Origin: Clostridiales bacterium
Lineage (GTDB): Bacteria; Bacillota; Clostridia; DUOD01
Direction: 5' to 3'
Assembly: GCA_012838995.1 (NCBI GenBank)
Contig: DUOD01000065.1
Location: 1 to 64,000, forward strand
Length of the DNA stretch: 64,000 nucleotides
The notes beneath the pieces are model-generated. The model did not search any database. It was not told the DNA's origin and was given only the letters and a program-made list of their open reading frames with translations. The translations under genes were made by a program, and so were the position numbers. Below are positions 1-64,000 of this stretch, in pieces. How positions within the stretch are numbered: position 1 is the stretch's first letter; each line of letters opens with the position of its first letter.

Positions 1-2
1 AG

Positions 3-257
3 GTTTCGGAGATCAAGGAAGGCAACATTAGCGATGAGGAATTGGAATTTTCAAAGAAAACCCTTGTAACCCACCTCAAGAATGCAACGGACAGTCCTGC
101 CATGCTAATGGATTATTATTTGGGAAACAGTATAAAAGGTGTTGATATGAGTATTTCATCCTTTATTGATAGAATAAAACAGGTGGATAAGGAGCAGGTG
201 AGAAAGGCGGCAGATGCGGTGAAACTGGACACCGTTTATTTCCTTACCAATAACTAG
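3..257 (+). CDS. M16-family peptidase-like protein (YfmF-like), C-terminal fragment; 5' end outside window
   Basis: Open frame from the window edge (VSEIKEGNISDEELEFSKK...VKLDTVYFLTNN) directly upstream of an M16 peptidase with HxxEH; typical yfmF-yfmH pair. Confidence 0.75.
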   Translation, partial: VSEIKEGNISDEELEFSKKTLVTHLKNATDSPAMLMDYYLGNSIKGVDMSISSFIDRIKQVDKEQVRKAADAVKLDTVYFLTNN

Positions 258-272
258 AAAGAAGGGGTATGT

Positions 273-1562
273 TTGATTAAGACATTTAAAAACGATGTTA
301 TAGGAGAAGTTTTGTATCATACTGCTTTGACAAACGGCTTGAGGATGTATGTAATACCCAAAAAGGGATATGCAAGGAAATACGCCGTATATGCAACCAA
401 ATACGGATCCATTGACAATGAGTTTAGGGCAGACAACGAAAAACAACCGACGAAAGTTCCCGATGGGATAGCCCATTTTCTCGAGCATAAGTTATTTGAA
501 GAAGAAAAGGGCAACATTTTTAACGAATTTTCAAAACTGGGCGCCCAGCCCAATGCATACACCAACTTTACCACAACGGCCTATTTGTTTTATACTACAG
601 ACAACTTTTTGGAAAGTCTTAATTTGTTGCTTAATTTCGTTTCGCGGCCTTATTTTACCGATGAAAATGTAAATAAAGAAAAGGGTATAATAGCACAGGA
701 AATACGTATGTACCATGATAATCCAAATTGGAGGGTTTATTTTAACCTGTTGAAGGCGCTGTATAAAAATCATCCCGTCAGGATAGACATTGCCGGCACC
801 ATTGAGTCCATTAACAGCATAGATAAGGATATGCTGTACAAATGTTACAAGACATTTTACAATCCCTCCAACATGGTTTTAGCCATAGTAGGAGATGTCG
901 ACCCGGACAGGGTTTTTAAAGAAACCGAGGATATAATTAAACGTTTGGATTTACCCTCCAGTACAAGGATAGAAAGGTTGTATCCCGGCGAGCCCTATGA
1001 TGTGAACAAAGGAAGGATACAAGAAACAATGGAGGTTTCCACTCCTTTGTTTGCCATTGGCTTCAAGGAAAGGAATACCGGCGTAAAGGGAAAGGAATTA
1101 ATGGAAAGGGATATAATTACAAATATTTGCTTGGATCTATTGATAGGTAAAAGTTCCAGATTATATAATAAATTATATGACCAAGGCTTGATAAACGAAA
1201 CCTTTGAAAAGGGATATTCCGGCCAGGTGGAATATGGCTTTTCCATGATAGCCGGCGAAAGCTCGGATCCCCAAAGGGTGGTGGCGGCGGTAATGGACGA
1301 AATAAATCTTATGAACAAAGAAGGTTTGGACGATGATTATTTTAACAGGATAAAGAAAAAACATTTTGGCCGATTTTTGAGTTACTTTAATTCCATAGAG
1401 TTTATTGCATCGAATTTTATAGATTCCGTATTTAAGGATATAAATATGCTGGAATACCTACAGGCTATCCAGGATATGGATCTGGATAGGGTACAACAGC
1501 GTTTTGCCGAACATTTTAACACGCATAATTTTGCCACGTCTATAATAGAGGCTAAAAAGTAG
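273..1562 (+). CDS. M16 family zinc peptidase (YfmH-like)
   Basis: 429 aa ORF with HFLEHKLFE zinc motif and M16 domain architecture; TTG start. Confidence 0.9.
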   Translation: MIKTFKNDVIGEVLYHTALTNGLRMYVIPKKGYARKYAVYATKYGSIDNEFRADNEKQPTKVPDGIAHFLEHKLFEEEKGNIFNEFSKLGAQPNAYTNFTTTAYLFYTTDNFLESLNLLLNFVSRPYFTDENVNKEKGIIAQEIRMYHDNPNWRVYFNLLKALYKNHPVRIDIAGTIESINSIDKDMLYKCYKTFYNPSNMVLAIVGDVDPDRVFKETEDIIKRLDLPSSTRIERLYPGEPYDVNKGRIQETMEVSTPLFAIGFKERNTGVKGKELMERDIITNICLDLLIGKSSRLYNKLYDQGLINETFEKGYSGQVEYGFSMIAGESSDPQRVVAAVMDEINLMNKEGLDDDYFNRIKKKHFGRFLSYFNSIEFIASNFIDSVFKDINMLEYLQAIQDMDLDRVQQRFAEHFNTHNFATSIIEAKK

Positions 1563-1573
1563 GGGGGATAATT

Positions 1574-2344
1574 TTGAGCAAAATCGCATTTGAAATTTTC
1601 GGCATACCCGTTGCATGGTATGGAATATTAATTGCCTTAGGGATATTGATAGGTATAATATTGGCCCTTTTGGATACAAAAAGAAGAGGGTTAAACCCCG
1701 AAACATTGGTGGATTTTTTATTGATTTTAATCCCGGTGGCCATAGTAGGGGCAAGGCTTTATTACGTGTTATTTAAACTGGATTATTATTTAAAATATCC
1801 AAAGGAAATCTTTGCAACATGGCATGGCGGCCTGGCCATTTACGGAGGAGTGCTTGCCGGTATTATAGCTGCCATAATATTTGCACGGGCCAGGAAGATA
1901 AGTTTTTGGACCCTGGCGGATATACTTTCTCCCAGTTTGATTTTTGGACAGGCCATAGGCAGGTGGGGGAACTTTATCAACCAGGAAGCCTATGGATATG
2001 AAGTGACCAACAAGGCTCTGCAATGGTTTCCCTTTGCCGTTAATATAGACGGCAGGTGGCATTTGGCCACGTTCTTCTATGAGTCGGCCTGGAATTTTAT
2101 AGTCTTTGCCTTTTTAATGTGGTACAAAAAGAAGACGGATATACCGGGCAGGATATTTATTTGTTATTTAGGACTGTACGGAATAGGAAGATTTTTTATT
2201 GAAGGATTGAGGACTGACAGCCTTATGTGGGGGCCCTTAAGGGTATCCCAGGTATTAAGCGCCGTTTTGGTTGCATTTTCAGTTATATATATTTTGATTC
2301 AGCAAAGGCAAAGAAAACAAAGGGACAAAGAAAAAGAAGCGTAA
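1574..2344 (+). CDS. lgt: Prolipoprotein diacylglyceryl transferase
   Basis: Multi-TM protein with Lgt signature GRWGNFINQEAYG and HGGLAIYGG. Confidence 0.95.
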   Translation: MSKIAFEIFGIPVAWYGILIALGILIGIILALLDTKRRGLNPETLVDFLLILIPVAIVGARLYYVLFKLDYYLKYPKEIFATWHGGLAIYGGVLAGIIAAIIFARARKISFWTLADILSPSLIFGQAIGRWGNFINQEAYGYEVTNKALQWFPFAVNIDGRWHLATFFYESAWNFIVFAFLMWYKKKTDIPGRIFICYLGLYGIGRFFIEGLRTDSLMWGPLRVSQVLSAVLVAFSVIYILIQQRQRKQRDKEKEA

Positions 2345-2360
2345 ATGCTTCTTTTTTTAT
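2331..2360 (+). terminator. Rho-independent terminator after lgt
   Basis: AAAAAGAAGC-GTAAAT-GCTTCTTTTT stem plus T tract, overlapping the lgt stop codon. Confidence 0.75.
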
Positions 2361-2510
2361 TGCCATTTTTTAGCCAAGGAAAAACAAAATATTTTAACAA
2401 TAAAGGTATCTTGCTCAAGATATTGGGTTTTGTTAGTACATAAGCACTAATTAATAATTTTTTTTATCAATTGCAGGAATTTACTAATTAATATAGAATA
2501 AGTAATGAAA

Positions 2511-2560
2511 GTGGTATAAAGTGGTGGAAAGTGGTGGACAAGTCCGAAATGGGGTGGGCA
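2511..2560 (+). promoter_or_regulatory. Candidate MraZ-binding repeats upstream of mraZ
   Basis: Direct repeats GTGGTATAAA / GTGGTGGAAA / GTGGTGGACA at 10-bp spacing, with GGGGTGGGCA in the same phase. Confidence 0.7.
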
Positions 2561-2561
2561 A

Positions 2562-2993
2562 GTGTTAATAGGAGAATTCCAACATACGATTGATGTCAAG
2601 GGTCGTTTAATTATGCCCGCAAGGTTTAGGGATGAACTGGGAGATGCCTTTGTTTTGACAAAGGGTCTTGATAATTGTTTGTTCATTTACCCCAAAACAG
2701 AATGGCAAGTAGTCCAGGCAAAACTGAAGGCCCTACCCCTGACCAACAAAGATGCCAGAGCCTTTGTGAGATTTTTCTTCTCCGGGGCGACAGAATGCGA
2801 AACCGATAAACAGGGAAGGGTATTAATACCTTCCAATTTGAGAGAACACGCCAGGCTGGAGAAGGATGTTGTGATAATAGGCGTGGCCAACCGGGCCGAA
2901 ATTTGGAGCAAAGAACTTTGGGACGCCTATAACAGCAATCCTAACCTAAGCTATGACGAAATAGCTGAGAAGATGGAAGAGTTAGGCATATGA
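2562..2993 (+). CDS. mraZ: Transcriptional regulator MraZ
   Basis: 143 aa, [27 protein letters not shown] start; first gene of dcw cluster. Confidence 0.95.
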
Positions 2994-3021
2994 CAGGGTT
3001 ATTAATTTAAAGGAGCATATA

Positions 3022-3957
3022 ATGGAAATAACGCACACGCCGGTTTTATTGGAGGAAAGCATAGATTATTTAAATATCCGACCGGACGGTATTTATATAG
3101 ACGGCACCCTGGGCGGAGCAGGGCATTCCGTTGAAATTTGCCAAAGGCTTAGTCCTAAGGGCATGCTTATAGGCATAGACAGGGATGAACATGCAATAAC
3201 CATTGCCAAAAAAAGGTTAAAGGACGCAAAAGCCAATGTCAATATACACCGTGGAAACTATGTAGACATTCCACAAATACTTAAAGGCATGAATATCGAC
3301 AGAGTAGACGGAATTTTATTGGATCTAGGCGTATCATCCTTTCAATTGGACGACAGCCAAAGGGGATTCAGTTACCACGAAAACGCTCCTTTGGACATGA
3401 GAATGGACACCGGTCAAAAACTAACCGCTCAAGATGTGGTAAATACATACAGTCAAAGGGACCTAACGAGGATTATCAGGGAATACGGTGAGGAGCGCTG
3501 GGCTTCCAGAATCAGCGAGTTTATCGTAAAAAACAGGAAGATCCGGCCAATAACCCACACCCTACAACTGGTGGAAATAATAAAACAAGCAATACCCGTA
3601 TCGGCAAGAAGAGGGGGTCCCCATCCTGCACGTAGAACTTTCCAGGCCATAAGAATAGAGGTTAACAAAGAACTTGAACTGCTAAGACAAGCTGTTGACA
3701 ATGCAATAAAAGTACTAAAACCCAAAGGCCGGCTTTGTATCATAACCTTTCATTCCTTAGAGGATAGAATAGTCAAGAATGCTTATAAGGATAATCAACA
3801 TCCTTGTAAGTGCCCGCCCCAGTGGCCGGTGTGCATGTGTAGTGAGAAACCTTTGATAAAAATAATAACCAAAAAACCCATACTACCCAAATCTGAAGAA
3901 ATAAAACATAACCCCAGGTCAAGGAGTGCAAAGCTCAGGGTATGCGAGAAAATTTGA
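3022..3957 (+). CDS. rsmH: 16S rRNA (cytosine1402-N4)-methyltransferase
   Basis: [33 protein letters not shown] motifs. Confidence 0.97.
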
Positions 3958-3989
3958 AATGTTCTAAAATGGGAAGAAGGTGAATAAAT

Positions 3990-4469
3990 TTGTTAGTGAC
4001 GGGAGAAAGAAAACATAGTAGTTACCCGGTATCCGGCAACGTTGCCTACAAGGAAGTGGTAATAAGAAAACCGCAGCAAATAAAGCGTAGGGCTAAAAGA
4101 CCTAAAAAAAGATGGAAACCTTTGCTGTTGGTTTTTGCTGCATTGATAATGTGCTGTTTTATAATCATGAGGTATACCCAGGCGGAAGCTTTGAATCACG
4201 AAATAATCACGCTGGAAAAAGAACTTGACCAACTTCAAAGGGAAAATGAACTGTTAAATGTTGATCTAATGTACAAAAAGGATCTTACATATATTGAAGA
4301 ATACGCAAGGGAAAAACTGGGTATGGATTATCCCACAGAGGAACAGATAGTATATATTCAAGTACCCGAAAATGATGACAGGGTAGACACCGATAGAGAG
4401 GTAGCATCGGCTGAACCCGTCAACCGGGATCAGGGTATCTTAAGTCTGCTGGCCAAGTTTCTTGACTAA
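3990..4469 (+). CDS. ftsL: FtsL-like septum formation initiator protein
   Basis: Basic N-term, one TM, coiled coil (EKELDQLQRENELL), position between rsmH and PBP. Confidence 0.8.
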   Translation: MLVTGERKHSSYPVSGNVAYKEVVIRKPQQIKRRAKRPKKRWKPLLLVFAALIMCCFIIMRYTQAEALNHEIITLEKELDQLQRENELLNVDLMYKKDLTYIEEYAREKLGMDYPTEEQIVYIQVPENDDRVDTDREVASAEPVNRDQGILSLLAKFLD

Positions 4470-4502
4470 TACCCTTTGAGCAGCGTAGGGGGGTTAATAT
4501 AA

Positions 4503-6626
4503 TTGACGACAACCGGTATTACATCCAAAAAACGTTTAGTCTTTTTTTTATTTTTTTTGATTGCGGTATTTATAATTCTAATCGTAAGGCTTGGCTGGAT
4601 ACAGATTTATCAAGGTGCAGAACTTAAAAAGATGGCCCAGCAGAACTGGACAAGGGACCTCATGGTAACGCCTAAAAGGGGCTTAATACTTGACAGAAAC
4701 GGGAAGGTGCTTGCCAAAAGTGCCAGTGCCGATACCGTAGCATTAAGGCCTAACCAGATTGAGGACCCCGAAGAATTGGCAAGAAAATTGTCTCCCATTT
4801 TAGACATTGACGCAGAAGTAATTTTAAAAAAGGCTACCGACAAAAGCAAGTCCGAAATATGGTTGGCAAGACAGATAACCAGGGAACAATCAAATAAAAT
4901 AAGACAATTACAACTTAAAGGGGTAGCCTTTACCGAAGAAAGCAAAAGATGTTATCCAAATAAGAACTTTGCTTCCCATATACTGGGGTTCACCGGGATA
5001 GACGGCCAGGGTTTGGATGGAATAGAGATAAAATTTGATGAAGAGCTAAGGGGTACTCCGGGCAAGATTGAAACGGAAACCGACGCATTGGGAAGAAAAA
5101 TTCCCTTTAGCACCGATAAATATATACCGCCCCGGGACGGTTATGACCTGGTATTGACAATTGACGAGGTTATTCAGCATTTCGCGGAAAAGGCTGCCGA
5201 GAATGCCCTTATCGAAAACAAAGCAAAAAGCGTGACTGCCGTTGTTATGGATCCCAATACCGGTGAGATTTTGGCCATGGCCAGCAAGCCGGATTATGAT
5301 CCAAATGAATTTCCGCCCAAGTCGGCAAAAACATGGCAGGAAGTTCAGGCATTGACGCGGAACTTTGCCGTTTCCGGTGCCTATGAACCGGGTTCCACAT
5401 TTAAAATAATTACGGCGGCGGCTGCCCTTGAAGAAGGCGCCGTAAAGCCCAATGAAACCCTCAATTGTAATGGTTACAAAGTGGTAGACGGACAGAGAAT
5501 AAGATGTTGGCGATCGTATAATCCCCATGGTCCCCAAACCTTCGTGGAGGGGGTACAAAATTCATGCAACCCGGTTTTTATGGAGCTTGCCGAGAGATTG
5601 GGTCCGGATACTTTTTATAAATACATAAGGAATTTCGGGTTCGGCAAAAATACGGGAATACAACTGCCCGGAGAGACACCGGGTATCGTTATGAATCAAG
5701 CAAACGTAAAACCTGTGGACCTGGCCAGGATTTCCTTCGGCCAGGCGATAGCCGTGTCTCCCATACAATTGATAACAGCTGTTAGCGCTGTTGCCAACGG
5801 CGGATATCTAATGCAGCCGACAATAGTTAAAGAATTAAGGGATAAAGAAGGCAATGTGGTGGAGGAATACAAACCCGAGGTCATAAGGCAAGTGATTTCC
5901 GAAGAAACATCTGATATAATGAGGGATATACTCGAATCGGTGGTCTCCGAAGGTTCCGGGAGACATGCCTATATAGAAGGGTATAAGGTGGCAGGTAAAA
6001 CCGGAACGGCCCAAAAATATGAAAAGGGTGTTGTTTCCAGGGATAAGCATGTAGCATCCTTTATAGCCTTTGCACCGGCCGACCATCCAAAGATTGCGGT
6101 GTTGGTTGTAATAGACGAACCGGGAGTGGTGCCTTATTATGGAGGTACCATTGCAGCGCCGGTCGTGAAGCAAATCATGGCCGATACCTTTAAATATCTT
6201 AACATTCCGCCGGAAATTGAAAAAAAGGATCAGGCTGAAGAAAAAAAAGTTACCGTTCCGGAGGTAAGGGGGTTGACCTTACAGGAAGCCATTGATAAAT
6301 TAGATGAAGTGGGGCTGCAATATTTAATAGACGGTACCGGTGCGATAGTGACTGACCAAACGCCCAAACCCCAGGCGACTGTCAGTGACAAATCCATAGT
6401 GTTGTTGTATTTAGAAGATGACGACCAAGCCCAAAGCCAGCCGGAAGGAATACAGGTTCCCGACCTTACGGGTATGTCCATGAGGGAAGCCAACAATACC
6501 GTCGCGGCTATGGGTCTGAGGATAAAAATAAACGGAAGCGGAGTTGTCGTAGGGCAAACACCCGAACCGGGAACAACGGTAAGTCCCGGTGATTTGATTG
6601 AGGTTTACTTGGAAGCGCCCCAGTAA
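4503..6626 (+). CDS. spoVD: Penicillin-binding protein 2 / SpoVD-type transpeptidase with two PASTA domains
   Basis: GRGLILDRNG-like dimerisation domain, EPGSTFK (SxxK), KTGTAQ, C-terminal PASTA repeats VPEVRGLTLQEA / VPDLTGMSMREA. Confidence 0.9.
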   Translation: MTTTGITSKKRLVFFLFFLIAVFIILIVRLGWIQIYQGAELKKMAQQNWTRDLMVTPKRGLILDRNGKVLAKSASADTVALRPNQIEDPEELARKLSPILDIDAEVILKKATDKSKSEIWLARQITREQSNKIRQLQLKGVAFTEESKRCYPNKNFASHILGFTGIDGQGLDGIEIKFDEELRGTPGKIETETDALGRKIPFSTDKYIPPRDGYDLVLTIDEVIQHFAEKAAENALIENKAKSVTAVVMDPNTGEILAMASKPDYDPNEFPPKSAKTWQEVQALTRNFAVSGAYEPGSTFKIITAAAALEEGAVKPNETLNCNGYKVVDGQRIRCWRSYNPHGPQTFVEGVQNSCNPVFMELAERLGPDTFYKYIRNFGFGKNTGIQLPGETPGIVMNQANVKPVDLARISFGQAIAVSPIQLITAVSAVANGGYLMQPTIVKELRDKEGNVVEEYKPEVIRQVISEETSDIMRDILESVVSEGSGRHAYIEGYKVAGKTGTAQKYEKGVVSRDKHVASFIAFAPADHPKIAVLVVIDEPGVVPYYGGTIAAPVVKQIMADTFKYLNIPPEIEKKDQAEEKKVTVPEVRGLTLQEAIDKLDEVGLQYLIDGTGAIVTDQTPKPQATVSDKSIVLLYLEDDDQAQSQPEGIQVPDLTGMSMREANNTVAAMGLRIKINGSGVVVGQTPEPGTTVSPGDLIEVYLEAPQ

Positions 6627-6684
6627 GTAAAGTATAACTTTACCATATAAAGTTAATACTATAATAAAAGCCGGAGGAAAAGTA

Positions 6685-8172
6685 ATGCTTTTGAAAGATA
6701 TATTGAGGGATTTGCCCAACTATCAAATAGATGGGTCCCTCGATTTTGATGTAAAAAACATATATTACGATTCCCGTCGGGTGACACAGGACTCTCTTTT
6801 TATTTGTATACAAGGTTTGGAATTTGACGGCCATAATTTCATTGACCAGGCCGTACAAAAGGGTGCCAGGGTTATTGTGGCCAACCAAGGCAGGGACATA
6901 CATACCCCTGCCGGTGTAAATGTTGTATATGTACCCGACACCAGAAGGGCCATGGCGGATATTTCCAAGGCCTTTTACGGCAACCCCGGCGCAAAGTTAA
7001 GGCTGATGGGCGTTACCGGTACCAACGGCAAAACCACAACCACCTATATGGTAAAAGCCATACTGGATGTAGCGGGCGGTAAAAACGCCCTTTTGGGTAC
7101 CATTAACAATATTATAGGTAACAGAGTAATAAAAACCGAAATGACCACCCCGGAATCCATGGATCTTCAAAGATTGTTGAGGCTTATGGTGGATGAAGGG
7201 GTGCAAAACGCCATTATGGAAGTATCCTCCCATTCCCTGGAAATGGGACGGGTGGAGGGATGCCATTTCGATGTAGGGGTATTCACCAACATTACCCAGG
7301 ATCATTTGGATTTTCATAAGACCTTTGATAATTATCTGAAGGCAAAGATTAAGCTGTTTGAAAAAAGCAAAAATGCGGCTATAAATATCGACGATCCAAA
7401 CAGCGGCACCATCATAAAAAATGTTCGGTGCGATGTCACTACCTATGGCATCGATAAAAAAGCCGATGTATATGCTAAAGATATAGTTACAAGCAATGAG
7501 GGTACGCGCTTTACCCTGGTATCGTCCGGAGGGCAAAGGTCCATATCCCTGAAAATCCCAGGGATGTTTAGTGTATATAATGCTTTAGCGGCAACCGCAT
7601 GTTGTAATATAATAGGTATAGACATGGATACGATAAAGTTGGGCCTGGAAAACATTCCCGATATCCCCGGCAGATTCCAGACCGTAAATGCAGGTCAGCC
7701 CTATACCGTTATAATAGATTATGCCCATACCCCCGACGGTCTTGAAAATGTACTGAAGACCATTAAGGGGTTTGCCGAGGGGAATATCATAACGGTCTTT
7801 GGATGCGGAGGGGATCGGGATGCCACCAAAAGACCGATAATGGGTAGGGTGGCCGGACAATATAGCGATATATGCATACTGACTTCTGACAATCCCAGGA
7901 GCGAGGAGCCCCTTGATATCATAAAGGATATAGAAAAGGGAATTACGGAGACGAAATGTTTGTACAGGTCCATTGAAAACAGAAGAGAGGCAATAAGGGA
8001 AGCTTTGGCCATTGCCAAGGAAAAGGACGTAGTACTTATTGCCGGTAAGGGCCACGAAACATACCAGATTATCAAGGATAAGACCATACATTTTGATGAC
8101 CGTGAAGTGGTAAAAGAGCTATTAGAGGGGGAACTATGTCGTGGAAAGAATGACTGTACAGGAAATTGCTGA
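6685..8172 (+). CDS. murE: UDP-N-acetylmuramoyl-L-alanyl-D-glutamate--2,6-diaminopimelate ligase
   Basis: GVTGTNGKTTTTYM P-loop, DNPRSEEP motif (meso-DAP specificity). Confidence 0.95.
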   Translation: MLLKDILRDLPNYQIDGSLDFDVKNIYYDSRRVTQDSLFICIQGLEFDGHNFIDQAVQKGARVIVANQGRDIHTPAGVNVVYVPDTRRAMADISKAFYGNPGAKLRLMGVTGTNGKTTTTYMVKAILDVAGGKNALLGTINNIIGNRVIKTEMTTPESMDLQRLLRLMVDEGVQNAIMEVSSHSLEMGRVEGCHFDVGVFTNITQDHLDFHKTFDNYLKAKIKLFEKSKNAAINIDDPNSGTIIKNVRCDVTTYGIDKKADVYAKDIVTSNEGTRFTLVSSGGQRSISLKIPGMFSVYNALAATACCNIIGIDMDTIKLGLENIPDIPGRFQTVNAGQPYTVIIDYAHTPDGLENVLKTIKGFAEGNIITVFGCGGDRDATKRPIMGRVAGQYSDICILTSDNPRSEEPLDIIKDIEKGITETKCLYRSIENRREAIREALAIAKEKDVVLIAGKGHETYQIIKDKTIHFDDREVVKELLEGELCRGKNDCTGNC

Positions 8173-9526
8173 GGCTGTACAGGGTCAAATACAGTTTAGC
8201 ATACCCGGTGCCCGGGTAACCGGTGTATCGATAGACAGCAGAACAGTAAACAAAGGGGATTTGTTTATTGCCATTAAAGGCCAAAGATATGACGGCCATG
8301 ACTTTATAAAAAATGCCGTTAAAAACGGTGCTGTTTGCGTATTAAGCGAGAAAGAGATACAGCCATTGGAAAACTGCAGCGGTGTTACAGTCGAGGATAC
8401 CGCCCATGCCCTAAAGGCATTGGCAAAACACTATCGTAGAAAATTCGACGTTAAGGTGGTTGCAGTTACGGGGAGCACCGGCAAAACCACGACTAAGGAT
8501 ATGATAGCCCATGTACTGTCTTCCCATTTCAATGTAATGAAAACCGTAGGTAATTATAACAATGAAATCGGGCTGCCCCTTACGGTTTTTAATATAAATC
8601 CTAAACATGAGATACTGGTATTGGAAATGGGAATGAGCGGTTTTGGGGAAATCGCAGCCCTTACCGATATAGCCATGCCCGATATCGCGGTAATTACGAA
8701 CATTGGAGTGGCCCATATAGAAAACCTGGGCAGCCAGGATAACATATTAAAGGCAAAGACTGAAATCTTTAATAGTTTTACCGATGAAGGACTGGCAGTA
8801 TTAAACGGCGACGATAGGTATTTGCTTACCCTAAGGGATAAGTATCATTTTGATAAGATATATTTTAGCATAAAGACTAAGCAAGCGGGTTTTATTAATG
8901 CCTACGACATAAAAAGCACCCAAGGCGGTATAAGCTTTAAAGTTGATATATTGGGTAAGGGCGAGCAAATTAACATTCCGGTACCGGGTGAGCATAACAT
9001 CTACAACGCCCTGGCAGCAATAGCGGTAGCTATACATCTTGGGGTACCGGCACATAAAATGAAACATGCCCTGGGCAGTGTAACCGCGAACAAGGGAAGA
9101 ATGAACATTATTACCACCGATGACGGCCTGAAAATTATAGACGATTGCTACAATGCCAATCCGGATTCCATGGCAGCCGCCATCAGGGTCCTTGCCGACA
9201 TAGGCAAGGGAAGAAGGATAGCGGTATTGGGGGATATGTTGGAATTGGGCGATTACAGTGAACGGGGTCATAGATATATAGGCCGGATAGCAAAGGAAGA
9301 GTCGGTGGACATTTTGATTTGTGTGGGACAGCAGGCTGTATTCATAGGCCGTGAGGCAGCGCAGCAGGGGATGCCGGACAGTCATATAGAATATTTCGAC
9401 AAAAATAAGCAAGCCGTTGAATATTTAAAAAGCATGGTAAAACCCGGCGATACTATATTGATTAAAGGATCCAGGGGCATGGGAATGGAAGAAATTTTAA
9501 GCGGTATACTAGAGGGGAGAAAATGA
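8150..9526 (+). CDS. murF: UDP-N-acetylmuramoyl-tripeptide--D-alanyl-D-alanine ligase
   Basis: VTGSTGKTTTKDM, DDCYNANPDSM; start chosen at ATG 8150 (GTG 8141 also possible); overlaps murE. Confidence 0.95.
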   Translation: MTVQEIAEAVQGQIQFSIPGARVTGVSIDSRTVNKGDLFIAIKGQRYDGHDFIKNAVKNGAVCVLSEKEIQPLENCSGVTVEDTAHALKALAKHYRRKFDVKVVAVTGSTGKTTTKDMIAHVLSSHFNVMKTVGNYNNEIGLPLTVFNINPKHEILVLEMGMSGFGEIAALTDIAMPDIAVITNIGVAHIENLGSQDNILKAKTEIFNSFTDEGLAVLNGDDRYLLTLRDKYHFDKIYFSIKTKQAGFINAYDIKSTQGGISFKVDILGKGEQINIPVPGEHNIYNALAAIAVAIHLGVPAHKMKHALGSVTANKGRMNIITTDDGLKIIDDCYNANPDSMAAAIRVLADIGKGRRIAVLGDMLELGDYSERGHRYIGRIAKEESVDILICVGQQAVFIGREAAQQGMPDSHIEYFDKNKQAVEYLKSMVKPGDTILIKGSRGMGMEEILSGILEGRK

Positions 9527-9527
9527 G

Positions 9528-10526
9528 ATGCAGCATTCCATACTGGCAATTATTTTAGCTTTTATTATAGTCATTATTTTAGGTCCGATAATAATCCCTG
9601 TGCTGTCCAAACTTAAGTTTGGACAGATGATAAGGGAAGACGGTCCCAGGAGCCATCTGAAAAAAGCAGGGACCCCGACCATGGGCGGTATATTAATGTT
9701 GATATCATTGATATTGGTGACATTTTTATTAACCAGGGGCAGTAATAATTTAATGCTGGCCGCCCTGTTGGTTACCCTTGGTTACGGGATAATCGGGTTT
9801 ATCGATGATTTTATTAAGATTGTACGAAAAAGGTCTTTGGGTTTACGGGCGTATCAAAAGCTAATCGGCCAAATAGGTATAGCGGCGATCTTTGCTTATT
9901 ATGTCTATACCAACTCTATTATCGGCAGTAGCGTGTACATCCCCTTTACCGATACCCAAGTGGATTTGGGAATAATGTATATACCGATAACCGTCTTTAT
10001 TATTGTGGGCACGGTGAACAGCGTGAACCTTACCGACGGTTTGGACGGCCTGGCAGCGGGTGTGACCACGGTAGTGGCTGCTACCTTTACCCTCATATGT
10101 CTGGCCTACTCCCTTTTATTGCTGGACAGCGGACAGTTGTATTACGGCAACGAATTATCAAATGTGGGGATATTTGCAGGTGCGTTAACGGGTGCGTGCC
10201 TGGGATTTCTAAGATTTAATTCCAACCCGGCCCAGGTTTTTATGGGTGATACCGGTTCCCTGGCCCTGGGAGGGGCGGTGGCATCCATTGCCATCGTTAT
10301 GAAGCTGCAGTTTTTCCTTCCCATAATGGGTGGAATATATGTTATAGAGACCTTATCGGTGATACTGCAGGTTGCATATTTTAAATTAACGGGAAAAAGG
10401 ATGTTTAGGATGAGCCCTATTCACCACCACTTTGAGTTAAAGGGCCTAAGGGAAAATAAGGTGGTTACTTTGTTTGTCATTGCAACCATTATTTTATGTT
10501 TGATAACCATACTGGCTCTAAATTAA
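9528..10526 (+). CDS. mraY: Phospho-N-acetylmuramoyl-pentapeptide-transferase
   Basis: GTPTMGGILML, NLTDGLDGLAAG, FMGDTGSLALGG, SPIHHHFEL. Confidence 0.97.
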   Translation: MQHSILAIILAFIIVIILGPIIIPVLSKLKFGQMIREDGPRSHLKKAGTPTMGGILMLISLILVTFLLTRGSNNLMLAALLVTLGYGIIGFIDDFIKIVRKRSLGLRAYQKLIGQIGIAAIFAYYVYTNSIIGSSVYIPFTDTQVDLGIMYIPITVFIIVGTVNSVNLTDGLDGLAAGVTTVVAATFTLICLAYSLLLLDSGQLYYGNELSNVGIFAGALTGACLGFLRFNSNPAQVFMGDTGSLALGGAVASIAIVMKLQFFLPIMGGIYVIETLSVILQVAYFKLTGKRMFRMSPIHHHFELKGLRENKVVTLFVIATIILCLITILALN

Positions 10527-10559
10527 GCAGTTTATATTGATAAAAGGTTGGGGTAATCA

Positions 10560-11918
10560 GTGGAATATAACGATAAAACAGTGTTAATAGTAGGTTTAGC
10601 AAGGAGCGGTATAGCAGCGGCTAAGTTTCTCAGCAAAAGGGGTGCCTGTGTGGTTGTAAAGGAAGATAAACCACCAGGACAACTAAAATACGCCTTGGAA
10701 AAATTACAGGGCTTGAATATAGAATATCATTTAAAAGATGATTACGACATTCCCTTTGACGAGTGTTCCTTGGTCGTGGTCAGTCCCGGGGTGCCATTGG
10801 ATCATCCTACCGTAGCAACAGCCCAGGCTAATAATATACCGGTAATAAGCGAACTTGAATTGGCCTATAGGCATTGCCCTGCCCAATTAATTGCCATTAC
10901 CGGTACCAACGGCAAAACCACAACAACGGCTTTGACGGGGGAGATATTAAAGGCCGGGGGCAGAAAAACCTATGTGGCGGGTAACATTGGGATACCTTTG
11001 ATAGAAGTGGTTGAAGATGCAAGAATTGGCGATGTAGTTGTATGTGAGGTTAGTAGTTTTCAGCTGGAGACCGTCCATCTCTTCAACCCTTATATAGCCG
11101 CTATACTCAATATTACAGAAGATCACCTTAATAGGCACAAAACTATGGAAAACTACCTACGGATGAAGACTAAAATCTTCCAAAACCAGGGTCCCGATCA
11201 ATTTTTAGTAATAAACCGAGATGACAACGTGCTCGTGGATGGGGCATCAAAGGCCAAGGCTAAGGTGATGTATTTCAGTAAAAAAACCAACTTAAAAAAG
11301 GGTTGCTATGTAGAGGATGACACCATTGTAATTTCAATGGACAATAAAAAAATGCCGGTTTGTTCGGTCCAAGATCTTAAGATGCCGGGCGAGCACAATA
11401 TAGAAAATGCCTTGGCAGCGTGTTTGATCGGATTTTTAGCCGGTGTTGCCGTTAATGATATCGGCAGGGCCTTGATAAAGTTCCCCGGCGTGGAACACAG
11501 GCTTGAGTATGTTGATACCATAGGCGGCGTTGAGTACTACAACGATTCCAAGGGTACCAATCCGGAGGCCTCGATTAAGGCGATAAATGCAATGGCCAGG
11601 CCTATAATCCTGATTGCCGGTGGCATGGATAAGGGTAGTGATTTCAGCCCGCTTATAAAACACTTTTTCGGTAAGGTAAAAGAACTGGTGTTGCTGGGGG
11701 AGGCTGCAAACAGAATAGAGGCCCAGGCAATACGTCTGGGATTCAAAAATATACATAAGGTATCGTCTTTAGAAGAAGCGGTGGACAAATCAAGTCAACT
11801 GGCCCAAGGGGGAGATTGTGTCCTGTTATCCCCTGCCTGCGCCAGCTGGGATATGTTTAAGGATTTTGAAGAAAGGGGCAGGCTGTACAAGAAGGCCGTT
11901 GGCAATTTGAGGAGGTAG
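10560..11918 (+). CDS. murD: UDP-N-acetylmuramoyl-L-alanine--D-glutamate ligase
   Basis: ITGTNGKTTTTALTGE, PGEHNIENALAA, LLSPACASWDMF. Confidence 0.96.
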   Translation: MEYNDKTVLIVGLARSGIAAAKFLSKRGACVVVKEDKPPGQLKYALEKLQGLNIEYHLKDDYDIPFDECSLVVVSPGVPLDHPTVATAQANNIPVISELELAYRHCPAQLIAITGTNGKTTTTALTGEILKAGGRKTYVAGNIGIPLIEVVEDARIGDVVVCEVSSFQLETVHLFNPYIAAILNITEDHLNRHKTMENYLRMKTKIFQNQGPDQFLVINRDDNVLVDGASKAKAKVMYFSKKTNLKKGCYVEDDTIVISMDNKKMPVCSVQDLKMPGEHNIENALAACLIGFLAGVAVNDIGRALIKFPGVEHRLEYVDTIGGVEYYNDSKGTNPEASIKAINAMARPIILIAGGMDKGSDFSPLIKHFFGKVKELVLLGEAANRIEAQAIRLGFKNIHKVSSLEEAVDKSSQLAQGGDCVLLSPACASWDMFKDFEERGRLYKKAVGNLRR

Positions 11919-11922
11919 GTAA

Positions 11923-13020
11923 ATGCCCAGAAAAACATGTGATTATCCCGTATTATTTACCACCATACTACTAGTGTCCATCGGTATAGTTATGATATTT
12001 AGTGCAAGTTATTACTATGCCTTCCATAGATTTGGCGATTATTATTATTTTTTCAAGCGGCAGTTGGGATGGGCGGCGGTTGGGCTGCTGGCAATGATTT
12101 TTACCATGAATTTTGATTACTGGAGATTGGAGAAGTTCGGAAAGCCGTTATTATTGGTCAGCATCATTATGTTGGCCGCTCTGTTTATACCCGGTGTGGG
12201 TATTGAAACCAATGAGGCCGTTAGATGGTTGGGCATCGGCAGTTTTAGGATCCAGCCGTCGGAGGTGGCCAAATTGGCCCTTATTCTTTATATGGCATCC
12301 AGCATGGCAAGGAAAAAGGAGGCCATGACCACCTTTACCAAGGGAGTATTGCCTTATGTGATAGTACTAATAATATTGTTTGGTTTAATAATAAAACAGC
12401 CTAATTTAAGTACTGCGGGTATTATTGTGATGCTGGGTTTCATCCTGATGTTTGTCGGTGGAACCAAGCTATGGCATTTAATTATCTTAATAGTACTGGG
12501 AGGAGCCGGTGCGGCGTATTTTGTCACCTCGGCGGAATATCGAATGGAACGTTTAATGTCCTTTACCGATCCGTGGAGCGATCCCTTGGATACAGGTTAC
12601 CAGGTAATACAATCCTTGTATTCTTTAGGTTCCGGCGGTCTGTTCGGCACAGGTTTGGCCAATAGCATGCAAAAATACTTATACATACCTGAACCCCAGA
12701 CAGACTTTATATTTGCCATAATTGGTGAGGAATTGGGTTTTATAGGCGCCGTAACAGTAATTATCCTTTTTATGGTATTAATCTGGAGGGGGATCAAAAT
12801 AGCCATAACGGCACCCGATAGCTTTTCGTGTTTTGTAGCCACCGGGATAACGTCTATGATCGCTCTACAGGTTATATTAAATATAGCGGTGGTCACGTCA
12901 TCGGTGCCGCCCACCGGTGTGCCCTTACCCTTTATTACATACGGTGGTTCTTCACTGGTTATAACAATGGCGAGTGTTGGTATATTGCTTAATATATCAA
13001 GGTATGCCAAGATGAATTAG
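11923..13020 (+). CDS. ftsW: FtsW/SpoVE-type SEDS glycosyltransferase
   Basis: SEDS signature GLPLPFITYGGSS-like (GVPLPFITYGGSSLV), multi-TM. Confidence 0.92.
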   Translation: MPRKTCDYPVLFTTILLVSIGIVMIFSASYYYAFHRFGDYYYFFKRQLGWAAVGLLAMIFTMNFDYWRLEKFGKPLLLVSIIMLAALFIPGVGIETNEAVRWLGIGSFRIQPSEVAKLALILYMASSMARKKEAMTTFTKGVLPYVIVLIILFGLIIKQPNLSTAGIIVMLGFILMFVGGTKLWHLIILIVLGGAGAAYFVTSAEYRMERLMSFTDPWSDPLDTGYQVIQSLYSLGSGGLFGTGLANSMQKYLYIPEPQTDFIFAIIGEELGFIGAVTVIILFMVLIWRGIKIAITAPDSFSCFVATGITSMIALQVILNIAVVTSSVPPTGVPLPFITYGGSSLVITMASVGILLNISRYAKMN

Positions 13021-13030
13021 GAGTTGAAGT

Positions 13031-14173
13031 TTGATGAGAGTAATGATTACCGGCGGGGGTACGGGTGGGCATATTTATCCGGGTATTGCCATAGCAAAGC
13101 ATATAAAAGAAAAAGTAGAGGATGTAAAAATAGTTTTTGTAGGTACAAAAGACGGTTTGGAAAGGCAATTGGTACCCGGTGAGGGTTTTGACTTTGAAAT
13201 GATAAGGGTTAAAGGATTTAAACGGAAAATTTCCCTTGAAAATATCGCTGTATTAAAGGAATTAATACTGGGTTTAGGGGATGCTAAAAGGTTCATAAAA
13301 AGGTTTAAACCCCATGTGGTAATAGGTACGGGGGGGTATGTCAGCGGTCCCGTTATATTTATCGCTTCGTTATACGGGATACCCACTCTGATCCATGAAC
13401 AAAATGTCCTACCGGGTATATCCAATAGGATATTAGCCAGGTTTGCCGACAGAATTGCCGTAAGCTTCAAAGAATCTTTCAGGTTTTTCCCCAAGGGAAA
13501 TAAGACGGTTCTAACCGGCAATCCTGTACGCAAGGAATTTTTTGAAGCGTCCAAAGAGGACAGCAGGGAAAGATTAGGCCTTAAGACGGACGTACCCACG
13601 GTACTGGGTGTAGGCGGTAGCAGGGGTGCCTTAAGAATTAACCAGGCAATGGTGGAACTCATAGATGACATTATAAAAAACAGAAAGAATATACAGGTGA
13701 TACATTCCACAGGCCAAAACCAATATGATAGGGTGATAAATGAATTTGGGGGGCGGGGGATACGGTTAAAGGATCATCCCAACGTTAAGGTTAAGCCATA
13801 TATAAAGGACATGGCCCAAGCAATAGCCTGTGCGGATTTGGTGGTGTCCAGGGCGGGAGCCACAGCATTGGCCGAGATAACGGCTGCCGGCAAACCGGCG
13901 GTGTTGATACCTTCACCTTATGTAACAGGCAATCACCAGGAATACAACGCCAGGGCCCTCGAAAAGGAGGGCGCGGCTGTCGTCTTTTTAGAAAGCCAAT
14001 TAGACAGCGGTTTTTCCTTCACAAAGGCGGTATACGATTTACTCATGGATAAAAATAAATTAAGTGAAATGGAAAAAAACAGCAGGGAAATCGCCCCGAA
14101 GGATGCCGTTGACAGGATATATAAAGAGGTTTGTTCGTTGGTATCAAAGGCCCATGACAGTAACACCTTATGA
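13031..14173 (+). CDS. murG: UDP-N-acetylglucosamine--N-acetylmuramyl-(pentapeptide) pyrophosphoryl-undecaprenol GlcNAc transferase
   Basis: TGGGTGGHIYPGIAIA, HEQNVLPGISNR, SRAGATALAEI. Confidence 0.97.
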   Translation: MMRVMITGGGTGGHIYPGIAIAKHIKEKVEDVKIVFVGTKDGLERQLVPGEGFDFEMIRVKGFKRKISLENIAVLKELILGLGDAKRFIKRFKPHVVIGTGGYVSGPVIFIASLYGIPTLIHEQNVLPGISNRILARFADRIAVSFKESFRFFPKGNKTVLTGNPVRKEFFEASKEDSRERLGLKTDVPTVLGVGGSRGALRINQAMVELIDDIIKNRKNIQVIHSTGQNQYDRVINEFGGRGIRLKDHPNVKVKPYIKDMAQAIACADLVVSRAGATALAEITAAGKPAVLIPSPYVTGNHQEYNARALEKEGAAVVFLESQLDSGFSFTKAVYDLLMDKNKLSEMEKNSREIAPKDAVDRIYKEVCSLVSKAHDSNTL

Positions 14174-14245
14174 CCGTGTGCATACAATAGTTATATAATA
14201 CTACTTTACTTCTTGTAAAAAAATATACGCCTGGAGGTGCACTAA

Positions 14246-15505
14246 TTGGATAGGCTGTCAATATATGGGCCGACAAGACTTAAGGGAGAAGTTACCGTAG
14301 CCGGGGCAAAAAATTCAGTACTACCCATCCTTGCGGCTTCGATAATAAGTGATAAAGAAGTGGTTATTCTGGATTGTCCAAAATTGTTGGACGTAGATTA
14401 TATGCTTAAAATAATGACCATGGTGGGTTGCAAAGTAAAAAGAGAGGGTTCGACGGTAGTAGTTGATTCCTCCGGGGTGGATCAATGGGTATTACCCGAC
14501 CAATTGGTAAAGGAGATGCGTTCTTCGGTTATATTACTGGGCTCAATATTAGGTAAATTGGGAAAGGTACAACTTACATATCCCGGTGGTTGTGAGATAG
14601 GTCTACGGCCCATCGACTTACATCTAAAGGGACTAAAACAACTGGGCACGATAATTAACGAAGAAAATGGACATTTATACTGCGAAGCAAAGGAACTGGT
14701 GGGAACCGACATACACCTGGATTACCCAAGTGTGGGGGCCACCGAAAACATTATGCTGGCGTCGGTTTTTGCCCGCGGCAGGACAATAATAAGAAATGCT
14801 GCCAAGGAGCCCGAAATAGTGGACTTGCAGGATTTTTTGAATGTCCTCGGCTGTAATATATATGGTGCAGGTACAAGTACCATATACATAGAAGGCTTTT
14901 CAAGGATAAACAGGGTTGAATATAGAATCATCCCCGACAGAATAGTGGCAGGAACGTACATGTTAGCCGCCGCCATTACTCAGGGGTATGTACTGATTAA
15001 AAATATTATTCCCCAGCACATCCATACCGTTTTAGTTAAGTTAAAGGAGTGCGGATGCGATGTAACAAACCATAAAAACAGCATAAGGGTAAGGGGTAAG
15101 GGTCGGCTAAAAGCAAAAGACGTTATAAAAACCTTGCCCTATCCGGGGTTCCCCACCGATATGCAGGCACCCATGATGGCGGCCATGTCCGTTGCCGACG
15201 GCACAACAGTGTTTATAGAAACCATTTTTGAAAATAGATATAAACACGTGCAAGAGCTGGTTCGTATGGGTGCGCAAATTCATGTTGACGGCAGGACAGC
15301 CATAGTAAAGGGTGTTGAAAGGCTTAACGGCTGCCAAGTAACTGCCCATGATCTCAGGGGCGGAGCCGCACTGGTGCTGGCGGGACTGGCTGCCCATGGA
15401 AATACGGTGGTTAATAATGTTAAATATATAGACAGAGGATACGACGGTTTGGATAAGGCTCTAAATCAGTTGGGTGCAAGGATAGATAGAATATCTTGCG
15501 TTTGA
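14246..15505 (+). CDS. murA: UDP-N-acetylglucosamine 1-carboxyvinyltransferase
   Basis: AGAKNSVLPILAA, PGGCEIGLRPIDLHL, DLRGGAALVLAGLAA. Confidence 0.95.
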   Translation: MDRLSIYGPTRLKGEVTVAGAKNSVLPILAASIISDKEVVILDCPKLLDVDYMLKIMTMVGCKVKREGSTVVVDSSGVDQWVLPDQLVKEMRSSVILLGSILGKLGKVQLTYPGGCEIGLRPIDLHLKGLKQLGTIINEENGHLYCEAKELVGTDIHLDYPSVGATENIMLASVFARGRTIIRNAAKEPEIVDLQDFLNVLGCNIYGAGTSTIYIEGFSRINRVEYRIIPDRIVAGTYMLAAAITQGYVLIKNIIPQHIHTVLVKLKECGCDVTNHKNSIRVRGKGRLKAKDVIKTLPYPGFPTDMQAPMMAAMSVADGTTVFIETIFENRYKHVQELVRMGAQIHVDGRTAIVKGVERLNGCQVTAHDLRGGAALVLAGLAAHGNTVVNNVKYIDRGYDGLDKALNQLGARIDRISCV

Positions 15506-15531
15506 AAAATTACAATTATGCAGGTTAGAAG

Positions 15532-16320
15532 ATGGACAATAAAGGTGTTCTGGCTATGAAACGAATAAAAAGAAGGAAACGTAAGTTCCATGTAGTATTG
15601 TTTATTTTGTTGATTTTACTTGCCTTTGGCGTGGTGTTGCTGGGTACCGACGTTTTCAATATAAAGAAAATTAGTGTTTTAGGAAACGAAAAATTACGGT
15701 ATAATCAAATTATCAAGCTATCGGGTATTACCCAGGGTGAAAATATTTTTAAGATAAAATTGGGTGAAGTGGTTAAAAGCATTGAACAAAATCCCTATAT
15801 CGTAGTGGATAATATATACAGGCGATTGCCTGACGAAATAGTCATAGAAATAACCGAAAGACAGATAAGCTACCTAATACCTTATTTGGGCTCATATATC
15901 GGAATAGACAGCCAGGGAGTAGTATTGGAAGTTGTTGATGACACAAGTATGATAGATAAACCTATAATCAATAGGCTGACTATCAGTAATTTTTCCCTGG
16001 GTGAAGAAATAGCTATAGCAGACCCTCAACAGGGACAAGCTTTGAAAGAAGTAATGGGTTCAATAGAGGAAAGCGGAATGTTTGAATACATTTCCGAAGT
16101 CAATTTAGAAAGACCGGATAACATAATTATATTTTCCAGGGAAGGGATAGAAGTAATAATGGGTGACACAAGAAACTTTGAGAATAAACTTAAATGGATG
16201 AAAATTGCTTTGGAAGATTTAAGACAGAAGGGCAACATCAGGGGGATACTGGATGTGAGTATTGACGGACAGGCTATTTTCAAACCTTTGGAAGGCAAGG
16301 GTGAAGGGAATGAAGGCTAG
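15532..16320 (+). CDS. divIB: FtsQ/DivIB-type cell division protein
   Basis: N-term TM followed by POTRA (VFNIKKISVLGNEKL) and FtsQ domain; dcw position. Confidence 0.88.
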   Translation: MDNKGVLAMKRIKRRKRKFHVVLFILLILLAFGVVLLGTDVFNIKKISVLGNEKLRYNQIIKLSGITQGENIFKIKLGEVVKSIEQNPYIVVDNIYRRLPDEIVIEITERQISYLIPYLGSYIGIDSQGVVLEVVDDTSMIDKPIINRLTISNFSLGEEIAIADPQQGQALKEVMGSIEESGMFEYISEVNLERPDNIIIFSREGIEVIMGDTRNFENKLKWMKIALEDLRQKGNIRGILDVSIDGQAIFKPLEGKGEGNEG

Positions 16321-17032
16321 AACTGGACAATACATAGCCTTGATGTTGGTTTCGGTAATACTGGGCATTGTTTTGGCCATTCAGTTCAAAAGCGTGCAAA
16401 AGGTAGGAGGAAGTGTATCCCTTCAAAGGGCTCAGGAACTATCAAACAAAGTCCAAAGATTGACCGAAGAAAATGAAAGCCTGGAAAACCAGATAAAGGA
16501 ATTCCAGCAAAGAATAAAGGAATATGAAGATGCCGCACAGGACGTGGACAAGATAACTGATACCATGTATAAAGAGCTGGAGAGGATAAGGATTTTGGCA
16601 GGTCTGTCGGATGTGGAGGGGCCCGGCATTGTTGTAACCGTTGATATGAAAACCCAGACCATAGACGAATTTACCGGGACAATTAACACCATTACCGACG
16701 AGGATTTGTTAAGGATAGTAAATGAACTCAATGCAGCGGGAGCGGAGGCCATTTCAATTAACGAAGAAAGGATTGTATCCACCACTGAAATCCGTAATGC
16801 AGGCAGGTTTATAAATATAAATACCAATTCCTATTCCACTCCTTTTATAATAAAGGCCATCGGAGATCCTAATAATTTGGAATCCGCTTTAATGTTGATA
16901 GGCGGTGTGGTGGATTACTTTAATGTTATTAATATTTCCATAGATATCAAAAAACATGATAAAATTATAATACCAAAGTATAAAGGAAATTTAGAAAATA
17001 GGTTTGCGCAACCTATTTTAGAAGGAAAATAG
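16310..17032 (+). CDS. DUF881 family protein (copy 1)
   Basis: TM + coiled coil + DUF881 core (VEGPGIVVTVDMK...NELNAAGAEAISINEERI); start ATG 16310 overlaps divIB end. Confidence 0.88.
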   Translation: MKARTGQYIALMLVSVILGIVLAIQFKSVQKVGGSVSLQRAQELSNKVQRLTEENESLENQIKEFQQRIKEYEDAAQDVDKITDTMYKELERIRILAGLSDVEGPGIVVTVDMKTQTIDEFTGTINTITDEDLLRIVNELNAAGAEAISINEERIVSTTEIRNAGRFININTNSYSTPFIIKAIGDPNNLESALMLIGGVVDYFNVINISIDIKKHDKIIIPKYKGNLENRFAQPILEGK

Positions 17033-17767
17033 ATGATAGACATGAGAAAGTATAGGGGACAAATTATAATTACCATTATCTGCGTGTTATTAGGCTTTTT
17101 ACTTACCGGAAAATACGGGAATTTAAGAAATACCGAGGAAATATCATCTATTAAAAGGATAGAAAGCATGCTTCAGGACATTACACGGCTGACTATACAA
17201 AAGGAAAAACTGTCCGAAAGGATGCGAAGCCTTGAGAATACCCTATGGGAACACGAGGAGTTTTTAGCTGAAAAGGACGTCAGCATTGAAAGAATAAGAA
17301 ATGAATTAAACAATACAAGGTTAATGGCAGGGTTGGAAGACGTACAGGGGCCGGGGATAGAAATAATTATCGATGATAGCAAAGGACCGCTGGAGGATGG
17401 CGTGGATTTAAACAGCTACCTTGTACACGATGAGGATTTGCTCCTCGTGGTAAACGCCCTTAATGCAGCAGGTGCAGAGGCCATTTCCATTAATGATCAA
17501 AGGATAGTGGCAAATACGCCCATAAAATGCGGAGGTCCAACGATAAACATTTCAGGCTCAAGGTTTACCCCTCCCTTTGTAGTTAAGGCCATAGGCGATA
17601 CCAAGGCCCTTTATAACATACTGATGGATGAACATGACGGTTTATATCATTATCTGCAGATGTGGGGACTGGAAGTAAGTGTAAAGCCCGTGGATAATGT
17701 TGAAATACCGAGATATTACGGCCAGGTGGAATTTAATTACGCAAAACCTGTAAAAGAAGGTGAATAA
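17033..17767 (+). CDS. DUF881 family protein (copy 2)
   Basis: Paralogue of upstream gene: VQGPGIEIIIDDS...NALNAAGAEAISINDQRI. Confidence 0.88.
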   Translation: MIDMRKYRGQIIITIICVLLGFLLTGKYGNLRNTEEISSIKRIESMLQDITRLTIQKEKLSERMRSLENTLWEHEEFLAEKDVSIERIRNELNNTRLMAGLEDVQGPGIEIIIDDSKGPLEDGVDLNSYLVHDEDLLLVVNALNAAGAEAISINDQRIVANTPIKCGGPTINISGSRFTPPFVVKAIGDTKALYNILMDEHDGLYHYLQMWGLEVSVKPVDNVEIPRYYGQVEFNYAKPVKEGE

Positions 17768-17769
17768 TC

Positions 17770-18114
17770 ATGTTGTTACCGGTGATCGGTGTAATAGTTG
17801 GAATAATTATAGGACTGCTTTTGGATATTAATATACCTGCAGCCTATTCCTCATACATGTCTATTGCCGTGCTTGCAGCCCTGGATTCGGTTTTCGGCGG
17901 TATAAGGGCCAGTATTGAAAAGAAATTTCAAACCGATGTATTTATATCAGGTTTTTTCGGTAATGCTATTTTAGCAGCCGTTTTGGTATATATAGGCGAT
18001 AGGCTAGACGTACCTATATATTTGGCAGCTATCTTTGCCTTTGGAAGCAGGCTGTTTAAAAACTTTGCCTTGCTTAGGAGATATCTTTTAGAGAGCCTAA
18101 AAAACCGAAAATAG
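17770..18114 (+). CDS. sbp: Small basic family protein (DUF1290)
   Basis: 114 aa membrane protein, GLLLDINIPAAYSSYMSIAVLAALDSVFGG; located between DUF881 and ftsA. Confidence 0.88.
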   Translation: MLLPVIGVIVGIIIGLLLDINIPAAYSSYMSIAVLAALDSVFGGIRASIEKKFQTDVFISGFFGNAILAAVLVYIGDRLDVPIYLAAIFAFGSRLFKNFALLRRYLLESLKNRK

Positions 18115-18135
18115 TCATTTAGCAAGGGGGCGTTA

Positions 18136-19416
18136 ATGGGAATGAACGAAGTTATAGCAGGCCTAGACATTGGAACATCAAAGGTATCTATTGTTGTCGG
18201 AGAAATCGGTAAAGGGGATGGTTTACAGGTAACAGGTGTGGGTACAAGTCTATGTACAGGTATGGAAAAAGGAATGATAGTGGATATGGATAATACTTCC
18301 GGTGCCATTGCATCAGCCTTGAAAAAGGCGGAGTACATGTCCAACAAAAAGATTGCCGGGGTATATGTCAACATATCCAGCCGACATGTAAGGTTTGTAA
18401 GAAGTAGAGGAACAGTTGGTATCCCAGGTCATGACGGGGTGATCACCCACGAGCACGTGTATGAGGTTACGGAAGAGACAAAGAAGCCGGAAATGACGCC
18501 CGATAGCAAAATACTCGATATATTGCCGGTTCAATATATCGTGGACGGTTACGGTAAAATTGCGGATCCCGTGGGGATGGAAGGCAGCAGGCTGGAGTTG
18601 GAAGCCGATGTATTGGTCGCCTCTACAACAATCATAAATACCATAGAAAGGTGTGTAAAGAATGCCGGCTTAGAGGTTAAAGGACTGATCCTGGAACCCT
18701 TGGCAGATGCAAGCGCCGTTCTTACAAAGGATGAGATGGAACAGGGATGTGTATTGGTAAACGTAGGTGCCGGGAAAACCGAACTGGGGATTTTTCAAAA
18801 GGGGTTGTTGAAATATGTTAAATACATCCCTGTGGGCGGAGACCATATCAGCAATGATTTGTCGGTTGGTCTAAATATTAATTTTAAACTGGCCGAAGAA
18901 ATAAAAAGGAAATATGGACTGTGGGATTCTGACCTTGACAATGACGGTACAACGGACGTATCTTATCTAAATTACAATCAATCCTATGATGCAGATATTG
19001 ACAAACAACCCTATGATATAGATATTGACAGAGCAAGGGAAATAATGTTGGCAAGGGTTCAGGAGATGTTTGCTATAATAAAACATGAAATAAAAGGTTC
19101 GGGGTACGGTGATAATGTAGGTTCGAGGGTAGTGCTTACGGGAGGCGGTCTGGCCATGTTACAGGGAGCTGTACAAGTCGGGGAGGAGGTATTAGGGCAG
19201 ACGCCCAGGATAGGGAAATCAAAATTTATAGGAGCAACAAGTCCTATATATTCCCTTGCCGTTGGTCTGGTAAAATATATATATGAAAATACATATAAAA
19301 GAGAAAGTTCGGATTTTCAAGGTCGGGTCACGGGAAGAAGATACAGAAGAAGAAGATCAAAAAAGGCGCCGGTGTTTGTTAACAAGATTAAACAAGTATT
19401 AAGCGATTTTTTTTAA
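18136..19416 (+). CDS. ftsA: Cell division protein FtsA
   Basis: Actin-like GLDIGTSKVSIVVGE, VLTGGGLAMLQG; C-terminal amphipathic tail. Confidence 0.95.
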   Translation: MGMNEVIAGLDIGTSKVSIVVGEIGKGDGLQVTGVGTSLCTGMEKGMIVDMDNTSGAIASALKKAEYMSNKKIAGVYVNISSRHVRFVRSRGTVGIPGHDGVITHEHVYEVTEETKKPEMTPDSKILDILPVQYIVDGYGKIADPVGMEGSRLELEADVLVASTTIINTIERCVKNAGLEVKGLILEPLADASAVLTKDEMEQGCVLVNVGAGKTELGIFQKGLLKYVKYIPVGGDHISNDLSVGLNINFKLAEEIKRKYGLWDSDLDNDGTTDVSYLNYNQSYDADIDKQPYDIDIDRAREIMLARVQEMFAIIKHEIKGSGYGDNVGSRVVLTGGGLAMLQGAVQVGEEVLGQTPRIGKSKFIGATSPIYSLAVGLVKYIYENTYKRESSDFQGRVTGRRYRRRRSKKAPVFVNKIKQVLSDFF

Positions 19417-19459
19417 AAGCTATAAATGATACGGTAATTATGTAAAGGGAGGTAGTAAT

Positions 19460-20536
19460 GTGCTTGAATTTGATATCAGTACAGAGGAGTTTGCTCAGAT
19501 TAAAGTTATAGGGGTGGGTGGCGGCGGAAATAATGCCGTAAACAGAATGATCCAGATTGGACTCAAGGGCGTTGAGTTTATAGCTATAAATACCGACAAA
19601 CAGGCATTATACCAATCCCAGGCCAATCAAAAGATACAAATAGGTGAAAAGATTACCAAAGGCCTTGGAGCGGGTGCCAACCCGGAAATCGGACAAAAGG
19701 CCGCCGAGGAGAGCAGGGAAGAAATTCTGCAGGCAATAAAGGGAGCAGATATGGTGTTTGTGACGGCCGGTATGGGAGGGGGCACCGGCACCGGTGCGGC
19801 ACCTATAGTGGCTGATATTGCTAAGGAGTTGAATATATTAACCGTAGGAGTTGTTACCAAACCCTTTTTATTTGAAGGCAGACAAAGGATGCTGAATGCC
19901 GAAAAGGGTATAAACGACTTGAAGGAGAAGGTGGACACGTTAATAACCATTCCCAATGACAGATTGCTGCAGGTTATAGAAAAAAGGACATCAATACTGG
20001 AGGCCTTTAAGGTGGCCGATGATGTTTTGAGACAGGGCGTTCAGGGTATTTCAGATTTAATAGCGGTGCCCGGTCTGGTAAATTTAGACTTTGCCGATGT
20101 CAGGACAATTATGAAGGAAAAGGGCCTGGCCCACATGGGTATCGGCAGGGGCAGCGGCGATAATAGGGCGGTGGAGGCCGCTAAACAGGCCATACACAGT
20201 CCTTTGTTGGAAACCTCTATAGAAGGGGCAAGAGGGGTCTTGCTCAATATTACCGGTGGCCCCAATCTTGGTCTGTTTGAAGTAAACGAGGCGGCCGAAA
20301 TGGTATCGCAGGCAGCAGATCCCAATGCAAACATAATTTTCGGTGCGGTAATAGACGACAGTATAAAGGATGAGGTACATATTACAGTGATTGCCACGGG
20401 CTTTGAAGGAAAGGGTCGAGAGAAGTCATTTAAGGGAAAAAGCGGAGATGCATTGGAAGACAGAGTCGGGCCCATGGAATTTGATATGGATGAATTGGAC
20501 ATACCCACATTTCTCAGACGGAACAGAAATAAATAA
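19460..20536 (+). CDS. ftsZ: Cell division protein FtsZ
   Basis: [23 protein letters not shown] tubulin signature. Confidence 0.98.
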
Positions 20537-20566
20537 TCAACCTGTTTTTAAAAATTATATTAAAAG

Positions 20567-20594
20567 GACGATTTATCCAATCGTCTTTTTTTAT
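20567..20594 (+). terminator. Rho-independent terminator after ftsZ
   Basis: GACGATT-TATCC-AATCGTC followed by T7. Confidence 0.75.
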
Positions 20595-20722
20595 TTTGTC
20601 GTATATTTTTTATTTCCTTAAATCACATTTCTACAAGTTTTGAATTCTATATATTGTATAATAGTCATAAAATATGGTAGCTGAGAATATTCTTATGTGA
20701 GAATTAAGTCCAGGGAGAGTAT

Positions 20723-21625
20723 TTGGTGACATCGAAAATATACGTTGATGTATTATTCCTCGATAACCTGATTATGAATTACATATTGCTGTGGGTATGT
20801 ACCAAGGCCGCCAAGATTAGGCCTAAATGGTGGAGAATGCTGTGCGGTGCCCTGTTGGGGGCGGTGTATGCCGTCATGGTGTTTTCACCCCATTTGGTTT
20901 TCTTTAATAATATTTCGATGAAGATTTTGTTGTCCATATTAATGGTTTTAATATGTTTTCCGGTAACCGGGGTATTACAATTATTGAGGCTTACCATGAT
21001 TTTTTATATGGTTACGTTTGTTTTCGGGGGGGCGGCCTTTGGTCTATTTTACCTTTTCAAAAGAGAAATAACCATAATAAACGGAGCCTTTTATATAAAG
21101 GAATTTCCTTTTAAAACTTTGGTTTTGACATCGATTATAGCCTACATTATCTTTGAGCAAAGCTGGAGTATCATAAAAAAACGGAGGCTTAAGGATGATT
21201 ATTTTGTTTGGGTGGAAGTTATTTTCGACGGTGTAAGTAAGGTTTTCAGGGCACTGATCGATACCGGCAATACATTATGTGATCCGGTTACCAGGGTTCC
21301 GGTCATGGTGGTTCATTTTAAGGCGCTTAAGCAATTGTTACCCGAGGAAGTGCAGAGGATATACACGGAAGGAATTGAGGAAAACCTATATAATGCGATA
21401 AATATCATTGCAAATTCTTCGTGGATATACAGGTTTAGGGTAATACCCTTTACGTCCTTGGGTAGGGAAAAGGGAATACTTATAGGTTTTAAACCGGATA
21501 AGGTGTATGTGGTGGAAGAAAAGGACAAGAAAGAGCTGGAGGACGTTATAGTCGGAATATACAACAAACCCTTTTCCGCGGGTAATGATTATGATGCGCT
21601 GTTAAACCCCGAGATTATTAATTGA
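20723..21625 (+). CDS. spoIIGA: Pro-sigma-E processing protease SpoIIGA
   Basis: Five-TM N-term plus aspartic DTGNTL motif; adjacent to sigE. Confidence 0.93.
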   Translation: MVTSKIYVDVLFLDNLIMNYILLWVCTKAAKIRPKWWRMLCGALLGAVYAVMVFSPHLVFFNNISMKILLSILMVLICFPVTGVLQLLRLTMIFYMVTFVFGGAAFGLFYLFKREITIINGAFYIKEFPFKTLVLTSIIAYIIFEQSWSIIKKRRLKDDYFVWVEVIFDGVSKVFRALIDTGNTLCDPVTRVPVMVVHFKALKQLLPEEVQRIYTEGIEENLYNAINIIANSSWIYRFRVIPFTSLGREKGILIGFKPDKVYVVEEKDKKELEDVIVGIYNKPFSAGNDYDALLNPEIIN

Positions 21626-21643
21626 TTACTGGGAGTTGAGGGA

Positions 21644-22378
21644 ATGGAGAAATCATATAAAGATATACTCTTTATGTATAGATGGCTGGTTATAAAACTG
21701 TATAAAAAGATCAAATTATTGATAAAGGGCCAGATATATTACATAAGCGGCAGCGGAGCCCTTCCCCCTCCTCTGACAAGTGCCGAGGAAGTAGTACTTG
21801 TAGAGCGTTTAAGCAAAGGCGATATTTCAGTAAAATCAATACTAATTGAAAGGAATTTAAGACTGGTTGTTTATATAGCAAGGAAATTTGAGAATACGGG
21901 TATAGGCGTGGAGGACTTGGTTTCTATTGGTACCATAGGACTTATAAAGGCGGTAAATACCTTTGATCCAGCAAAAAAGATCAAGCTTGCCACCTATGCT
22001 TCAAGGTGTATTGAAAATGAGATTTTAATGTATTTAAGGCGAAATTGCAAGATAAAGGCTGAAATCTCCTTTGACGAGCCCCTTAATATAGATTGGGACG
22101 GCAATGAACTTTTGCTGTCCGATATACTGGGCACCGAAAATGATCTGGTATACAAATATATTGAAGACGAGGTAGATAAAGAATTGCTTGCCATAGCCAT
22201 GGAAAAGCTGACGGAACGGGAAAAGAAGATCATGGAACTGAGGTTTGGATTGGACGACGGTATAGAAAAGACGCAAAAGGAAGTGGCAGATATGCTGGGT
22301 ATATCTCAATCTTATATATCCCGACTGGAAAAGCGAATAATAAAACGCCTTAAAAAAGAAATTAACAGAATGGTATAA
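21644..22378 (+). CDS. sigE: RNA polymerase sporulation sigma factor SigE precursor
   Basis: Pro-sequence plus sigma-70 region 2 ([39 protein letters not shown]) and region 4. Confidence 0.95.
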
Positions 22379-22392
22379 TTTTGCCTTTAGAC

Positions 22393-22474
22393 ATTCATCC
22401 ATCCCCGGTGAATATTTTTTTTTTTGCTGGCAATAATGAACTTATAGCCACTTCAATGCTGGGGATGGAGGAAT
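22393..22474 (+). promoter_or_regulatory. Long inverted repeat in the sigG leader pairing with the sigG RBS/start
   Basis: ATTCATCCATCCCC (22393-22406) pairs 13/14 with GGGGATGGAGGAAT (22461-22474), which contains the RBS and the first two bases of the ATG. Confidence 0.7.
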
Positions 22475-23252
22475 GACTATGCTAATAAACAAAGTTGAAA
22501 TATGTGGGGTTAATACTTCAAAACTTCCTGTATTAACAAACGAAAAGATGAAAGAGCTTTTCAAAAGGATGCATAACGGAGACCAAAGCGCAAGGGAAGA
22601 GTTCATAAAAGGTAATTTAAGGTTGGTATTGAGCGTTATCCAGCGATTTAATAACAGGGGCGAACATGTGGATGATTTGTTTCAAGTAGGATGTATAGGC
22701 TTGATTAAAGCAATCGATAATTTTGATGTAAGTCAGAATGTGAAGTTTTCTACCTATGCCGTACCCATGATTATCGGTGAAATAAGAAGATATCTAAGGG
22801 ACAATAATTCCATAAGGGTAAGCAGATCGCTTAGGGATATTGCTTATAAGGCGTTACAGGTCAGGGATCAGCTGATAAATAAAAACTCCAAGGAACCCAC
22901 GATATCGGAAATTGCCAAAGAATTAAATTTATCCAGGGAAGAAGTGGTTTTTGCCCTGGACGCCATCCAGGATCCCATTTCCCTATTTGAGCCTATTTAC
23001 CACGACGGTGGAGACGCAATATATGTCATGGATCAGGTAAGCGATGACAAGAACCAGGACGAAACATGGTTGGAAGGAATCGCTTTGAGAGAAGCGTTGA
23101 GAAAGTTGAATGACAGGGAAAAACTTATACTCTCCCTAAGGTTTTTTGAAGGGCGTACCCAAATGGAGGTTGCAGAAGAAATAGGCATTTCCCAGGCCCA
23201 GGTATCGAGATTGGAAAAAACGGCCCTAAGTCACATGAGAAAGTATATTTAA
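22473..23252 (+). CDS. sigG: RNA polymerase sporulation sigma factor SigG
   Basis: NKVEICGVNTSKLPVL N-terminus characteristic of SigG; sigma-70 regions 2-4. Confidence 0.95.
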   Translation: MTMLINKVEICGVNTSKLPVLTNEKMKELFKRMHNGDQSAREEFIKGNLRLVLSVIQRFNNRGEHVDDLFQVGCIGLIKAIDNFDVSQNVKFSTYAVPMIIGEIRRYLRDNNSIRVSRSLRDIAYKALQVRDQLINKNSKEPTISEIAKELNLSREEVVFALDAIQDPISLFEPIYHDGGDAIYVMDQVSDDKNQDETWLEGIALREALRKLNDREKLILSLRFFEGRTQMEVAEEIGISQAQVSRLEKTALSHMRKYI

Positions 23253-23271
23253 AGGGGACCATCCCCTTCAT
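23253..23271 (+). terminator. Hairpin after sigG
   Basis: AAGGGGA-CCA-TCCCCTT, weak T tract. Confidence 0.5.
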
Positions 23272-23297
23272 TTTACCGAAAAAAGTTGCTCCCTATG

Positions 23298-23543
23298 TTA
23301 GTCGACAATATATTCTTTAATGTCCTGAAAGAGTTGTGAACATTCTTTGCAATTATCCCTTTTACAATGGACGGACAGGGTAGCGGGTTTGCTAAGGTCA
23401 AGGCTGAATATGCCAAGGATTGACTTTGCGTCAACGTTGTGCCTTCCCGATTTTAAGTCGATTTCGTGAGCACAGTTTGACACCTTTGCCACAAAGTTCT
23501 TTACGTCTTGAGCCGATTCCAAGCGTATCTTTACATTTTTCAT
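23298..23543 (-). CDS. HPr-like domain protein lacking the active-site His
   Basis: HPr-like VDAKSILGIFSLDLSKPATLSV around the Ser46 region; GLHARP motif absent. Confidence 0.65.
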   Translation of the reverse strand: MKNVKIRLESAQDVKNFVAKVSNCAHEIDLKSGRHNVDAKSILGIFSLDLSKPATLSVHCKRDNCKECSQLFQDIKEYIVD

Positions 23544-23777
23544 ATCCGTATACCTCCCATCCAACTCTAATTGTTAGTATATCTCAAACCGTCGGGATAT
23601 ACAACATATCTTGAAAACATCCGGAACATTACAGGTCAAGGGTATGGCCAAGGAAAAAACAAACTTTAAATATTCAATCACATTATGGGGAACTATGTTT
23701 ACTTTAACGGTTATAGTTATATTTTTCTATTTTTCAGTACATAATACTATTTAGTGCTGTTAAAGGGGTGATTTTAA

Positions 23778-24779
23778 ATGAAAATAGGAATGCCAAGGGG
23801 CCTGCTGTATTTCCATTACGGTGCGTTATGGGAAACCTTTTTAACGGAGCTGGGGCTTGAGGTTGTAACATCTCCCCCCACAAATAAGCGCATACTCGAC
23901 TTGGGGGTAAAAAACTGTGTGGACGATGCATGCTTACCGGTTAAGTTGTTTCATGGCCATGTGGAATTTCTTAAGGGGAAGGTAGATTATATTTTTATAC
24001 CCAGGATAGTAAGCATAAAACAATGGGAGTATATATGTCCTAAATTTTGTGGTTTGCCTGAAATGGTCAAAAACACCATAAAGGATATGCCCAAAATGTT
24101 ATTGCTGGAACACAACCTGCACAAGCCCAGATCAAATTTTATAAAAGGCTTTTACCAACTTGGCGCTTCCTTGGGTTTTAACATGAAACAGATAAAAAAT
24201 TCCTATAGGAAGGCAGTACAAAGCCAGAGCACCTTCGAAGAACAGTGTAAGATGGGGGTTATTCCATGGTATTTTAACAAGGCATCCCTTAAGGTTTCGA
24301 AAAATAGGGAACATACCATCACCATAGCATTAATAGGCCATCCCTATGTTTTATATGATCATTACGCAAATATGAACATAATATCAAAACTACAGCAACG
24401 GGGGATAAGGGTAATCACCCCGGAGATGGTATTGGAAAGGGAAATCGATAAACATGCAGGGATGCTTAGCAAACCGATGTTCTGGAGCTTCGGCCGCAAG
24501 CTTTATGGCGCGTCGATGTACTATGTAAAGGATTTCTCGGTGGACGGTGTTATATACCTAAGTGCCTTTGCATGCGGTATTGATTCCTTAATTGCCGAAC
24601 TGGCGGAGCGCAAAATCAGGCGGGAAACCAACATCCCAATTGCATTGTTCAATATTGACGAGCACACGGGCGAAGCCGGGATGAATACCAGGCTGGATGC
24701 CTTTATAGATATGGTAATACGGAGGAAGGAACATGAAAATAACCTTTCCACACATGGGAAATACATATATAGCTGCTAA
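23778..24779 (+). CDS. 2-hydroxyacyl-CoA dehydratase-type protein (DUF2229, activase-related)
   Basis: MKIGMPRGLLYFHYGALWETFLTELGLEVVTSPPTN and VDDACLPVKLFHGHV, typical of DUF2229/activase-related proteins. Confidence 0.8.
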   Translation: MKIGMPRGLLYFHYGALWETFLTELGLEVVTSPPTNKRILDLGVKNCVDDACLPVKLFHGHVEFLKGKVDYIFIPRIVSIKQWEYICPKFCGLPEMVKNTIKDMPKMLLLEHNLHKPRSNFIKGFYQLGASLGFNMKQIKNSYRKAVQSQSTFEEQCKMGVIPWYFNKASLKVSKNREHTITIALIGHPYVLYDHYANMNIISKLQQRGIRVITPEMVLEREIDKHAGMLSKPMFWSFGRKLYGASMYYVKDFSVDGVIYLSAFACGIDSLIAELAERKIRRETNIPIALFNIDEHTGEAGMNTRLDAFIDMVIRRKEHENNLSTHGKYIYSC

Positions 24780-25842
24780 AGCCTTTTTTGAAGGATTGGG
24801 GATGGATGTGGTCATTCCCAAACCCTGTAATAAAAGCACGCTGGAGATAGGCACCAAATGCTCTCCGGAGTCCGCATGCCTGCCGCTTAAGGTGAATTTA
24901 GGCAACTATTTGGACTGTATAGAGCGGGGGGCGGATACCGTCATCCTATCGGGCAGTTGCGGGCCCTGTCGATTTGGGTATTACGGGATTGTACAAAAAG
25001 AAATCTTAAAGGACATGGGTTATGACATAGACTTTATAATTATTGATCCGTTACAAGACAGTTTAAAAAGGTTTTTACAGCCCATTAAAAAGCTGTTCAC
25101 CGGCCATAGCCTGGCCAAAATATATAAGGTGGGGCGTGCCGCCTTTCAAGTGGTCAAAGAGATTGACGAACTGGAATATATGACCTTTAAGATAAGGCCC
25201 CGGGAAAAGAGAAAATACGAGACCGATACCGTCTATGCCGACTTTAAAAGGGAGGTACTGAAAGTAACGGGTCCCTATGAAATTTTAGACGTTATCAGAA
25301 AGTACAAACAAAAACTATTGTCCATAGATATTCATAGGGGACTCAATCCATTGAAAATCGGCATTGTAGGCGAGATATACACCATCATAGAACCATACGT
25401 TAACTTGAATGTTGAACAAAAGCTGGGGAACATGGGTGTGGAGGTGGACAGATCGTTGTCCATAAGCAGGTGGATTGATGATAATGTCACCCGCCGCTTT
25501 TTTAGGCCGGGTCATAGGGAGAACGAAGTGGAAAGGGCTGCAAAGCCGTATATACCGCTGTGCGTAGGGGGACATGGAAGGGAATGCGTAGGACATACTC
25601 TATTGTACAGTAGGAAAGGCTACGACGGGATAATTCAAATACTGCCCTTTGGCTGTATGCCCGAGATAGTGGCCGAAAGTGTATTGCCAACCATTCGGAA
25701 GGATACCGGCATACCCATAATGACACTGGTGGTGGATGAACTTACAGGAGAAACGGGTTATAACACACGCCTGGAGGCCTTTGTTGATATGATACTCAGG
25801 AAAAAAGAAAGGAGTAAATCAAAGTGTACAGTGGATATTTAG
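24733..25842 (+). CDS. 2-hydroxyacyl-CoA dehydratase-type protein (activase-related)
   Basis: SPESACLPLKVNLGNYLDCIERGADTVILSGSCGPCRFGYYG; 47-bp overlap with the previous gene. Confidence 0.8.
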   Translation: MKITFPHMGNTYIAAKAFFEGLGMDVVIPKPCNKSTLEIGTKCSPESACLPLKVNLGNYLDCIERGADTVILSGSCGPCRFGYYGIVQKEILKDMGYDIDFIIIDPLQDSLKRFLQPIKKLFTGHSLAKIYKVGRAAFQVVKEIDELEYMTFKIRPREKRKYETDTVYADFKREVLKVTGPYEILDVIRKYKQKLLSIDIHRGLNPLKIGIVGEIYTIIEPYVNLNVEQKLGNMGVEVDRSLSISRWIDDNVTRRFFRPGHRENEVERAAKPYIPLCVGGHGRECVGHTLLYSRKGYDGIIQILPFGCMPEIVAESVLPTIRKDTGIPIMTLVVDELTGETGYNTRLEAFVDMILRKKERSKSKCTVDI

Positions 25843-26828
25843 GTGTTGATGTAGGATCGGTCAGTATCAATTTAATAGTAATGGATGATGATAACCAAGT
25901 AATAGAAAAGCTGTATTTAAGGACGGAAGGAAAACCAATCCTAATGCTCAAGCACGGTCTAAACCTTTTACATAAAAGACTGCCAGCCGGTTTTAAAATC
26001 CTAAGCGTAGGTGTTACCGGGAGCGGTAGAAATCTGGCTTCGTTGATGCTGGGCGCCGACGTGGTCAAAAACGAAATAACGGCCCACGGCGTTGCGGCCA
26101 TTACCTTTGTGCCTGACGTGAAAACCGTACTGGAGATAGGCGGCCAGGATTCCAAAATAATAATTATCAGGGATGGCGTAATCGTTGATTTTGCCATGAA
26201 TACAGTATGCGCTGCAGGTACCGGATCCTTTTTGGACAGGCAGGCCAGCAGGCTAAACGTGCCCATTGAGGAATTTGGTATCAAGGCGTTAAAATCCACC
26301 ACACCCGTAAGAATTGCAGGCAGGTGTGCGGTTTTTGCAGAATCCGATATGATACATAAGCAGCAGCTGGGTTATAACGAGGAAGACATTATCAACGGAT
26401 TGTGTGAGGCATTGGTAAGAAATTTTATAAACAACCTGGGCAAGGGCAAGGAAATCATAGAACCCATAGTATTCCAGGGCGGTGTGGCTGCTAACGTCGG
26501 TATTAAAAGGGCCTTTGAAAAGCTGTTGGAAAAGGAAATTTATATACCGAAAAACTTTGATGTCATGGGAGCCATAGGGGTTGCCATACTGGCCAAGGAA
26601 CACTATGAGAAAACCGGGCATACTTCATTTAAAGGTTTTGATGTGGCGGATATAAATTATAAGACAAAAAGTTTTGAATGCGGCGGATGCGAGAACATTT
26701 GCGAAGTTGTGCAGTTTATTGCCGATGACAAGGTAGTCGCCAGATGGGGAGACAGATGCGGTAAATGGAGCAACATGTCAAAGGATGGGGTTGAAGCAAA
26801 GGAAGGCGAGAAAAAGGCAATGGCGTGA
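25824..26828 (+). CDS. Acyl-CoA dehydratase activase (BadF/BadG/BcrA/BcrD ASKHA ATPase)
   Basis: GVDVGSVSINLIVMD, EIGGQDSKII, NTVCAAGTGSFLDRQASRL, AGRCAVFAESD. Confidence 0.92.
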   Translation: MYSGYLGVDVGSVSINLIVMDDDNQVIEKLYLRTEGKPILMLKHGLNLLHKRLPAGFKILSVGVTGSGRNLASLMLGADVVKNEITAHGVAAITFVPDVKTVLEIGGQDSKIIIIRDGVIVDFAMNTVCAAGTGSFLDRQASRLNVPIEEFGIKALKSTTPVRIAGRCAVFAESDMIHKQQLGYNEEDIINGLCEALVRNFINNLGKGKEIIEPIVFQGGVAANVGIKRAFEKLLEKEIYIPKNFDVMGAIGVAILAKEHYEKTGHTSFKGFDVADINYKTKSFECGGCENICEVVQFIADDKVVARWGDRCGKWSNMSKDGVEAKEGEKKAMA

Positions 26829-26918
26829 CAGTATTTAAAAAATCATGGATAAAATTAAATGGCTAAACAAACAATACAGATAGATTATATTTTGTGAATA
26901 TAAAAGGAGGAATAAATA

Positions 26919-27113
26919 TTGGAATCCCCAAGCAAGCAACAGAAGATGTACGTGGCCTCGGTTTGTCCGGAGTACAGGTCCAGGGAAAGCGCCCTAAAGT
27001 CAGTACAAAATATACATTCCGATCAGCCCTTAAGCTGTGACGGGTGTATCCACTGGAATGATGCAAGGTGTAAAATATTCGATGATATATTGGCGCGGAT
27101 AGACCAGACGTGA
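26919..27113 (+). CDS. Small hypothetical protein with CxxC
   Basis: 64 aa with RBS (AAAGGAGG); CDGCIHWNDARC. Confidence 0.5.
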   Translation: MESPSKQQKMYVASVCPEYRSRESALKSVQNIHSDQPLSCDGCIHWNDARCKIFDDILARIDQT

Positions 27114-27174
27114 TTATAATTTAATAGGGGGGTCTGTAACATGCCAAGATAAAAAAGTACCGGCCGTGGTGGGA

Positions 27175-27535
27175 TTACATTTGGTCGATTTGCTGCCACA
27201 GCCGTTGGATTAGCATAATAGTGGCAGAGCTGTTGGATTTATCCCGTTCTTTCAAATATGCCTTTAGTTTTACAAAGTTATCTTCTATATCATTAACGTA
27301 GTCATGGTCTATATCTATCTGCAGTAACGGTTTGATTTTTTGCCAGGTTTTTTCTGTACTTTTTAGACTGCTCTTTGCTTCTTCCCATTTTTCCTTGTTA
27401 ATATAGCTTTCCGTTCCAGCCAGTTGTTTGGAAAATTGGCTGCTGCTGTCCAACGATCCTTTAAAAAAAGTGCAGCTATATACCGAAAATAAAAAAAGGT
27501 TTAAGGAATACCAATAATAAAATTGTTTTTTTCAA
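27175..27535 (-). pseudogene. DUF4363-like protein gene, apparent +1 frameshift near the N-terminus
   Basis: TTG start with strong AGGAGG RBS gives MKKTILLLVFLKPFFIFGI*; removing one base from the A7 run at 27491-27497 gives MKKTILLLVFLKPFLFSVYSCTFFKGSLDSSSQF... joined to the 92-aa ORF. Confidence 0.65.
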
Positions 27536-27555
27536 ATACAATACCTCCTTACTTT

Positions 27556-28278
27556 TTAAGTGGTAGTATCGATTATATAATAGGGCTTATCTCCCTTAAG
27601 ATCGACATACAGTTTACCCGTGGTATCCAGTTGGGCCAATGCTATCTCGCTGATGTCATGTATATTATGTTTCATAAGTTGATGGTGCAGCCAAGCTTTG
27701 GACAGGTTCAAGGATTGTAGGGCATCCGATAGAAGTATTCCTCCGTTTACCAGGTTTGTAGGCAATCCCTTATACTGGGTTGGAATGTTTAAGTCGCCGG
27801 CAGTGACCGGCTGTTTTTGGGATTTTTTCTGTACGCTAAGCCGGCCGTTGGTTTCCAACAAAGCAAATTCAACGTCGGTTATATCGAACACGCCTTGAAC
27901 TCTAAGTTGGGATAATAGGTCATCAATGGAAATCCTCACTTTTTTCAGGTTGTTATCCAGTATCTTTCCGTTTTCAATAACCACCGTTGCCTCACCTTCC
28001 ACCATCTTACGGATCCAGACGATGTGCAGACATAAGAAAGCCAATAAAAGGGGCAGCAATATCCACATGGCCATGCCTACCAAGGTGGCAAGGGTATTTT
28101 GGTTCACCTGTACCGATAGGGTGGAGGCAATGGAGCCAATGGTGATACCTACTATATAATCAAAAAAGGTAAGTTCGGATACTTGTTGCTTGCCCATGAT
28201 GCGTACCAGGATAAGCAGGGAGAAAAATGATATAAAAGACCGTATTATCACCACAAATATAATTGACAAAGCCATCAC
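27556..28278 (-). CDS. DUF421 (YetF-like) membrane protein
   Basis: Three N-terminal TMs, VRIMGKQQVSELTFFDYIVGITIGSIAS signature. Confidence 0.88.
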   Translation of the reverse strand: MMALSIIFVVIIRSFISFFSLLILVRIMGKQQVSELTFFDYIVGITIGSIASTLSVQVNQNTLATLVGMAMWILLPLLLAFLCLHIVWIRKMVEGEATVVIENGKILDNNLKKVRISIDDLLSQLRVQGVFDITDVEFALLETNGRLSVQKKSQKQPVTAGDLNIPTQYKGLPTNLVNGGILLSDALQSLNLSKAWLHHQLMKHNIHDISEIALAQLDTTGKLYVDLKGDKPYYIIDTTT

Positions 28279-28574
28279 CCCAGCGCTGCTTTTGATTTAT
28301 CGTTCTTTATTATCTCTTATTGAAAAATTTGTATTCACAATTCCTATTTTGGCATTTTGCCCATATCGCAGTTAAATAGCAGACATTGCAAAATATAAAA
28401 GCATTATCTTTAAAGAAAATTCTTCGATGGAAAATAAGATCTAGATCAACAGCGTAAAACTATTAAAAATATATTAAAAACAAGGGATTTCAATTGAAAT
28501 TATTTATAATATGGGCATATAATTGTATAGCAGGATTTTGTTACATTAATATGAATTAAGAGAGGAATCCTTCC

Positions 28575-29888
28575 ATGAAATCAAAGGTTATAATATCGGT
28601 TATTAGCATTTGTTTAATCCTCGGAGGCGTCGCAGGCTATTTTGTTCATCAGATGAGCAACCCGGTAAAGGTTTTTGAGACGGAATCATCGGATAATTAC
28701 GAGTTAAAAACAGCAAGGGCAAACGTACGGCAATACGACATAGATTACGGTTTTATGAAGGGTAGGGTTAATATTCTGCTGCTGGGTTTGGATCTAAATG
28801 AACAGCGGCTTAAGACCATGGGCGCTTTTAGGACAGACACCATCATGTTGTTTTCGGTAGATTTCGTCAATAAAAAGATTGCCGTTTTGTCCATACCCAG
28901 GGATACATATGTGCTAATTCCCCGTGTCAATACCTACGATAAAATAAACAGCGCCTTTGCCCATGGCGGAGGTCTTAATGGGGCCGGCTTTGCCTTAACC
29001 CGGGAAACGGTGACTGACTTTCTGGGCGGCATTCCAATCAACTATCATGTGGGACTTGGCATGGACGTAGTAGAGGAAATAATCGATGCAATGGGAGGTT
29101 TAGAGCTGGCAGTAGACGTGCCGGTGAAGTTGGGGAACAGGGAACTGAAGATAGGAAAACAAAAGTTAACAGGGCAGCAGGTTATGGATTACAGCAGATG
29201 GCGGTACACCCCCAAGGGTGACATAGACAGGGTAGAAAGGCAGCAAAGGGTTATTATGGCCATCTTTAACCAGCTGCTTAGGCTGGATCAGCTGAAAAAC
29301 ATTCCCCAAATATATAGCCTTGTTAAGGAAAAGGTATATACCGATCTGGATTTTACCAAAATTGCGACTTTGGCATTTTTCGCAAAGGATCTTACCATGG
29401 ACGATATAAAAACCTACAAGATAGACGGTGATTTTTTGGATATCGACGGTATCAGTTATTGGGGTGTCTACCAAAGGGATAAGCAACGGTTGATAAAAGA
29501 AATCTTTGGCGTGGAAATAGAAGTTGATATGAACGATGATGTGCATTATCTGAAGCGGAGAATACTAATGGAGCAGCGGGAGGAGCAAAGGAGACAGGAG
29601 GAAGAATTAAGAAAAAAAGATGAATATATGGAAAAAGACAAGATTCAACCCGAGAAAGAGCAGCCCGAAGACAAACCCGTCGGCGGAGAGCAACCTAAAG
29701 ACAAACAGCCCCAAGAGGAACAACCCGAGGAGAAAAAACCTGAAGAAAAACAACCTGAAGAAAAACAGCCGGTAGAGGAACAGCCAAAAGACGGACAGTC
29801 CGAGGGCAAACAACCCAAGAACGAGTCGTCCCAAGGCAAGCAACCCAAAGGGCAGCCCCAAGACGGCAAACAGTCCGATGAGGGGTAA
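28575..29888 (+). CDS. LytR-CpsA-Psr (LCP) family protein with acidic/Gln-Pro-Lys repeat tail
   Basis: NILLLGLDLNEQR...RTDTIMLFSVDFVNKKIAVLSIPRDTYV; DYSRWRYTPKGDIDRVERQQRV. Confidence 0.92.
   Translation: MKSKVIISVISICLILGGVAGYFVHQMSNPVKVFETESSDNYELKTARANVRQYDIDYGFMKGRVNILLLGLDLNEQRLKTMGAFRTDTIMLFSVDFVNKKIAVLSIPRDTYVLIPRVNTYDKINSAFAHGGGLNGAGFALTRETVTDFLGGIPINYHVGLGMDVVEEIIDAMGGLELAVDVPVKLGNRELKIGKQKLTGQQVMDYSRWRYTPKGDIDRVERQQRVIMAIFNQLLRLDQLKNIPQIYSLVKEKVYTDLDFTKIATLAFFAKDLTMDDIKTYKIDGDFLDIDGISYWGVYQRDKQRLIKEIFGVEIEVDMNDDVHYLKRRILMEQREEQRRQEEELRKKDEYMEKDKIQPEKEQPEDKPVGGEQPKDKQPQEEQPEEKKPEEKQPEEKQPVEEQPKDGQSEGKQPKNESSQGKQPKGQPQDGKQSDEG
29640..29880 (+). repeat. Imperfect in-frame repeats coding E/K/Q/P-rich tail
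   Basis: Repeating GARGAACAACCC/GAAGAAAAACARCC units, protein (E)E(K/Q)QPEEKKPEEKQPEEKQP. Confidence 0.8.
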
Positions 29889-29917
29889 TCTATTACCCGG
29901 TATAAGGAAGGAGTATT

Positions 29918-29958
29918 ACAAAAGAACTGTAATGTTATTACAGTTCTTTTGTTTTTTT
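29918..29958 (+). terminator. Strong terminator-type hairpin between LCP and M23 genes
   Basis: Perfect 16-bp stem ACAAAAGAACTGTAAT-GTT-ATTACAGTTCTTTTGT followed by T6. Confidence 0.8.
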
Positions 29959-29971
29959 GGAGTTGATAGTT

Positions 29972-30772
29972 ATGGCAATAAAATTAAATACTGGGAAAAT
30001 ATCCAAAGTATTTATTATATCTCTATCGTTAATTATAATCATAATTTTTATACTATGTGTGTACTGTAATCATGGACTGTATTATGAACTCCATGATTTT
30101 GAAGACGACTTATTGGAAAAATATTTTAATGCTCAGCACAATCATAATGTACCTTGGTATTATATCTCCTCCTATTTTATATTAAAGGGCGCGGACAGCC
30201 CATCGGATACGGAAATCAAAAAGACGGCCCTAAAGATTCGTAAAATCCTTGACGAGAAAAGGGGATTGGAAGAATTTATAGAAAAGTATAATTTAAGAGG
30301 ATTTGGTCTTGAGGTATTTAGACACAATGCCATTGACGATATTTTAAAGGATAAGGTTTTTCCCATTGACACAAATGCAGACTATAAATATGACAATGAC
30401 TGGCATTATCCCAGGACTTTCGGTGGGGACAGGAAGCATGAAGGCACGGATATATTTTGCCAAAAGGGCACTGCTGTACGAACGGTAAGTGACGGTAAGA
30501 TTACCCGTCTGGGCTGGAACACCCTGGGCGGATGGCGGGTGGGTATTAGATATAAAAGGAACATATATTTTTATTATGCCCATTTATGCTGTTACGAGGA
30601 CGGCATTTTCGAAGGCATGACGGTAAAAAAGGGACAGATAATTGGTTATGTCGGCGACTCGGGGTACGGTGCCGAGGGCACAACCGGCAAATTCCAGCCC
30701 CATCTGCATTTTGGGATATATCAAAAGGACAAGGCCTACAATCCATATCCCTTTCTAATTATGTGGGAATGA
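29972..30772 (+). CDS. M23 family metallopeptidase (membrane-anchored)
   Basis: N-term TM; HEGTDIFCQKGTAVRTVSDG and HLHFGIY zinc-peptidase motifs; ATG 29972 with GGAG RBS. Confidence 0.88.
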   Translation: MAIKLNTGKISKVFIISLSLIIIIIFILCVYCNHGLYYELHDFEDDLLEKYFNAQHNHNVPWYYISSYFILKGADSPSDTEIKKTALKIRKILDEKRGLEEFIEKYNLRGFGLEVFRHNAIDDILKDKVFPIDTNADYKYDNDWHYPRTFGGDRKHEGTDIFCQKGTAVRTVSDGKITRLGWNTLGGWRVGIRYKRNIYFYYAHLCCYEDGIFEGMTVKKGQIIGYVGDSGYGAEGTTGKFQPHLHFGIYQKDKAYNPYPFLIMWE

Positions 30773-30867
30773 ATTGGGCGCCCTCATTCTTGATATAAAA
30801 AAATAAATATACTATAATCAAAAGATACACTTCATTTATAAACTATACTTTTGTAAAGGAGATCCAT

Positions 30868-32172
30868 ATGGCCGCAGACAAGGACATAAGGCTGCAGGAT
30901 ATAGTTGATGAAAAGGTTTTGAAAAGAATACTAAACTCCTTTGTTTTGGCTACCGGCCTTGGGGCTATGTTTATTAATCCCGACGGCGAGTTTTCCATTA
31001 TACCCGACGATTATGAAGGTATATGCCAGTTTTGTAAGATAGTTAGATCTTGTCCCGAAGGTTTAAGGCGGTGTACCGAGTCCATGACCAAGGCGGGCAA
31101 ATTGGCATCCCAGTTGGGAGAACCGTATATTTCAAGGTGCCATGCCGGTTTGATCGAGTTTGCGGCCCCTATAATGTTTAAAGACATTTATTTAGGCAGC
31201 ATATCCTGCGGTCCTGTATTAATGTGGGAGTGGGACGAAATAGCCCTTCAGGAATTTCTGGACAGGACCAAGGATTTGGATATAAACAGGGAAGGCCTTG
31301 TTGTGGCCAGTAGAAAGATCAAAGTTTTATCCGGTAGAAATGTCCAAGCTGCAGCCGAGTTGTTATTTATCACGGCCAATCATATAGCAAAGACCGGAAT
31401 GATCACCCTACAACAGAAAAAGGAGTTAAATGAACAACAGTCAAAGTTGGCCGAGGCCATCTTTGAAAAAAAGAGGGCGGAGGAAGTTATAAAGTTGTTG
31501 GAGAGTAAGGCCCGTCCAACAACCTATCCCATGGATAAGGAACGGGAGTTATTGGGCAGGGTTCGGCTGGGCGACAGAGTAGGTGCAAAGGAAATACTAA
31601 ATGATCTTTTGGGACACATATTTTTTAAAAGCGGCGGTAACCCTGAAACCATGAAGGCCCGCATATTGGAGCTGGTTGTTGTCATTTCCAGGGCGGCGGT
31701 TGAAGGCGGTGCCAGTTTGGAAAAATTGCTTGGGCTTAATTACCGGTTTATTCAAGAACTTGCGGGCATCCACGACTTCGATGAGCTGTGCCATTGGATT
31801 GTTAAAGTATTGGACACCTTTCTGGATAGGGTATACGAAACCCGTAATATAAAAAATGCCAAGAGCTTGGCGTCAGCCTTGAACTATATTAGGGAAAACC
31901 ATAAAAACAATATATCCCTGGAGGACGTGTCCCAGCACATATACATAAGTCCCTATTATTTGAGTCATTTATTCAAAGAGGAACTGGGCATTACTTTTGT
32001 TGAATACCTAACCAAGGTTAGAATTGAAGAAGCCAAGAAGCTGCTAAAGAATTCATCCATGTCCATTGTGGCCATTGCCTCCGAAGTTGGGTATGAAGAT
32101 GCAAGTTATTTTAGCAAAGTATTCAAAAAAATGACGGGTTTGTCTCCAAATCAATATCGAAAATACTGTTAG
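30868..32172 (+). CDS. PocR-domain sensor with AraC-type HTH regulator
   Basis: N-term PocR (CQFCKIVRSCPEGLRRCTESMTKAG...SRCHAGLIEFAAPI); C-term HTH (ISPYYLSHLFKEELGITFVEYLTKVRIEEAKKLL). Confidence 0.9.
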   Translation: MAADKDIRLQDIVDEKVLKRILNSFVLATGLGAMFINPDGEFSIIPDDYEGICQFCKIVRSCPEGLRRCTESMTKAGKLASQLGEPYISRCHAGLIEFAAPIMFKDIYLGSISCGPVLMWEWDEIALQEFLDRTKDLDINREGLVVASRKIKVLSGRNVQAAAELLFITANHIAKTGMITLQQKKELNEQQSKLAEAIFEKKRAEEVIKLLESKARPTTYPMDKERELLGRVRLGDRVGAKEILNDLLGHIFFKSGGNPETMKARILELVVVISRAAVEGGASLEKLLGLNYRFIQELAGIHDFDELCHWIVKVLDTFLDRVYETRNIKNAKSLASALNYIRENHKNNISLEDVSQHIYISPYYLSHLFKEELGITFVEYLTKVRIEEAKKLLKNSSMSIVAIASEVGYEDASYFSKVFKKMTGLSPNQYRKYC

Positions 32173-32345
32173 GCAGCTGCCTTCCGCAAGATATTACCAA
32201 AGTTCACAAGATACATCAGGGATTTTGGTATTCTTTATTGTTAAAATAGACTTAAAGCTTATACTATTTATGATAAACTGGTTCTATATAAATTTATTTT
32301 TTTATTTTTGACTGACATTACTTTGCATAACAGGAGGAGAAAATA

Positions 32346-33146
32346 TTGATAATAATTGGCGAGAAGATTAATACCAGCATTAAATCTGTACAGTCAGCGG
32401 TGGAAGCCATGGATGCAAAAGCCGTGCAAGATATTGCGACAAAACAGGTGGAAGCGGGTGCCGACTATATAGATGTTAATTGTGGTACCTTTCCCTTTAA
32501 GGAGCCCGAGTTGTTGGAATGGTTGGTAAATACCGTTCAGGAGGTAGTTGATGTACCGCTGTGCATTGACAGCCCCAACCCAAAGGCCTTGGTATTTGCC
32601 CTAAAGGCCAACAAGAACGGCAAGCCTTTAATCAATTCAATAACGGGTGAAAGGGAAAGGTATAATTCAATTTTGCCGTTGGTGTTGGAGTATGATACGT
32701 CCATCATAGCTTTATGTATGGATGATGACGGTATGCCTGAAACCGCGGATGACAGAGTAAAAATTGCCGACAGGCTGGTTGAATCCATGACCAAGGAAGG
32801 CGTAAAATTGGAGGATATATACCTTGATCCCATGGTGCGTCCATTGGGTACAGGCTCCCATTACGGTGTGGTGGCAATACAAACCATAAAAAAGATAATG
32901 GAGGAATTCCCCGGCGTACATACCACATGTGGTTTGAGCAATATATCCTTTGGTTTACCTGCCAGAAAACTCATTAACCAAGCATTTCTAATTTCTGCAA
33001 TCGGAGCCGGCCTCGACAGTGCAATACTGGACCCTTTGGACAAGAAAATAATGTCCTTTGTATATGCTGCTGAATTGCTCCACGGTAAAGATGATTTTTG
33101 TTTAAACTATTTAACGGCTTTCAGAGAGGGAAAACTGGAAGTTTAG
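32346..33146 (+). CDS. Pterin-binding methyltetrahydrofolate:corrinoid methyltransferase (AcsE/MtgA-like)
   Basis: GEKINTS, ADYIDVNCGTFP, IDSPNPKAL, CGLSNISFGLPAR motifs. Confidence 0.9.
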   Translation: MIIIGEKINTSIKSVQSAVEAMDAKAVQDIATKQVEAGADYIDVNCGTFPFKEPELLEWLVNTVQEVVDVPLCIDSPNPKALVFALKANKNGKPLINSITGERERYNSILPLVLEYDTSIIALCMDDDGMPETADDRVKIADRLVESMTKEGVKLEDIYLDPMVRPLGTGSHYGVVAIQTIKKIMEEFPGVHTTCGLSNISFGLPARKLINQAFLISAIGAGLDSAILDPLDKKIMSFVYAAELLHGKDDFCLNYLTAFREGKLEV

Positions 33147-33213
33147 TGCCGACGATTTTAAGGTGTTGTTAGCACCTTGAAATAAATAACAATAATTAAA
33201 GGGGGCTATAGAG

Positions 33214-33846
33214 ATGGCTGATTTTCGTGCGATTGCCGATGCATTGAAAGCCGGTAATGCGCCAAAGGTTAAGGAATTGGTAGAAGCTGCTGTTGAAGAA
33301 GGAGTAGAACCTTCAAAAATAGTAAATGAAGCGTTGATAGTAGGCATGGGGGAAATAGGCGTACTTTTTAAAAACAATGAAGTGTACGTACCCGAAGTAT
33401 TAATAGCGGCGAGGGCCATGCATGCAGGATTGGACGTTGTTAAACCGTTGATGGCCGATCAAGACGTTGCCACGGCTGGTAAAGTTGTTCTGGGTACGGT
33501 AAAGGGTGACCTGCATGATATCGGAAAGAACCTTGTCGGTATGATGCTAGAAGGAGCCGGATTCGAGGTAATCGATTTGGGAATAGATGTTCCACCCCAT
33601 AAGTTTGTTGAAGCCGTTAAGAAAGATAAGCCTCATATTGTTGGCATGTCGGCTTTATTGACGACAACCATGCCGGCCATGAAACAAACCATTGAAGCCA
33701 TCGAGGCCGCAGGGCTAAGGGATGAAGTTAAGATTATGGTGGGGGGAGCGCCTGTTACCCAGAATTTCTCCGATGAAATCGGTGCCGACGGGTATGCTCC
33801 GGATGCCGCTTCGGCAGCTGATTTAGCAAAAGAGCTGGTAGGCTGA
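33214..33846 (+). CDS. Corrinoid (B12-binding) methyl carrier protein
   Basis: KGDLHDIGKNLVGMMLEGAGFEVIDLG (DxHxxG) with N-terminal helical cap domain. Confidence 0.93.
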   Translation: MADFRAIADALKAGNAPKVKELVEAAVEEGVEPSKIVNEALIVGMGEIGVLFKNNEVYVPEVLIAARAMHAGLDVVKPLMADQDVATAGKVVLGTVKGDLHDIGKNLVGMMLEGAGFEVIDLGIDVPPHKFVEAVKKDKPHIVGMSALLTTTMPAMKQTIEAIEAAGLRDEVKIMVGGAPVTQNFSDEIGADGYAPDAASAADLAKELVG

Positions 33847-33861
33847 TCTATCCGGTTATTT

Positions 33862-33895
33862 AAAAACAGGGGGACTTTACCCCCTGTTTTTAAAT
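33862..33895 (+). terminator. Rho-independent terminator after corrinoid protein gene
   Basis: AAAAACAGGGG...CCCCTGTTTTT perfect stem. Confidence 0.85.
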
Positions 33896-34195
33896 ATCAG
33901 ATAAATGTGTTCATTGCATTAATAGGTTGATTTGCTATAATTTATTGAAACGATCCATCCATGCATCGTACAATAAAAGATAATAGGTATAAAACCAAGG
34001 GCACGTAAAATCAGTATAACATCTCTGTAAAATATGATACAATACCCTTGTCGGTAGATTACAATTTATGACATAGCGTATAAAAAATAACCATAGTTTA
34101 AAAAAACGATGTTTTTATATATATTTTTAGTGTAAATACGGGTTTGATATACGAAATAATTAATGTATAAAGAATAAAGATCAGGGAGGTACAAC

Positions 34196-35875
34196 ATGGG
34201 TTTCAAAAGCGATATTGAAATTGCCCAAAGCATAAAAATAAAGCCTATTCGAGAGATAGCCGAAGCATTGGGAGTTGATAACAGGGCCTTGGAGTTATAC
34301 GGTAATTATAAGGCAAAGATTGACTACAACCTATTGAAGGAACTGAGAGATAGGCCCGATGGTAAGCTTATACTCGTTACCGCTATCAATCCCACCCCGG
34401 CCGGTGAAGGTAAGACCACCGTATCGGTGGGTCTGGCCGATGCGTTGAATAAGCTTGGTAAGAAGGCGGTGGTAACGCTGCGAGAGCCTTCCATGGGTCC
34501 GGTTTTTGGAATAAAGGGCGGGGCTGCCGGTGGCGGATATGCCCAGGTGGTGCCAATGGAGGATATAAACCTGCATTTTACCGGTGATATGCACGCCATA
34601 GGGGCGGCTAATAATCTGTTGGCGGCAATGGTGGACAACCATATTTTTCACGGTAATAAACTGGGCATTGATAACAGAAAGATTATCCTAAAAAGATGTG
34701 TGGACATGAACGACAGGCAGCTAAGGTTTATCGTAAACGGGTTAAACGGTCGAATAAACGGTGTTCCCCGGGAGGACGGATACGATATTACCGCTGCCTC
34801 AGAGGTCATGGCCATCCTCTGCCTGTCAAAGGATATGCAGGATTTAAAAAACAAGTTAAAAAACATAGTTGTGGGGTATACAAGGGAAGATCAACCGGTT
34901 ACTGCCGGGGATTTAAAGGCCGAGGGTGCAATGGCGGCCTTGTTGAAGGATGCCTTGAAACCCAACCTGGTGCAGACATTGGAACACACGCCCGCCTTTG
35001 TCCATGGAGGACCTTTTGCCAATATCGCCCACGGTTGTAACAGTGTAATGGCAACAAAGATGGGTCTTAAGTTGGCCGATTATATCATTACCGAGGCGGG
35101 TTTTGGTGCCGATCTCGGGGCGGAGAAGTTTGTGGATATAAAATGCAGGATGGCGAGTTTAAAACCGTCGGCGGTGGTTATTGTTGCCACGGTTAGGGCA
35201 TTGAAACACCATGGCGGGGTTGCAAGGGCGGATTTGGATAAGGAAAATTTGAACGTTCTGAAAAAGGGCATACCCAACCTATTAAAACATATCGAGAACA
35301 TTACCGTGAAATTTCGGTTGCCGGCTGTGGTTGCGATAAACAGGTTTCCCACCGATACCCAAGCCGAGATTGAGCTGGTTGAACAAGAATGTAAGGCGTA
35401 CGGTGTGAGCGTTGCGCTGTCCGAAGTTTGGGCTAAAGGTGGAGAAGGTGGCCTCCAATTGGCCGAAGAAGTGCTGAGGTTAATCGACAGCGGCGAAAAC
35501 AGGTTTAGGTTTGTCTACGATGATGATATGCCGTTAATGGACAAAATAGATACCATATCCAGGGAAATATACGGCGCTGACGGAGTGGATTATACCCCGG
35601 CTGCGGTAAAGGAAATAAAGAGATTGGAGGAGTTGGGGTTTGGCCACATGCCCGTTTGTATGGCAAAGACCCAGTATTCCCTGTCGGACGATGCCAAGAA
35701 ATTGGGCCGGCCAAAGGGCTTTAGAATCACCGTAAGGAATGTGAAGATTTCCGCCGGTGCGGGGTTTATAGTGGCATTAACCGGTGATATAATGACAATG
35801 CCGGGCCTGTCAAAGCAGCCGGCTGCAGAAAGAATTGATGTGGACGCAACGGGGAAAATATCAGGCTTGTTCTAG
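34196..35875 (+). CDS. fhs: Formate--tetrahydrofolate ligase
   Basis: [41 protein letters not shown]. Confidence 0.97.
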
Positions 35876-35968
35876 CGAGGCTTTATTATAATCTGTGGAT
35901 AATCGCCGATGCTTATTATATAATGAATTTAAGAATGTAAATAACGAAAAGGGAGGCTGCTATATATT

Positions 35969-36595
35969 ATGATAATAGACTGCAAATGCAACGAGTTTGT
36001 GGACAAGTTGGCGTCGAGTGAACCCGTGCCGGGAGGCGGGGGAGCGTCAGCCCTTGCCGGTGCCTTGGGCACGGCCCTGGGCAGTATGGTGGCTAACTTG
36101 ACTATGGGAAAGAAAAAGTACCAGCATGTACAGGATGATATAAAGCGCATACTAAAGGATGCCCGGCAGTTGCAACTTGAGTTAATGTCACTGGTGGATA
36201 AGGACGCAAAAGCCTTTGAACCCCTGTCAAAGGCTTATGGTCTGCCAAAGGATACTGAAGAAGAAAGAAAAAAGAGGGACGAAATTATGGAGCAGGCATT
36301 AAGACAGGCTTGCAGCGTACCACTGGAGATTATGGAAAGGGCGGTGGAGGCCATTGCCCTTCACGAAGAACTGGTGGAAAAGGGCAGCAAACTGGCCATA
36401 AGCGATGTAGGCGTCGGTGTTTTGCTGTGCAAGGCAGCCCTGATGGGCGGCAGTTTAAATGTTTATATCAATACCAAACTGATGAAGGACAGGGAATATG
36501 CTGAAAAAATCAATGCCAGGGCGGATAAAATGCTGGAGGAAGCCGTAAGCAGGGCGGATAGTGTATATAAAGAAGTGCAACGGAAAATACGGTGA
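35969..36595 (+). CDS. fchA: Cyclodeaminase/cyclohydrolase family protein (methenyl-THF cyclohydrolase-like)
   Basis: SEPVPGGGGASALAGALGTALGSMVANLT; between fhs and folD. Confidence 0.88.
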   Translation: MIIDCKCNEFVDKLASSEPVPGGGGASALAGALGTALGSMVANLTMGKKKYQHVQDDIKRILKDARQLQLELMSLVDKDAKAFEPLSKAYGLPKDTEEERKKRDEIMEQALRQACSVPLEIMERAVEAIALHEELVEKGSKLAISDVGVGVLLCKAALMGGSLNVYINTKLMKDREYAEKINARADKMLEEAVSRADSVYKEVQRKIR

Positions 36596-36632
36596 CGTTA
36601 ATAAATATAACAACTACGGTGGAGGTATTACT

Positions 36633-37484
36633 ATGGCAGAGATAATGAAGGGTATGGAAGTTGTGGAGGAAATAAAGGAAAAGATGCTAAGGGAGGTAGA
36701 AGAGCTAAAGGCCAGGGGAATAACGCCGGGGCTGGCCATTGTACGCCTTGGCGCCAAACCCGATGATTTGGCCTATGAACGAAGTGCCATAAAAAGATGT
36801 GAGGGTATTGGGATTGCCTGTCGGGTATTTGAGTATCCCGAAGACATGACCCAGGCAGATTTGGCACAAGAAATCAGCAAGATAAATGACGATAGTACCA
36901 TCCATGGTATATTGCTGTTCAGGCCTTTGCCTAAGCACATAGACGAAGATATTATAAAGCATGTCGTAAGTCCGGAAAAGGATGTTGACTGTCTAAATCC
37001 GGTAAACGTGGCAAAAGTATTTGAAGGGGACCCAACGGGGTTTGCACCCTGTACTCCGGAAGCCGTTATGGAAATGCTCCACCACTACGGTATACCCGTT
37101 AAGGGCAAGAGGGTAGTTGTAATAGGCAGGAGCATGGTGGTGGGCAAACCGGTGTCCATGCTGTTGTTGAAGGAACATGGAACGGTAACAATTTGCCATA
37201 CCAGGACCAAGAATATAGAAGAAATTTGCGGACAAGCGGATATTTTAGTAGCCGCGGCCGGCAGTGCAAGGATGGTTACCGATGACTTTGTTTCAAAAGG
37301 AGCGGTGGTCATAGACGTGGGAATTAATGTGGATGAAGAGGGCAAACTGGTAGGCGATGTGGATTTTGAAAGGGTGGAAAAGGTGGCTGGGCATATTACC
37401 CCGGTACCCGGTGGGGTTGGAACGGTTACGTCTTCTGTTTTGGCCAAACATGTGATACAGGCGGCCCAAAGGCAGAACCCTTAA
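36633..37484 (+). CDS. folD: Bifunctional methylene-THF dehydrogenase/methenyl-THF cyclohydrolase
   Basis: PGLAIVRLG, GILLFRPLPKHID, VIGRSMVVGKPVSMLL, PVPGGVGTVT; ATG 36633 with GGAGG RBS. Confidence 0.94.
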   Translation: MAEIMKGMEVVEEIKEKMLREVEELKARGITPGLAIVRLGAKPDDLAYERSAIKRCEGIGIACRVFEYPEDMTQADLAQEISKINDDSTIHGILLFRPLPKHIDEDIIKHVVSPEKDVDCLNPVNVAKVFEGDPTGFAPCTPEAVMEMLHHYGIPVKGKRVVVIGRSMVVGKPVSMLLLKEHGTVTICHTRTKNIEEICGQADILVAAAGSARMVTDDFVSKGAVVIDVGINVDEEGKLVGDVDFERVEKVAGHITPVPGGVGTVTSSVLAKHVIQAAQRQNP

Positions 37485-37812
37485 TGTCCGGGGGAAATAA
37501 CCTTATGCACAGGATCGTGACATTCGGCGGTTGCTAAAAACTAAAAATGGGTCCTTGTATCGAAGGTAAACAACGGGTGTACAACTTAAAGAAAATCCCT
37601 TTTTATTTGTTATTTCTAAGCGAAATATCTCGGTGGCATAAACCGTGGGGTATTGACGGTTTGTTTTTAAATTTTCATACATATAAAAAATCCACACCAT
37701 AAAAAGGAATGGGTAATACAAACGAAAAATCTGTCATAAATCTCTTTGTTAATGTATAATACATAATAGGGGTTACTGGATGTGATATAGACGTTGAAAA
37801 GAGTGAGGTAAC

Positions 37813-38628
37813 GTGTTTTTACAACCGAAAAAACCATCTAAGTTTGTTGTTTTTTTAAAGGTGATTTTGATACTGATAATAGCGGTTATGTCACTGTTTG
37901 GTGTACTTATGTTTATGGTCATGCCCACCGAGACCATTGAAACCGAGCGAATAACGGATTTCCACGGCTTTATTGAGGAAATGATTAAAGATACCATAAA
38001 GCCTGTTGAACTTTTATATAAAGACGATATTACCATAACACTGACCCAAAATCAGTTGACCAGGCTAATAAACGGTTTTATCTATGACAAACACCTAAAA
38101 AGGGTGGAAATAGACGGTATCAGAATCGATTTGGAAAATGACAGGATGTTGATTCATGCAAACATTACCTTTTATAAAATACCCATGGGCATTAAGGTAA
38201 CTGGGCGGCCCTTACTGCACGACGGTAACTTAGCTTTGATGGTTTCACGGATAGATATCGGCAAGCTCGGCTTTTCTTCTGATAAGACTGTTAAAACCCT
38301 GCTTGAGGCGGCCGATGACTTTGTACTGTCCTCCTTTGATCGGGTGTATGTGTCCCGGCAAAATAATTGTATAGTTTTCGACACTTCAAAGGATTTGCCC
38401 AGATATCTGAAGGTGGACAGCATTGCCGTACAGCAGGGAGAAATTAAAGTGACATATACCATACAAAAAATTAAGCTGCCCGGTTTAAAAGCCATTATCG
38501 AACTGTCGAGGGAAGAACTGGAAAGCTTAAACATCGATGTTGATGACATTGATAGGGTTATTAACATTTTACCCAATCGACTGATGACAAAAATACAACG
38601 AGCCATTAACGAATATTTTGAACAATAA
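37813..38628 (+). CDS. Membrane-anchored hypothetical protein (DUF2140/YpmS-like)
   Basis: N-term TM then extracytoplasmic domain with LTQNQLTRLINGF... architecture; family call tentative. Confidence 0.5.
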   Translation: MFLQPKKPSKFVVFLKVILILIIAVMSLFGVLMFMVMPTETIETERITDFHGFIEEMIKDTIKPVELLYKDDITITLTQNQLTRLINGFIYDKHLKRVEIDGIRIDLENDRMLIHANITFYKIPMGIKVTGRPLLHDGNLALMVSRIDIGKLGFSSDKTVKTLLEAADDFVLSSFDRVYVSRQNNCIVFDTSKDLPRYLKVDSIAVQQGEIKVTYTIQKIKLPGLKAIIELSREELESLNIDVDDIDRVINILPNRLMTKIQRAINEYFEQ

Positions 38629-38645
38629 AGGATGATATGGACGGC

Positions 38646-38684
38646 AAAAAGAGACATATTCTTTAAAAGGATATGTCTCTTTTT
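38646..38684 (+). terminator. Rho-independent terminator
   Basis: AAAAAGAGACATAT...ATATGTCTCTTTTT perfect 14-bp stem. Confidence 0.85.
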
Positions 38685-38752
38685 GTTTGTGTATCATATT
38701 TTGCTGAGTGGTAATACTATCGTTAAAGTGCAAATTTTAGGGTGGTTAAGGT

Positions 38753-41008
38753 ATGAGAATAAGATTTTGGGTGATGACCTTAATTTTTTTAATGTTTTTT
38801 GGCATGCCATATAACAAAGTCGAAGCAAGGGAAGACCAAAAAGCAGAAAGATTCGGGAACCTGGCTGTTTTGGTCATTATGGACAGGATTTCATTGGAAG
38901 ATTTAGAGGAAGCCCATACGCCCAACATTGACAAGCTCATAAACTCGGGCTGCATCGGCTTGATGAATACCAATACCGCAGGCTCCAGGAATCAAAAAAA
39001 TGCCTATGCTACCATCGGCGCAGGTACCCGGGCGGTGAATTCCCAGAGGGGTCATCTGGCCTTTAATGCCCTTGATGAGTATGAAGGGTACCGGGGAGAC
39101 GAGTTATACAAGCAGTGTATGGGCATTGACATAAAGCCGTCCAACATCGTAAACCTGGGTGCAGTCCAGATGGTTAGGAATAACAAAGAACAAAAGCATA
39201 AGGTAGTTCCCGGGATGCTGGGACAGCAGCTTAGGGAAAACGGAATTACCACCGTTGTATTGGGAAATGAGGATACGGGTGAACAAATAAAAAGAAACAT
39301 AACTGCCATTGCTATGGATACCGGGGGTATTATTGACTGCGGGAAAATAAACGATGACCTGTTGATGGATAAAAGCGACAGACCCTTTGGTGTTATGACG
39401 GACTATGAAGGTCTGTTAGAGGAGTTCGACAAATACGCCCGGCCAACAAGTTTTATTGCCATACAGCTGGGTGATACCTCAAGAGCAGAGGATTTCAGGT
39501 TATATACTTCCGATGAAATGCTACTTAGGTACAGAATTAAGGCCATTGAAGAAGGGGACGCCTTTATCGGGCGTTTGCTGGAGAGAATGGATTTGGAAAA
39601 GGATATTTTTATACTGGCATCGCCCTACCCCAATGCAAAGGCTATGGAGGTAAACAACCGCTTAACTCCTGTTATTTTGGCGGGAAGGGGTATACATAAG
39701 GGTTGGGCCACATCCTCCACCACAAAAAGGGCAGGGGTGATAACTAATTTGGATATAGCGGCCACCATACTGGATTATTTCAGGATTGAAAAGCCTGCTG
39801 TTATGCTGGGTAATCCCATATACTCCACGGAAAACGGCAGGGATAGGGAGGAATTGGTAGCGTTTAATAAAAGACTGTTTACCATATATAACAACAGGCC
39901 AGGCTTGTTAAAAGGCTACACCTCCGCGTTGATATTTATACCCATTATAGCGGTGGCTGTTTTGATTTACAGGGGCCAGCATTCCAAAGGCCTTAAGCCG
40001 ATGCTGGTAGGTGCCATGAGCGTTCCCCTTATTTACCTACTTCTCCCCATCATAATGGGGGAAAGCATGTGGTATAATGCAGCATTGGCCATAGCATTGG
40101 TAATTCTTACGACCTTTGTTATATCCCACTTGCTAAAGGGTAATATCAGGGCGCTGATAGGTCTTTGTGTCATTACGGCTGTCCTTGTGATAGCGGATTT
40201 ATTAATGGGTGCACCGTTAATTAAGGAATCGCCCTTGGGGTATGATGTCATAGCCGGGGCGAGGTATTACGGAATAGGCAACGAATTGACGGGGGTAGTC
40301 ATCGGTTCGGCCATGGTTTCGGCCTTCGGCATACTGAATTTTTGGGGCAATAAAAAGGTCTTGAGTCTTGGTAAGTATGTGTTGGTAATAATTTTGGCCT
40401 TTATAACCTTTGTTATTATATCGCCGAGGCTGGGCGCCAATGTGGGTGGGGGTATTGGAAGTTTTATCGGATTTGGCACCGGCATAGCCATGCTGTTTAA
40501 GGATAGGATGTCCATAAAACAGTTATTGTTTATATTGGCAGGCCTGACGATCTTTTTGATGTGTATATTTGTGTGGGACTGGCTGAGGCCGGATAACTCC
40601 CAAACCCATATTGGTAGGACCCTTACCCTAATAGAGGAGGAAGGTATAATAAGTTTATTTACCACGGCCTACAGAAAGCTGGATATGAATATAAGACTTA
40701 TCAAATACACAATATGGAGCAGGGTTTTTCTAGTCTCGTTGTTCATAATCGTGGCACTGCTGTACCGTCCTGTGGGGCTACTCAAGGAAGTAATGGAAGA
40801 GAATAAAATTTTGGGATATGGACTGCTGGGTGCTGCCGTCGGTGGTATAGCATCGTTGTTTGTAAACGATTCGGGTATTGTTACGGCCGCAACCACTATG
40901 ATATATGTCACCCCTACAATAGTATACATGGTTGTGGAAAAATACTGGAGCAAGAAAGAGAAGGAAGCACACGTTTATGAGTCCGTTGCCGGCCAGGAAA
41001 AAATATAA
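38753..41008 (+). CDS. Alkaline-phosphatase-superfamily-like extracytoplasmic domain fused to polytopic membrane domain
   Basis: Signal/TM, then HTPNIDKLINSGCIGLMNT...NAYATIGAGTRAV (phosphatase/sulfatase-like), then about 10 TM segments. Confidence 0.65.
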   Translation: MRIRFWVMTLIFLMFFGMPYNKVEAREDQKAERFGNLAVLVIMDRISLEDLEEAHTPNIDKLINSGCIGLMNTNTAGSRNQKNAYATIGAGTRAVNSQRGHLAFNALDEYEGYRGDELYKQCMGIDIKPSNIVNLGAVQMVRNNKEQKHKVVPGMLGQQLRENGITTVVLGNEDTGEQIKRNITAIAMDTGGIIDCGKINDDLLMDKSDRPFGVMTDYEGLLEEFDKYARPTSFIAIQLGDTSRAEDFRLYTSDEMLLRYRIKAIEEGDAFIGRLLERMDLEKDIFILASPYPNAKAMEVNNRLTPVILAGRGIHKGWATSSTTKRAGVITNLDIAATILDYFRIEKPAVMLGNPIYSTENGRDREELVAFNKRLFTIYNNRPGLLKGYTSALIFIPIIAVAVLIYRGQHSKGLKPMLVGAMSVPLIYLLLPIIMGESMWYNAALAIALVILTTFVISHLLKGNIRALIGLCVITAVLVIADLLMGAPLIKESPLGYDVIAGARYYGIGNELTGVVIGSAMVSAFGILNFWGNKKVLSLGKYVLVIILAFITFVIISPRLGANVGGGIGSFIGFGTGIAMLFKDRMSIKQLLFILAGLTIFLMCIFVWDWLRPDNSQTHIGRTLTLIEEEGIISLFTTAYRKLDMNIRLIKYTIWSRVFLVSLFIIVALLYRPVGLLKEVMEENKILGYGLLGAAVGGIASLFVNDSGIVTAATTMIYVTPTIVYMVVEKYWSKKEKEAHVYESVAGQEKI

Positions 41009-42131
41009 TCTATTATACATTGTGGGACCTTCCACGGGCGGTATAAAAACCCATGTGACAACCCTGGTTATGGGCATGGATAAGGAAAAATTTAATATAT
41101 ACGTGATGGCATACCCAAATCTTATAAGGGAATTAAGGGGGATGAAAGGGGTAGTATGTCATGAATTTAATATGGACAACTTAACAAACCTACCCCTTTT
41201 AATTGGCAATATGGTAAAGCTGTACAGGTTTATTTACGATAATAATATTGAGATAGTTCACTCCCATGGGTTTAAAGCATCGGTAATGGGTTGTTTGATG
41301 CCCAAACGTAGCACTAAGATAATCGTAACAATTCATAATTTTATAGACGGTAAAACCTCCGGCGTCTTTCACCGGTTTGCCCTTAACATGGGCACGCGAA
41401 TAATAGCCAAGAATGTCGACTTGTTCATTGCCGTTTCAAAAGCCCTTGCCCGTGCCGTAAGTTCAACGGGCAAGACAATTGCCGGTAGCAGAATCCGTGT
41501 GATATACAACGGCATAGATGCCGCTTCTTTCAGGCCGGTTCACCATACGGATTTTTATAAAAAGAGCTTTGGATATGACAAGGACAATTTGTTAATAGGC
41601 AGCGTGTGTAGGCTGGTTAAGGGCAAGGGTTTGGATTATCTGATTGAAAGCATTGCCCTGCTTAAGCACAGGGGTATTGACGTAAAACTGCTAATTGCCG
41701 GTGAAGGTCCTTATAAGGGAGCCTTGATTGACCGTTGCAAGTATTTAAAATTATGGAATAATGTGCGTTTTTATGGTTATATAAACAATATAACAGACTT
41801 TTATAACGCCCTGGATATTTTTGTTTTGCCTACGTTAGCCGAGGGTTTGGGCCTGTCCATACTGGAGGCAATGGCCGCGGGAAAACCGGTGATAGCCACA
41901 AGGGTAGGCGGAGTACCGGAAATAGTAACTAACCTACAAAACGGTATTTTGGTACGTCCGGGGGATGCCGGGGCTATTGCCGATGCAATAATGTATTATG
42001 TACACAACCCCCGGGAAAGGGTTGTTCACGGTATGCAGGGCCAGAATACCGTAAGGAATAGATTCACCTGCCGCAGCATGGTAAAACAAACCCGGGATAT
42101 ATATCTGCAGGTGCTTGGGGAGTTGGTATGA
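40977..42131 (+). CDS. Glycosyltransferase family 4
   Basis: STGGIKTHVTTLVMGM, VYNGIDAASF-like, PTLAEGLGLSILEAMAAGKPVIATRVGGVPEIV. Confidence 0.9.
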   Translation: MSPLPARKKYNLLYIVGPSTGGIKTHVTTLVMGMDKEKFNIYVMAYPNLIRELRGMKGVVCHEFNMDNLTNLPLLIGNMVKLYRFIYDNNIEIVHSHGFKASVMGCLMPKRSTKIIVTIHNFIDGKTSGVFHRFALNMGTRIIAKNVDLFIAVSKALARAVSSTGKTIAGSRIRVIYNGIDAASFRPVHHTDFYKKSFGYDKDNLLIGSVCRLVKGKGLDYLIESIALLKHRGIDVKLLIAGEGPYKGALIDRCKYLKLWNNVRFYGYINNITDFYNALDIFVLPTLAEGLGLSILEAMAAGKPVIATRVGGVPEIVTNLQNGILVRPGDAGAIADAIMYYVHNPRERVVHGMQGQNTVRNRFTCRSMVKQTRDIYLQVLGELV

Positions 42132-42233
42132 TGCTATAAATCGGTGTTATTATTCAAGTTATAGACGGAGCAAATCAAACCTTTGAAAAGAGGTAGCTAA
42201 ATCATTAAACCAAGGATAAAGGGAGGAAGAGAA

Positions 42234-42533
42234 TTGAACTGGAAACTGTTTACATTGGCCTTTGGCATGCTCTTTTTGGCAGAATTGGGCGATAAAACCC
42301 AACTGGCGGTTATTACTTTAGTGGCTCAGAACAAACAACCCCTCTCTATTTTTCTGGGCGCTTCGGCGGCATTGATTGCCGTTACCTTTATTGGCGCCTT
42401 TTTTGGGGAGATAATTACCAGATATGTACCCACATCCATAATACAAATGGTAGGCGGAATACTGTTTGTCGGAATAGGTGTTTTTGTATTATGGAAAGCC
42501 GTCCCTGCTGCCATGCAATATTTTATGAAATAA
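42234..42533 (+). CDS. TMEM165/GDT1 (UPF0016) family protein, single-domain form
   Basis: FLAELGDKTQLAVITL (ExGDKT) signature, 99 aa. Confidence 0.88.
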   Translation: MNWKLFTLAFGMLFLAELGDKTQLAVITLVAQNKQPLSIFLGASAALIAVTFIGAFFGEIITRYVPTSIIQMVGGILFVGIGVFVLWKAVPAAMQYFMK

Positions 42534-42651
42534 AATTTTTGCTTTGTTAAAAAACCAGCATAGTATTTTTAGATGGAATATCATTGTTTAATATTAGGTT
42601 GCAAAATGTTATTATTAGGATAAACATTTCGGGTTTGGGGGGCTGGCAATT

Positions 42652-44469
42652 GTGAAAGTATGGGTACAAAGGGGAAGGGATATAGTACAAATCGACGCCC
42701 GGAAGGGCGATAATATGCTTAAGATTTTGAAATCGGCCAAGGTCGATATTTTGTCTTCTTGTAACGGTAAAGGCTTTTGTGGGAAATGTAAGGTCAGGGT
42801 ACTCGACGGCAAGGGAAATATAAACGACATTACTTTAACGGAAATCGATCATCTGTCAAGTGTAGAAAGGGCCTCTGGTTATAGACTGGCATGCTGCGTA
42901 GAGGTTGAAGGGGATATAAAAATAGAAATCCCGGGTATAAATGGCAGGGACGCTAAAATACTGGTATCGGGTGCCGAAGTAAAGGGTATTTTAAATCCCA
43001 TTGTCAAAAAAACTTTTGCACACCTGCCCCGTCCCACGGTGTCGGACCAAAGAAGTGATATGACCCGGGTAATGGAAGGCATAAACAGTAATTCTCCAGT
43101 TGGCTTGGATATACTTCAGCATTTGCCCAAGACATTGCGGGATAATGATTTTAAGGTGACCATAACCTCCATTGAAGATAATGTCGTATCCGTGGAAGGT
43201 GGGAACACCGGTAAAATCATGTACGGCGTCGCCGTGGACATCGGCACCACAACAGTGGTGGGGTATTTGATAGATCTGGCAACCGGTATGCAGGTGGATG
43301 TATACTCGGCATTAAATGCCCAAAAAGCATACGGGGATGACGTTATTTCCAGGACGGACTTTACCGTTGAAAACCCCGACGGCCTGTCCGTTATGAAAGA
43401 TCTTACGGTGTCCCAAATTAATGATATGATGGATTATTTCTGGCGTAAAAATGACATAGACAGAAATCATATATACCAGATGGTGGTTGTGGGCAATACC
43501 ATAATGGTACATTTGTTGTTGGGATTACCGGTGGAGCATATAGCTGTTTCGCCCTTTGTTCCCGTAATATCCCAAAGGTATAGGATAAAGGCAAAGGATT
43601 TGGGTATTTCCATTAATAAAGGAGGTTATATATACATCCTTCCTTGTGTTGCCGGGTATATCGGTGCCGATACCATAGGTGCAATTCTCGCCAGCGGGAT
43701 GGCCGAAAACGAAGAAATCAGCCTGTTGGTAGACATAGGCACAAACGGCGAAATTGCCCTGGGCAACAAAGACGGAATCCTGGCATGTTCCACGGCAGCC
43801 GGACCGGCCTTTGAAGGTGCTCACATACGCCATGGCCTGGGAGGGGTAAAGGGCGCCATAAACAAAATTGTCATAGACGGGGATGTAAAATATACCACCA
43901 TCGGAGGCACAAGCCCAAGGGGCATTTGCGGCTCGGGTATTGTGGACGGTATTTCCCAGATGCTACTCTCCAAGGTCTTAGAGCCCTATGGAAGGATCAG
44001 GGATAAGGAAGACTTGAAGAAAATCAACCAAAAGCTGGCTGAGCGCATTATTGACATAGACGGGGAGCCGGCTTTCAAACTGGCGGAGGATGAAAGGGGG
44101 AGGGATATAGCAATCTGTCAAAGGGATATACGGGAAGTACAATTGGCCAAGGGGGCCATATGTGCAGGTATACAAATTTTATTAAAAGAAAGTGGGGTAA
44201 CCCATGACCGGGTTGATAGAGTATACCTTGCGGGAGGCTTTGGAAATTACATAGATTATAATAATGCTTGCAATATAGGGCTGATACCAAAACAGTTTAC
44301 AGACAAGATATTACCCATCGGCAATGGCGCGGGAGCGGGTGCCAAGATGGCATTGCTGTCCGAAGAATATATGGACGGTGCCACAAAAATACATAATATG
44401 ATAGAGTATATCGAATTATCTACACGGCCGGATTTTCAAGAGGTATTTGTGGATTGTCTGGCCTTTTAA
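42652..44469 (+). CDS. [2Fe-2S] ferredoxin-ASKHA protein (reductive activator of corrinoid proteins, RACo/DUF4445-like)
   Basis: N-term [2Fe-2S] CNGKGFCGKCKV; GVAVDIGTTTVVGYLIDL; DIGTNGEIALG; AGGFGNYIDYNNACNIGLIP. Confidence 0.92.
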   Translation: MKVWVQRGRDIVQIDARKGDNMLKILKSAKVDILSSCNGKGFCGKCKVRVLDGKGNINDITLTEIDHLSSVERASGYRLACCVEVEGDIKIEIPGINGRDAKILVSGAEVKGILNPIVKKTFAHLPRPTVSDQRSDMTRVMEGINSNSPVGLDILQHLPKTLRDNDFKVTITSIEDNVVSVEGGNTGKIMYGVAVDIGTTTVVGYLIDLATGMQVDVYSALNAQKAYGDDVISRTDFTVENPDGLSVMKDLTVSQINDMMDYFWRKNDIDRNHIYQMVVVGNTIMVHLLLGLPVEHIAVSPFVPVISQRYRIKAKDLGISINKGGYIYILPCVAGYIGADTIGAILASGMAENEEISLLVDIGTNGEIALGNKDGILACSTAAGPAFEGAHIRHGLGGVKGAINKIVIDGDVKYTTIGGTSPRGICGSGIVDGISQMLLSKVLEPYGRIRDKEDLKKINQKLAERIIDIDGEPAFKLAEDERGRDIAICQRDIREVQLAKGAICAGIQILLKESGVTHDRVDRVYLAGGFGNYIDYNNACNIGLIPKQFTDKILPIGNGAGAGAKMALLSEEYMDGATKIHNMIEYIELSTRPDFQEVFVDCLAF

Positions 44470-44589
44470 TACAATAATGCTGCTAAAATTAAGACTTCAG
44501 CACTATTTTTGTAGGGCATAGCAATACATGGAAGGATTTTTCTTCTCTTCCGACGAATAATATCGTTTGAAAAGAGGAGGTTATGCTTT

Positions 44590-46386
44590 GTGAAAAAAGA
44601 ACAAAAAAACACGGAACAAAAAAATAAAGATAAAAAACTGCGGAAATTTTCCTTTGAACGTTTAAAACAATCAATTGCCAAGAGTATGGACAAGAGTATG
44701 GATTCAAAGGATAAAAAAGATACCTCAATTAAGGCAAAATTAGTACGGATGTTTGCAATAATAATCGCCGTTATGATCGGGGTATCGGTGGCAATCTTTA
44801 TATATTCTTACAATGCAACAAATACCTATGACCAGTTAATAGAAAATATCATCCTTACCAACAACATAATAGATGACAATATGCAAACAACAAGGGAAGT
44901 ACGAAACTATCTCGGAGAACCTACGGCTGAGGTAAAACAACGGATAGAAGATCTTAATAAGAACGTAAATGGTTATATTTCAACCCTAAAGAAAAGGATC
45001 ACTGATGAAGAAAGCGTATCCGCCTTGGAGGGCCTTGAAAGGATAAACAATAATTACCAGGACAAAGTAGCCGAAGCCGTAACCAATGTTGATACCGGAA
45101 AACTAGCCGTTGATAAGTTGGATGAATTAGGTGACTTTAGCGAAATTATGGCGGAAAACGCCAAAACGTTGATTGGCAGCCAGCTCCGTTTTAGCAGCGG
45201 TATTAGGCAGCAAATAATGATCCAGCAGACTGTTATGACTGCAGTTGCTTTGGCTGCAATAGTAGTTGTTGCTGCAATTTCACTTATTTCTGCATTGAGG
45301 TTCACCTCAAAACTGGCAGGCACCTTAAAGATCGTTGCAACGGAAGCCGTGCAGATATCCCAAGGCGACCTTAATGTGGACAAAGTAACCATAGACACCA
45401 AGGACGAGCTGAGGGATTTATCCGAAGCCTTCAATACCATGGCCGATAATCTAAGATCCATTATTGAACAGCTGGCCCAGAATAGTATAGACGTGTCAAA
45501 TAGTGCGGAACAACTGACGGCAAGCGCAGAACAAAGCAGCAAGGCCAGCGAACAAATTGCAGCGACTATACAAGAGATGGCCCATGGTGCGGCGGATCAA
45601 TCAGAACAGTCGGCCGTGACTGCAGAAGCGGCCAAGAAAATTTTGGTCAGCTCACAAAAAATAGCTGAAAATACAAAGACGGCCACAGAAACTTCTGATT
45701 TAGCCAATGAAACTGCAAGCGCCGGTAACGAAAAAATAAAGAGCGTTATAGAACAAATTAATATATTAAAAGAACAGATGGATGCTACTGCAAAGGTGAC
45801 AAATAAACTAAACGAGAGATCCAAGGAAATCGGCGAAATAGTGGAAGTTATAACCAATATAGCCAGTCAAACCAATTTGTTGGCATTAAACGCTGCCATA
45901 GAGGCCGCGAGGGCCGGCGAACATGGCAGGGGCTTTGCCGTAGTGGCCGATGAAGTGAGGAAACTGGCTGAAGGATCGGCCAGCGCCGCAAAAGAGATAA
46001 CCAAAATGATACAGGAAATTCAACAGGATACCATATCCACCGCCGAAAACATGGAAAAGGGTATGGAGGAGGTCAACTTAGGTACAAGATTAACTCAGGA
46101 GGCCGGAGCGGCCTTTGAGGACATAGTAAGGGTAATAAAAATTGTAAATGAACAGATTAACGGTATCGATAATGAAATTAAAGATGTAGTAGAACAAATC
46201 AAAACGGTGGAAAACCTTAGCGGGAACATTGCAGTTATTGCAAAGCAATCTTCGGCAGGCAGCCAGGAAGTGGCGGCAGCCGTCGAGGAGCAAACTGCAA
46301 GCCTGCAGGAGATAGTATCCTCGGCATCGGTACTCTCCCAAATGGCCGAGGATCTAAAGGATATAGTAAACAGGTTCAAATTATAA
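44590..46386 (+). CDS. Methyl-accepting chemotaxis protein
   Basis: Two TMs with 4HB-type sensor, HAMP, signalling hairpin [39 protein letters not shown]. Confidence 0.96.
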
Positions 46387-46393
46387 ATTTTAT

Positions 46394-46430
46394 AAAAGGA
46401 GGCTGGACAATACGATCTAGCCTCTTTTTA
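46394..46430 (+). terminator. Rho-independent terminator after MCP
   Basis: AAAAGGAGGCT...AGCCTCTTTTT stem. Confidence 0.7.
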
Positions 46431-46527
46431 ATCACTTTTTTTACGGACTTTTTATGGTATTATTTTGTTAGAACATTATATATTTATCCTAAAAGACCGG
46501 GCAACATAACAACGGGAGGTACTTTTG

Positions 46528-48981
46528 ATGAAATCAGCTTTGTTGAAAGTCCATGGAATGACCTGTGCGGCCTGTGCTGCTGCAGTCGAGAGACGGGTTA
46601 GAAAACTTAACGGTATAAAAAAAGCCGCTGTGAACTTAGCAGCCGAAACTTTAACGGTGGAATATGATGAGACCGTAACCATAGAAGAAATAAAGAAAGC
46701 CGTTGAAGATGCGGGATATTCAGCCCATGAAGACAAGAAGGAAAGGGAAGTTATTATTCCCATAGGCGGTATGACGTGTGCCTCCTGCGCAAAGATCGTT
46801 GAGAAATCCATCGGGAAATTGGACGGGGTGGTGGATGTCAACGTAAACCTTGCAACCGAAAGGGCTAAGGTTATATACGATTCCAATATAATAAGGCTTT
46901 CACAGATCAAAGACGCCATCGAAAAGGCGGGATACAAGGCGCTGAAAACAGAAATGGGCAAAGAATTGGATGAAGATAAGAATAAGCGCTTACAAGATGC
47001 AAAGGTGCTGTTTAGAAAGTTTATTGCAGCCGCTGTTTTTGCCGTTCCCTTATTATATATTTCCATGGGACCCATGGTAGGAGCAAAGCTTCCTAAAATC
47101 ATCAGTCCCGAGGCAAATCCGCTAAATTTTGCCGTATTACAGCTTATCCTTTCCATTCCGGTGGTAATTGCCGGTTATAAGTTTTACACCGTAGGCTTTA
47201 GCAGGCTGGTAAAGCGACGGCCCAACATGGACTCGTTAATAGCCATGGGCACCTCGGCCGCCTTTGTTTACGGCGTATACGCGGTGTACAGGATTGCAGC
47301 GGGGGATACGCGCTATGCAGGGGAATTGTATTTTGAATCGGCCGTGGTTATTATAACCCTTATTCTTTTAGGGAAGTACCTCGAGGCGGTGGCCAAGGGA
47401 AAGACTTCCGAGGCCATAAAGAAGCTTATGGGCCTTGCCCCCAAAAACGCCATGATTATCCAAGATGGGAAGACTATAACCATACCCATTGAAGAGGTGG
47501 AAATAGGGGATATTGTAGTGGTACGGCCGGGGGAGAAAATACCTGTGGACGGGGAAGTAATAGCAGGATTGACGTCGGTGGATGAGTCCATGCTCACGGG
47601 CGAGAGCATTCCCGTGGAAAAAAAACCGGGGGATACGGTAGTTGGTGCCAGCATAAATAAGACGGGCTCCATACAGATTAAAGCAACAAAGGTGGGAAGC
47701 GATACGGCTTTAGCCCAAATTATAAAACTGGTGGAGGATGCCCAGAGTACCAAGGCCCCTATAGCAAAACTTGCCGATGTCGTTGCGGGTTACTTTGTAC
47801 CTATAGTACTGCTAATTGCAGTAGGGTCGGCTATAGCATGGATAATAAGCGGCCAGCCAATAGGCTTTGCCCTCACGATTTTTATCTCGGTGCTTGTTAT
47901 AGCCTGTCCCTGTGCCTTGGGCCTTGCAACCCCTACCGCCATAATGGTCGGTACGGGCAAGGGTGCGGAATACGGGGTTCTCATAAAGGGCGGTGAAGCT
48001 CTTGAAACCGCCCATAGGATAAATACCATTGTTTTTGACAAAACGGGTACAATTACCGAGGGAAGGCCGGAGGTTACCTATATATTGACATATGGGGACA
48101 TTGAAAGGGATCTTTTACTTCAAATGGCGGCTTCGGCCGAAAGGGGTTCGGAACATCCCTTGGGCGAAGCCATTGTAAGGGATGCCCAGGCCCGGGGGCT
48201 GGAGACAAAAAAAGTGGAATACTTCAATGCCATACCGGGCCACGGTATAGAGGTCAAGATCGAAGGGATGGACATGCTGCTTGGAAACAGAAAATTAATG
48301 ACCGACCGCAATATAAATCTGGAGGACGGTTACAAGGATGCCGACAGACTGGCAAGGGAGGGTAAAACGCCCATGTATGTTGCAATGGACGGTAAACTGG
48401 CCGGCATTATTGCCGTAGCCGATGTAGTAAAGGAAAATAGCAAAAAGGCCATTGAGCTGCTGCATGATATGGGAATGGAAGCCGTCATGATTACCGGTGA
48501 TAACAGACGTACCGCTGAGGCAATCGCAAGGCAGGTAGGCATTGATCGGGTGCTGGCGGAAGTTTTGCCCCAGGACAAGGCCAACGAAGTTAAAAAGCTC
48601 CAGAATGAGGGGAAAAGGGTTGCCATGGTAGGCGACGGTATCAACGATGCACCTGCCTTGGCCCAGGCCGATATCGGAATTGCCATAGGTTCGGGTACCG
48701 ATGTAGCCATGGAATCGGCTGATATCGTCCTTATGCGAAGTGACTTGATGGACGTTCCCACGGCCATTCAGTTGAGCAAACAAACCATTAGGACCATAAA
48801 ACAGAATCTGTTTTGGGCCTTTGGATATAATACCGTGGGGATACCCATAGCGGCAGGCTTGTTGTATTTGTTTGGAGGCCCTCTGTTAAATCCTATGATT
48901 GCAGGAGCGGCAATGGCCTTCAGCTCCGTATCTGTAGTATCAAACGCTTTAAGACTAAAACGTTTTAAACCTGCACATTAA
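46528..48981 (+). CDS. copA: Copper-translocating P1B-type ATPase
   Basis: Two HMA domains (GMTCAAC, GMTCASC), CPC motif [34 protein letters not shown]. Confidence 0.95.
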
Positions 48982-49009
48982 TATCAATAAATTGAAGGGA
49001 GTTTTATAC

Positions 49010-49219
49010 ATGAAAAAGAAACTGTTTATAGAGGGTATGGGCTGCCAGAAATGTGTCCACCACATCGAGGAAGCTCTAAAAGAAATTTCCGCCGTGAAGT
49101 CGGCCAGGGTAAATCTTGAGGGAAGGTATGCAGAGGTAGAGCTTAACCAAGACGTTGATGAAGATATATTTAAAGCAGTCATTGACGAGGCAGGATATGA
49201 ATTGGTAAGCATTGAGTAG
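49010..49219 (+). CDS. copZ: Heavy-metal-associated copper chaperone
   Basis: GMGCQKCVHHIEEAL HMA domain, 69 aa, directly downstream of copA. Confidence 0.85.
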   Translation: MKKKLFIEGMGCQKCVHHIEEALKEISAVKSARVNLEGRYAEVELNQDVDEDIFKAVIDEAGYELVSIE

Positions 49220-49262
49220 GTTAAGTGCTACAATACCTATATATCCTTTTTATAATATGTTC

Positions 49263-49291
49263 GCCGATCTTAATTTGATCGGCTTTTTTTG
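49263..49291 (+). terminator. Rho-independent terminator after copZ
   Basis: GCCGATC-TTAATTT-GATCGGC then T8. Confidence 0.85.
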
Positions 49292-49770
49292 TGAAACATT
49301 CAAAAAAGTATTGAATTTGAGTGCAGGGTTTTAATTATGAGTATAATAACGCCTTTACGCCAAAGCTCAGTAAAGGTAATATGCTAAGGATTTCTGATAG
49401 AATAAAAAGTGAAAGTTATGTGTATATTGAGGAGCTTGGAAATATAACTTAAGCAGTCGATTGCACTGTGAACAGCTCATACAAAAACTGAACAATTTCA
49501 GATATATAAAAAGCAATTGCCAGATAAAAAGATGTTTCGCAAAGGAATTTTAACCTATTATTTTGAAAGTCTTTTTTGATGATATATCCCATAATTGATA
49601 TACAATAATGTTTTTTAATCTAAGATGTATTACTTTCAACAGCAGGTTGTACAAGACCTGTTTTTTTATTAAAAAACATTTAATAACTTAGGTTTAGCAA
49701 CGAAAATTGTTAAATACGCAATAAAATGAATATATATTAGGTTTTGTCGAAAAATTATTACAAAAAGTTA

Positions 49771-49816
49771 TTGACATATGCCCGAAATAGTATTATATTA
49801 ATTATGAGCATAAGCC
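49771..49816 (+). promoter_or_regulatory. Sigma-A-type promoter with operator-like palindromes (DUF5320-like gene)
   Basis: TTGACA-17 bp-TATATT; GACATATGCC over the -35 (49773-49782) and a degenerate AGCATAAGCC centred exactly 34 bp downstream. Confidence 0.65.
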
Positions 49817-49913
49817 AAAAACTAAATACCAATACATACAACGTTTTGCGTTGTGGTATGTATATGCACAAGAAAAAAGACTTGCCAAAGAATAATTTAA
49901 CGGAGGGATTAAT

Positions 49914-50144
49914 ATGCCATTAAGAGATGGAACGGGTCCTACCGGGCAAGGTCCGGGTACCGGAAGGGGCATGGGATATGGCAGAGGCAGAGGTAGGGGC
50001 AGAATGGGAAGCGACAGCGCCGGAGCAGGGCCCGGAGGATACTGCATCTGCCCTAAGTGCGGTGAAAAAACGCCCCATCAGCAAGGTGTCCCTTGCTACA
50101 CTGTGACTTGTCCCAAGTGTGGTACACCAATGACCAGAGAATAA
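49914..50144 (+). CDS. Small Gly/Arg-rich protein with two CPKCG motifs (DUF5320-like)
   Basis: [29 protein letters not shown]...[41 protein letters not shown]. Confidence 0.8.
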
Positions 50145-50192
50145 AATTATATTCTACCAAGCTAAAAAACTTTATGGGGGGAGGTGACAGTG

Positions 50193-50573
50193 TTGCCTAG
50201 AGGTGATGGAACCGGCCCTATGGGAATGGGACCGATGACCGGTAGGGCAGCCGGCTATTGTGCAGGTTTTGCAGTACCGGGTTATATGAATCCGATGGTA
50301 GGCTTCGGGTTTGGCAGAGGTAGAGGACGTGGCTTTAGAAGAATGTATTACCTAACAGGCCTGCCGGGATGGGCCAGGTTTGGTTATCCTGCGTATGGTC
50401 CTGCCTATGGCCCTATGTATGGCGGTACAAATGTACCAACGGATGAAACGATAGCAGATGAAAAAGAGCTTCTCAGTAAGCAGGTGGAGTTTTTAGAGGA
50501 CCAATTAAAGCAGATGAAGAAGCGCCTAAAGGATCTTGAAGAAGAGATTAAGTCCGATGAAGAAACTGAATAA
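50193..50573 (+). CDS. DUF5320-like Gly-rich protein with C-terminal coiled coil
   Basis: MPRGDGTGPMGMGPMTGRAAGYCAGF; C-term LLSKQVEFLEDQLKQMKKRLKDLEEE; TTG start 8 nt after GGAGG. Confidence 0.8.
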   Translation: MPRGDGTGPMGMGPMTGRAAGYCAGFAVPGYMNPMVGFGFGRGRGRGFRRMYYLTGLPGWARFGYPAYGPAYGPMYGGTNVPTDETIADEKELLSKQVEFLEDQLKQMKKRLKDLEEEIKSDEETE

Positions 50574-50593
50574 GGAAAGCCTTCAATGGCGGT

Positions 50594-50628
50594 TGAGGCA
50601 GGCAAGACTTATCCCTGCCTCATTTTTG
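50594..50628 (+). terminator. Rho-independent terminator
   Basis: TGAGGCAGG...CCTGCCTCA then TTTTTG. Confidence 0.8.
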
Positions 50629-50681
50629 TCTCCTAAAGACACCGTAAATCTAAAACTCAAACTTTTATAGGGGGTATTGTT

Positions 50682-50801
50682 ATGGCTGTAAAAATTGATA
50701 ACAATAAATGTAACGGGTGTGGAGCGTGTGTTGAAGTCTGGCCGGTTGATGCAATCAAGCTTGCTGTATTTACCAGCACCTATAAAATTTTTTTAGCGTA
50801 A
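50682..50801 (+). pseudogene. Truncated [4Fe-4S] ferredoxin-like ORF with fourth Cys replaced by Trp
   Basis: MAVKIDNNKCNGCGACVEVWPVDAIKLAVFTSTYKIFLA*; ferredoxin N-terminal half, then divergence. Confidence 0.7.
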
Positions 50802-51134
50802 AACTTTGTTTATAGAAGGCATGCTTATGAAATGAAAGTTTAAAATGTGCATTAATTGAAATAATATTGAAAAAGGGTAAAATTAAGTACATTATTAAGT
50901 ATTTTGAAGATTCATTAACTACTTAATGGGGAAACAATTAGAAAAAAGGCATTTCTTTATTGGAAACAAAAGTTTATAATGTATTAAGGGTGTGGGGGTT
51001 GGAATTTGCCGAAAAAAGCGTTAAAAAACAGCCTGTTTTGACAGACTGATGGCATGGTGCCATTATTGCTTTCGCAACAGAAGGCAAGGGCTTTAAACAT
51101 TAAAATGCTTCCAAAATATTGGAGTGGTATAGAA

Positions 51135-51965
51135 TTGATAAGGGTGCATATTCTTACCGACAACAGAGTCAGAAAACGGGGCTTGCTTGCAGAACACGGG
51201 CTGTCTTTATGGATAGAAAAAGATGACATGTCCATTCTATTTGATACCGGCCAGTCCTCTGTTTTTTATCATAATGCAAAAAATATGAACATTAGCCTTG
51301 AAAGGGCAGATTATATTATAATAAGTCATGGCCATTATGATCACTGCGGCGGACTACGGTTTTTCCCCCATAAGGATAAAGCTCCGGCCATTTATGTTCA
51401 TACCGATGCATTTCTAAAAAAGTTTGCTGCTACCGATAAGGATGAACCGTCCGGGGATGTTGGGATACCTTTTAATATATCTGATTTGGCTTGGACAAAG
51501 GACCGAATTGTTTATACCAGAAAGCCTTTGGTCATAGATGATGGTATTTTAATATCGGGGGAGATACCCTGTACCAACACTTTTGAAGAAATACCTCAAA
51601 ATTTTTTTATTGAAAAGGACGGTAAAGTAACCCATGACATGATGCTGGATGAACAAATGCTGATTATTGAGGACAATAATGAAATAGCCATATTCCTCGG
51701 ATGCAGCCATCCTGGGATTATTAACAGTATCAAATATGCAAAGAAACTTATCCCGGACAAAAATATCAAACTTCTGGTGGCCGGGATGCATCTTGCAAAC
51801 GTAAGTTCCATACGTCTGCAAATGACCATTCAGCACTTACTGGACATGGATATTCAAAGAATTGTTCCTTTGCACTGCACCGGGTTTAGGGCAATGTGTG
51901 AAATGAAAAAAATTCTTGGTGATCGTTGCCTTATCCTGTGTGGCGGAGATGAGATTGAAGCATAA
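51135..51965 (+). CDS. MBL-fold metallohydrolase (dihydropterin-RFAP-synthase-like subfamily)
   Basis: SILFDTGQSSVFYHNA, ISHGHYDHCGG; C-term HCTGFRAMCEM; TTG start with GGAGTGG RBS. Confidence 0.82.
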   Translation: MIRVHILTDNRVRKRGLLAEHGLSLWIEKDDMSILFDTGQSSVFYHNAKNMNISLERADYIIISHGHYDHCGGLRFFPHKDKAPAIYVHTDAFLKKFAATDKDEPSGDVGIPFNISDLAWTKDRIVYTRKPLVIDDGILISGEIPCTNTFEEIPQNFFIEKDGKVTHDMMLDEQMLIIEDNNEIAIFLGCSHPGIINSIKYAKKLIPDKNIKLLVAGMHLANVSSIRLQMTIQHLLDMDIQRIVPLHCTGFRAMCEMKKILGDRCLILCGGDEIEA

Positions 51966-52118
51966 GACTTTTATAATTTTGGAATATCATTTTTTAATAA
52001 AGGGCTATAAGGAAAACAAGAGTTCTAAAGTCTTTTATTTTAAATTTTAGCTTTAAAAAATCCTGTAAAAATGGATGCCTTGGACCGAAAATGCTTTTTA
52101 TTTTGCGGAGGGGAGAAA

Positions 52119-52658
52119 ATGGACAAGTTGTCAACCAAACGATTGGTATTGTCAGCACTATTTCTAGCATTGGGACTTTTGATGCCCTTTTTAACAGGGC
52201 AAATGCCGAGTATCGGAAGCATGTTGCTACCCATGCATATTCCTGTTTTACTTTGCGGTTTTATTTGCGGATGGCAATATGGCTTGGTAGTTGGCCTTAT
52301 TTCGCCTGTTTTAAGGAGCACGTTATTCGGAATGCCGCCCATGTTTCCCGTAGCCGTAGCCATGACTTTTGAGTTGGCTGCATACGGATTTATGACAGGT
52401 TTTTTATACAAATTACTCCCCAAAAGGAATGTTTTTATATATGTATCATTGATTATATCAATGGTTTTTGGGAGAGCCGTCTGGGGGATGGTTAGCTATT
52501 TCCTGTATGGACTGACCGAAACTGCATTTACATGGGAGATTTTTATGGCGGGTGCATTTTTTAATGCAATTCCGGGCATAGTTATTCAAATTATTGTTAT
52601 CCCATTTATTATCATATTGTTGAAAACAAAAACTTATGAAAAGTATGAGTTGGAATGA
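52119..52658 (+). CDS. ECF transporter S component
   Basis: About six TM helices; LVLSALFLALGLLMPFLTGQMPSIGSMLLPMHIPVLLCGFICGWQYGLVVGLISPVLRS; ATG after GGAGGGGAG. Confidence 0.82.
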   Translation: MDKLSTKRLVLSALFLALGLLMPFLTGQMPSIGSMLLPMHIPVLLCGFICGWQYGLVVGLISPVLRSTLFGMPPMFPVAVAMTFELAAYGFMTGFLYKLLPKRNVFIYVSLIISMVFGRAVWGMVSYFLYGLTETAFTWEIFMAGAFFNAIPGIVIQIIVIPFIIILLKTKTYEKYELE

Positions 52659-53728
52659 ATCTAAAAGCTTTGCTGCTCAAACATTACCGTTTATATCCTA
52701 AGATGCAAATTCAGGATATGATAAAGCTTATATATCAAAACGAATTTGCCGGTGGGCATATATATGAAAATGAAGGGGAAAGTTTGCGCAAATTGCAGGA
52801 TGAAATCTGCTATTTGGAACAACTTCCTCCCGAGTACAAGACCTCTGAAAAAGCTTTTGAGGACATCGGTAACAATCTTTGCAGATTTCATTTAACGGCT
52901 TACAGGCATTATAATATAAGCCTTGAAACTATAAACAGGTTCTTTTTAAATACATCCAAGTCGGTACGTGGAAGCATTGAAGGCTTTGAAGAAAAACTGG
53001 ATGTCTTTAGGCAGTGCTGTAAGGAAGGATTGATTCCCTACCCCTTGGAAGAGTTGGAAGCTTATTTGTCTTGCTACAAAAAGAAAGGCTATCCGCCGGT
53101 TGGCCACAGTGAAATTTACCGTACGGCCTATTTTCCTGCCTATCGTGTTGTAAAGTCGGAATATTGCCGTTTTTTCAAGGTATTTTGCAGGATCGATTCG
53201 TTAATGAAATCCAAGGACTGTGTCAATGTTGCCATTGACGGAAACAGCGGCGCCGGCAAAAGTACACTGGCAATGCTGATAGGCGATGTATATGATTGCA
53301 ATATATTCCACATGGATGATTTCTTCCTGACACCTGAGCTGAGGACAAAGGAGCGTTTAAGGGAAACGGGTGGAAATGTGGATTATGTTCGGTTTAAACA
53401 TGAAATAATTGACGGGATAAACAGCGGCCGCCAATTCCGGTATCGTAAATACGACTGCAGGGAAGAAGCCTTTGGAGAGCCCATACCGGTTACCCCTAAA
53501 AAACTTAATATTATAGAGGGTGCTTATAGTATGCATCCTACCTTAATAGACAATTATGATTTAAAGATATTTATGTATATTAATGAAAGAGAACAAAGGT
53601 CTCGGATTTTAAAAAGAAACGGAGCTTTTATGTTGAAAAAGTTTCTCTCAGAATGGATACCGCTGGAAAACAAGTATTTTAGAGAGCTAAATATTGAGGG
53701 GCAATGTGATTTGGTCTTTGGAAAGTAG
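52655..53728 (+). CDS. Uridine-kinase/PRK-like P-loop kinase with extra about 180-aa N-terminal domain
   Basis: Walker A DGNSGAGKST, HMDDFF; ATGA start/stop overlap with ECF S component. Confidence 0.8.
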   Translation: MNLKALLLKHYRLYPKMQIQDMIKLIYQNEFAGGHIYENEGESLRKLQDEICYLEQLPPEYKTSEKAFEDIGNNLCRFHLTAYRHYNISLETINRFFLNTSKSVRGSIEGFEEKLDVFRQCCKEGLIPYPLEELEAYLSCYKKKGYPPVGHSEIYRTAYFPAYRVVKSEYCRFFKVFCRIDSLMKSKDCVNVAIDGNSGAGKSTLAMLIGDVYDCNIFHMDDFFLTPELRTKERLRETGGNVDYVRFKHEIIDGINSGRQFRYRKYDCREEAFGEPIPVTPKKLNIIEGAYSMHPTLIDNYDLKIFMYINEREQRSRILKRNGAFMLKKFLSEWIPLENKYFRELNIEGQCDLVFGK

Positions 53729-53802
53729 TCCCATGGGCATTATTATTTGCCATTAAAAGGGGCTGCTTTTTAATGGTGTTTTTTATAAAAGCAAAATACT
53801 TA

Positions 53803-53848
53803 TTGACATATGTCGAAGAGATAATATAAGATGTAAATGACATATGTC
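53803..53848 (+). promoter_or_regulatory. Promoter with paired perfect palindromes GACATATGTC upstream of DUF134 gene
   Basis: TTGACA-16 bp-TATAAG; GACATATGTC at 53805-53814 and 53839-53848 (centres 34 bp apart). Confidence 0.7.
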
Positions 53849-54060
53849 GCAAACCATAAAAAGCTGAGGGTGTGTCTATAAAGTACGGGATCGGCCTTAT
53901 TTATAACTGAAAAAGTCCAAATTTTATACCGGGACAAATGAAGCTTTGTATAACACCAATGCCGGAGCGGGGACAGGACATATAATTTTTGGCGATGCTT
54001 TGGCAGCAGATGCAGCCGGAGGACGGTCCGGAGTTCTTGATTAGAAATGGGGTGAAAATT

Positions 54061-54420
54061 TTGGCAAGACCGATGAAATGGAGAAGGGTATGCTGCTTGC
54101 CTGAAAAAAACAGGTTTGGGCCCCTGGATGCAGAGGTGGATAAAAAGAACCATATAAGGATGACGATTGACGAGTATGAGACCATAAGGCTTATCGACTT
54201 AGAGGGGCTTACACAAGAAGAATGTGCAAAACAAATGAACGTTGCCCGAACAACTGCTCAAGGTATTTATATCCAAGCGAGAAAGAAGCTGGCCGAATTT
54301 CTGGTGAACGGTAATATATTATTAATTGAAGGTGGAAAATACCGTCTTTGCAACGGATTGGGAGATGGATGCGGCCGGGGCTGTCATAGGCATAGGCATG
54401 GCAGACGCTTTAAGGAATAA
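54061..54420 (+). CDS. DUF134 family HTH DNA-binding protein
   Basis: [20 protein letters not shown]...[49 protein letters not shown] start. Confidence 0.9.
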
Positions 54421-54774
54421 TGGGCATAAAGATGACCGCTGAGCCAGCAAAAGTTAAAAAAACTTGCCTACCGACCTTTTGAAATCGTTCTTTAGCATGA
54501 CCTCTCAACCGGTAAAGCGTAAGAGCATGGGTGACTGCATATGTAGATATTATTAAGGTTATAGATGGGCTTTATGAGAAAAAGTACATTTGTAAAAACA
54601 GCTCTTAAGGTATAGGTTGTTCTGTTATAGTATTTTTTGGGTGGTGTGGACATGTTTTTAACAGTAAAAGGTCGGTTTGGGACTAGTAAAAAGCGTTGTC
54701 TAACATTGTAGACATGGACTATGTGAATAAGGGAAATCAGCAAAAAACAATCTAAAATAAAGGAGCAAATAGTT

Positions 54775-55623
54775 ATGAAGGAAAATTGCAATCAAAACTG
54801 TAGCAGCTGCGGGGAAGACTGCGCTGAAAGAAAGGAACAAAAGACGGACTTTTCCGAAAAACCCCATGAAATGAGCAGCATCAAAAAGGTTATTGGCATT
54901 GTCAGCGGAAAAGGGGGAGTTGGCAAGTCGCTGGTAACTTCAATGCTTGCAGTTACCATGAACAGAAGGGGCTATCATACCGCCATTCTTGATGCGGACG
55001 TAACCGGACCTTCTATTCCAAAGGCATTCGGAATCAAAGAAAAGGCTGCCGGTAATGAATTTGGCTTGTTTCCGGTAAGAAGCAAGACAGGTATTGATAT
55101 CATGTCCATTAATTTACTTTTGGAAAATGATACCGACCCGGTTGTATGGAGGGGTCCGTTAATTGCCGGTATGGTCAAGCAATTCTGGACGGATGTTATC
55201 TGGAATGATGTGGATTTCATGTTTATCGATATGCCCCCCGGAACGGGCGATGTTCCGCTTACCGTGTTCCAGTCCATGGCTGTGGACGGAATAATCGTTG
55301 TAACCTCGCCCCAGGAGCTGGTATCAATGATCGTATCGAAAGCAGTTAAGATGGCTGAGATGATGGATGTTCCTATTATTGGTTTGGTAGAAAATATGTC
55401 CTATTTTAGATGTCCTGATAACGGTAAAGACTACAAGATTTTTGGAGACAGTCACATAGAAGAAATAGCTGAAAAGCATAACCTAAAAGTCCTTGCCAAA
55501 CTACCCATTGACCCAAAAATTTCAGCTGCCTGCGATAAGGGTATGATAGAACTCTTCGACGGCGATTGGCTTGAGCCCGTGGCGAAAATATTGGAAGAAG
55601 GACTGGAGGAAGGTAAAAAGTGA
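54775..55623 (+). CDS. Mrp/NBP35 family P-loop ATPase (Fe-S carrier-like)
   Basis: N-term CNQNCSSCGEDC; GIVSGKGGVGKSLVTSMLA; DMPPGTGDVPLTVFQS. Confidence 0.93.
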   Translation: MKENCNQNCSSCGEDCAERKEQKTDFSEKPHEMSSIKKVIGIVSGKGGVGKSLVTSMLAVTMNRRGYHTAILDADVTGPSIPKAFGIKEKAAGNEFGLFPVRSKTGIDIMSINLLLENDTDPVVWRGPLIAGMVKQFWTDVIWNDVDFMFIDMPPGTGDVPLTVFQSMAVDGIIVVTSPQELVSMIVSKAVKMAEMMDVPIIGLVENMSYFRCPDNGKDYKIFGDSHIEEIAEKHNLKVLAKLPIDPKISAACDKGMIELFDGDWLEPVAKILEEGLEEGKK

Positions 55624-56069
55624 GTACCCATTCAGAGTTGGCAAAGGAACTATTTTTAAAAGGTTATAATTGCTCTCAATCGGTTTTTGCTGCCTTTTGC
55701 GATGAAACAGGGCTGGATACCGATACGGCCCTAAAAGTAGCATCTTCCTTTGGAGGCGGTATGGGCGGGTTGCAGGGAGTATGCGGAGCAGTCAGCGGGA
55801 TGTTTATGGTAGTCGGCATGAAATATGGTTATACACATCCGCCTGATAAAACAGCAAAAAAAGAATTTTACGGGCTTATTAAACATTTGGCAAAGCAATT
55901 TGAAAAAGAAGAGGGTTCAATCATATGTAGAGAGCTTCTGGATCTTTTGATAAAAAACAACTACCCAGGGTCCGGGGGCAAAAGGCATTTTTGCGCAGGC
56001 CTTGTTGAGCAGGCTGCAAGGCTACTTGATGAATATATTTTAGAAAAAAATAAACGATCGGACAGTTGA
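55620..56069 (+). CDS. C_GCAxxG_C_C family protein
   Basis: GYNCSQSVFAAF, GGMGGLQGVCGAVSGMFMV, C-term HFCAGLVEQAARLL; start overlaps the previous stop. Confidence 0.9.
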   Translation: MSTHSELAKELFLKGYNCSQSVFAAFCDETGLDTDTALKVASSFGGGMGGLQGVCGAVSGMFMVVGMKYGYTHPPDKTAKKEFYGLIKHLAKQFEKEEGSIICRELLDLLIKNNYPGSGGKRHFCAGLVEQAARLLDEYILEKNKRSDS

Positions 56070-56093
56070 GGGTGGGTGCACGTTTATGTTGTT

Positions 56094-56134
56094 AAAAAGT
56101 GCTTTCATTGCTTTATTATTGAAAGCACTTTTTT
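56094..56134 (+). terminator. Rho-independent terminator
   Basis: AAAAAGTGCTTTCA...TGAAAGCACTTTTTT perfect 14-bp stem. Confidence 0.85.
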
Positions 56135-56176
56135 GCTGTGTGTACGGCTAAAAATACAAGGAAAGGAAAATCAATC

Positions 56177-56332
56177 ATGAAGGTTGGATTATTCGGATAT
56201 CTTCAAACTGAGGACATATGTCCCAAACACAAGATTTTAAATCATAAAGGAAAAAAGTCGGTATTCATAGGAATAGAAGGAGATATCGAGATTAATGGAA
56301 ATAATGGATACGGATTTATGCTAAAATTCTGA
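56177..56332 (+). pseudogene. Truncated CGGC-domain-like protein
   Basis: MKVGLFGYLQTEDICPKHKILNHKGKKSVFIGIEGDIEI resembles the CGGC-domain N-terminus, then diverges and stops before a CGGC motif. Confidence 0.5.
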
Positions 56333-56607
56333 GTTAATAAAATCATTTAACTTACCAATTATCTACTCAACTTAAAATACAAGGATAGTACATGGAAGAT
56401 ATAAAGGGTATTTTTGTGTGTAATTTAAGCTTATAATTAACTGGGGTTGGGTCACCAGGTAAGATAATCGTTATTTTTATGCAGTCTTGGGAGACAGGAT
56501 AGGTGAAAAGTAAAATATTACATTAAAGAGTGGTTTATATTGCCAATATTCGTTTCTTCGATTATAATTTAAATAAAGCTAATTAAATAACTGTGAGGTG
56601 GAGTTAG

Positions 56608-56859
56608 GTGGATTATATTACAACTAAGCAAGCAGCAAAAAAATGGGGAATTTCTGAAAGGAGAGTCCAGGTTTTATGTGCGCAAGGCAGAATAAAAGGT
56701 GCTATGCGGTTGGGCTGGGCTTGGGCGATACCTATTGATGCAGAAAAACCCAGCGATAAAAGGTATAAAAAGAATGAAGAAAGTAAAGAAAGAAAAGAAA
56801 AAAAAGAAAGAAAAGTAAGTAGAAGGGCTGCATCTGATTATATGATTGAAATCGATTAA
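56608..56859 (+). CDS. Small helix-turn-helix (excisionase/MerR-like) protein with Lys/Glu-rich tail
   Basis: YITTKQAAKKWGISERRVQVLCAQGRIKGAMRLGWAWAIP; GAGGTGGAG RBS. Confidence 0.75.
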   Translation: MDYITTKQAAKKWGISERRVQVLCAQGRIKGAMRLGWAWAIPIDAEKPSDKRYKKNEESKERKEKKERKVSRRAASDYMIEID

Positions 56860-57416
56860 CTTAATTTTATATGTATTTAATCTTATCATATTAATAAAGC
56901 GTTGGCTTACTCTTCCGGGCTGTCAACCGTGAGAAGATGAAGTGAAAAAGAGAAAATGCCATGGGTATTATATGACGGCTTACATTAATGATAAGTTCTT
57001 CAGGACTGCAATCAAAGACAGAAAAAGCAATATTAGATTTAAATTACTGTTGAAAAGGACTGCAAAACAGGGGACGGTTATATAGTTGCACGGTTTAACA
57101 TGTGTCAAATTTAGCATATCATACAACGGTTTTACATTCATTGATTGTAACTTCTGTTGAAGGTTTATCCGGCAGATTTTTAAAAACGGTCAGGGAGATT
57201 GAAGGTGTTACCTGCAGGAAGTGTACATTTAATTGAATTACTTATAAGAAATAGGTTAAAATAAAAAAGCCATCTTGATATGACGGAAACTATGGTATAC
57301 TAATAATTGCTAGTAAAATTAGAAAAGGTGCCCGCCAAAAAGATGCCGAAGCATATGCAGCTCCCTTTTTAGTTCTTTAATGTATTTTTTAAACGGCACT
57401 TAAAAATTGAAAGGGG

Positions 57417-58064
57417 ATGGCAAAAGTGAATACGCGCGTTTTCAGAAATATTTCCTACGGTGTGTATATTATTACTTCGTTGGACGGTGGCAGGCCTACC
57501 GGATGCACCGCCAATAGCGTAATGCAGGTTACATCATCGCCCGCAACAATAGCTATCAGCATAAATCACAATAATTTTACCAATGAATGTATCAAGAAAG
57601 AGAAAAGGTTTGCAGTTTCAATCCTTTCAGAAACAACTAAACCTTCAATTATCGGAACCTTTGGTTTTAGGTCGGGCAGGGATACGGACAAATTTAATGG
57701 AATATCCTATGTTACTAAACATGATCTTCCCGTTATCGAGGATTCCTGCGGATATATTATCTGCAACGTTATAGATAAAATGGAAGCGGAAACCCATACG
57801 GTTTTTCTCGGCAAAGTAATAGACGGAGATGTTTTTAATGAATCACGCCCTGTTATGACATATGCATATTACCACAAGGTTATAAAAGGAAGGAGCCCTA
57901 AAAACGCACCTACATATTTGCCTGAAGAGGACAAAGAGCAGCAAGTTAACAAATCTAAAAACGTATGCGAAATTTGCAGCTACGTTTATGAAGGAGAGAC
58001 AGTGCCGCAAGATTTCAAGTGCCCAATCTGCGGTCATGGTGCAGAGTATTTTAAAAAACTTTAG
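57417..58064 (+). CDS. Flavin reductase (FMN-binding split barrel) - rubredoxin fusion
   Basis: NISYGVYIITSLDGGRPTGCTANSVMQVTSSPATIAISI; C-terminal rubredoxin CEICSYVYEGE...FKCPICG. Confidence 0.92.
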   Translation: MAKVNTRVFRNISYGVYIITSLDGGRPTGCTANSVMQVTSSPATIAISINHNNFTNECIKKEKRFAVSILSETTKPSIIGTFGFRSGRDTDKFNGISYVTKHDLPVIEDSCGYIICNVIDKMEAETHTVFLGKVIDGDVFNESRPVMTYAYYHKVIKGRSPKNAPTYLPEEDKEQQVNKSKNVCEICSYVYEGETVPQDFKCPICGHGAEYFKKL

Positions 58065-58110
58065 AAGACGACAGTAAGTATTTTTAATGATAGTACACAT
58101 AAGATATGGC

Positions 58111-58147
58111 TTCCGACGCTTATATTTTTATTTAGCGTCGGAATTTC
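58111..58147 (+). terminator. Hairpin after flavin reductase-rubredoxin gene
   Basis: TTCCGACGCT...AGCGTCGGAA perfect 10-bp stem. Confidence 0.6.
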
Positions 58148-58408
58148 TACTTTAACCCATCTCAATGAAGTAAAATATTTCGTCTATAAAATTGAAAGCA
58201 CAACGTAAATCGGCAACCATAAATTTTAAAAGTAAAAATATTGTATTTTTACTGGGATAAGGAAAACATAAAAATTTAGGTATAAAGAAAAACTTTAACG
58301 GTGAAGAAACAAAATAAAATTTTGAAAAAGCCATCCATAGAGGTGGGTCCCGAATATGACGGTAAGAAGGTTGGCAAAATGAAAAAAATGCGGGGAGAGG
58401 AGTAAAAG

Positions 58409-59745
58409 GTGGAAGTTTTAATTTTGAACGGCAGCCCCAAAGGCAAATATAGTATTACACTGCAAACTTCATTATATTTGGAAAAAAAGTTCCCACAACA
58501 TAAATTTCGATTTCTCCATGTTGGCAAACACATTAAATCTTTGGAAAAAGATTTTTCAGCCGTGGTCCAAGCAATAACGAGGGCCCATCTTATTATTTTT
58601 TCTTATCCCGTCTATACCTTTATTGCACCAAGTCAGCTGCATAGGTTTGTGGAGCTTTTAAAGGCATCCGGCCTTAACCTGTCGGGAAAATTCGTTACCC
58701 AGATTACCACTTCCAAGCATTTTTTGATGTAACCGCCCACAAGTATATCCAGGAAAACTGTCAGGATGTTGGAATGAAATTTATTAAGGGACTGTCTGCA
58801 GACATGGAGGATCTTTTGACAGAAAACGGCCGCAAAACTGCAATTGAGTTTTTTGAATATGTGTGCTGGAGTATAGAGCATAATCTATATGAAACCATTA
58901 AAAAGCGTAATACCGCCCCAAAGCACCTTCCTGTTAGTACCGTTACGTTGAGTCAGGATAAAAGGGGTGGCGATGTGGTTATAGTTACCGATTGCGCCAA
59001 TGACAATAGGCAGCTTAAGGATATGATTGACAGATTTAGGGAGGTACTTAAGTATAATAGCCGGATTGTCAATATTGCCGAATATCCTTTTCAAGGAGGG
59101 TGTTTGGGCTGTTTTAATTGTGCGGCTGCCGGGAAATGCATTTATAAGGACGGTTTTGACGATTTTTTGCGTAACAATATTCAGACCGCCGATGCCATAG
59201 TATATGCATTTTCCATTAAGGATCATTCCATGGGTTACATTTTTAAAATGTATGATGACAGGCAGTTTTGTAACGGTCACAGGCCTGTAACCATGGGTAA
59301 GCCTACAGGATACCTGATTAGCGGGAATTATCCGTCGGAAACTAATTTGCAGATGGTCATTGAAGGCCGAAGCGAGGTGGGAGGGAATTTCCTCGCAGGA
59401 GCTGCGTGTGATGAGATAAATCCGGATGAAGAAATAGACAGACTGGCTGCACGGCTTGAATATGTAATCAGCCAAAACTATACTCAGCCCAGGAATTTCT
59501 ATGGCGTTGGCGGAATGAAAATTTTCAGGGATCTTATCTGGCTCATGCGGGGTATGATGAAGGCCGATCATCAATTCTACAAAAAGCATGGATTATATGA
59601 CTTTCCTCAAAAGAAAAGATTAACGGCATTAAAAATGTATCTTGTAGGTGCCCTCATATCTTCTCCAAAGCTTAAGGCCAAAATAGGGAATAAATTGAAT
59701 GAAGGTATGATAGCGCCCTATAGGAAGGTTCTGGAGAAGTATTAA
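58409..59745 (+). pseudogene. NAD(P)H/flavodoxin-like oxidoreductase, ORF split by a -1 frameshift
   Basis: ORFs 58409-58732 (MEVLILNGSPKGKYS...QITTSKHFLM*) and 58774-59745; adding one T to the T6 run at 58720-58725 gives ...TTSKHFFDVTAHKYIQENCQDVGMKFIKGLSAD... continuous. Confidence 0.8.
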
Positions 59746-60474
59746 TGCCGCAATTTTACAAACATGGGAAAAAGGGTGCAACTTTTAAGAGGTACTTTCT
59801 TTGATTGTATTTCCCAAAAAGCTGCGGTTAAATTTATATTTAAACCAATATTCGACAAATAATAACAAGTTTAAACTTGTTTCCCTTGTTATTATATGGT
59901 AATATATACTTACAAATGACAGTATATGCTTAAAAAAGGCATAAAAAACATTTTTAATGACATTTCAAGCAACGTTTCATAAATTTACGCAAATTTAGAC
60001 TTAATCTCTCTAAAATCTATTGCAATGGACAAAGAAAATTTTAATAAATACTTTCCAGCCAGACGGTGTACTTACGATGGCATCGGTATTCCCGGATGCA
60101 AGGCCATGGCTATTGAGAATGATACCCCAACGGTGCAACCATAAAGATATGTACTCAAAAATTACGGGCACTGCCATGGGAATTATTGGGGTTTATCTGA
60201 TTTTTAAGGTAACACCCCATCCGTATAAAAAGGTTGTTCGGATATATACGACCATTGTAACCGCAAAGATGCCTGACGGCGTGGAAGGACCCGACTTAAC
60301 CGTAAGACCGGGTCTTACCTATCGGCAGGCAAACCCGGCCTATGTTTTTCAGTTTATAGGATACAAGAAAACGGGCAATGTGTTTTATTATAATCCATTC
60401 AACCGACAAGTTGAAACATGTGCGCATACGGGGGTATAAAACCACTCGTAAATATAAAATATGAGGTGAGAAAA

Positions 60475-61038
60475 ATGAGGAGCATTGCAACACTGGAATT
60501 ACAGTATGCACACAGGTTTTACGGTTTCAGGGGTGAGGCCCAGTATTTGCACGGGCATTCGGGGATACTGACCATTGAAGTTGAAGATACTGTCAACGAG
60601 GGCGTTAACATGGTATTCCCGTGCAATGAGATTAAGAAAATTGCTTGGGAAGTGTTACAAAATTTTGACCATGCGCTGATTTTGAGGGAAGATGATCCAT
60701 TGCTTCCTGCCATTCTCAAAGTTTATGAAGAACAGGGCATTAAGGACGGTGCACCAAACAATACGCAAAAAGGTCCGGCTTTCAAGACGGAACTTGCTAC
60801 AGCTTATCCGGAATGCCGTTTGGTTGTTACCAAAGAGACAATGACCGCTGAGGGTATGATTAAAATAGTTTACGAGTTGCTAAAGGATAAGCTGAATATT
60901 GCAAAAATTACCTTTGTAAGCGGGATAAACACCGCTTCAGAAGAATACACGCCTAAAAATATAATAGACCGTTGCCCGATGTGCGGTGTTGCGTTAAATG
61001 AAAATGGCGTGTGTCCTAAATGCGGATACAGAAAATAG
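60475..61038 (+). CDS. 6-pyruvoyl-tetrahydropterin synthase/QueD-like protein with C-terminal zinc ribbon
   Basis: QYAHRF, YLHGHSGILTIEVED, FDHALIL; C-term CPMCGVALNENGVCPKCGYRK; start ATG 60475. Confidence 0.8.
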   Translation: MRSIATLELQYAHRFYGFRGEAQYLHGHSGILTIEVEDTVNEGVNMVFPCNEIKKIAWEVLQNFDHALILREDDPLLPAILKVYEEQGIKDGAPNNTQKGPAFKTELATAYPECRLVVTKETMTAEGMIKIVYELLKDKLNIAKITFVSGINTASEEYTPKNIIDRCPMCGVALNENGVCPKCGYRK

Positions 61039-61078
61039 TTTAATTTAGCTTTAATATCCAACTTTGCGAACCTAAATG

Positions 61079-61131
61079 AAAGGAGCCAGGCAGGAGATGT
61101 CAAGTATGTGTCAAGTGCCTGGTTCCTTTTT
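61079..61131 (+). terminator. Rho-independent terminator after PTPS-like gene
   Basis: AAAGGAGCCAGGCA...TGCCTGGTTCCTTTTT, 14-bp stem with one G-U. Confidence 0.75.
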
Positions 61132-61339
61132 ACTCAATGACAATACTTGTCGGAAGGTTAAAGAACGGCACAATATAAGCTAACAGAAGGCGGAGAAAAG
61201 TTTGCAGAACAATTTAAACTTATAAGGACAATAATGGTATATGTTAATGTATGTTATATCGATGCATAGCGAGGAAGGTTTTGGCTTAAATATTAAGAAC
61301 AGTTGCTTAATTACTGAAATCTAATTCTGAGGGGTTATC

Positions 61340-61510
61340 GTGGATTTAAGAACCGTAATGTTAATGCTGGCAGTTGGGTCCTTTATATTTGCACTACTAC
61401 TGATAATATTTAGATTTAAAAAATCAAACCACAAAAAACTCCCTTCTGGATAACAGCAAAAATCCTACAGGCTGTTGGATCACTAATGCTTTACTAAAGG
61501 GACATAAACG
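61340..61510 (+). pseudogene. Remnant of membrane N-terminus of a GGDEF-type protein
   Basis: VDLRTVMLMLAVGSFIFALLLIIFRFKKSNHKKLP, then in another frame PFWITAKILQAVGSLMLY*RDI; frameshift plus nonsense. Confidence 0.45.
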
Positions 61511-62585
61511 GGCCCGCCTGCAAAGAAATTCCTAAAGCTTTGTTCTTAAATGAAGCCGTCCCCAATTTGCCCGGCAACTCTCGTAAAGTTTTCTGCATCG
61601 CACTACGGCCGATGGTTGCAGATTGTTGTAGTTGTACAGTTTTTTCCAAGTTAGTATGCTGGGTAAAACAAGCCCAGGGTCACCATGCAGTACAACATAC
61701 CTTCATGAGATTCTCCTTTTTCTGTTATTTAACACCATGTAAAATAATTAATATCTTTATTTCCAGCTATGTTGCGATATATAAGACTAATTTGCTATTT
61801 CAGCGTGTGTGGCATTGGTGTTTGTCTTAATAACGCAATATTGATACCTTACTGTATAATCATTGCATCCGATATGTAAAATGTCCTTTAGTTTTTAGAA
61901 CAAGAATATATTGTATAGGTGCTATTCAAATAATGTGCGGACTAACGAATAATAAATTGCGCGGTGTACCAGGTCAAAAACAGCATAATTTGTTTCGAGG
62001 AGAGTTAATAAAAGATACGCTAAAATATTGCAATTTCCATAGCTTACACTTTAACATTTTATTCCCTTTTATCGTTTGATTTAGTAATATAATTAGCCAA
62101 TACACCTTTTTACAGAGAGAAGGGTCGATTTTTAAATTTTAGGTTTCTTCTAAGAATATTTGGAACAAATAGACGGCAACCCCCCAAAAATTCGTACTGT
62201 CGTAGATTGACTTTAAAATAAAAAAGAATAAAATGGTAATTAACGGTACTCTAATGGGTAAAGCGCTAAAATCGATGTGACTTCTACTTATTTAGATTGA
62301 GATTACCGGTAATTAACGGGAGAAGTTTTTTGTATATGAAATATCTTGATAGATTTTTCAATAAGGGTCAGTACAATATGTGAGTCAAGCAAACAAAGAT
62401 AGGAGAATGCCGTAGTTAGGAATGCAAAAAAATGAGCTAAAACCATAAAACTTGATAAGGCACTGTATCAAAAAAGAAATCCGGATAGATCCCACCAATG
62501 GACAAGTCCTTTATGCTGAACTATATACAGCTTATGATGATGTAACCCCATTATAATAGGACAGTTCCATTTTGGAGGTGATGTA

Positions 62586-63287
62586 ATGGATAAGTGCCTA
62601 TTATCAATAGATTGGGACTATTTTATTTATACAAAAGAAGGTAATTGGGTTTCCCATATTGAGAGTAAAAAGAGCCTGACCGATCTTTGGTATAAAAGGT
62701 ATATCCAAGAGAAGATACGGGGAAGGGATATTCAAAAGTCATATCAGCTTTCTTCAGAGGTAGACACATTTTGGAACAAAACAAAGAAATACTTCAAATT
62801 TGTAAAGGACATTAAGGTATATGTTTCAGACTCCCATTCTTTGTCATATTATATAGCAAAAGAAACCGGCTGCAAAACAGTTTATCTGTTTGATTCCCAT
62901 GCCGATCTTGGTTATGGAGGACTTTCCTCTCTTAACTTTGAAGTCAATTGTTCCAATTGGCTTGGTAAACTCCTAAAGAATAAACAAATCAAAAAAGCCA
63001 ATATCTTTTATAGCCCACATACGGTAGAGAAGCCGGAGCATTTCAAGCCTATGAACAGTATTTATAACATCGGATACTACGATTTTGATGACTTGATTAT
63101 AGGCATTAAAGTGTCGGTAATTCATATATGCAGGTCAGGTACATGGACTCCTCCATGGCTTGATAAAAAGTTTACTCAATTTATTGATGCTTTAGGAATT
63201 CCATATGAAATAATGCACTGTCCGGTAAGGAAATGGGATACTGATAACATCATCTTATCAGACCAGATCAATTATTTAATGGCATGA
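62586..63287 (+). CDS. Arginase-like/UPF0489-like hypothetical protein
   Basis: LLSIDWDYF and YLFDSHADLGYGG motifs suggest an arginase/deacetylase-type metal site; GGAGGTG RBS. Confidence 0.55.
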   Translation: MDKCLLSIDWDYFIYTKEGNWVSHIESKKSLTDLWYKRYIQEKIRGRDIQKSYQLSSEVDTFWNKTKKYFKFVKDIKVYVSDSHSLSYYIAKETGCKTVYLFDSHADLGYGGLSSLNFEVNCSNWLGKLLKNKQIKKANIFYSPHTVEKPEHFKPMNSIYNIGYYDFDDLIIGIKVSVIHICRSGTWTPPWLDKKFTQFIDALGIPYEIMHCPVRKWDTDNIILSDQINYLMA

Positions 63288-63558
63288 GTATTGAATTGAA
63301 GTAGTATTGTTTGACAGCAAGACTTTTACTTTTGCATTTTGCTGATGTTTAACTATTAGATACTGAAAATATTAAAAGAATTATATTTCTTCTCCATAAG
63401 CAGATCTCTATAGACCTGTGAAATGAAAGGGATTTTATAAAACTGAATGAGATATTTCAAATATTTTTTGCTGCTGATGATATGTACAGAATTCTTTGGG
63501 GCATATAAAAAAATATGTTATAATGCAATAAGTAATTACTTAACGGAGGTTAAATGGC

Positions 63559-64000
63559 ATGGCTATTTGTCCAATTTGTGGTGACAAAATCGGTATTTTA
63601 CTAAAATCAAAAACAAGTGACGGCATTATCTGTAATTATTGCGCTACTATATGTCCATCAGTATCAACAACTTCTACAAATGAGATTAAAGAATATTGGA
63701 GAGAAAATCATAAAAGATTTTCTTCTTTTATTAAAACATCAGAACTATCGTCTTTTATGTATCCAAATGAAACAATAACGATAGATGATAACCACATGCT
63801 TTTTTATATTGGCAAAGAAAAGAAGTTGAAAAAGGAGCCAATTGTTTATAAGTACGAAGAAGTTGACAGCTATGAGCTAGAGGAAGTAGGTGGTAAAACT
63901 GTCACAAAGAAAAAAGGTGGTATTACAAGGGCAATTATAGGCGGAGCCATAGCAGGACCCGCGGGTGCAATAGTAGGTGCAGCAACGGCTAAATCCGAAA
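63559..64000 (+). CDS. DUF4428-like zinc-ribbon protein, 3' end outside window
   Basis: MAICPICGDKIGILLKSKTSDGIICNYCATIC...; ends in Gly-zipper-like GGITRAIIGGAIAGPAGAIVGAATAKS; runs off the window edge. Confidence 0.7.
   Translation, partial: MAICPICGDKIGILLKSKTSDGIICNYCATICPSVSTTSTNEIKEYWRENHKRFSSFIKTSELSSFMYPNETITIDDNHMLFYIGKEKKLKKEPIVYKYEEVDSYELEEVGGKTVTKKKGGITRAIIGGAIAGPAGAIVGAATAKSE

Follow-up and report, generated by a model that had tools for sequence, protein, structure and literature searches.

We found that two promoters in the window (the whole 64,000-nucleotide stretch of DNA that was analysed) each carry a pair of palindromic operators, and that the same pair recurs upstream of DUF134 genes in many other genomes, spanning a wide set of anaerobic bacteria. 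The comparisons described below make it highly probable that DUF134 (UPF0251) is an autoregulating repressor, acting through paired operators on its own gene and on ORP-like Fe-S/Mo-cofactor genes. The evidence for a DUF134 regulon is wholly computational.

Paired operators at two promoters in the window

Direct reading placed the left site of promoter 2, TTGACATATGTC, at 53803-53814 and a second perfect GACATATGTC at 53839-53848; at promoter 1, TTGACATATGCC (49771-49782) is paired with AGCATAAGCC (49807-49816), and the centres lie 34 bp apart in both pairs. TTGACA forms the −35 element of both promoters and each −10 element sits between its two sites. The equal spacing of the paired palindromes, the position of the 53803 site over the −35 and that of its partner just past the −10 all read exactly as originally described. 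The operator had been described as a 10-mer; that palindrome is real, but the full unit is a 22-bp palindrome comprising inverted −35 hexamers plus outer TTA/TAA. When the window was ranked with a 22-bp weight matrix of 23.5 bits, built solely from 154 right-hand operators of other genomes, the four sites ranked 1, 2, 4 and 6 among 64,000 positions:

49767..49788, + strand: left operator of promoter 1, GTTATTGACATATGCCCGAAAT; holds the −35 TTGACA (49771-49776), inner half-site of GGG type; rank 1 of 64,000, 26.5 bits
49794..49799, + strand: −10 TATATT of promoter 1, 17-bp spacer (direct reading)
49801..49822, + strand: right operator of promoter 1, ATTATGAGCATAAGCCAAAAAC; a single mismatch in the core, outer TTA/AA retained; rank 4, 15.8 bits, per-position p 6e-5
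53799..53820, + strand: left operator of promoter 2, CTTATTGACATATGTCGAAGAG; holds the −35 TTGACA (53803-53808); rank 6, 13.9 bits
53825..53830, + strand: −10 TATAAG of promoter 2, 16-bp spacer (direct reading)
53833..53854, + strand: right operator of promoter 2, GTAAATGACATATGTCGCAAAC; rank 2, 25.1 bits

The right-hand site of promoter 1 is the one that had been called a degenerate partner. In the genome from which the window comes, the exact pair is present a single time, and its reversed control not at all. At 56213 there is a third GACATATGTC, which falls within the codons of a small ORF (TEDICP) with no promoter seen around it; it was rejected as an operator and is probably a coding coincidence.

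Operator consensus and promoter geometry

Across genomes the consensus operator is the 22-bp palindrome RTTATTGACATATGTCAATAAY, the core of which consists of two inverted −35 hexamers (TTGACA-TA-TGTCAA). Several of our tables preselect CATATG; the palindrome search, the matrix ranking of the window and the count of ATAT centres do not. That unselected search returned ACATATGT/GACATATGTC as the top palindromes upstream of class I DUF134 genes and found GCATATGC in 7/7 class III upstream regions. Since a −35 element alone accounts for the left half of such a site, TTGACA in AT-rich sequence could in principle make pseudo-palindromes by chance. The right operators, however, keep the full 22-bp pattern away from any −35, and controls and shuffles yield almost none, so this reading is already refuted and we regard its probability as negligible.

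The promoters between the operators are near-consensus, with a perfect TATAAT in 80 of 173 and five of six matching positions in a further 67. The first operator covers the −35 and the second begins about 6-14 bp past the −10, an arrangement that makes repression likely. Spacing between paired operators ranges from 18 to 44 bp (mode 38-39), and on that ground obligatory looping was rejected. Nor does a spacing that is not fixed establish the cooperative or looped binding suggested originally, since it is mostly explained by the placement of one operator on the −35 and the other just past the −10.

Association of the operator pair with DUF134 genes

The original prediction had named a lack of enrichment of the pair at DUF134 genes in other genomes as one result that would refute it; the enrichment proved strong. 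Among 391 genomes of the same class, 86 contain both the pair and DUF134, 63 DUF134 only, 22 the pair only and 220 neither (Fisher p=1.5e-25, odds ratio 13.7, for genomes that are related and not independent); the reversed pattern showed no association in the same genomes (p=0.7). The strict pair is missing from 63/149 DUF134 genomes, many of which carry class II/III DUF134 or show a lone or degenerate site. We also assembled 77 GTDB loci picked by DUF134 protein similarity alone, including ones labelled Synergistaceae, Anaerolineaceae, Bacillus and Erysipelotrichaceae. The pair lies within 1 kb upstream in 53/77 of these loci, against 1/72 downstream windows and 0/1,540 shuffles. In a count that started from the operators, 58 of 77 promoter-type pairs in retrieved loci have a same-strand DUF134 gene within 1.5 kb downstream. 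By sequence, Anaerovirgula multivorans (L218) and Clostridium acetireducens (L213) are candidate carriers of the pair. About 40% of the genomes sampled from this bacterial class have DUF134, and archaea have it too.

The 17 class II SRQTFQ DUF134 genes have no clear own site within 500 bp (0/17), so not every DUF134 would autoregulate.

The DUF134 protein and its recognition helix

The candidate regulator is encoded just downstream of promoter 2:

54061..54420, + strand: class I DUF134/UPF0251 regulator of 119 aa, with a sigma-region-4-like HTH (ARTTAQ as recognition helix) and cysteines 11, 97, 104 and 108

Its likely start codon is TTG 54061. The protein scores 66.7 bits against the DUF134 profile (PF02001; Pfam cut-off 27) and keeps all the family-invariant residues (P14, P21, E40, R43, D46, M59, R63, T65 and GG91-92) in alignments A1 and A2. 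A Sigma70_r4 profile matches it at E 2e-4 and 21.4 bits, under the 25.7 cut-off, and relatives score in a like range. The fold was predicted from an alignment that left out one locus with a stop. Foldseek placed sigma region 4/−35 binding domains at the top (probability about 1, with a weak E of about 0.1), with an rmsd of 0.6-1.0 over about 47 residues and VIA Z of 5-6.6. The model thus suggests the fold of a −35 binding domain, a likeness that is by itself no proof of function.

Half-sites pair with recognition helices. Genes with [AG]RxTxQ helices accompany TGA/TGG sites and those with SRGTFQ accompany GTG sites (9/9 genes), while class II-only genomes have GGG/GAG half-sites in 19/21 cases (GGG 15, GAG 4, TGA 2). 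Within each of three single families (f26, f53 and f21), class I organisms have TGA sites and class III organisms GTG sites. Because the half-sites change with the recognition helix even inside single taxonomic families, the protein that binds the palindromes is very probably DUF134 itself. GTTATTGACATATGTCAATAAC would be the class I target, and the covariation predicts TTGACATATGTCAA for class I and GTGCATATGCAC for class III.

The same observations bear on whether a CRP/FNR-family regulator (HcpR/FNR-like, TTGAC-N4-GTCAA) binds the palindromes, with DUF134 merely a target gene. TTGAC....GTCAA does resemble FNR-family sites. A quoted CRP consensus also includes TGAcatatgTCa (PMC4655474). Such a site would be expected to have an unconserved centre, but ours is fixed: ATAT fills 90/94 TGAC(....)GTCA sites upstream of DUF134 and follows TTATTGAC in 155 of about 164. 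The shift of half-site with DUF134 class also argues against this reading, as does the lack of a CRP/FNR gene among the conserved neighbourhood clusters, and we consider it very improbable. A DtxR/MntR gene was likewise rejected as the general binder, being too rare (few operons, L141 and L168).

Alternatively, DUF134 might be an activator, or serve as an alternative sigma-like factor, and bring polymerase in by way of a −35-like operator, as its predicted sigma-region-4-like fold and the −35 within the left operator might suggest. The promoters, however, are already near-consensus at both elements, a second operator past the start site suits repression, and DUF134 lacks sigma region 2, all of which makes this role unlikely. 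The original proposal of an autoregulated regulon of Cys-rich/Fe-S genes is well supported by sequence comparison, because the pair is enriched at DUF134 genes and the half-site tracks the recognition helix.

Proposed regulon genes in the window and genome

The genes around the two promoters are as follows:

49914..50144, + strand: DUF5320-like protein, rich in Gly and with Cys pairs at its C-terminal end (PF17253, 27.7 bits)
50184..50573, + strand: DUF5320 protein (98.5 bits, clear); in relatives, usually the first gene to follow the operator
51054..51965, + strand: MBL-fold hydrolase, with homologs inside the DUF134 operon of relatives
52119..52658, + strand: ECF transporter S component, with its ORF open from 52071, sharing an operon with DUF134 in loci L113/L117
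52655..53728, + strand: P-loop kinase-like protein with a C-terminal uridine-kinase-like domain, linked in L113/L117
54775..55623, + strand: Mrp/NBP35 (MrpORP-like) Fe-S carrier ATPase, encoded downstream of DUF134
55620..56069, + strand: C-GCAxxG-C-C family redox protein, overlapping the Mrp end

The gene behind 49771 had been called DUF5320-like, and its Pfam score, just over the threshold of 27 bits, agrees. A ferredoxin relic with stop codons lies at 50683.

Two further promoters in the same genome have such sites, driving Nitro_FeMo-Co-ATPase-ATPase and a BMC-domain gene, both of which are present in the DUF134 operon of relatives. The ORP-like set (Nitro_FeMo-Co, paired 4Fe-4S MinD-like ATPases and the Mrp carrier) is complete here, split over the window and contigs C16 and C34. 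As judged from gene content, the regulon appears to be an ORP-like Fe-S/Mo-cofactor gene set in four units, at 49771, 53803, C16 and C34.

The half-sites at 49771 and C34 are GGG/GAG, as in the class II-only genomes, and those at 53803 are TGA/CGA. A class II zinc-ribbon paralog (G000:C63:14664) may therefore share or own the 49771 promoter. Class I (54061) would then act at 53803 and the paralog at 49771 and C34, a division we regard as possible though somewhat short of even odds. Class I genomes use GGG at times (9 of about 150 halves, for example in G110 beside a class I gene) and the paralog has no upstream site of its own, which count against it. Such a division is a refinement of the main explanation and does not replace it.

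Proposed mechanism

We propose that the sigma-region-4-like HTH of DUF134 would read a TTGACA-like half-site, with a presumed dimer occupying the two inverted −35 hexamers of the palindrome. With two operators bracketing a near-consensus sigma-70 promoter, bound protein would keep sigma off both the −35 and the start site. The pair would control DUF134, DUF5320, Nitro_FeMo-Co proteins, MinD-like ATPases with two 4Fe-4S sites, the MBL hydrolase and the Mrp carrier. The signal is probably the metal or Fe-S cluster state of the four conserved cysteines, or loading of the Nitro_FeMo-Co protein, as suggested by those cysteines and by natural fusions that join DUF134 to Nitro_FeMo-Co. Release of DUF134 would switch the cofactor carriers on at need.

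More broadly, we somewhat favour the view that DUF134 is a widespread, undescribed regulator family built around a sigma-region-4-type −35 reader. Its dimers would rival sigma on head-to-head −35 hexamers, sense Fe-S or Mo/Fe clusters through either the four cysteines or a Nitro_FeMo-Co fusion partner, and govern anaerobic cofactor-carrier operons, with subfamily specificity (TGA, GTG, GGG/GAG) shifted through the recognition helix. For a domain without an assigned function, this proposal offers a role, a DNA target and a regulon, together with a specificity code that can be tested. It suggests how ORP-type Fe-S/Mo cofactor carriers may be controlled in anaerobes beyond Desulfovibrio. DUF134 would also exemplify regulators that use the −35 reading head of sigma on paired −35 elements, with sigma and repressor vying for identical letters.

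Comparison with known systems

The window regulator is a clear member of UPF0251/DUF134 (PF02001, COG1342) by Pfam score, and class I members combine a sigma-region-4-like HTH with conserved cysteines. No function has been assigned to the family. Its operator, regulon and autoregulation are proposed here, and we found no description of DUF134 as a regulator, or of its operator or regulon, in the open-access literature searched. DUF134 resembles sigma-70 region 4/−35 binding domains (SigmaE region 4-DNA, 2h27; SigW domain 4-DNA, 6jhe) in its predicted HTH fold and TTGACA-like half-site, but it is without sigma region 2, would sit as a dimer on a pair of inverted −35 hexamers and is probably a repressor. 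As a general class, double-operator, autoregulated one-component metal/redox repressors are also small HTH proteins acting at their own promoters through operators over the −35 and start; DUF134 differs in HTH family and operator. With the Desulfovibrio ORP operons and MrpORP it shares kinds of genes, namely two [4Fe-4S]-site ATPases, Nitro_FeMo-Co (Di-Nase) domains and an Mrp/NBP35 carrier (PMC6345978). Sigma-54 control has been reported for those operons (PMC6345978), whereas the promoters seen here have sigma-70-type −35/−10 elements bracketed by putative DUF134 operators.

Paired operators and the genes behind them

Direct reading confirmed the operator letters that the original prediction gave for promoters 49771 and 53803, and likewise its paired architecture at both, with one palindrome over the −35 element and a second past the −10, 34 bp centre to centre. 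The exact pair occurs only once in the 1.92-Mb genome (genome scan). The partner at 49771 that had been called degenerate was validated by a matrix trained on other genomes; with the matrix from their right-hand operators, the four window sites rank 1, 2, 4 and 6. The sites in this genome are:

Window, promoter 49771: drives two DUF5320 genes, then MBL, ECF and kinase genes
Window, promoter 53803: drives DUF134 (54061–54420, + strand), Mrp and a C-GCAxxG-C-C protein
Contig C16, 61230: right operator (27.8 bits) and left partner (12.9 bits), 40 bp centre to centre; drives genes for Nitro_FeMo-Co and ATPase proteins
Contig C34, 6461: 18.8 bits; ahead of a BMC-domain gene with homologs in the operon of loci L167 and L169

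In relatives, the order after the operator is DUF5320, DUF134, Nitro_FeMo-Co, two 4Fe-4S MinD-like ATPases, MBL, Mrp and Nitro_FeMo-Co; in the window's genome this set is split among the two window promoters, C16 and C34. Behind DUF5320 lies a truncated relic of a ferredoxin gene (50683–50799; MAVKIDNNKCNGCGACVEVWPVDAIKL...), and ∼150 bp between operator and DUF134 (53900–54045), where relatives carry DUF5320, may be decayed coding sequence. A short ORF (56177–56332), apparently part of a Cys-rich protein, holds a third GACATATGTC within its codons for TEDICP, probably a coding coincidence. Locus L167 has three pairs and L263 two, each within a few kb and one ahead of each gene block, and in two genomes a DtxR/MntR-type metal regulator directly follows the DUF134 operator pair (L141:6927–7328 and L168:6893–7300), a possible regulatory cascade.

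Across 173 distinct promoters the operator consensus is RTTATTGACATATGTCAATAAY. Its 22 bp form a palindrome: at the centre stand two inverted −35 hexamers (TTGACA-TA-TGTCAA), flanked by TTA on one side and TAA on the other. The promoter's −35 is part of the left copy. The right copy has the same pattern without lying on a −35, so the promoter cannot account for its conservation. Between the two copies, the −10 is a perfect TATAAT in 80 of the 173 and matches at five of six positions in 67. Centres lie chiefly 38–39 bp apart, next 36 and 34, with extremes of 18 and 28.

Association with DUF134 in other genomes

The pattern GACATATGYC-N6-36-CATATG was scanned over 391 genomes of the class, among which the window's genome is the sole member of its order. 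It is present in 108, and DUF134 in 149 by the compared list (150 by the search tally); 86 genomes have both, 63 DUF134 alone, 22 the pair alone and 220 neither (Fisher p 1.5e-25), while the reversed pattern, as a control over the same genomes, showed no association with DUF134 (p 0.7). For 58 of 77 promoter-type pairs in the fetched loci, a DUF134 gene follows on the same strand no more than 1.5 kb away (median 358 bp), and many of the remainder stand before other genes of the same operon.

The expected enrichment at DUF134 genes elsewhere was borne out in a motif-independent set of 80 GTDB loci picked by DUF134 protein similarity, part of them from the same organisms as the first set: the pair lies within 1 kb upstream in 53 of the 77 whose upstream flank is 300 bp or longer. 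It appears in 1 of 72 downstream windows and in 0 of 1,540 shuffles. Six IMG/VR contigs filed as viral (L275–L280) also encode DUF134, with operator-like palindromes 34–49 bp apart just upstream.

DUF134 as the probable binder

Three lines read from the sequences point to DUF134 itself as the binder: position, class-specific palindromes and covariation of half-site with recognition helix. The site stands before DUF134 in many families. An unselected palindrome search returned TGACATATGTCA upstream of class I and TGTGCATATGCACA upstream of class III DUF134. Helix [AG]RxTxQ pairs with TGA/TGG half-sites and SRGTFQ with GTG (9/9); genomes whose sole DUF134 is of class II have GGG/GAG, and inside single families (f26, f53 and f21) the operators track DUF134 class, not organism. 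CRP/FNR was discarded as a candidate binder in view of the fixed ATAT at the centre. Class III loci with the SRGTFQ helix and a GTGCATATGCAC-type operator (L027, L029, L031, L089, L091–L095) form a second specificity group.

The window protein (119 aa) tested as a member of the DUF134 family. Residues 31–84 of its predicted structure (pLDDT 80) match sigma region 4 and −35 binding domains with low rmsd and weak E-values, a modelled likeness that fits a half-site equal to the −35 hexamer. Cysteines 11, 97, 104 and 108 are conserved in class I, which suggests a metal or Fe-S site. In some relatives DUF134 is fused to a Nitro_FeMo-Co (PF02579) domain and has its own operator pair upstream (L178:7758–8483 and L179:6921–7646), a hint that the signal may be the binding of a cofactor.

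The genome's second DUF134, of class II with a C-terminal zinc-ribbon-like stretch (contig C63, 14664–14948; L041, L058), has no operator of its own upstream. By their letters, both the operator at 49771 and the site on contig C34 resemble targets of class II, and this paralog may therefore share control.

Proposed mechanism and comparison with known systems

DUF134 would cover the −35 and the start region, most likely causing repression; a promoter this close to consensus should hardly need an activator. We infer the direction of regulation as well as the dimerisation, signal and cooperation of DUF134. No paper on DUF134 function was found in the open-access literature. The relatives' gene set behind the operator is similar to that of the ORP operons of Desulfovibrio, for which sigma-54 control is reported (PMC6345978). 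The DUF134 system is a predicted autoregulated double-operator repressor, a known kind, set apart by its uncharacterised family, sigma-4-like reader and inverted −35 operator.
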